From assembly GCA_021783475.1 (NCBI GenBank), contig JAJXTU010000010.1:1-33518 (forward strand): a DNA stretch of 33,518 nt, written 5' to 3'. How positions within the stretch are numbered: the stretch's first letter is position 1; each line of letters opens with the position of its first letter. Origin of the DNA: a bacterium. Its GTDB lineage: Bacteria > Thermodesulfobiota > Thermodesulfobiia > Thermodesulfobiales > Thermodesulfobiaceae. This document shows positions 1-33,518 of this stretch, in pieces. A model generated the notes under the pieces. It saw only the letters and a program-made list of their open reading frames with translations. It was not told where the DNA came from and did not search any database. Both the position numbers and the translations under genes were made by a program.

Positions 1-457
1 AAATATCTTCATTACTTTTTAGAAAGTTCAATACATCATCTGCAGATTTTATTTTATATGGGTAGGTATAAGGAAGATATGTGTGATCTTTTAAAAGATC
101 GGATATTTTAATATTGGTTTTATATTCGTTCTTTAGCTCTGGCAGATATTTAAATATCGAATCGTCTAAGTTTATCTTTCCAAGCTCGCTAAGTCTAACT
201 ATTTGTGCCCCTATAAATAATTTTGAAAGGTTTCCTATATCGTAACTTTCGTTTACGCTATCAGAATCTTTACCAAAATTCTGCGAAAAACTCTTATCAC
301 CATAGACAATATAGACTGACGCCCTCTGCCCAGTCTCCAAGGTGGTATTATTTCTTACTATTGTGCTCAAATCGTTACTAATATTATCCAATTCTTTAGA
401 TATTCCAGGCTTTTGTAAAATTAGGAGAAATAGAATAGCTAAAACTATTGTTTTCAT
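1..457 (-). CDS. Serine beta-lactamase-like (class C/PBP family) protein, secreted, incomplete at window edge
   Basis: My reverse-strand translation from ATG at 455-457 with SD (acctcct, 461-467): MKTIVLAILFLLILQKPGISKELDN...SYDIGNLSKLFIGAQIVRLSELGKINLDDSIFKYLPELKNEYKTNIKISDLLKDHTYLPY...; signal peptide and PF00144-like pattern; runs off the window. Confidence 0.75.
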   Translation of the reverse strand, partial: MKTIVLAILFLLILQKPGISKELDNISNDLSTIVRNNTTLETGQRASVYIVYGDKSFSQNFGKDSDSVNESYDIGNLSKLFIGAQIVRLSELGKINLDDSIFKYLPELKNEYKTNIKISDLLKDHTYLPYTYPYKIKSADDVLNFLKSNEDI

Positions 458-598
458 ATAACCTCCTTAAAATTGAAAAATAATATATAATAATTTATAA
501 GCCATTTTATCATAATAATCATATGCTACTTTTAATTATTTGTTTAAAAAGTTTTGAAAAAATTTTTTAAGTTCTCAAAAATCTAAGGAGGAATAAAA

Positions 599-1804
599 TT
601 GAAAGATTTTAAATTTTCATCTGTAGAAGAGGCCCTAAACGATATAAGAAATTCAAAAATGATCATTATAACTGATGATGAAGATAGGGAAAATGAAGGA
701 GATCTATTTATACCTGCAGAAAAGGTAACTCCTGAGCATATCAATTTTATGGCAACTTATGGAAAAGGTCTCATATGCCTTCCGCTAACCGAAGAAAGGC
801 TAAACCAACTGGGAATTGAAATATTGGAGTCAAACAGTCCAGATCCATTTTATACTGCCTTTACTATGCCAATTGATGCCAAGAAAAATACAACCACAGG
901 AATAAGTGCCTTTGACAGAGCCCAAACTGCAAAGATGGCAATTGATCCAAATGCAACGCCAGATGACTTTGTCAAGCCAGGGCACATTTTCCCACTTAGG
1001 GCAAGAAAGGGTGGAGTCGTAATAAGAGCAGGACACACAGAAGCAGCAGTCGATCTCGCAAGCATTGCTGGAATGCCCCCCGCAGGCGTTATATGTGAAA
1101 TTATGAAAGACGATGGAACAATGGCAAGGATGCCAGACCTAATTGAATTTTCTAAAAAGCACAACATAAAAATATTAACTATCGCAGATCTAATAAAATA
1201 TAGATTACAAAGCGAAATATGGGTACAAAGAATGGCCGAAGCTCATCTCCCCACTAAATATGGAGATTTTAAAATTTATGCTTACACATACTTAATGGAC
1301 AAGAGTGAACACGTCGCCGTTGTAAAAGGTGATGTAAGAAATAAAGAAAATGTACTCGTAAGAGTTCATTCAGAGTGTCTTACAGGAGATGTTTTTGGAT
1401 CTCTCAGGTGTGATTGCGGCGATCAGCTGCATGCCGCTATGAAAATGATAAACAAAGAAGGTCTTGGCGTAATCCTTTACCTGAGGCAAGAAGGAAGAGG
1501 AATAGGGCTTGCAAACAAGATTAAAGCATATCACCTGCAAGACTCCTGTCACTTAGATACAGTAGAAGCAAATATAAAACTCGGTTTTCCGCCAGATCTA
1601 AGAGAATACGGTATGGGTGCAATGATGCTAAAAGATTTAGGACTCTCCACAATAAGAATTCTCACAAACAACCCAAAAAAGCTGCTTGGTATAAAGGGCT
1701 TTGGGCTTCAAATAACAGAAAGAGTGCCGATAAAAACTGATCCAAACCCATACAACAAAGATTATCTTAAGTGTAAGGTTGAAAAAATGGGACACATATT
1801 TTAA
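599..1804 (+). CDS. ribBA: Bifunctional 3,4-dihydroxy-2-butanone-4-phosphate synthase / GTP cyclohydrolase II
   Basis: RibB motif [16 protein letters not shown] motifs [24 protein letters not shown] and [12 protein letters not shown] start with SD aaggagg. Confidence 0.97.
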
Positions 1805-1851
1805 AGACAATTAATTTAGATATTTTAATTTTTAACCTAGGAGGAGCTTTA

Positions 1852-2325
1852 ATGCAAATAAATGAAGGAAAACTGATTGCAAAAGATCTTAAGATAGGCA
1901 TAGTTGTCAGTAGGTTCAACAGCATAATTACTTCGAAATTATTAGATGGAGCCTTAGATTGTTTGGGCAGACACGAATGTAAGGATAAGGACATAAGCAT
2001 TTATTATGTGCCAGGAGCCTGGGAAATACCCCTCACATTAAAAAAGCTTGCAAAATTAGAGAAATTTGATGGGCTTATCGCCCTGGGAGCTGTAATAAGA
2101 GGAGAAACCCCGCATTTTGATTATGTGGCCGCAGAGACATCAAAAGGTGTTGCTTTGGTTTCTCTAGAAAAAGAGATTCCAATTTCTTTTGGTGTACTCA
2201 CAACTGACACCATGGATCAAGCCTTTGATAGAGCTGGTGGAAAAGCAGGCAACAAGGGATTCGACTCAGCACTTTCTTTAATTGAAACCATACAGCTATT
2301 GAAGATAGCATCTATGGATGGTTAA
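1852..2325 (+). CDS. ribH: 6,7-dimethyl-8-ribityllumazine synthase
   Basis: [66 protein letters not shown] aggagg. Confidence 0.97.
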
Positions 2326-2357
2326 TTCGGATTTAGACGAAATAACTTACAATATTT

Positions 2358-4361
2358 ATGGCAATAAAAAATAGAGAACCGTCTGACCTTATAAGAGAAC
2401 TATCTCTGGATTCTATTGAAGATATTATCTATTCTTTTCCAAAAAAATATAAAGAATTTACGGTAGTCAAATCAGCAGAAGACGTAATCACAGGTAAAAA
2501 CCTCGCCTTTAAGGCTCAGATAGGCATGCCTGTATACTATCCAGAGAGGAAAAGACTGGTAAAGGTAGACTTAAATATCGAGGGGAAAAGAGCAAGTGCT
2601 TGCTGGTTCAACCAACCCTATAAAAAAATTCAAATTTTAAAATTAAAGCCCAGTGCCTATTTTGCTGGAGAAGCAGTAGCTAACAATAGAGAGATTGTTT
2701 TCTACCACCCCATGGTCGGGAAAGAACCCATATACCAAAATTCTGGGATATATCCGGAATATTGCCTTGAAGTTAACGACAATGAAGTTAGAACGATCAT
2801 AAAGAAGGTATTTGATGGTAACGGGATCATAAAAGAGACGTTACCAGAGTCGTTAATAAATAAACTAAAACTAATGAAGCTTAAAGATGCGCTTTATTTA
2901 ATGCACTTTCCAAAAGATCTATCGAATCTGGAAAGGGCTAGAAAGAGAATTGCATTTGATGAGCTTTTGCAGTGGAAGCTGACAATCCTAACTGAGAAAC
3001 AAAAATACAATTCAAAAAATGCTCCAATATTAAATCCTGATTCCGAACTAATAAAAAATTTTATCTCTTCATTGCCGTTTAAATTAACCATAGATCAGAA
3101 GAGAGTAGTGGAAGAAGTTTTTTCAGATGTTAAAAACAACAAACCAATGCACAGGCTCTTGCAGGGAGACGTGGGCTCCGGGAAGACCGTAATTGCAGTT
3201 AGCGCTCTACTATGTGCAATCTCTTCTGGTTTTCAAGCGGCATTTATGGTGCCATCAGAAATATTATCAAAACAACACTTTGAAAAACTTAGAGAATGGC
3301 TGGCTCCTATGGGGGTAAAAATCTATCTTTTAACGGGTTCAACCAAAAAATCAGAAAGAAATCTAATAATAGAAGAGATAAATAAAGGCGTACCATTAAT
3401 ACTGACAGGAACACATGCTCTTATTACTGAAGGTCTTGAATTAAAAAATTTAGGCCTGGTTGTAATAGACGAGCAGCACAGATTTGGTGTAAGACAGAGA
3501 TTGAGCTTAATAGAAAAGGGTATCTGTCCACACACGTTAGTTATGACAGCTACTCCGATACCAAGAACATTAGCATCAATTTTTTACGCTGACCTGGATT
3601 ATTCTGAGATTAAAACTATGCCAGAAGGAAGGCAGGAAATAGTTACAAAAATAATAAATAAAAATGATGTCAAAAAATTATACTCAATAATAAAAGAAAA
3701 TTTGAAAAATTACGACTCAAGAGTTTTCTATGTATGCCCACTGATAGAAGATTCAGACTCCCTTAGATTAGAATCAGTAAAAAAGAGACACAAAGAACTG
3801 GTAAACCTTTTTCCTGAGTTTGAAGTTGGCCTTATACATGGGAAGATCAAACAAAGCGAACAAGATAAAGTTATGCAAGATTTTAGGGCAGGAAAGATTA
3901 AAATATTGGTTTCTACTACGGTCATTGAAGTGGGGATTGACATACCTCAGGCAAATATCATGGTGATTGAAAATCCAGAAAGATTTGGCTTAGCTCAACT
4001 GCACCAGCTTCGAGGAAGAATTGGCAGAGGAAAACTCGGCTCAACCTGTTATCTCCTGGTAGATGAAGAAGCATATTCCTCAAAAAGAATACAGATCTTT
4101 GAAAAGGTAAGCGATGGGTTTGAACTTGCAGAAAAAGACTTAGAATTAAGAGGTCAGGGCGAGATAATTGGCTCTAAACAAAGTGGTATCGATCAAACTT
4201 TAAAAGTTGCAAATCCTTTAAAGGATACCGATATAATGAGAGTGGCACAAAAAGTGGCAGAGGTAATTATGCAAAAAGATCCAGATCTGCTGCACTTCAA
4301 AGAACTAAAATTTAAAATGGAAAAGACATTTAAAGATAGAGAGGTAATAAAAGCAATTTGA
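2358..4361 (+). CDS. recG: ATP-dependent DNA helicase RecG (N-terminus uncertain, see findings)
   Basis: LLQGDVGSGKTVIA Walker A, DEQHRFGVRQR, TATPIPRTLA, VSTTVIEVGIDIPQANIMVIENPERFGLAQLHQLRGRIGRG. Confidence 0.95.
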   Translation: MAIKNREPSDLIRELSLDSIEDIIYSFPKKYKEFTVVKSAEDVITGKNLAFKAQIGMPVYYPERKRLVKVDLNIEGKRASACWFNQPYKKIQILKLKPSAYFAGEAVANNREIVFYHPMVGKEPIYQNSGIYPEYCLEVNDNEVRTIIKKVFDGNGIIKETLPESLINKLKLMKLKDALYLMHFPKDLSNLERARKRIAFDELLQWKLTILTEKQKYNSKNAPILNPDSELIKNFISSLPFKLTIDQKRVVEEVFSDVKNNKPMHRLLQGDVGSGKTVIAVSALLCAISSGFQAAFMVPSEILSKQHFEKLREWLAPMGVKIYLLTGSTKKSERNLIIEEINKGVPLILTGTHALITEGLELKNLGLVVIDEQHRFGVRQRLSLIEKGICPHTLVMTATPIPRTLASIFYADLDYSEIKTMPEGRQEIVTKIINKNDVKKLYSIIKENLKNYDSRVFYVCPLIEDSDSLRLESVKKRHKELVNLFPEFEVGLIHGKIKQSEQDKVMQDFRAGKIKILVSTTVIEVGIDIPQANIMVIENPERFGLAQLHQLRGRIGRGKLGSTCYLLVDEEAYSSKRIQIFEKVSDGFELAEKDLELRGQGEIIGSKQSGIDQTLKVANPLKDTDIMRVAQKVAEVIMQKDPDLLHFKELKFKMEKTFKDREVIKAI

Positions 4362-4924
4362 AAACTTCAATAGTTGGAGGAGAATTTAAGAATAGATCTT
4401 TGCTAAGCCCAAAAACCAATGAGGTTAGGCCCCTTAGCTCTCGAGTTAGAAAGTCTCTAATGGATATTCTTGGTAACACAGTTGACAATTGTCTCTTGTT
4501 AGATCTTTTTGCTGGTATAGGATCGGTTTCCATAGAATTTTTATCTCGTGGTGCAAAAAGCGTAATTAGTGTCGAAAAAAGTCCAAAGATCGCATCATTT
4601 CTTGAAAAAAACTTAAGCAATTTTAACCTTCTAAACAGATGTACAATATTAAATTACTCTGTTGAAAGGTTTATGCTTAATTGCCATGACATAAAATTTG
4701 ATATAATCTATATGGATCCACCTTTTTCTTATGATTTAGACGCTTTATTAAATAGTTTTTCCGATTTTAAGTGTTACCATGAAAATTCAATATTTATTTT
4801 GCATCACTTTTTCAAAAAAAAGCCAAAGGAGCAAATAGGTTGCTGGAAAATATCAGACTCAAGGACTTACTCGAGCAATACAATTACATTTTATACTCCA
4901 GAAAAACTTTCTGCAGATGATTAA
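4358..4924 (+). CDS. rsmD: 16S rRNA (guanine966-N2)-methyltransferase RsmD
   Basis: GEFKNRSLLSPKTNEVRPLSSRVRKSLMDIL, LDLFAGIGSVSIEFLSRGA, YMDPPFSYD; overlaps the recG end by 4 nt. Confidence 0.9.
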   Translation: MKTSIVGGEFKNRSLLSPKTNEVRPLSSRVRKSLMDILGNTVDNCLLLDLFAGIGSVSIEFLSRGAKSVISVEKSPKIASFLEKNLSNFNLLNRCTILNYSVERFMLNCHDIKFDIIYMDPPFSYDLDALLNSFSDFKCYHENSIFILHHFFKKKPKEQIGCWKISDSRTYSSNTITFYTPEKLSADD

Positions 4925-5420
4925 GAAAGCGATTTATCCTGGCAGTTTTGATCCGATAACTCTTGGTCATTTAGATGTAGCCAGACGCGCATCGCATCTA
5001 TTTGACGAGGTAATTATTGCAGTAGCATACAATGAAAAAAAACGAGCCCTCTTTAATATGGAAGAGAGGGTAGGCCTCATTAAAGAATCGCTAATAGAGA
5101 GAAATATGCCAAAAAATGTTTTTGTAACGAGCTATACTTGTCTAACAATTGATTTCGCGCGATCGTTAAACGTAAATTCAATAATAAGGGGGCTAAGGGT
5201 AATTTCTGATTTCGAGTTTGAATTCCAGATGGCTCTCACCAACAGAAGAATGGAGCCAAGAATAGAAACTGTCTTCTTGATGACTCATGAAGATTATTCG
5301 TACATAAGCTCCACTATAATAAAGGAGATTGCGTCTTTAAATGGAAACGTAACTCCTTGGGTAACTGATATCGTAAAAAATGCACTAAACACAAAATTAA
5401 TCGAAAGTGAGGGAAAATAA
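4917..5420 (+). CDS. coaD: Phosphopantetheine adenylyltransferase
   Basis: YPGSFDPITLGHLDVARRA, IIRGLRVISDFEFEFQMALTNR, YSYISSTIIKEIA. Confidence 0.96.
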   Translation: MIKKAIYPGSFDPITLGHLDVARRASHLFDEVIIAVAYNEKKRALFNMEERVGLIKESLIERNMPKNVFVTSYTCLTIDFARSLNVNSIIRGLRVISDFEFEFQMALTNRRMEPRIETVFLMTHEDYSYISSTIIKEIASLNGNVTPWVTDIVKNALNTKLIESEGK

Positions 5421-5872
5421 TGAGTCAAACTTTTTTAAAGGTCATTGAAGATCTTGAACTTCTAGTAATGAGCTCTCCGAAGATACCGCTTACAAATATG
5501 GTTTTTGTAAATGAACAAGAAATCTTTAGAATCATAGATTCAATAAGAATGAACGTCCCGCAAGAGGTTGTTGATGCTCAGAAGTTCTTGCAGGAGAAAG
5601 AAGATATTATAAATGACGCTCAGAAAAAAGCAGACGAGATAATCATTAACGCCGACTTAAAAGCGAAGCAAAAGTTAGACGAGAACGATCTGGTTATAAG
5701 GGCAAAGGAAGAATCAGAAAAAATAAGGAATGAGGCAAAGAAAGAGGCCAATAGACTCATGAAAGAGGCCAAAGACTATTCAGAAAATGTCTTGATCAAG
5801 CTCGAATCTGAAGTTGACAAACTTCTAACTTCTATTAGACGGGGGAAAGAGGTATTAAGGTCAAAAGAATAA
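5420..5872 (+). CDS. Coiled-coil protein of the type often found after coaD
   Basis: ATG overlapping the coaD stop; long heptad-rich Lys/Glu/Ala helix. Confidence 0.6.
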   Translation: MSQTFLKVIEDLELLVMSSPKIPLTNMVFVNEQEIFRIIDSIRMNVPQEVVDAQKFLQEKEDIINDAQKKADEIIINADLKAKQKLDENDLVIRAKEESEKIRNEAKKEANRLMKEAKDYSENVLIKLESEVDKLLTSIRRGKEVLRSKE

Positions 5873-5874
5873 GC

Positions 5875-6309
5875 TTATTTTTCAACCTCTAAGAGATTCA
5901 TGGGAACTATAATTGCAGGGATGCCAGCTCTGAAAAACATATTTTGTGAAAACTCTCTTATAAATGGCCAAATAGCCTTGACAGAAGCTTCAATAACAAG
6001 ACTGTCCTTCTCTTTTATTTTTTGATTTTCTGTTATTACCAAAAAATAGGTAGCTGAAAACTCAAGCCACGGTTTTTTTCTTCTAGTACCAACCTCTTCT
6101 AAGTCTTCATTTAGCTCTGTGCCTCTAATGTTTGTGACAATTTCCACCTCATGTGTCCTATCTACTGTATTCTTTATCAAAGGCTTAATATCTACAGAAA
6201 TAGAGCTCTCTGGGGCATGCAATGGCTTCATTTTAAAAGTGCAATTTATAAGTGACAGGGCTTCCAGCTTATAGTCATTATTCGCATGGTCAACGTCTTT
6301 TTTTTTCAT
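5875..6309 (-). CDS. SecB-like protein-export chaperone family protein
   Basis: C-terminus SVKAIWPFIREFSQNMFFRAGIPAIIVPMNLLEVEK matches the SecB pattern (LFPYARE...GGFPPLLLPPINF); SD on the minus strand (aggagg). Confidence 0.65.
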   Translation of the reverse strand: MKKKDVDHANNDYKLEALSLINCTFKMKPLHAPESSISVDIKPLIKNTVDRTHEVEIVTNIRGTELNEDLEEVGTRRKKPWLEFSATYFLVITENQKIKEKDSLVIEASVKAIWPFIREFSQNMFFRAGIPAIIVPMNLLEVEK

Positions 6310-6360
6310 AACTCCTCCTAAATTTCATAGGAATATTATATCAGATTTTAAAAAAATTAA

Positions 6361-7761
6361 TTAATTTTTTCTTATAATATCAATCAATTCTTGTCTGTTA
6401 GAAATATTACATTTTCTAAATATATTTCTCATATGAGTCTTAAAAGTGTTTTCTGAAATGTGCAGGTTATCAACAATATATCTACCATTCCTGCCCATCA
6501 ATATATATTTAACAATCTCTTTTTCCCTTGGGGTTAATCCAAAAATAGCGAAACTTTTATCAAAATCCAGCTTAAATAAGGCATTTTCACTCAGGATAGG
6601 GGGCATTTCTTGTCCGAAGAACAAAAAAGGGTTGTAATCATCGGCTTTTACAAAGACAAAGAACAAAAGCAACATTATGCTTACCGCATAAGACGCAAAG
6701 TTAAATATCTCATAATTTTGCGAAATGTTATGAATAAAGAAATACATGACTTCTCCAAAAAATAGAGAAATGGTGATTATAAAATAGCCAAAAGACAATA
6801 CCCTTATGTCATTTTTTTCCCTAATTGCAAAAGAGAGTATTAATGATAGAGAATAAAAATCAAAAATTGCAAACCCAATCTGAAAAATAGCAAAAATTAT
6901 GTTAGAAAATGGATGTGCAAAATAAACTGGTAGCCAAAAAAATGCGGCTATTAAGAGAGCCAGAGACGGTCTATACAGACTTGAGATTTCCAATTTCCTA
7001 AAATAAATTATCGAAGGCAATAACAAAATAGTTAGACAGTAGGCTATGCTTGTAAAAAAATAAATATAAATTGAAGAAAAATTTAAAAGATAATTGTATA
7101 CCGCCCCACCGCAACAATAATATCCAAAAAATAAAAAAATAACCTTTTTGGGAAAGATATTAAAGCTAAACTTACTAAAGCTTCTTGAAAAAAATAAGTT
7201 TAAATCATATTTTGGCAAAATAAATAAAAATAGTGGAAGTAACGAAAAGATAAAATATGCCGCATTATTGTTTAATGCATTTAATAAAAACATAGCAATT
7301 GTAGCAAAAAGGGTTGATATAGCAAATATTATTGCCCAAGAAACAAATTTTTCTTTGAAAAACGTGGAGAGTATTAAGACAAATAAATATGAGAAAAGGA
7401 TAGAACAAAAAACAACCAAAATTATAGGTAAAAAAATAAAATTTATCATGGGATGCCCAAAAAATAGCACAAGTAAAAAAATAGAGAAAAGGATAGAAAA
7501 AATTTTATTTAAAAATTTAATTATTGAGAGAATATGCTTATTTTCAAAAAATTTAATGATAAATAATAAAGTTATAGACTGAGTAAATAAAAAGATCCTA
7601 AAGAAGAGAGCATGTGAAACCTGCCACCGATCCGCCACCACATATAAAAAGGGGCCACCAAGAAAAAATAGCCATAGAATAACAAATAACAAGCCTAAAG
7701 AAAAAGAGAGATGAAATCTCTCTTTTGTAAAATAAGATAAATAATACCTTAAAATCAACAA
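6361..7761 (-). CDS. Polytopic membrane LuxR-family transcriptional regulator
   Basis: Roughly 12 hydrophobic segments followed by C-terminal LuxR HTH LTPREKEIVKYILMGRNGRYIVDNLHISENTFKTHMRNIFRKCNISNRQELIDII. Confidence 0.85.
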   Translation of the reverse strand: MLILRYYLSYFTKERFHLSFSLGLLFVILWLFFLGGPFLYVVADRWQVSHALFFRIFLFTQSITLLFIIKFFENKHILSIIKFLNKIFSILFSIFLLVLFFGHPMINFIFLPIILVVFCSILFSYLFVLILSTFFKEKFVSWAIIFAISTLFATIAMFLLNALNNNAAYFIFSLLPLFLFILPKYDLNLFFSRSFSKFSFNIFPKKVIFLFFGYYCCGGAVYNYLLNFSSIYIYFFTSIAYCLTILLLPSIIYFRKLEISSLYRPSLALLIAAFFWLPVYFAHPFSNIIFAIFQIGFAIFDFYSLSLILSFAIREKNDIRVLSFGYFIITISLFFGEVMYFFIHNISQNYEIFNFASYAVSIMLLLFFVFVKADDYNPFLFFGQEMPPILSENALFKLDFDKSFAIFGLTPREKEIVKYILMGRNGRYIVDNLHISENTFKTHMRNIFRKCNISNRQELIDIIRKN

Positions 7762-7843
7762 AATAACCCCTTTTGAGTGATATACAAGATTTGTCCTAAA
7801 TTATAACATCTATTTATAAATAAATTTTTGGAAGGAGTTTGCT

Positions 7844-8050
7844 ATGAAAAATTCATTTAGGAATGGAGAAAAGTTTAAATGGTCAACTGTTGTTGGGATT
7901 CCTAAATGCCTCACTTTTCCAGAAACTAAAGAACCAAATTACAGGACAAAAAATGGTTACAAAATTGAATTTTCTATGACGCTTGAGGGTTTGGAAATAC
8001 ACAATGCATTACTCGTTGAAAAAGAAACTTCATGGAATGGTATAATATAA
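7844..8050 (+). CDS. Small hypothetical protein (68 aa)
   Basis: Good SD (ggaaggag) before ATG; intergenic, co-directional with the exporter genes. Confidence 0.55.
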   Translation: MKNSFRNGEKFKWSTVVGIPKCLTFPETKEPNYRTKNGYKIEFSMTLEGLEIHNALLVEKETSWNGII

Positions 8051-8075
8051 TCAAATAAAACATTAAGGTGTATTT

Positions 8076-9065
8076 TTGAAAAACAAAAAAACATTAATTA
8101 TCTTTAGTCTAATATTGGCAGTATGTGTTGGCATATATTGGATTATAATTAACAGGGAATCTCCAATCAATTATTTAGAAGTTTCTGGTAACATTGAGGC
8201 AGATCAGTACAACGTTTCCTTTCAGGTTTATGGAACCCTATACTCATTAAAAGTGAATGAAGGCGACAAGGTAAAAAAAGGCGAGCTACTTGCCACTCTC
8301 TCAAGAAAGGATCTTGCAGATTCTCTTCAAGCAGCTATACACAATAAAGATAAAGCAAAAGCTCTCTACGATCAATATCTTTCAGGATACAGATCTCAGG
8401 ATATAAAAATGGCTCAAGCCGATAGAGACGCAAAGCTCGCAGAATTTGAGAAGGCAAAAAATGACTATATTAGATATGAAAAACTATATAAAGAAGACGC
8501 TATACCTGCATCAAGTTTTGATAGTGTAAAAAGTGTCTATCTCTCATCTAAAGAGGCGCTAAATTCAAGCGAACAAAAGCTCAAAGAATTACAAATTGGC
8601 TACAGAGAAGAAGAAATTAAGTCTGCGAAAGAAGCATATGAGGCAAGCGTTTCTCAGGTGGAACAAGCCAAGACGATATTAGGATACACAGCGATTTATT
8701 CACCTATTGATGGAGTCGTATTTTCCAAAGATTCAGAACCAGGGGAATTCGTTTCTTCTGGAACTCCAGTCCTAACTTTATACGATCTGAACAGCACATA
8801 TGTGAAGGTATATGTTAGTGAAAAAGATATTGGCTTTGTAAAATTGAACGCGCCCTGCACCATAAAAGTTGATTCCTTCCCAAATAAAAATTTTAGCGGC
8901 TATGTAGAGGCAATATCAGACAAAGCAGAATATACCCCTAAATTTATCCAAACTAAGGATGAAAGAGTAAAATATATGTTCTGGGTAAAGGTAAAAATTA
9001 ATAATCCAGATGGAGTCCTAAAACCCGGAATGCCAGCTGATACCATGATCGAAAAAGCACAATGA
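8076..9065 (+). CDS. HlyD-family secretion/periplasmic adaptor subunit
   Basis: N-terminal TM, VSGNIEADQYNVSFQVYGTLYSLKVNEGDKVKKGELLATL, coiled-coil hairpin, YSPIDGVVFSKDSEPGEFVSSGTPVLTL; TTG start. Confidence 0.92.
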   Translation: MKNKKTLIIFSLILAVCVGIYWIIINRESPINYLEVSGNIEADQYNVSFQVYGTLYSLKVNEGDKVKKGELLATLSRKDLADSLQAAIHNKDKAKALYDQYLSGYRSQDIKMAQADRDAKLAEFEKAKNDYIRYEKLYKEDAIPASSFDSVKSVYLSSKEALNSSEQKLKELQIGYREEEIKSAKEAYEASVSQVEQAKTILGYTAIYSPIDGVVFSKDSEPGEFVSSGTPVLTLYDLNSTYVKVYVSEKDIGFVKLNAPCTIKVDSFPNKNFSGYVEAISDKAEYTPKFIQTKDERVKYMFWVKVKINNPDGVLKPGMPADTMIEKAQ

Positions 9066-9955
9066 TATCAATAGAGAATATATGCAAAAGTTTTGGAAAC
9101 AAGAAAGCATTAGATGATATAAATATAAATGTAGAAAAAGGAGAGATTTTAGCAATACTTGGATCGGACGGTTCAGGAAAATCAACCTTAATAAAAATTA
9201 TCATTGGAATGATAAAACCTGATTCAGGAAAAATATCAGTAAACGATATAGACATAACAAAAGACATTTCTTCTACCAGAGAATTATTGGGCTATAAAGC
9301 ACAAGAATTCTCCCTATATCAAGATCTTACAGTCAGTGAGAACATAAGATTCTTCGGGAGTCTATATACGCTTTCCGGCAAAGATCTCGATGAAAGAGAG
9401 AGTTTTATACTCGACTTTATAGGTCTAAAGGACTTTAAGCAAAGATTTGCAGAAGCACTTTCAGGCGGGATGAAAAGTAGGCTTGCTATTGGCTGCGCCC
9501 TTGTTCACAATCCCCTAGTACTTCTATTGGATGAGCCAAACGTAGGCGTAGATCCTGCTTCAAGAAAGAGCGTATGGAAACTCTTAAAAGAGCTCACTAA
9601 GTCTGGAAAGACAATCGTATTAACTACCCCTTACTTCTTGGAAGGCGATCTGGCAGACAAAGTAACTTTTATTAAAAATGGAAAAATCGTATTGTTTGGT
9701 AAACCAAAAGACCTTGTAGAAAATCTTGATTTTATACCTTACACATTGACCAAAGATAACTTACAAGAATTTTATTTTGACTTAAAAAAGAAAAAGTTAG
9801 ACTTTAAATTCTGGTTAAAAAACGAGCACATAAGAGTACTATTAAGTAAAGATATAGAAATTGATAGGCTCTCAGAAAAAATTTCTATAAGTAGGGATTT
9901 AATAAAAAGAGATGACCCCGACCTGGAAGATATCTACCTATGGCACTCGGCATAG
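9062..9955 (+). CDS. ABC transporter ATP-binding protein
   Basis: GSDGSGKSTLIK Walker A, LSGGMKSRLAIGCAL signature, LLLDEPNVGVDP Walker B. Confidence 0.93.
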   Translation: MISIENICKSFGNKKALDDININVEKGEILAILGSDGSGKSTLIKIIIGMIKPDSGKISVNDIDITKDISSTRELLGYKAQEFSLYQDLTVSENIRFFGSLYTLSGKDLDERESFILDFIGLKDFKQRFAEALSGGMKSRLAIGCALVHNPLVLLLDEPNVGVDPASRKSVWKLLKELTKSGKTIVLTTPYFLEGDLADKVTFIKNGKIVLFGKPKDLVENLDFIPYTLTKDNLQEFYFDLKKKKLDFKFWLKNEHIRVLLSKDIEIDRLSEKISISRDLIKRDDPDLEDIYLWHSA

Positions 9956-10677
9956 AAAATGCAATTGAAGTTGAAAATCTCACAAAAAAATTTGGAGATT
10001 TCACTGCAGTTGATAAAATTAGTTTTTCAATAAAACAAGGCACGGTATTCGGCTTTTTAGGACCAAATGGAGCAGGAAAAACGACAACTATAAAGTTGGT
10101 CCTGGGGCTTATCAACAAAACTAGTGGCAAAATAAAGATATTTGGAGACGATATAGAGAAATTTACAAAAGAGAGATTGGGCTATATGTCTCAAAAATTC
10201 TCTCTATATCCCGATCTAAAGGTAATTGAAAATATGATTTTTTATGGTTCTATTTACGGTTATTCAAGAAAAGACTTAGAAAAAAGGATAGACTTTTTGT
10301 TGGAGTCATACAACCTTGCAGAAGTAAAAAACACTATGGTAAGAGATATTGGAGGTCTAAGGCAAAGAGTAGCCTTTTGCACGGCCATTCTTCATAACCC
10401 AGACATACTGGTCCTTGATGAACCGACAAGCGGCGTAGATCCAGATGCCAGGATAGACTTTTGGGATGCTATCTACAGTTACGCAAGAGAAGGTAGGACG
10501 GTTTTGGTTACAACTCACTATATGGATGAAGCTGAATTTTGCAACCGGATAGGATTCATCATTTCGGGAAAACTAAAGTTTATAGGCAGCCCAAACGACG
10601 CAAAAAAAGTCTATTACGATAACTCACATAAAATTGGAAATCTTGAAGATGCTTTTTTGTGGTTTATGGAAAATTAA
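9940..10677 (+). CDS. ABC transporter ATP-binding protein
   Basis: GPNGAGKTTTIK Walker A, degenerate signature IGGLRQRVAF, VLDEPTSGVDP Walker B, TTHYMDEAEFC. Confidence 0.93.
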   Translation: MALGIENAIEVENLTKKFGDFTAVDKISFSIKQGTVFGFLGPNGAGKTTTIKLVLGLINKTSGKIKIFGDDIEKFTKERLGYMSQKFSLYPDLKVIENMIFYGSIYGYSRKDLEKRIDFLLESYNLAEVKNTMVRDIGGLRQRVAFCTAILHNPDILVLDEPTSGVDPDARIDFWDAIYSYAREGRTVLVTTHYMDEAEFCNRIGFIISGKLKFIGSPNDAKKVYYDNSHKIGNLEDAFLWFMEN

Positions 10678-11253
10678 TTAGATAAAAAAGTATCTTTTAA
10701 CCTTCTTCTTATAAGATTCATATCTAGAACCAAATCTCTTTGTAAGCTCTCTCTCTTCAAAAGGGATCACCAAAAAATTATTTATTAAAAAATCAAATAT
10801 GCTCACAACAAGAGACAGTATTCCCCCACTAATAAGAAATACTCCAAAAAACAGCAAGGAATGAGAAAGATATGTTGGATGCCTCATGTATTTATATATA
10901 AATCTCGTTTCCAAGTCTCCTGGATCCTCTAATACGATTTCATTTAACCCAAGAATTCTGCCCTTTAAGATCGACAAAGTTAAGAGTTGAAGAAATGCCC
11001 CAACAACAAATATAAAAAAGCCAAATAGCTTTAAAGTAAATGAAATCGGAATGTACATATTTAATAAGTTCTGGTTGTTGATCAAAAAATACAAATATGG
11101 AATATATAATATGTATATTAATATAAAAGTTAAAAATTTAATTTTTTTTGCAAAGTCAGTAAAAAAATGTACAAATAGCCAATACATAGGGATTAGAGGC
11201 CAAACAAAAACCAAAAGATGGTTTAAAATGTTTAAGTAAGAAAAACTAAACAT
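10678..11253 (-). CDS. Isoprenylcysteine carboxylmethyltransferase/phospholipid methyltransferase-like membrane protein
   Basis: YKYMRHPTYLSHSLLFFGVFLISGG...IPFEERELTKRFGSRYESYKKKVKRYF matches the ICMT/PEMT C-terminal pattern. Confidence 0.8.
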   Translation of the reverse strand: MFSFSYLNILNHLLVFVWPLIPMYWLFVHFFTDFAKKIKFLTFILIYILYIPYLYFLINNQNLLNMYIPISFTLKLFGFFIFVVGAFLQLLTLSILKGRILGLNEIVLEDPGDLETRFIYKYMRHPTYLSHSLLFFGVFLISGGILSLVVSIFDFLINNFLVIPFEERELTKRFGSRYESYKKKVKRYFFI

Positions 11254-11394
11254 ATTTGAATTTGATAAAAGATATATAATGTAAGTCCATGCATTAATTA
11301 TATATTAAAATGGTTTCTATAATAAATTTTATAATTATTATTTTTTTCTTTGTATAATTGATAGATAAAGATTATTCTCAGAGGAGGTGAAAAA

Positions 11395-12459
11395 GTGAAC
11401 AGTTTTCCAAAGCTTACTTCTTTAGTTCGTTGTGCTGGCTGAGCAGCAAAACTCAATCCAAAGGACCTAGGTGAGGTCTTAAAAGATTTACCAAAATTTG
11501 AGCATCCTGGACTAATTTTTAGCTCTGATGGCCTTGATGACGCAGGAGCTTTTGTGATAAAAGACGACTTAGCCATTGTTCAATCTGTTGACTTTTTCCC
11601 TCCTGTAGTAAACAGCCCCGACTTATACGGGAAGATTGCCGCTGCTAATTCGTTCTCTGATCTGTATGCCGTTGGAGCAAAGCCGATAACTGCATTAAAT
11701 ATTCTTGGATTTCCAAGATACGACATTGAACTCGATGTGATAAACGAAATACTTAGAGGCTCTCACGAAAAAGTTAAAGAAGCCGGTGCATTGATTCTTG
11801 GTGGGCACACTGTCGACGATTTAGAATTAAAATATGGACTTAGTGTTACTGGAATTGCAAAAAAGGATGAGCTGATTGCCCACAACAGAGCACAGCCAGG
11901 CGATATAATCATCCTTACAAAACCGCTTGGTACAGGAATACTCACTTCTGCCCTAAAAATTGACTTGATAGATGAAGAAGACATGAAAGACGCTCTCCAG
12001 TCTATGCAAGAGCTAAATTATTTTGCAGGCGAAGCACAGAAAAAGTTTAAAGCAACTTCTGGCACAGATATAACAGGATTCGGTTTAGTTGGACATGCAG
12101 TAAGTATAGCAAGATCCAGCAAAGTCGTATTTGAGATATATTCTAAATCACTGCCTATATTTGAAGGAGTTTTAAACCTTGCAAACGATAGCGTACTCCC
12201 TGCTGGGATATTTGCAAATATTGATTTTTATAAAGAGAATGTCATTGAAATAGGCAAAATTGATGAAAATTATAAATACGTTATATACGATCCACAGACC
12301 TCAGGTGGACTTCTTTCTACTTACAGTCCAGATGTCGTAGACGATGTATTAAGATTTTTGAAAGACAATGGAGTTGATGGACAAATTATAGGTAGTGTAA
12401 AAAAAGGAGCTGCGTTTAGTTCTGGTACAATCGTTTTTAAAGAAGGATCATTTAGATGA
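11395..12459 (+). CDS. selD: Selenide, water dikinase, Sec-containing (UGA at 11440-11442)
   Basis: GTG start after SD gaggaggtga; frame reads MNSFPKLTSLVRCAGUAAKLNPKDLGEVLKDLPKFEHPGLIFSSDGLDDAGAFVIKDDLAIVQSVDFFPPVVNSPDLYGKIAAANSFSDLYAVGAKPITALNI...; CAG-U-AAK is the SelD active-site loop. The ORF track starts only after the UGA. Confidence 0.95.
11443..11480 (+). promoter_or_regulatory. Candidate bacterial SECIS element downstream of the selD UGA
   Basis: AAGGACC-TAGGTGA-GGTCTT (11461-11480) can form a short hairpin with a G in the apical loop about 26-32 nt after the UGA. Confidence 0.5.
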
Positions 12460-13592
12460 GCGCATCGCTCCAAAGAATATGGGCTGTATTCATTAAAGAA
12501 TTCATCCAATTTTTCAGAGATAAGGTTACATTTATAACAGCTATTGCTATCCCATTAATACAGCTGATTTTATACGGATATGCAATAAATACAGATGTAA
12601 AACACCAGTCCACAGTAGTATACGATCAATCAAAATCAGTGATGTCAAGAGACATCCTATACAAGTTTCAAAGCTCACAATATTTTGACATAAAGGGATT
12701 TCTAAATAGTTCAAATGCAGTAGGCAAAGCAATTGACGAAGGCCAAGCGAAGGTGGGAATTATTATTCCGCCAAAACTCGAATCAAACATATTGGGCAAC
12801 AAGTCAAGTCAGATATTGGTAATAATTGACGCATCCGATCCTATGTCATCAAGCTCCGCCCTGTCGGCATCTCAGATGATAGGTCTCATGGAGAATCAAG
12901 AGATATTAACGAATAAACTTCAACAAAACGGAATAATATTACCCAATAAAAACCCATTTGAAGTGGATGTTAGGGCATGGTATAATCCCGACCTATTGTC
13001 AACGTATTTTCTTGTTCCAGGTTTAATCGCTGTTTTAATAAGTCTATCGACATTGGTTTTAACAGCGATGGCGATTGTGAGAGAGAAAGAAAGAGGCACA
13101 TACGAGCAGCTTATAGTTACTCCACTTCGGCCAATTGAGCTAACCATCGGGAAGGTTATGCCTTATGCAATTATAGGATATGCTCAAATGTCTCTTGTTA
13201 TTATAGCCGCCGTAGCGCTTTTTAATCTCAACATTAAGGGGAATTTATTTTTATTGTACATTTTCGCCCTACCCTTTATACTTGCCAATTTAAGCCTTGG
13301 ATATATAATTTCTACTCTTGCAAAAAATCAACAGCAAGCTCTCCAAATGTCATTCTTTCTTATGGTGCCTATCTTCTTACTGAGTGGGTTTATGTTCCCA
13401 AGAGAGGCTATGCCGGGCATAATATATTATTTAAGCTATATCGCACCAGCCACATTCTTCCTGGTGGTAGTACGAGGTATTATCTTAAAAGGTTTAGGCT
13501 TTTTCGAGCTTTGGCAATGGGAAGTCGGATTGATAATATATATTATAATTGCTTTAAATATATCAAGGTTCTTGCTTAAAAGAAAGTCATAA
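12456..13592 (+). CDS. ABC-2 type transporter permease
   Basis: IKEFIQFFRDKVTFITAIAIPLIQLILYGYAIN... AIVREKERGTYEQLIVTPLRPIELTIGKVMPY; YbhS/YbhR-like; ATGA overlap with selD. Confidence 0.92.
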   Translation: MSASLQRIWAVFIKEFIQFFRDKVTFITAIAIPLIQLILYGYAINTDVKHQSTVVYDQSKSVMSRDILYKFQSSQYFDIKGFLNSSNAVGKAIDEGQAKVGIIIPPKLESNILGNKSSQILVIIDASDPMSSSSALSASQMIGLMENQEILTNKLQQNGIILPNKNPFEVDVRAWYNPDLLSTYFLVPGLIAVLISLSTLVLTAMAIVREKERGTYEQLIVTPLRPIELTIGKVMPYAIIGYAQMSLVIIAAVALFNLNIKGNLFLLYIFALPFILANLSLGYIISTLAKNQQQALQMSFFLMVPIFLLSGFMFPREAMPGIIYYLSYIAPATFFLVVVRGIILKGLGFFELWQWEVGLIIYIIIALNISRFLLKRKS

Positions 13593-13632
13593 AATAAACT
13601 ATAAGCGTTAACTTAGGCGCAAGGGGTATATA

Positions 13633-14043
13633 TCACACTATAAGTATTGGGATTTTTGATTTCTCAATCAAAAATCTAGCAATGGAATGGTGCATAATAG
13701 ACGCCTCAAAACCAGTTTTTCTACCCAACACAATCAGGTCAACATTAAATTTTTTTGCAGCGTTATAGATTTCCATTGAAGGATTCTCTCCTTCTTGAAT
13801 TGCAATTCCATCTATAATATCTGGATCTTTTATTTCTTTTTTTAGCTCATCTACAAGCGCGCTAGCCCTGTTATATCCCGCTTCTTCGGCATCAGGATTA
13901 AGGTCGGCAACTTGTGTAGGCATTTCAATAACATGAAAGAGTATTATTTTTGCACCATTTAATTTTGCCAACTCATAGCCTATACTCATAATATCATGTC
14001 TTTTAGGCGTCGAATCAACTGCAAACAATATCTTCTTAAACAT
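13633..14043 (-). CDS. Universal stress protein (UspA family)
   Basis: MFKKILFAVDSTPKRHDIMSIGYELAKLNGAKIILFHVIEMP...DLIVLGRKTGFEASIMHHSIARFLIEKSKIPILIV; SD (ccctcct on +) supports start at 14043 rather than 14133. Confidence 0.88.
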   Translation of the reverse strand: MFKKILFAVDSTPKRHDIMSIGYELAKLNGAKIILFHVIEMPTQVADLNPDAEEAGYNRASALVDELKKEIKDPDIIDGIAIQEGENPSMEIYNAAKKFNVDLIVLGRKTGFEASIMHHSIARFLIEKSKIPILIV

Positions 14044-14063
14044 TGTCCCTCCTAAAGAGATGA

Positions 14064-15032
14064 TTATATAATTGCAAACCCCTTGAGAATGCTCATCAAG
14101 CCAGAAACAGAAAGCAAAATAATTACTAACCATCTTACAATTCTAGGCTTTGTAAGGGCTAACAATCTGACTCCCACCTGAGAGCCCAACATCATGCCTA
14201 CTACTGATGGCACTGCAATAATAGGCAGCACAGCACCATTGTTTAGGTATATCCAGGCTGCCGATGTATCGGTAATAGATAATAAAAAGTTGCTAGATGC
14301 TACTGATATCTTTAAAGGAGCTCCAAGAACCAGGTTAAAAACTGCCACATTGGCCCAGCCAGCGCCTAAACCAAACATGCCTGCAATAAACCCAACCAGA
14401 AAAAACAGTAAAAGCCCAATGTGAGAATTTTGAATTTGCCAATTAATATTTTTCCTTTGTGTAATTTCATAGTAAATACCGTGTATACCAAGAATCTGAG
14501 CGATTTTATCACGCTTGGTTATCTCAGGGAATTCAGATCTCTTGGATGTAAGAAGCACAAAACAAATTGCAAGAATAACCAATCCCAATGCAATTCTTAC
14601 TATGTTTTGTGGCAAGGCCAACCCTACCATAGCACCCATAATAGAAGAGATCGACGCGATTAAAGCCATGGGCATACAAAGTCTCAGTGAAGCAAGGTTT
14701 CTCATCAAAAGTCCAGGACCTGCAGAAAGCGATCCTGCTAAAGCCACCATCAAACCAGCACCCCTTACAAAATCCATATGAAATGGGAAAAATGTGCCAA
14801 GTATCGGCACGAAAAGAACACCGCCTCCAACACCTGCCAAAACTGCTACAATTCCTAAGCCAAAACAAAAAACAAATAAAGACAGTGGCCATATCCACCA
14901 TGGAATTCCGACAGATGTCTCTTCAGCAAGAATTATATCCTTTGCAGCAAATGCATGTGGTACTAAAAAAAATACAAAAAATAAAAACATAAAAAAAGAA
15001 AAAAACAATACTAAATTCTTTGAAGAGTTCAC
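14064..15032 (-). CDS. TauE/SafE family sulfite/anion exporter
   Basis: FCFGLGIVAVLAGVGGGVLFVPILGTFFPFHMDFVRGAGLMVALAGSLSAGPGLLMRNLA; GFIAGMFGLGAGWANVAVFNLVLGAPLKISVASSNFLLSITD. Confidence 0.85.
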   Translation of the reverse strand: MNSSKNLVLFFSFFMFLFFVFFLVPHAFAAKDIILAEETSVGIPWWIWPLSLFVFCFGLGIVAVLAGVGGGVLFVPILGTFFPFHMDFVRGAGLMVALAGSLSAGPGLLMRNLASLRLCMPMALIASISSIMGAMVGLALPQNIVRIALGLVILAICFVLLTSKRSEFPEITKRDKIAQILGIHGIYYEITQRKNINWQIQNSHIGLLLFFLVGFIAGMFGLGAGWANVAVFNLVLGAPLKISVASSNFLLSITDTSAAWIYLNNGAVLPIIAVPSVVGMMLGSQVGVRLLALTKPRIVRWLVIILLSVSGLMSILKGFAII

Positions 15033-15042
15033 AGTATGCCTC

Positions 15043-15474
15043 CTATTCTACCTTGAGAAATCCGCTAGCTGCCAAAGCAAGAATGGATATCTCCAATATT
15101 ACTATAAAAATCATTGCAAATTCTTTCTTCTTAATATATATTGGCAAAACTGTTAAGTAGCACAAAATTGGCACAAAAGCCAAAAAAGTAAGCGCTGCCT
15201 TTGCCATCATATCAGATTTAAAAATTAAATTCATCCAACCCCAACCCGTTGAAATTCCAAAGCTTTCATTAAGCAGCGCAGAATTTTTTACCCATAAGCG
15301 CGGCAGCTTATCCAAAGGTATTACGGGAGAAATCAATCCAGAAAGATAGATAAAAAAAGTAAGCAAAATAGAAAAAAGGCCAAATCTTGCCGACCACTTA
15401 AGAACAGTAGCGTATTTCTTTTGATCGATTGGCGTTTCAATATTCTGCCCGGTACTGCTAGCAGTTTTTTCCAT
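15043..15474 (-). CDS. Small membrane protein linked to TauE/SafE (possibly DUF1634-like)
   Basis: About 3 TM segments; immediately upstream of the minus-strand tauE. Confidence 0.6.
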   Translation of the reverse strand: MEKTASSTGQNIETPIDQKKYATVLKWSARFGLFSILLTFFIYLSGLISPVIPLDKLPRLWVKNSALLNESFGISTGWGWMNLIFKSDMMAKAALTFLAFVPILCYLTVLPIYIKKKEFAMIFIVILEISILALAASGFLKVE

Positions 15475-15852
15475 AACCCAAAACTCCCTTCAAGTTTATT
15501 TTTCTCCAAATTATATGTAATGGCAAAAGCTAATTTTAATAAGGTAAAAATACCTACATGATGTAGTAAATCTTAATGTCAATTATAACATATTCTTATG
15601 GAATTTATATGTTTTAGTTATGCATATAAAAAATAAAAATCTATGTCGTAAGGGATTTTGCTTACATTAATACAATGCTTTCCCTAATAAAAAGTTCATC
15701 TTTCCCCAACTATTTTTTTATATAACGAAATTTTATCATTAATACAAATAAAATTTATGAATAAATTTTATAAACGATTCGAGGAGGTGACAGAATAATT
15801 TCGCTCAATTCTAGATAGTAAGGTATAAAAATTTTAAGGGAGGGAAACAAAA

Positions 15853-17154
15853 ATGTTAAAAGGATTTTTTGGAAGGCTCTATAAGACAGGAGAATTAATT
15901 AATGAGGCATCAAAGGCTCAGGGTAAGTGGCAGTTGGAAACAAGCAATACTATTTTAATGAAGAGAAAGAAATTTTTGCTCATATTATTTCTGCCAGTGC
16001 TTGCAGGATTGGCGATGCAGTGTGCATTTGCAGCGGGGCCAACATATATTGGCGGCGGGCATGCCTATATGCCAGCTGTAGCTACTACTCAGATGCTTTG
16101 CGGTATCCTTGTAATCGGTTTGTTGTCAGGTCTAATCACTGGAGTCATAGGAGCAGGAGGAGGATATGTTCTTACTCCTGCGCTGATGACGCTTGGAGTG
16201 AAGGGGATAATGGCAGTTGGAACAGATCAATTTGCAATATTTGCAAACGCAATACTTGGAACAACACTTCACAAAAAGTTAGGCAACGTAAATCTTTGGC
16301 TAGCAGTATGGTTTGTAGTAGGTTCATTCGCAGGAGTTACTATAGGTGCATCTATCAATAGACAAATCTATGCCTTAAGCCCTGCTCTCAGCGATGCTTT
16401 TATTTCCACAGTATATGTAATATTGCTCGGAATACTTGGATTTTATTCAACCATGGATTACATTAAGCTAAGAAAGGGACAAAAGGATACCTCAAGAAAG
16501 GCAATCATGGATGTTAGAACTGGATTTGCACGCTGGCTTCAAAATATCCCATTAAAGCCAAGAATCAAGTTTGATGACCACATATTCGAAGGCGGAATGA
16601 GCATATCTGTATATCCAGTTGTTATATGCGGCTTTATAGTAGGTTTTGTAGCAGCAATAATGGGAGTCGGCGGAGGATTCTTGACATTTCCTCTCTTTGT
16701 ATATGGGTTGGGAGTTTCAACCTTTACAACGGTAGGCACAGACATACTTCAAATAATCTTTACAACAGCCTATTCGTCAATCTTTAACTATGCAATATAC
16801 GGTTATATCTTTTACAGCATAGCCATAACAATGCTTCTTGGCTCCCTGATAGGAGTCCAAATTGGCGCTATGGTAACAACATTTGTAAAGGGCACAACAA
16901 TTAAGCTCTTTTATGCACTAACCATATTAGCTGGATTCGTAAACAGGCTTGCAGCACTTCCACCAAGACTATCAGATGCAAATATTATCGCTATAAGCAA
17001 GGAAACTTCAAGTATCCTAACAATGATCGGAACAGTAGTATTCTTTGGGTTGGTAGCGCTATTTGGATTCTTTGTGCTGTATACCTTTTACACTAATATA
17101 ATAATATCAAAAAAGCCAGCCAAGGAAGCTGTCGAATCAAAGAAGATCTCTTAA
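15853..17154 (+). CDS. TauE/SafE family sulfite/anion exporter
   Basis: ILVIGLLSGLITGVIGAGGGYVLTPALMTLGVKGIMAVGTDQFAIFANAILGTTLHKKLGNVN; FIVGFVAAIMGVGGGFLTFPLFVYGLGVSTFTTVGTDILQIIFT. Confidence 0.9.
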   Translation: MLKGFFGRLYKTGELINEASKAQGKWQLETSNTILMKRKKFLLILFLPVLAGLAMQCAFAAGPTYIGGGHAYMPAVATTQMLCGILVIGLLSGLITGVIGAGGGYVLTPALMTLGVKGIMAVGTDQFAIFANAILGTTLHKKLGNVNLWLAVWFVVGSFAGVTIGASINRQIYALSPALSDAFISTVYVILLGILGFYSTMDYIKLRKGQKDTSRKAIMDVRTGFARWLQNIPLKPRIKFDDHIFEGGMSISVYPVVICGFIVGFVAAIMGVGGGFLTFPLFVYGLGVSTFTTVGTDILQIIFTTAYSSIFNYAIYGYIFYSIAITMLLGSLIGVQIGAMVTTFVKGTTIKLFYALTILAGFVNRLAALPPRLSDANIIAISKETSSILTMIGTVVFFGLVALFGFFVLYTFYTNIIISKKPAKEAVESKKIS

Positions 17155-17172
17155 GAAAAAAATACGAGAGGA

Positions 17173-17967
17173 GTGAAGAAGATGTTATCAAATAAGAATA
17201 AGCTTCAATTAGGTCTTATAGGAATAATAAGCTTCATGGCAATGTTAATAGTATGGCTTAGTCCTGTTGCACCAGGACACTTGACAGGACTTCAGTGGAC
17301 TGATCAATTTTTCAACAGTCTTACAAAGGCATCAGCTTATCAATTTCCAAAAGTGTTCAAGGATAGCGAGCGCTTTATGGGCAAAACATTTAATCTAAGC
17401 TATCGTGCATCAAATGAAAACGAAGCAAAAATGCTTGAAAAGCTATACGTATCCTTTGGTGCAAAAATTGAGGCTCAAGGAACTTCCCTAACCATTAGTG
17501 GAGATTTAGGAAGGGTGTCACAAGGGATACTCTCATATAGCGAGGACTTCTTCAACAATAGAAGAAAGGATATGACAAGCGTATTAGGTTTTGATAGCAA
17601 AGACGGACTATATGCAATATACCTATCTCAACAAGCCCTTGAAAAGTCCTATTTAAGAAACAATCAGGCATCAGAGCTACAGTTTGTAAGAGAAATTCTA
17701 GAGAGAGCTATAGAACCAGCCTACAATTTTGATGGGATAGTTGCTGCTGGAGCTCCAAAGTCCGTTGAAGGAGAATATGCGCTGGGCGCTCTTAGAAGTT
17801 ATCCAAGCATAGAACAAAGCCCCGTTGGGATAAAAGAAATGATAATTCTTAGCGCCTTAATAATATTTTATCTACTATATACCTGCTGGTATGGTTTTTC
17901 ACTAATGTATCTATTAGAAGGTGCAGGAGTATCAAAGCTAAGCAAGAAGTCAAGAAAAGAAGCATAG
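17173..17967 (+). CDS. Membrane protein, N- and C-terminal TM with extracytoplasmic domain, TauE-associated
   Basis: TM at ~residues 10-30 and ~220-245, soluble middle; in an operon with the preceding tauE. Confidence 0.6.
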   Translation: MKKMLSNKNKLQLGLIGIISFMAMLIVWLSPVAPGHLTGLQWTDQFFNSLTKASAYQFPKVFKDSERFMGKTFNLSYRASNENEAKMLEKLYVSFGAKIEAQGTSLTISGDLGRVSQGILSYSEDFFNNRRKDMTSVLGFDSKDGLYAIYLSQQALEKSYLRNNQASELQFVREILERAIEPAYNFDGIVAAGAPKSVEGEYALGALRSYPSIEQSPVGIKEMIILSALIIFYLLYTCWYGFSLMYLLEGAGVSKLSKKSRKEA

Positions 17968-17982
17968 GAGATACCCAGACAG

Positions 17983-18007
17983 AGGGCACATTAAAAATGT
18001 GCCCTTT
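17983..18007 (+). terminator. Stem-loop between membrane-protein gene and usp (terminator/attenuator-like)
   Basis: AGGGCACAT-TAAAA-ATGTGCCCT perfect 9-bp stem followed by TT. Confidence 0.6.
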
Positions 18008-18030
18008 CAAGAAAAAGTCTCATAAAAGAG

Positions 18031-18459
18031 GTGAAGAAAATGAATCCAATATTAATAGTTATAAAAGATATAAAAAACGATAAAAATGTCTTAAAAGGGG
18101 GGTTCGACAAGGCGATAGAAGAGGGAAGACCTGCAGTCATAGCTAAGATAATAGAAAAATCAGAGTATCTTGGAGTGTACAATCCAGAAGCAGAAGAATA
18201 CTTCGTCCAAAAAGCGTGGCAGGAAATTGAAAAGGCGATAGAAGAGGGAAGGAAGCTGGGAATAAACGCTTATGGAATAGTGAAGATAGGTTTGCTAGAA
18301 GAAAAGATAGATGAAATAGCAAAGGAAGTAAAGGCAAAACTCATAGTGATTGGACAAAAGAAATTGAGCGGTCTTAAAAAACTCGTGTTTGGCCACGGTA
18401 GCAAAGAAGAGGGAAGCTTTGAAAACGTTTGCCCAGTATTATTAATAGGGAAAAAATAA
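18031..18459 (+). CDS. Universal stress protein-like nucleotide-binding protein
   Basis: N-terminal ILIVIKDIKNDKNVLKGGFDKAIEEG; C-terminal AKLIVIGQKKLSGLKKLVFGHGSKEEGSFENVCPVLLIG. Confidence 0.75.
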   Translation: MKKMNPILIVIKDIKNDKNVLKGGFDKAIEEGRPAVIAKIIEKSEYLGVYNPEAEEYFVQKAWQEIEKAIEEGRKLGINAYGIVKIGLLEEKIDEIAKEVKAKLIVIGQKKLSGLKKLVFGHGSKEEGSFENVCPVLLIGKK

Positions 18460-18620
18460 ACAACGCCCTTTAAGCGATAAACATTTTTTGTGCTAAAATT
18501 ATTAAAAAAAGTGGGGGTATTAAAACCTTTAAAAACTTTAATCTGTCAATTTTAAATTTAGCAAAAAAACCATATCTATTTCTGATAGTTGTTTTAATAT
18601 GCGCATTTTTAGCTTTTTTA

Positions 18621-19484
18621 TTGTTTGTTATGAGGGCAGATTTCAGCTTAGAACCCAGCACATATATTAATCTAAACGAAAAGATTTCCAATAGCTATTT
18701 AGAAAGGGGGAAAACCGACATACTAAGGGTGGTGGTCTCGTCGACCCTCAGTCCAAAGGAGACAATTCACACCTATCAGCCTTTGCTCCAATATATTTCA
18801 AAAAAAACTGGCCTACAATGCATCCTAATACAAAAAAAGACAAATTTTGAAATCAAAGATTTGTTCAACTCTAAAGCGGTAGATATAGGAATAATAACGG
18901 CAAGCGCATATGTCCTTGATCAGGATCAGATGGACATTTTGGCGATACCTGTAATAAATAATGACTTAACTTTTTCATCAGTCATAGTCTCAAACAAAAA
19001 TAATATAAGAACATTTGAAAATTTAAAAGGAAAATCAATAGCATTTACCGATATCGCATCTTTTTCAGGATACCTAATACCCTTGTACTACCTAAAGGAA
19101 AATAATTCGGACATAAACTATTTTTCCAATCACATTTTTACATTTAATAGTTCTGACTCTATTCGCGCTCTCTTGGAAAACATCGTAGATGCCGCAGCTT
19201 TAAATAGTAAATTTTTTAGAACTTATATAAAAGAAAACCCTGAAATGTCAGAAAATCTACATATTGTCTGGCAATCTCCAATCAGAATAGGAAACCCGCC
19301 AATCGTTGCCAGAAAAAATATAAGTCCCGAGGTTGAAAAAAAAGTTAAAGATGTACTATTAAATATGTCCAACGACCCTGAAGGGCAAAGAATTCTCAAA
19401 AATATGGGATACGACAACTTCTCCAAACCACAATCATTACTATATTTGCCTATAAAAATGATACTCCAAAAACTCGAACAATGA
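18621..19484 (+). CDS. PhnD/SsuA-like phosphate/phosphonate-binding periplasmic protein (true N-terminus probably upstream)
   Basis: ILRVVVSSTLSPKETIHTYQPLLQYISKKTGLQCIL..., LKGKSIAFTDIASFSGYLIPLYYLKE, PPIVARKNISPEVEKKVKDVLLNMSNDPEGQRILKNMGYDNF; frame stays open upstream and encodes a TM helix. Confidence 0.85.
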   Translation: MFVMRADFSLEPSTYINLNEKISNSYLERGKTDILRVVVSSTLSPKETIHTYQPLLQYISKKTGLQCILIQKKTNFEIKDLFNSKAVDIGIITASAYVLDQDQMDILAIPVINNDLTFSSVIVSNKNNIRTFENLKGKSIAFTDIASFSGYLIPLYYLKENNSDINYFSNHIFTFNSSDSIRALLENIVDAAALNSKFFRTYIKENPEMSENLHIVWQSPIRIGNPPIVARKNISPEVEKKVKDVLLNMSNDPEGQRILKNMGYDNFSKPQSLLYLPIKMILQKLEQ

Positions 19485-20878
19485 GCTTAAAAGCAAAGAT
19501 TTTAATTATCAATATATTTTCAATATTTATAATAACCTTAGGGATAGCTTTAGAAATAAAGATAGTTCTAACACAAAATCTTGAAGATAGGCTTATCCTG
19601 AGGACTAACAACATAGCATCCACCCTCTCAGACAGTGTTATAGAACCATTGTTATCAAATAATATTTATTTAGTTCACCAGATACTTGTGCAATACAAAG
19701 AAAACAACCCTGAGGTAAGTTATATAAACATAATAGGCAACCAAAAAGAAGTAATTAGCAGCACCTTTAGCAATGGTTTTCCAAAAGAACTTTATCTTTT
19801 ACAAACTAGCGATACAGGGAATAATACAAAGGTGTTTTCCTCTGAAATAGGTAAAATTATCGATATTAAATATCCTATTGCAGATGGCTCTTTCGGATAT
19901 ATCCACATTGGTGTCACAGAAAAAGAGGTTGAAAAAAGAATACAAGAAATCATAGAAACGATTCTTTTGTTTGGCTTCTTTATTAACCTACTAGCTTCTG
20001 TTTTACTTTACAAGCTTACAAATTCAATAACCAATAATTTGAAAAAGTTGACTTTATACGCAAAAAACATAGCTATTGGCAATAGCGTTTCTCAACCAGA
20101 TATAAAAACCAATGATGAGGTAAAAGAACTCTTTACGTCATTCAGACACATGCTTATGTCGCTGGAAATATCATCAAAAGAAGAAATAAAACTAATTACA
20201 AAGTTAAAAGATGAAGAAACAAAAAGAGAGCTTCTAAAAAAGACTATGGAAACGCTCGAAAAAGAAAGAAAAAGAATTTCGATGGAAATACACGATTCTG
20301 TAATGCAAAATCTTGCATCTATAAATATAATGCTTAAAATAATCCAATCAAGGCTAAATCAACAAGAAAGATCAGAAATAGAAAATTTACAAAAATTAAT
20401 AGAAGAAACAATAGAAGAGCTTAGAAACATCGCAAGGAATCTTAGACCGCCTCAATTAGAAAAATTAGGTTTAAAATCAAGTTTAGAATCTTTTTTTGAT
20501 GAAATAGAAAAAAGACATAATTTAAAAATAAATTTTGACTTTACAATAAGTGAAGAAAAATTAGATTGGACATGGTCAATTAACATCTATAGAATAATTC
20601 AAGAGGCCATATCCAATATTATCAAGCACACAAGTGCAGATATCGCTGTCGTTTTAATAAAAGAATTAGATGGCAAAATTGAGCTCGAGATAAGAGATAA
20701 TGGAGAAGGATTTAATGTCGAGGGCACCTTAAATAAAAAGATAACTCGTCTTGGAATAGCTGATATGAGAGAAAGGGCAAAAACATATGGAGGCCAATTT
20801 ACTATAAGTTCCACAAAAGGAGGTGGTACATTTGTCAAAATCTCTTTCCCAAAACCTAAAAACAATGATATTAGTTGA
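19481..20878 (+). CDS. Membrane sensor histidine kinase (HAMP, HisKA_3, HATPase)
   Basis: RKRISMEIHDSVMQNLASINIML H-box, RNLRPPQLEKLGLKSSLESFFDE, IIQEAISNIIKHTSA N-box, IRDNGEGFN. Confidence 0.95.
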   Translation: MSLKAKILIINIFSIFIITLGIALEIKIVLTQNLEDRLILRTNNIASTLSDSVIEPLLSNNIYLVHQILVQYKENNPEVSYINIIGNQKEVISSTFSNGFPKELYLLQTSDTGNNTKVFSSEIGKIIDIKYPIADGSFGYIHIGVTEKEVEKRIQEIIETILLFGFFINLLASVLLYKLTNSITNNLKKLTLYAKNIAIGNSVSQPDIKTNDEVKELFTSFRHMLMSLEISSKEEIKLITKLKDEETKRELLKKTMETLEKERKRISMEIHDSVMQNLASINIMLKIIQSRLNQQERSEIENLQKLIEETIEELRNIARNLRPPQLEKLGLKSSLESFFDEIEKRHNLKINFDFTISEEKLDWTWSINIYRIIQEAISNIIKHTSADIAVVLIKELDGKIELEIRDNGEGFNVEGTLNKKITRLGIADMRERAKTYGGQFTISSTKGGGTFVKISFPKPKNNDIS

Positions 20879-21530
20879 CGATCATGCCATATTGAGAGCA
20901 GGTTTAAAAGCTTTAATTCAAGAGCATCAAGAAAAATTTAAAGTAATTGACGAAGCTTCAAGCGGAAAAGAGGCTATTGAAAAAATAAAGAGACTGCAGC
21001 CAAATATAGCTGTATTAGACATTTCTTTGCCAGACACAAGCGGATTAGACCTAATAGATTCAATCAAATCCAATTCTCCAAATACAAAAATTCTTATATT
21101 AAGCATGTTTGAAGATGAAACTATGATAGTTAAAGCATTGAAAATGGGTGCAAACGGATTTGTGCCAAAAAGATTGGCTTACGAGGAGTTGATTGAAGCT
21201 CTTGAAACAATTTCGAGCACAGATGACACTTATATTCCATCATGTCTTGCAAAAACAGTCTTGAGAGGAATGTTAGACAGGGAAAAAAGGGTAAAACTCA
21301 GTACAAGAGAAAGCCAAGTTCTAAGATATACAGCCTTAGGATATGGGAACAAAGAAATGGCAAACAGGCTTAATTTATCGGTAAAAACAATAGAAACCTA
21401 CAAGCTCAGGATTTCAGAAAAAATAAATGCTCAAAAAAAGTCTGATCTTGTAAAATACGCGATAAAAGAGGGTCTTCTAAAAGAAGAGGAAACAATAGAC
21501 ACATTAAATCATGAGGACACATCCCAGTAG
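20823..21530 (+). CDS. NarL/FixJ-type response regulator
   Basis: MILVDDHAILRAGLKALIQEH...VLDISLPDTSGLDLI...LSTRESQVLRYTALGYGNKEMANRLNLSVKTIETYKLRISEKI. The internal ATG at ~20865 (MILVDD) is the more natural start. Confidence 0.95.
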   Translation: MVHLSKSLSQNLKTMILVDDHAILRAGLKALIQEHQEKFKVIDEASSGKEAIEKIKRLQPNIAVLDISLPDTSGLDLIDSIKSNSPNTKILILSMFEDETMIVKALKMGANGFVPKRLAYEELIEALETISSTDDTYIPSCLAKTVLRGMLDREKRVKLSTRESQVLRYTALGYGNKEMANRLNLSVKTIETYKLRISEKINAQKKSDLVKYAIKEGLLKEEETIDTLNHEDTSQ

Positions 21531-21761
21531 ATGCGCACTTTGTTACAAATAAACTACCCCGATGTGAAAATTATAATTTCATTATTAATTCTATTATTTT
21601 TACTCTTTGTATTGTCAGCGGGGAGGTCTCCATATCTAAAAATAAATAGGGCGTCCAGCGCGATCATTGGCTCATGCTTTATTATAATATTTGGAATTCT
21701 AAACTTCGATCAAGCGGTAAGCTCTGTGGATATCAGGACAATAGCAATACTATTCAAATGA
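21531..21761 (+). CDS. N-terminal piece of split anion permease (ArsB/NhaD/SLC13-like)
   Basis: 76 aa, 2 TM, ends ...QAVSSVDIRTIAILFK*; starts immediately after the regulator stop codon. Confidence 0.65.
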   Translation: MRTLLQINYPDVKIIISLLILLFLLFVLSAGRSPYLKINRASSAIIGSCFIIIFGILNFDQAVSSVDIRTIAILFK

Positions 21762-22768
21762 TGATCCTGTCAGGAAGCTTGAAATTGGCTGGGTTTTTCC
21801 CAATGGCAGGTTCATTTCTAATCTCAAACGCAAAAAACAGAATTGCCTTGCTATATTTAACTATTTTTATTACAGGAATTTTTTCTATGATAATAATAAA
21901 CGATATAGTTTGTTTATTGTTTACACCAATAGTTATAATAATATGCTCTAGAACCAAAACCTACCCTATACCATTTTTATTAGGAGTAGCACTTGCATCC
22001 AATATTGGAAGTGCATGCTCTTTAATTGGAAACCCACAAAATATAATGATCGCAAATTTGTCCAAAATACCGTTTACAGTATATTTTATTAAAACATTGC
22101 CGATAAGTTTGCTTGGATTAATATTGGTTGCAATATTTTTACATATAATGTATAGAGATAGGTTGCCAAAAGAGATTTTGGATACAAAGTATAGAAAGTT
22201 TGTCTTTCACAAATATTTAGTTTACAAAAGTATTTTAATTTTGTTTTTTGTAATTTTAGGATTTGTGCTAAATCTCAATCAAGTTGTAGTTTCTAGTCTT
22301 GGCGTTGCGTTTCTAATGTTAACCAGAAGAATAAAGTCTGAAAAACTCATTAAAGAGGTAGATTACAGCCTCCTTCTAACTTTTATCGGACTTTTTATAG
22401 TGATAGGGGGAGTCGAAAAAAGTGGGGTTATAAATATATTGGTAAACGATATAGGACATAACCTTTTTAAAAATACAAGTTTTTTCTCATTTTTAACAGC
22501 AATACTATCAAACATCATCGGAAATGTTCCGGCAGTAATGATGCTCCATTACCTTATCCCAAATGAAAATGCCAACTACGGCTGGACAATGCTGGCTATC
22601 ATCTCAACATTGGCAGGCAATCTAACCCTTACTGGCTCAATTGCAAACCTAATAGTTGCTGAAATTGCTAAAAAGAATAAAATTGAAGTAAAATTTTTAG
22701 ATTATCTGAAAATTGGCTTTCCAACTACGATATTTCTTATATTTTTGAGTGTATTAATTATAAAATAA
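21758..22768 (+). CDS. C-terminal piece of split anion permease (ArsB/NhaD/SLC13-like)
   Basis: MMILSGSLKLAGFFPMAGSFLISNAKNRIALLYLTIFITGIFSMIIINDIVCLLFTPIVIII...LLGVALASNIGSACSLIGNPQNIMIANLSKI; ATG at 21758 overlaps the upstream stop (ATGA). Confidence 0.75.
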   Translation: MMILSGSLKLAGFFPMAGSFLISNAKNRIALLYLTIFITGIFSMIIINDIVCLLFTPIVIIICSRTKTYPIPFLLGVALASNIGSACSLIGNPQNIMIANLSKIPFTVYFIKTLPISLLGLILVAIFLHIMYRDRLPKEILDTKYRKFVFHKYLVYKSILILFFVILGFVLNLNQVVVSSLGVAFLMLTRRIKSEKLIKEVDYSLLLTFIGLFIVIGGVEKSGVINILVNDIGHNLFKNTSFFSFLTAILSNIIGNVPAVMMLHYLIPNENANYGWTMLAIISTLAGNLTLTGSIANLIVAEIAKKNKIEVKFLDYLKIGFPTTIFLIFLSVLIIK

Positions 22769-23215
22769 TTAATCAAACCTTCTAAAAAGATCTAAAACCT
22801 TGCCAAACAACAAAACAAATAAGATTGTTACGGCAATTCTGCCAAAGAAGATAACAACAAAGTTTGCTCCAATAGCAACAAATATCGCTGTATCCTCGAT
22901 CATTGCATGAGATAAAACCAAAAAGATGTTTATCAGAATAATCTCTTTTGTGCTTATTAAACCCTTTTTTACTTCGTCCATCACAGTACCAGCTCCATAT
23001 ATAAGACCAAATATAGACCCTGCAGCCAACGGTATAGCAGAATTTTTTGAAAAACCGAGATATTTAATAATATTTGCAACACTATTGCAAAAGCTGTCCC
23101 AAAACGGACTCCTCTTAAAGGTCTCTATAAAAATCATAAGTGGGATGACTATCATAGTGATGGTCAAAAGGGTGCCCAAGGAACCGAAAACAGCCTCTTC
23201 TAAAACTTCAATCAT
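22769..23215 (-). CDS. Nucleoside-recognition/gate-domain membrane protein (SpmB-like)
   Basis: SFCNSVANIIKYLGFSKNSAIPLAAGSIFGLIYGAGTVMDEVKKGLIS; Gate-domain pattern; overlaps the upstream gene. Confidence 0.7.
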   Translation of the reverse strand: MIEVLEEAVFGSLGTLLTITMIVIPLMIFIETFKRSPFWDSFCNSVANIIKYLGFSKNSAIPLAAGSIFGLIYGAGTVMDEVKKGLISTKEIILINIFLVLSHAMIEDTAIFVAIGANFVVIFFGRIAVTILFVLLFGKVLDLFRRFD

Positions 23216-23664
23216 CTTAAAACCATATTAAGCAAAAAGCCCGCAAGAAAAGATGTAGAAACTCTAAAAATTGTTATAAAAAATGGATTAACGCCTATTC
23301 TCGAACAGATTGCCCCTTCCAAAATAAGGCTGTGAGCTATCAAGACCATTATTGCAAGAATCGTTATCTCTCTTGAATTAAGACCCAGCCCGACAATAAC
23401 CCCCACAGCAGAATATATATTTAAAAGATAGCCTGTTATTAAGACCAAGGAAGCATCGCCCGGGAGGCCAAAATATTTCATAAATGGAGAAAAGATTGTA
23501 TCAAGGTAATACATAAGAGGAGTAGCCTTAAGAATTGTGACCAAAAAAAATACAGGCACAACTATCTTTGCAAGATTTAGAGTTGTGACAATACCCTTAT
23601 GAAAGCCAACCTTTATGCCGTCTAAAAGATAGCTGTTATCCATGTGTATAATTATATCAAACAA
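23212..23664 (-). CDS. Nucleoside-recognition/gate-domain membrane protein (SpmA-like)
   Basis: LAKIVVPVFFLVTILKATPLMYYLDTIFSPFMKYFGLPGDASLVLITGYLLNIYSAVGVI. An ATG at 23643 (MDNSYLL) is an alternative start. Confidence 0.7.
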   Translation of the reverse strand: MFDIIIHMDNSYLLDGIKVGFHKGIVTTLNLAKIVVPVFFLVTILKATPLMYYLDTIFSPFMKYFGLPGDASLVLITGYLLNIYSAVGVIVGLGLNSREITILAIMVLIAHSLILEGAICSRIGVNPFFITIFRVSTSFLAGFLLNMVLR

Positions 23665-23740
23665 GATTATAAAGGACTCTTTATGAGAAAATCAAGATAT
23701 ATAATATTTTTATACACACTTATTAGAATTGGAGAGAGAA

Positions 23741-24391
23741 ATGAAAATAATACATATTTTTTCAGGTGGTTTAGACTCTACTACTCTTTTGTATTATCTA
23801 TTAGACAAGGGGCACAATGTTAAAACAATAAGCTTTTTTTACGGTCAAAAGCATAAAAAAGAGCTGAAATGTGCGCAAAATATTTCTAATATACTAAATA
23901 TAGAAAATAAATTGATTGATTTGAGATCTTTAAAGACAGTTTTTGGAGACAGTTCTTTAACGAGCGATTTAGATATACCCGAAGGAAGATACAACGATTC
24001 CAATATGAGGTCTACTGTGGTGCCAAATAGAAATATGATATTTTTATCTATCGCAATCTCGTATGCAATATCCTCAAATTTTGAAGCAGTGTCATTAGGA
24101 GCTCACGCAGGCGATCACGCAATATATCCAGACTGTCGCCCTATATTTATAAAAAAAATGAACGAAGTCGCAAAAGTATGTGATTATAAAAAAATCTTAA
24201 TATGCGCGCCTTTTTTAGACCTTAAAAAACACGAAATAGTAAAAATAGGACTAAAATTAAAAGTCCCCTATGAGTCGACATGGACATGCTATAAAGGAGG
24301 GAGGAAACCCTGCTTGAAGTGTGGTTCATGCTCAGAAAGATTGGAGGCATTCGAAAAAAACAACGTAAAAGATCCCCTACTCGTTATTTAG
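23741..24391 (+). CDS. queC: 7-cyano-7-deazaguanine synthase
   Basis: MKIIHIFSGGLDSTTLLYYLLDKGHNVKTISFFYGQKHKKEL; STWTCYKGGRKPCLKCGSCSERLEAF Zn site; ATG at 23741 has SD ggagag. Confidence 0.93.
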   Translation: MKIIHIFSGGLDSTTLLYYLLDKGHNVKTISFFYGQKHKKELKCAQNISNILNIENKLIDLRSLKTVFGDSSLTSDLDIPEGRYNDSNMRSTVVPNRNMIFLSIAISYAISSNFEAVSLGAHAGDHAIYPDCRPIFIKKMNEVAKVCDYKKILICAPFLDLKKHEIVKIGLKLKVPYESTWTCYKGGRKPCLKCGSCSERLEAFEKNNVKDPLLVI

Positions 24392-24595
24392 ACTCTTTTT
24401 TGCTTCTTCCACTACACGGTGGACATCAGCTAAACATCAAGTCCCCTTTGGGTTGTTTAAATGGCACGCGCATTGGCCATCTTTCTTTTTGCTTACTATG
24501 AATTGTTGAATCTTAGAAACGCCATTGTGCGATATTACATCTTCTTTAATCTCATCATCAGTAAAACCAAAGCAGTAACAAATAGTTTGACTCAT
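24377..24595 (-). CDS. Candidate selenoprotein: BFD/CopZ-like [2Fe-2S] small protein with Sec (UGA at 24437-24439)
   Basis: Own translation: MSQTICYCFGFTDDEIKEDVISHNGVSKIQQFIVSKKKDGQCACHLNNPKGTUCLADVHRVVEEAKKSLNNE*; SD ggtgag upstream of ATG; coding pattern continues unbroken across the UGA; CxC...NPKGxUCLxDV resembles CopZ/BFD-type CxC...NPKGxCC sites. Confidence 0.85.
24408..24423 (-). promoter_or_regulatory. Candidate SECIS hairpin for the small selenoprotein
   Basis: On the minus strand TCCAC-CGTGTA-GTGGA begins 13 nt after the UGA; 5-bp perfect stem, 6-nt G/U loop. Confidence 0.5.
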
Positions 24596-24664
24596 AACTC
24601 ACCACTTTTCTAAAATATTATTATTTTTATTATAATATAAATATAATTATAAATAACTAAAGGA

Positions 24665-24771
24665 GGTGTTGTCCGTGATTATAAGATGATTTTGAAATAT
24701 AGCCCCTGATAGATACGTAGTTTACGTATCAAAAAACTCTAAATCAAAGGAGAAATATTATGGACAACACC
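24665..24771 (+). promoter_or_regulatory. Potential structured mRNA leader of the double-cubane gene
   Basis: GGTGTTGTCC (24665-24674) is perfectly complementary to GGACAACACC (24762-24771, overlapping the start codon); an internal hairpin lies at 24712-24730. Confidence 0.5.
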
Positions 24772-26022
24772 GAAATGTACCAATCGCTTGACATAGATTT
24801 AAAGGCTCACGACACCCTAATGGGAGCACTTCCAGTATTATTTAAAGAATGTTTTTTAAACAAAGAGCAAGAACTGACAGGTCTTTCATATTTTTATTCA
24901 GTGGTTGCAGACATACACGGAGCAAGGGTGAAAGAGCTAATAGACCATAAAAACAAGGGCCCAGTCATTGGGTCTTTTTGCATTTACGTGCCAGAAGAAA
25001 TAGTTTTAGCAGCATGCGGTCAATTGGTAGGACTTTGTGCAGGGGCTGACTTTTGGGTTCCATACGGTGAACAGATAGTGCCAAAAAATCTGTGCCCCCT
25101 AATAAAGGCAGGAATTGGAGCAAAGTATTCAAGAACCTGCCCATATTTTCAGGTAGTGGATCTGCTAATAGGAGAAAATACCTGTGATGGCAAGAAGAAG
25201 GCATGGGAAATATTTTCTGATATGGTTGATATGTACATTATGGATATGCCAAACAAAAAAAGCGATGCTGGGTTAAAGCTTTGGCAAGAGGAAGTAGAGA
25301 ATTTATGCAATTTTCTTGAAAAAAAATTTAGCAAGTCTATTAGTTTTGACTCCCTCCTAAAAGGTATCCAAAAGGTAAACGCAAAAAGAAACGCACTGAA
25401 AAGGCTCTATAACACAAGGAAGCTCTCCCCTTCTCCAATATCAGGAATAGACGCCCTATTGGTTACTCAAATAGGATTTTATGATGATATAGAAAGATAC
25501 ACAAAGATGGTAGAAGCATTAGCCCAAGAATGCGAAGAGAAGGCATCATCAAATTCGCAAAGCAAGAACAAAAAAAGAATATTGGTTACCGGTTCACCAA
25601 TGGTTGTACCCAACTGGAAGATTCATCACGTAATAGAAACAAGCGGCGCTGATGTAGTAGTCGAAGAAAACTGCACGGGCACAAGATATTTCAAGGACAA
25701 CGTTTCAATAGAAAATGCATCAAGCAAGGGAGATTTGCTCAAGAACATATCAGATAGGTACATAAAAAACATAAATTGTGCATGTTTCTCGCCAAATACA
25801 GGCAGAGAGGAAGATATATTAAACCTTTGTAAGGATTATAGAGTTGACGGTATTGTGTATGCCTCCCTTAGCTTTTGTACTACATATATGGTAGAAGCAG
25901 AGAAAATAAGAAAAACAGCAAAAGAAAATAATATACCTATGATTACGGTAGAATCAGATTATTCATTTGGAGACCTTGGACAGCTTAGGACAAGAATAGA
26001 GGCTTTTATAGAAAACTTATGA
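24760..26022 (+). CDS. 2-hydroxyacyl-CoA dehydratase-like, double-cubane-cluster reductase (YjiM-like)
   Basis: GSFCIYVPEEIVLAACGQLVGLCAGADFWVPYGEQIVPKNLCPLIKAGIGAK; ILVTGSPMVVPNWKIHHVIETSGADVVVEENCTGTRYF; GIVYASLSFCTTYMVEAEKI. Confidence 0.85.
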   Translation: MDNTEMYQSLDIDLKAHDTLMGALPVLFKECFLNKEQELTGLSYFYSVVADIHGARVKELIDHKNKGPVIGSFCIYVPEEIVLAACGQLVGLCAGADFWVPYGEQIVPKNLCPLIKAGIGAKYSRTCPYFQVVDLLIGENTCDGKKKAWEIFSDMVDMYIMDMPNKKSDAGLKLWQEEVENLCNFLEKKFSKSISFDSLLKGIQKVNAKRNALKRLYNTRKLSPSPISGIDALLVTQIGFYDDIERYTKMVEALAQECEEKASSNSQSKNKKRILVTGSPMVVPNWKIHHVIETSGADVVVEENCTGTRYFKDNVSIENASSKGDLLKNISDRYIKNINCACFSPNTGREEDILNLCKDYRVDGIVYASLSFCTTYMVEAEKIRKTAKENNIPMITVESDYSFGDLGQLRTRIEAFIENL

Positions 26023-26768
26023 AAATACTTGGTTTGGATATAGGCTCAAGAAGTATAAAATGGGTTCTTTACGACAAAAGTTCAAATTCTATGTTAGAAA
26101 GGGGGATATTAGATAGCACCCCTGCCAATCTTGAGAGGGTGGAAGATAGCATCCCCCCTTTCGACCAAATTGGCCTTACCGGTTATGGCAGACATAATTT
26201 AAATAACGTCCTAAAAGTAAAGTCTCCAAAGATAGTCTCAGAGATAACTTGCCACGCTAAGGGAGCAAGATACATTGAACCAGAACACTATTATCTCTTA
26301 GATATCGGCGGACAGGACACAAAATTTATAATGGTAGATAGGTCTGGAAAAATTATAGATTTTAAATTGAATGACAGGTGCTCGGCTGGAACAGGCAGAT
26401 ATATTGAAAATATGGCAAAAATATTAGATGTAAAAATCCAAGACTTTATAGACATGGCCGTTAGATCAGAAAAGCCATCCAATATAAACTCGATGTGCAC
26501 TGTTTTTGCAGAAAGCGAAATAATAAGCTTGATTCATTCCAGGGAACAGATAGAAGACATTGCTGCGGGAGTTATAAAATCTCTAATATTCAGAACAAAA
26601 GCTTTGATTGGAACAAATAAGACAGACGAAAGCATGTTGCTTTTAGGGGGACTCTCAGAACTGCAGAATATAGAAATTTTATTCGAAAGATTTGACTTAA
26701 AAATCAAAAAAAATTTACTCTCAAGATACACGGGCGCCCTGGGAGCAGCATTGATTTTAGTCGACTAA
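26019..26768 (+). CDS. ATPase activator of the BadF/BadG/HgdC family (YjiL-like)
   Basis: MKILGLDIGSRSIKWVLYDK; LLDIGGQDTKFIMVDRSGKIIDFKLNDRCSAGTGRYIENMA; MCTVFAESEIISLIHS; ATGA overlap with the preceding gene. Confidence 0.92.
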   Translation: MKILGLDIGSRSIKWVLYDKSSNSMLERGILDSTPANLERVEDSIPPFDQIGLTGYGRHNLNNVLKVKSPKIVSEITCHAKGARYIEPEHYYLLDIGGQDTKFIMVDRSGKIIDFKLNDRCSAGTGRYIENMAKILDVKIQDFIDMAVRSEKPSNINSMCTVFAESEIISLIHSREQIEDIAAGVIKSLIFRTKALIGTNKTDESMLLLGGLSELQNIEILFERFDLKIKKNLLSRYTGALGAALILVD

Positions 26769-26787
26769 ATAGATAGTTTAATAAAAC

Positions 26788-26850
26788 TCACCCCTATTGA
26801 CATTTTATCATAAAAAATTTATTATTATGAAAAATAAACAATAGGGGTGA
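26788..26850. promoter_or_regulatory. 12-bp inverted repeat flanking the umuDC promoter
   Basis: TCACCCCTATTG (26788-26799) and CAATAGGGGTGA (26839-26850); between and overlapping them TTGACA (26797-26802), 17-nt spacer, TATTAT (26820-26825). Confidence 0.75.
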
Positions 26851-26854
26851 AAAA

Positions 26855-27151
26855 ATGCAAAGAACTGGTTTTCCATCTCCTGCAAGAAATTACGAAAAGC
26901 TTGATTTAGATTTAAACAGGTTGATAGTAGATAGTCCATCTTCAACTTTTTTCTTTAAGACAAAAAAGGATTATAAAGACCTGGATCTAAAAAGTGGCGA
27001 CATCATAGTGGTCGACAGATCAAAACAGCCAAAGAGCTCGATGTTATCGGTTGTTTTATTGGATGGGCACCTTGCAATAAAGGATAACTCTGACCTAAAG
27101 CCAGAAATAGAAATATTCGGCAAAATTACCTATGTCATTAGAAAACTTTGA
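26855..27151 (+). CDS. UmuD'-like protein, protease site degenerate
   Basis: [59 protein letters not shown]...[14 protein letters not shown]; begins at the position of the UmuD cleavage product; followed by umuC. Confidence 0.85.
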
Positions 27152-28391
27152 AAGTTTTTTCGCGCTAATAGATTGTAACAACTTTTACGTGTCTTGCGAA
27201 AGGCTGTTTAATCCCAGCCTACTAAACAAACCTGTCGTGGTATTGTCAAATAATGACGGTTGTATAATCGCAAGATCCAATGAAGCAAAGGCTTTAGGGG
27301 TAAAAATGGGTGCTCCATACTTTCAAATAAGGGGTTATTTAGAAAGAAACGGAGCTGTGGTTATCTCATCAAATTATGAAATATATGAAGACATATCAAA
27401 AAGGTTTATAAACATAATAAGATCCAAAATATGTTTCGTAGAAGCATACTCAATTGATGAGGCATTCATAGAATTAAAAGGGATATTGAAAAAGAAAAGA
27501 TTTGAATTTTGCAAAGAGCTAAAAGATGAAATATATCGCCTTATAGGCATACCTGTCTCGATAGGCATAGGGAAGACAAAAACTCTTGCAAAGGTTGCAA
27601 ACAAGATAGCCAAAAAACAAAAAGACCTAAATGGCGTATTTGACATAACTAACAACGAAGAAGAAATCTTAAAAAACTTTGAAGTAAAAGACATTTGGGG
27701 GATTGGCAAGAGCAAGTCTAATTATTTAAAAAACATAGGCATACAAAATGCCTTAGAATTATCAATGATAGACGACTCATTTGCCAAAAAATCTCTTAGC
27801 ATAAAGGGGTTGACTACAGTACTCGAGCTGAGAGGGATAAAGTGTATAAATCTACAAGAAGAAAGACCCAAACAAAAAGAAATAATAGTATCAAGATCTT
27901 TTGGACTCGATGTTGATAACTTCAAAAGCTTAAGAGAGAGCGTGTCTTATTTTGCAATTGCCGCTGTAAATAATATGAGAAGCTTAGATTTATATGCCAA
28001 AACTCTATTTGTTTTTATAACGTCAAACCCATTCAAAGAAAATTTTTGCTCTTATCAAAAAGAAGTTAACTTCGATTTCTATACGCAGGATGTATTTCTT
28101 ATATTAAATGCAGCCGAAGACTGTCTAAATGATATATTTAAATGCAACGTAAATTACAAAAAAGCGGGAGTTATATTGAAAAACCTATCGACAAGACAAG
28201 CCGCATTGGGGAATTTATTTACAAGCTTAGAGGATGAAAATACATACAATCTTATGAGGTCTATCGATCTGCTGAACAAGAAAATAAAGAAAGACGCAGT
28301 TTTCTTCGCAGTTGAAGGAGTAGATAAAATTTGGCAAGCAAGAAAGGATCACAAAATAGCTAAGCGAGCAAGTGAAATAGACATTATTTAA
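27132..28391 (+). CDS. umuC: DNA polymerase V catalytic subunit (Y-family)
   Basis: [89 protein letters not shown]. Confidence 0.96.
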
Positions 28392-28470
28392 CAAGATGTA
28401 AAAAATTCTTGGTATGTTACAATATACAAGCCTATGTCAAGAATTATAAGATGAGGGAGGAGAGAATTAG

Positions 28471-30075
28471 ATGGATTTTTTACTTGCAATTAGTCCAATT
28501 GTACTTATTCTTTTAGGAATGACAATTTTTGCAAGATCGGGTTTTCTAATGTCAGTAGTAGCATGGATTTTCACGTTTTTCTTAGCGCTTATTTTTTTTA
28601 AAACTCCATTCGACATTTGTTTAAACGCTACAATATTTGGCATCTTAAAATCTCTAAGCATTTCATTAGCGGTATTTTTTACTATGTTACTGATTTTTAT
28701 AATGAAAATCACAAAGGCACTTGATTCAATTGCATACAGACTTAAGAGTATATGCAAAACAAAAGAAGAACAAATAATGTTCTTAGGGCTTGGCTTTGGC
28801 TCTCTTGCAACTTCTTTGGGAGTGGTAACCCCTGCTCTATTCCCACCGCTTCTTCTTGCCCTTGGATTTAGCCCGGTTACATCTATAGCAATATCAGTTC
28901 TCTGTTACGATCCGCTAACATCATTTGCCCTTCTATCTATCCCGATAACAGTGCCTTCAGAAGTCGCATGGCAGGCATTCAAAATTCAACCTCAGGGTAT
29001 AACAAATCTTGAAAACTTTATAAACTCATTTACATTAAACATATCAATATTTTTGCCATTTATTTCAGTAGGCTTTGCGTTTGTAATGCTATATTTTGTT
29101 GACGGAATAAAATCTATAAAAAAAGGATTTCTCAGCGCTCTCTTAAGTGGCTTGGTGCTTGGGCTTAGCTGTTTGTTTTTTTCTATTACGAAGATATTTC
29201 CCGTTCAAATAATAGGAACGCTTTCAGGCTTCGTAACTATGATTTTCGTACTCATATATCAAAAAATTACAAACGCTCAAAAGGAAACAGCCGAAGAAGA
29301 GAAAAAACCAGAGATGTCACTTTTAAGAGCAATATCCCCATGGATATTGCTCTTTTCATTTGCGCTGATCACCAACCTTCCAGGCAACAGCAAGTTTTTA
29401 TCAGATTTGCCTGGAAGATATGAAATAATACCCCTTTACAAAAACCAGCTGGTAGACCTTAACGTATTGTCATCTATATGGTTTTGGATAATGATAACAG
29501 CAATATTATCAGTCTTTTTGTTAAAACCCACCAAAGATCAAATCTCTTCAACTATAAAATTATGGCTAAAGAGATCCTTTTCCCCTTTTGTAGCATATTC
29601 TATATGTTTTTCAATCGCAATGATAATGGCATGGTCGGCCATGTCAAATAGTTCTGGCGTGTTAATACCAGGCACTTACTACTCGTCTTTTAATATGGAC
29701 AGAATTATAGCTATCAAGATAGCAATGCTTTCAGGAGTAGTATTCACTACTCTAATACCATATCTTGGGCTAATAGGCTCATTTATAGGCGGTTCAGAAA
29801 CAGCTTCAAACGTATTCTTTGCAAAAATATTGTATGAATCTGTAAAAAGCGTCGGTTATGAGAATTATTTTATGATAATTTTTGGCGCACACGCGGTAGC
29901 AGGAGGAATTGCCTCTGCCATAACTCCGGCCAAGATTACTAACGCAGCTATGACAATAGGATGCAGCGGAAAAGAAGAATCAGAATTTATGAAAAAAGCC
30001 ATATTGCCAGTTATAATTGGCACTTTTTTAACAGGAATAATTTTAACTGTATTTATAGCTTTTAGTGTTAAGTAA
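28471..30075 (+). CDS. L-lactate permease (LctP) family transporter, divergent
   Basis: LGLGFGSLATSLGVVTPALFPPLLLALGFSPVTSIAISVLCYDPLTSFALLSIPITVPS; LIGSFIGGSETASNVFFAKI. Confidence 0.8.
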   Translation: MDFLLAISPIVLILLGMTIFARSGFLMSVVAWIFTFFLALIFFKTPFDICLNATIFGILKSLSISLAVFFTMLLIFIMKITKALDSIAYRLKSICKTKEEQIMFLGLGFGSLATSLGVVTPALFPPLLLALGFSPVTSIAISVLCYDPLTSFALLSIPITVPSEVAWQAFKIQPQGITNLENFINSFTLNISIFLPFISVGFAFVMLYFVDGIKSIKKGFLSALLSGLVLGLSCLFFSITKIFPVQIIGTLSGFVTMIFVLIYQKITNAQKETAEEEKKPEMSLLRAISPWILLFSFALITNLPGNSKFLSDLPGRYEIIPLYKNQLVDLNVLSSIWFWIMITAILSVFLLKPTKDQISSTIKLWLKRSFSPFVAYSICFSIAMIMAWSAMSNSSGVLIPGTYYSSFNMDRIIAIKIAMLSGVVFTTLIPYLGLIGSFIGGSETASNVFFAKILYESVKSVGYENYFMIIFGAHAVAGGIASAITPAKITNAAMTIGCSGKEESEFMKKAILPVIIGTFLTGIILTVFIAFSVK

Positions 30076-30077
30076 TA

Positions 30078-30113
30078 AATAAAGCCTCCATTAGATCTAA
30101 TGGAGGCTTTATT
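30078..30113. terminator. Bidirectional terminator, perfect 36-bp palindrome
   Basis: AATAAAGCCTCCATTAGATCTAATGGAGGCTTTATT between convergent permease genes. Confidence 0.9.
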
Positions 30114-30129
30114 GTGAAAAAATACTAAA

Positions 30130-31824
30130 TTATTTTCCTATAACAGGTATCAGGTTTGGAAATACATAAGCATACATCAAGCCAACAAGTCCTACTAAGA
30201 TTGCAAGCAAGAAGCTGTGGACAAGAGCCGACCTAAACAAAGGTCCGAAAGACTCCTCTGCTACTTTTCTATCGGTAAACGTAGCAGCCAAAGCAACGAC
30301 AATTGACTGTGGGCTTATCATCTTGCCCATTACACCACCGGCACTGTTAAGTGCTGTAGATAAAATTGGATTTATATGCAATTGCTCAGCAGTAATCTTT
30401 TGAAGGTTGCCAAAGAGCGCATTCGAAGACGTATCTGATCCTGTCAGGAACACACCTAAGTATCCCAACATAGATGAGAAAAACGGAAAGGCTGAACCAG
30501 TAGATGCAAACGCCAATGCAAGTTGTACATCCATACCAGCATATTTATAAAGAAATGCTATTCCAACAATTGAAGGCACAACTATAAATGGTGCTTTCAT
30601 TCTATTGAAGGTTATTGTAAAAGACTCTCCCCATTGTGCTGGAGATAGCTTTAGCCACAAACCAGAAAGAATAGCTGCAAACAAAATACCTGTACCTGTA
30701 GCACTAAGCAATGGTAGGACAAAGACTGCATCCTTTAGGACTGTAGGCTTGGGCACTACAGGAGGGATCTTTGTAACGAGGCCATTTAAGCCCTCCATTG
30801 GAAACTTGAAAACAAGCATTGAACCAAGAACTTTTGATATTGATGGGGTTCCCCACATAATTATAATAACAACCAAGATTAGCCATGGCACCCAGGCATA
30901 GAAAGTTTCGCCAACTGAGTAATCTTTGGTAGCATTCTTTGCCCAATCTGCCATCCAAACGTTCTTTGGAGACCAAAAGCGAAGAAATATTGCAAGACAA
31001 GCGATAGAAACAATACCTGCAAGAATGTCAATCAATTGAGGACCAAGATGCTGAGCTAAAAAGTATTGTGTTAGCGCAAAGGATATTCCTGACACAAATG
31101 CAGCAGGAAAAACTTCAAATAAGTCTGACATACCCTTCTTCTCAAGTAAAATTACATAGGTAAACATAATCCAGAATGGAATTATAAATGAGAAGAATGG
31201 CAAAATTCTTCCTACCATTGCAGTCATATCGTTTACTGGAAGACCTGTAACCGATCCCATTATGATCATTGGAATACCTACACCGCCAAATGCGACAGGA
31301 GCAGTGTCTCCCAAAAGACAAAGAAGAGCGGCTTCAAGAGGTGCTATTCCCATTCCTACCAATATTGCTGCACATACCGCAACAGGAGTTCCAAAGCCTG
31401 CAGCGCCCTCCAGGAATGCTCCAAAACCGAAAGCAACGATTAGGACCTGGACTCTTTTGTCCTGAGTAATCTTCATAATGCTGTGACGCATAACGTCAAA
31501 AGATCCGGATATCACTGTCATTGCATAAAGGAACAAAACTGTTATTACTATCCAACAAATTGGATACAAACCAATAAGTGCGCCTAAGAACCAAGCAAGA
31601 AATGCCTGAGTCGCCGGCATTCTAAAGACACCCACAGCAATAATAAGAGCTACTACTGCAGCAGTCACAGTTGCAAATCGTGCATCAACTCCAAGTTTTC
31701 TTCTCCCCTGAGAATCTTTCCCAGGATGAAGCGCTAACAAGTAAAGCAAAATAATCAAAGGCAAAGCAGCACAAAAAACTGATAGTGCAAAATTGTTTAG
31801 TGGATCATAATTCTGTACGAACAT
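30130..31824 (-). CDS. lctP: L-lactate permease
   Basis: FGFGAFLEGAAGFGTPVAVCAAILVGMGIAPLEAALLCLLGDTAPVAFGGVGIPM; FPFFSSMLGYLGVFLTGSDTSSNALFGNLQ. Confidence 0.94.
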   Translation of the reverse strand: MFVQNYDPLNNFALSVFCAALPLIILLYLLALHPGKDSQGRRKLGVDARFATVTAAVVALIIAVGVFRMPATQAFLAWFLGALIGLYPICWIVITVLFLYAMTVISGSFDVMRHSIMKITQDKRVQVLIVAFGFGAFLEGAAGFGTPVAVCAAILVGMGIAPLEAALLCLLGDTAPVAFGGVGIPMIIMGSVTGLPVNDMTAMVGRILPFFSFIIPFWIMFTYVILLEKKGMSDLFEVFPAAFVSGISFALTQYFLAQHLGPQLIDILAGIVSIACLAIFLRFWSPKNVWMADWAKNATKDYSVGETFYAWVPWLILVVIIIMWGTPSISKVLGSMLVFKFPMEGLNGLVTKIPPVVPKPTVLKDAVFVLPLLSATGTGILFAAILSGLWLKLSPAQWGESFTITFNRMKAPFIVVPSIVGIAFLYKYAGMDVQLALAFASTGSAFPFFSSMLGYLGVFLTGSDTSSNALFGNLQKITAEQLHINPILSTALNSAGGVMGKMISPQSIVVALAATFTDRKVAEESFGPLFRSALVHSFLLAILVGLVGLMYAYVFPNLIPVIGK

Positions 31825-32272
31825 AAATTACCCCCTTATATTTTTTATTGAAACCATAAAAACTACTAATGTATATCACCGCCCTTCTTTTATCTAAGCC
31901 ATTTACTTGCCTTTGGCATTTTATTATATTTGGTATACAAGAGAAAATCAAGAACAAATCAATATTAAGAATTGATTGACAATTCAAATAATTGCGAAAA
32001 TACTTCATTATAATAATGTTAATTTAAAGTCATTTAGATATTCATCTATTTTTATAACTATGAAATATATTAAAAGAAAATTTTATTAACTTTTCAAAAT
32101 ATATTACAAAAAAAGTTTGCGCAAAAATGACGATATAAGAAAATATAAACAGTAAACATATAAGATTTAGTAAAATTAATTTTATAGTTACAAATATATA
32201 AATATATGGTATATTACTTTTAAAAAGATATATAATTATGATAAAAATTTTAAGTTTTTAAGGAGGGCCAAA

Positions 32273-33518
32273 ATGGTCAGCGATAACGAAAGAAAGCTTT
32301 CTAAGTTTAGTTTTGGAAAGTTATGGAATACCATAGGTTCAAGATTAACGCTATCAATCATTTTGATTATTGTAATTTTAGGTGCATCCGTTATGCTTGT
32401 CTCAGATTACGTAATAAAACAAAGTGTAAAAGATCAAACAATTGCTGCAATGCAAGAGACCACAAAGGATTCAGTCGCAGGGATAAACAACTACGTAACA
32501 AATAGAATTGAAGCTCTTCAAAATCTTGCAAAAAATCCATCATTTCAAACTAATGATCCAAAGGTTATAACAGATACTCTAAAATCGGTCTTTCCGATGT
32601 TTCCAGAAGCTGAACTTATATTCTTTGCTAAAACCGATGGCAGCTACATTACTGATACAGGACCAGCCAATGCGAACTTATCCGATAGAGATTATTTTAA
32701 AGAGGCTATGTCCACCGGAAAAACCGCAGTATCATCTTTACTAATATCCAAAAGCACTGGGAAAAAAATATTTGTAATTGCTGTACCCGTATTGGATCAG
32801 TCAGGTAAAACAATAGGTGTCATTGCTGATGCCGTAAGGGCTGATGCCATAGATGAAATGATATCAAATATAAAATTTGGCAAATCAGGATATGGCTTCT
32901 TACTCGATAAGAGCGGCCTCTTTGTAGTGCATCCTCTTAAAGAAATGGTTATGAAAGAAAACATTACGAAAGTTAGCAAGCTTATAACACCATCCCTTGC
33001 TGAGCTTGGCAAGAGGGTAGTAAGTGAGCCCACAGGATATGGCACCTATAGTTTTCTCGGACAGGAAAAGATATTGGTGTGGGATAGGATTCCTTCTACT
33101 GGATGGGTATTAGCAATCCCTGTTTTATTATCAGACTTTTACTCAGGACTATATAGTCTTCTCACAATAATATTTTTAGCTATCATAATAATCTCTATAA
33201 TATCCTTCATAATATTTAAGTTCATATCAAGAAGCATTACAAAGCCTCTTTCAGAGATAGTGGAAGTAAACAAGAAGATTTCAGAAGGGGACTTAAACGT
33301 AGATATAAATACGAATTATTTTGGTGAGTTGGGGATTCTTTCAGGTAGCACTAAGAAGATGGCAGAGAACACAAGGTCTGTGATACAGAGCTTAAAGGGT
33401 CTTGTATCAGATCTACAAAATGCATCTGAAAAGGTAAAAGAAAACGCAACCATATTGTCTCATTCATCAGGAGAGGTCTCTCAGGCAGCTTCGAATACTG
33501 CACACGGAGCAGAGGAGA
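32273..33518 (+). CDS. Methyl-accepting chemotaxis protein, dCache sensor + HAMP, incomplete at window end
   Basis: Own translation from ATG 32273 after SD aaggagg: MVSDNERKLSKFSFGKLWNTIGSRLTLSIILIIVILGASVMLVSDYVIKQ...; KTDGSYITDTGPANANLSDRDYFKEAM, FGKSGYGFLLDKSGLFVVHP; open to the window edge, so not in the ORF track. Confidence 0.93.
   Translation, partial: MVSDNERKLSKFSFGKLWNTIGSRLTLSIILIIVILGASVMLVSDYVIKQSVKDQTIAAMQETTKDSVAGINNYVTNRIEALQNLAKNPSFQTNDPKVITDTLKSVFPMFPEAELIFFAKTDGSYITDTGPANANLSDRDYFKEAMSTGKTAVSSLLISKSTGKKIFVIAVPVLDQSGKTIGVIADAVRADAIDEMISNIKFGKSGYGFLLDKSGLFVVHPLKEMVMKENITKVSKLITPSLAELGKRVVSEPTGYGTYSFLGQEKILVWDRIPSTGWVLAIPVLLSDFYSGLYSLLTIIFLAIIIISIISFIIFKFISRSITKPLSEIVEVNKKISEGDLNVDINTNYFGELGILSGSTKKMAENTRSVIQSLKGLVSDLQNASEKVKENATILSHSSGEVSQAASNTAHGAEE

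Follow-up and report, generated by a model that had tools for sequence, protein, structure and literature searches.

On the minus strand of the window, i.e., the whole stretch of 33,518 nucleotides analysed here, a short reading frame interrupted by a single UGA is, judging from its sequence, almost certainly a genuine gene, the product of which is an iron-sulfur protein of 72 residues containing selenocysteine (Sec). By sequence and motif, the protein is a further copy of the already catalogued GxUC selenoproteins (CopZ family form 1). Members of this family are common among sulfate reducers, and their genes often adjoin arsenic-resistance (ars) genes, namely for about a third of the sampled Desulfobacterota copies. 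The protein is likely a Sec-Cys chaperone for soft metal(loid)s or a Sec-Cys redox protein, a role that we infer from neighbourhood, fold and selenolate chemistry. The coordinates of the respective features are given in Table 1.

Table 1. Features of the window discussed in the text (positions refer to the whole stretch).
Feature	Position	Strand	Remark
GxUC selenoprotein CDS, 72 aa, TAG included	24377..24595	-	single BFD/CopZ-type [2Fe-2S] domain
In-frame UGA, read as Sec	24437..24439	-	codon 53, first of the U-C pair in NPKGTUC
SECIS-like hairpin UCCAC-CGUGUA-GUGGA	24408..24423	-	compensatory changes among the about 118 relatives listed
Codon C6, first Cys of CxC (C6, C8)	24578..24580	-	invariant, cluster-ligand candidate
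Codon C44	24464..24466	-	invariant, aligned with Cys109 of Archaeoglobus CopZ (2hu9)
Perfect palindrome GATACGTA-N3-TACGTATC (N3 = GTT)	24712..24730	.	between the divergent genes
Double-cubane-cluster anaerobic reductase (NF040772)	24760..26022	+	divergent neighbour, synteny 4/4
Acyl-CoA dehydratase-type activase of the double-cubane protein	26019..26768	+	
selD, selenophosphate synthetase	11395..12459	+	GTG start, in-frame UGA 11440-11442 (RCAGUAAKL)

The interrupted frame and its conservation in the genus

The frame opens with an ATG at 24595 and ends with a TAG at 24379-24377, with the UGA as the sole interruption of its 72 codons. An earlier note on this DNA had described this frame as preceded by a Shine-Dalgarno sequence; its translation matches ours exactly, and the start is indeed preceded by a Shine-Dalgarno-like stretch (GTGGTGAGTT), which is weak but kept across the genus.

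The phylum comprises four genomes, all from one genus; the source assembly has 1.9 Mb. Frame, UGA, downstream sequence and hairpin are kept in all four genomes, the protein identity within the genus is 77-97%, and synteny of the gene is conserved. With frame and UGA alike shared by 4/4 genomes, their occurrence is far above chance.

Relatives and the Cys/Sec column

Relatives were searched in 386 genomes spread over the domain, of which 20 beyond the genus encode one. Except for two loci, these relatives show Cys-Cys at NPxGxCC: L019 has UGA-Cys at the pair, as in the window gene, while L029 (GIC-R) keeps the first Cys and has lost the second. More distant two-domain homologs also have NPxGxCC, i.e., Cys-Cys at the UGA column. 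Thus, homologs alternate between Cys and Sec exactly at this column and run on past it, none of them ending there, and the earlier placement of Sec at the first of the two Cys of an NPKGxCC-type motif holds. A search with the single protein sequence gave no match at its cut-off, and order- and phylum-wide searches returned nothing beyond the four genomes that make up the phylum.

In addition, GTDB genomes were scanned with a DNA pattern spelling CxCF...NPxGxUC. At least 118 loci were found (among the matches listed, 115 keep the frame and 3 do not), where we estimate that chance would yield a few. The taxa among the matches listed are mostly Desulfobacterota, with some Nitrospirota and three actinobacteria. 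The actinobacterial copies (L113, L114, L118) have Sec at the same place of a protein with an N-terminal extension, such that the Sec form is not confined to the stand-alone protein. Within Desulfobacterota, 37/297 genomes have a match; the UGA is present in 35 of these 37, and both matches without it lie within longer frames. A more distant BFD-like frame with an in-frame UGA in NPRGRUC was observed in a Desulfatibacillum MAG (L069:4435-4589). A matching hairpin is absent at the usual place there, and the frame may be a chance occurrence or belong to another subfamily.

SECIS hairpin and decoding of the UGA

The hairpin consists of TCCAC (24423-24419), the loop CGTGTA (24418-24413) and GTGGA (24412-24408). 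It starts 13 nt past the UGA, exactly as the earlier note had it for a 5-bp hairpin, and its conservation comes with covariation, which is lacking in Cys homologs. Compared with dinucleotide shuffles, its folding reaches a z-score of -2.66 (as good in 3/200), and synonymous recodings of the encoded peptide fold less well (p = 0.02). An Rfam search gave no match at gathering thresholds.

Among the matches listed, the 118 relatives share a stem of seven pairs that begins 12 nt past the UGA and whose inner five pairs are kept in 95-99% of them. One pair covaries, i.e., the wobble position of a Val codon (C/U) with the first base (G/A) of the opposite Asp/Asn codon. The respective counts are C-G 94, U-A 18, U-G 4 and C-A 0 (Fisher p 1e-17, inflated since the sequences are related), and at least 12 changes are placed on the protein tree, which is based on 64 columns and poorly resolved. 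Measured against synonymous recodings, Sec genes have a mean folding z-score of -3.2 and 14 Cys homologs average -0.2, a contrast with the Cys controls that kinship leaves unexplained. That is, the hairpin lies just 3' of the UGA, carries G/GU in its apical loop and covaries, such that its identification as the SECIS for UGA decoding appears right.

With regard to the selenocysteine machinery, selA is encoded at C130:36737-38065 of the source genome and the tRNA-Sec gene (C111:1755-1844) lies directly upstream of selB (C111:1882-3729). The presence of selD in the window, already reported by the earlier note, is confirmed, and the gene has an in-frame UGA of its own. Since selD is thus itself a selenoprotein gene, it is called too late, i.e., standard ORF calling places its start at 11554 and not at 11395. 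Cys/Sec alternation, the covarying hairpin and the presence of selA, selB and tRNA-Sec in the genome together bear out the claim of a selenoprotein.

UGA is a stop codon by default, and this, along with NCBIfam scores under the curated cut-offs, would fit a true stop that leaves a truncated protein of 52 residues or a decayed gene. Against this stand the frame, motif and hairpin, which about 118 listed genes from several phyla conserve beyond the UGA, the compensatory changes and the complete Sec machinery. We thus rate a true stop as very improbable and consider it ruled out on sequence grounds. Even more improbable is a selenium-free reading in which suppression or recoding places another residue (Cys or Trp) at the UGA. 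It would agree with the Cys that homologs have at the UGA column, but elsewhere UGA acts as an ordinary stop, as at the end of selD, and SECIS covariation together with tRNA-Sec/selB fully accounts for the UGA, so that we reject a recoding of this kind. Given a Sec codon, SelB and tRNA-Sec would read the UGA, the hairpin serving as SECIS, and Sec would replace the first Cys of the NPxGx-Cys-Cys pair in a stand-alone BFD/CopZ-type protein.

Domain, fold and candidate ligands

The best NCBIfam match of the protein is NF047645 (E 1.9e-16), which covers only model positions 86-137 of 138 and with 60.6 bits does not reach the curated cut-off of 100. The match to NF045877 is weaker (26.8 bits, cut-off 190), and 34/34 aligned members match both models. 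The Pfam match to Fer2_BFD is under its cut-off as well. A profile search leads to 2hu9, the structure of the N-terminal part of Archaeoglobus CopZ (E 4e-4), where C6/C8 align with C75/C77, C44 with C109 and the Sec-Cys pair with C118-C119. The single-sequence search had a ribosomal PDB entry as its sole match, which is spurious. The AlphaFold prediction has a pLDDT of 94.6, and the best solved structures found with it are Bfd ferredoxins, although with weak E-values (2.1). These sub-threshold family matches, the profile match to 2hu9 and the predicted fold are in line with the earlier assignment to BFD/CopZ-like [2Fe-2S] proteins.

Invariant residues are C6, C8, C44, U53 and C54, while C42 is nearly so. 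Five invariant candidates thus face four ligand places, such that Sec would be either a ligand or a free selenolate beside the cluster. That L029 keeps only the first residue of the pair is a weak hint at the first position, i.e., Sec, as the ligand.

Relation to known families

The table of selenoproteins in a review (PMC13188914, 2026) contains a CopZ family form 1 (cd10141, motif GxUC, WP_245779778.1) and a form 2 with the motif CU; both forms are also listed in PMC9312934 (2022). The name CopZ is absent from the main text of the 2008 GOS paper cited by PMC13188914. The window protein has a CopZ-like BFD domain (partial NF047645 match) and Sec as the first residue of the pair in GTUC. Its motif thus fits form 1, i.e., the family is already catalogued. 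Compared with the tabulated description of form 1, the window protein shares the Sec position, the motif GxUC and the CopZ-like BFD domain, and we found no difference.

The window protein fails both NCBIfam cut-offs and is not a full member of either family. CopZ_Nterm_CU (Csac_0668 family, NF045877, form 2) shares the BFD domain and a Sec in the vicinal pair, but its Sec is the second residue (motif CU) and the model includes additional N-terminal sequence. CopZ_Nterm_CC (NF047645, putative iron-sulfur cluster-binding metallochaperone) shares the C-terminal domain with CxC...C...NPxGxCC, but is Cys-Cys where the window protein is Sec-Cys, and has about 85 N-terminal residues that the latter lacks. 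Unlike the window protein, the Cys homologs L013, L020 and L022 continue into membrane and HMA-like parts. The N-terminal half of Archaeoglobus fulgidus CopZ (2hu9) has CxC...C...NPSGRCC, the end of which aligns with the Sec pair, but the protein is two-domain and Cys only. Bacterioferritin-associated ferredoxin (Bfd; 4e6k, 6e6r) shares the overall fold in a weak match; to our knowledge, it has neither the NPxGxCC motif nor Sec.

Linkage to arsenic-resistance genes in other lineages

Genes for ArsR, arsenate reductase, ACR3, ArsE thioredoxin, ArsM and a SaoE/SO_0444-related permease recur as neighbours at other loci. At L038, 36 bases separate the end of the permease gene from the first Cys codon in the Sec gene. 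Some copies adjoin merR or mercuric-reductase-like genes.

The linkage was quantified for 35 Sec genes from Desulfobacterota, picked regardless of their neighbourhood, and 80 control stretches from the same phylum. An ars gene is found within 5 kb of 12/35 Sec genes compared to 2/80 controls (p 8e-6) and at least two ars genes near 10/35 compared to 0/80 (p 2e-6), where both p-values are optimistic since the sampled genomes are related and the controls were drawn from fewer genomes. About two thirds of the sampled copies are not beside ars genes. In the literature searched, which does not include the most relevant papers, no description of an ars linkage of GxUC genes was found.

Neighbourhood in the genus

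Within the genus, queC is convergent with the Sec gene, and no ars operon adjoins it: none of the four genus copies lies beside ars genes. The divergent neighbour is assigned to the double-cubane reductases with 469 bits (cut-off 350). The palindrome between the divergent genes is the single copy in the genome (allowing for up to 2 mismatches), is conserved in 4/4 genus members and is a candidate for a dedicated operator.

An inverted repeat (GGTGTTGTCC / GGACAACACC, about 24650-24775, plus strand) is also present in 4/4 members. It joins the strong Shine-Dalgarno-like stretch of the leader (AAAGGAGGTGTTGTCC) to the start region of the double-cubane gene (ATGGACAACACC) and could be a leader structure that governs translation. 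About 1.6 kb past the 3' end of the Sec gene, an ArsB/anion-permease-like membrane protein is encoded (21674-22768, plus strand), which is under the family cut-offs and keeps its synteny in the genus.

Possible role

Sec identity, SECIS, machinery, family, fold class and the ars linkage in Desulfobacterota are read from the sequences; beyond these, we infer cluster occupancy, metal(loid) handling and a partner in the genus. The [2Fe-2S] cluster would be held by C6, C8 and C44 together with one residue of the U53-C54 pair. This vicinal Sec-Cys pair may form a soft, easily oxidised site. At such a site, a thiophilic metal(loid), i.e., As(III), Hg or Cu, could be bound or reduced, and it would be handed to an efflux or reductase partner in the anaerobic cytoplasm. 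The metal(loid) role of the GxUC protein, the likeliest of the readings, falls slightly short of an even chance. More tentative, and in our view rather unlikely, is a GxUC family dedicated to As and Hg handling in anaerobes. In this reading, As(III)/Hg(II) would bind to the Sec-Cys pair of a minimal [2Fe-2S] protein, the selenolate would be a direct cluster ligand or a bridge between cluster and metal(loid), and the cargo would go to an SO_0444/ArsP-type or ACR3 exporter.

The main rival is electron transfer. Like Bfd for bacterioferritin, the Sec protein would be a small electron carrier that feeds reductases such as the double-cubane protein, with Sec tuning the [2Fe-2S] potential or forming a selenenyl-sulfide switch. 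The BFD fold from the structure search is consistent with such a carrier, which within the genus is favoured by its neighbourhood, i.e., by the divergent double-cubane reductase with its activase and the unique palindrome in between (4/4 members) as well as by the lack of an adjoining ars operon in the window. The reductase as genus neighbour suggests a redox role instead of metal(loid) handling. On the other hand, it is absent from the clusters that recur at other Sec loci, and the ars linkage as well as several merR or mercuric-reductase-like loci in other lineages argue against a mere carrier, which we regard as possible but doubtful. Taking Sec identity, family and the likely role as chaperone or redox protein together, we hold this overall reading with good confidence.

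Implications

Standard ORF calling cuts the GxUC form at its UGA and its scores are well under the NCBIfam cut-offs, so the form may easily be dropped in annotation. For a selenoprotein family that so far has a catalogue entry but no characterisation, the ars linkage provides a role that can be tested. If Sec ligates the cluster, the protein would represent a natural selenolate-bound [2Fe-2S] site.
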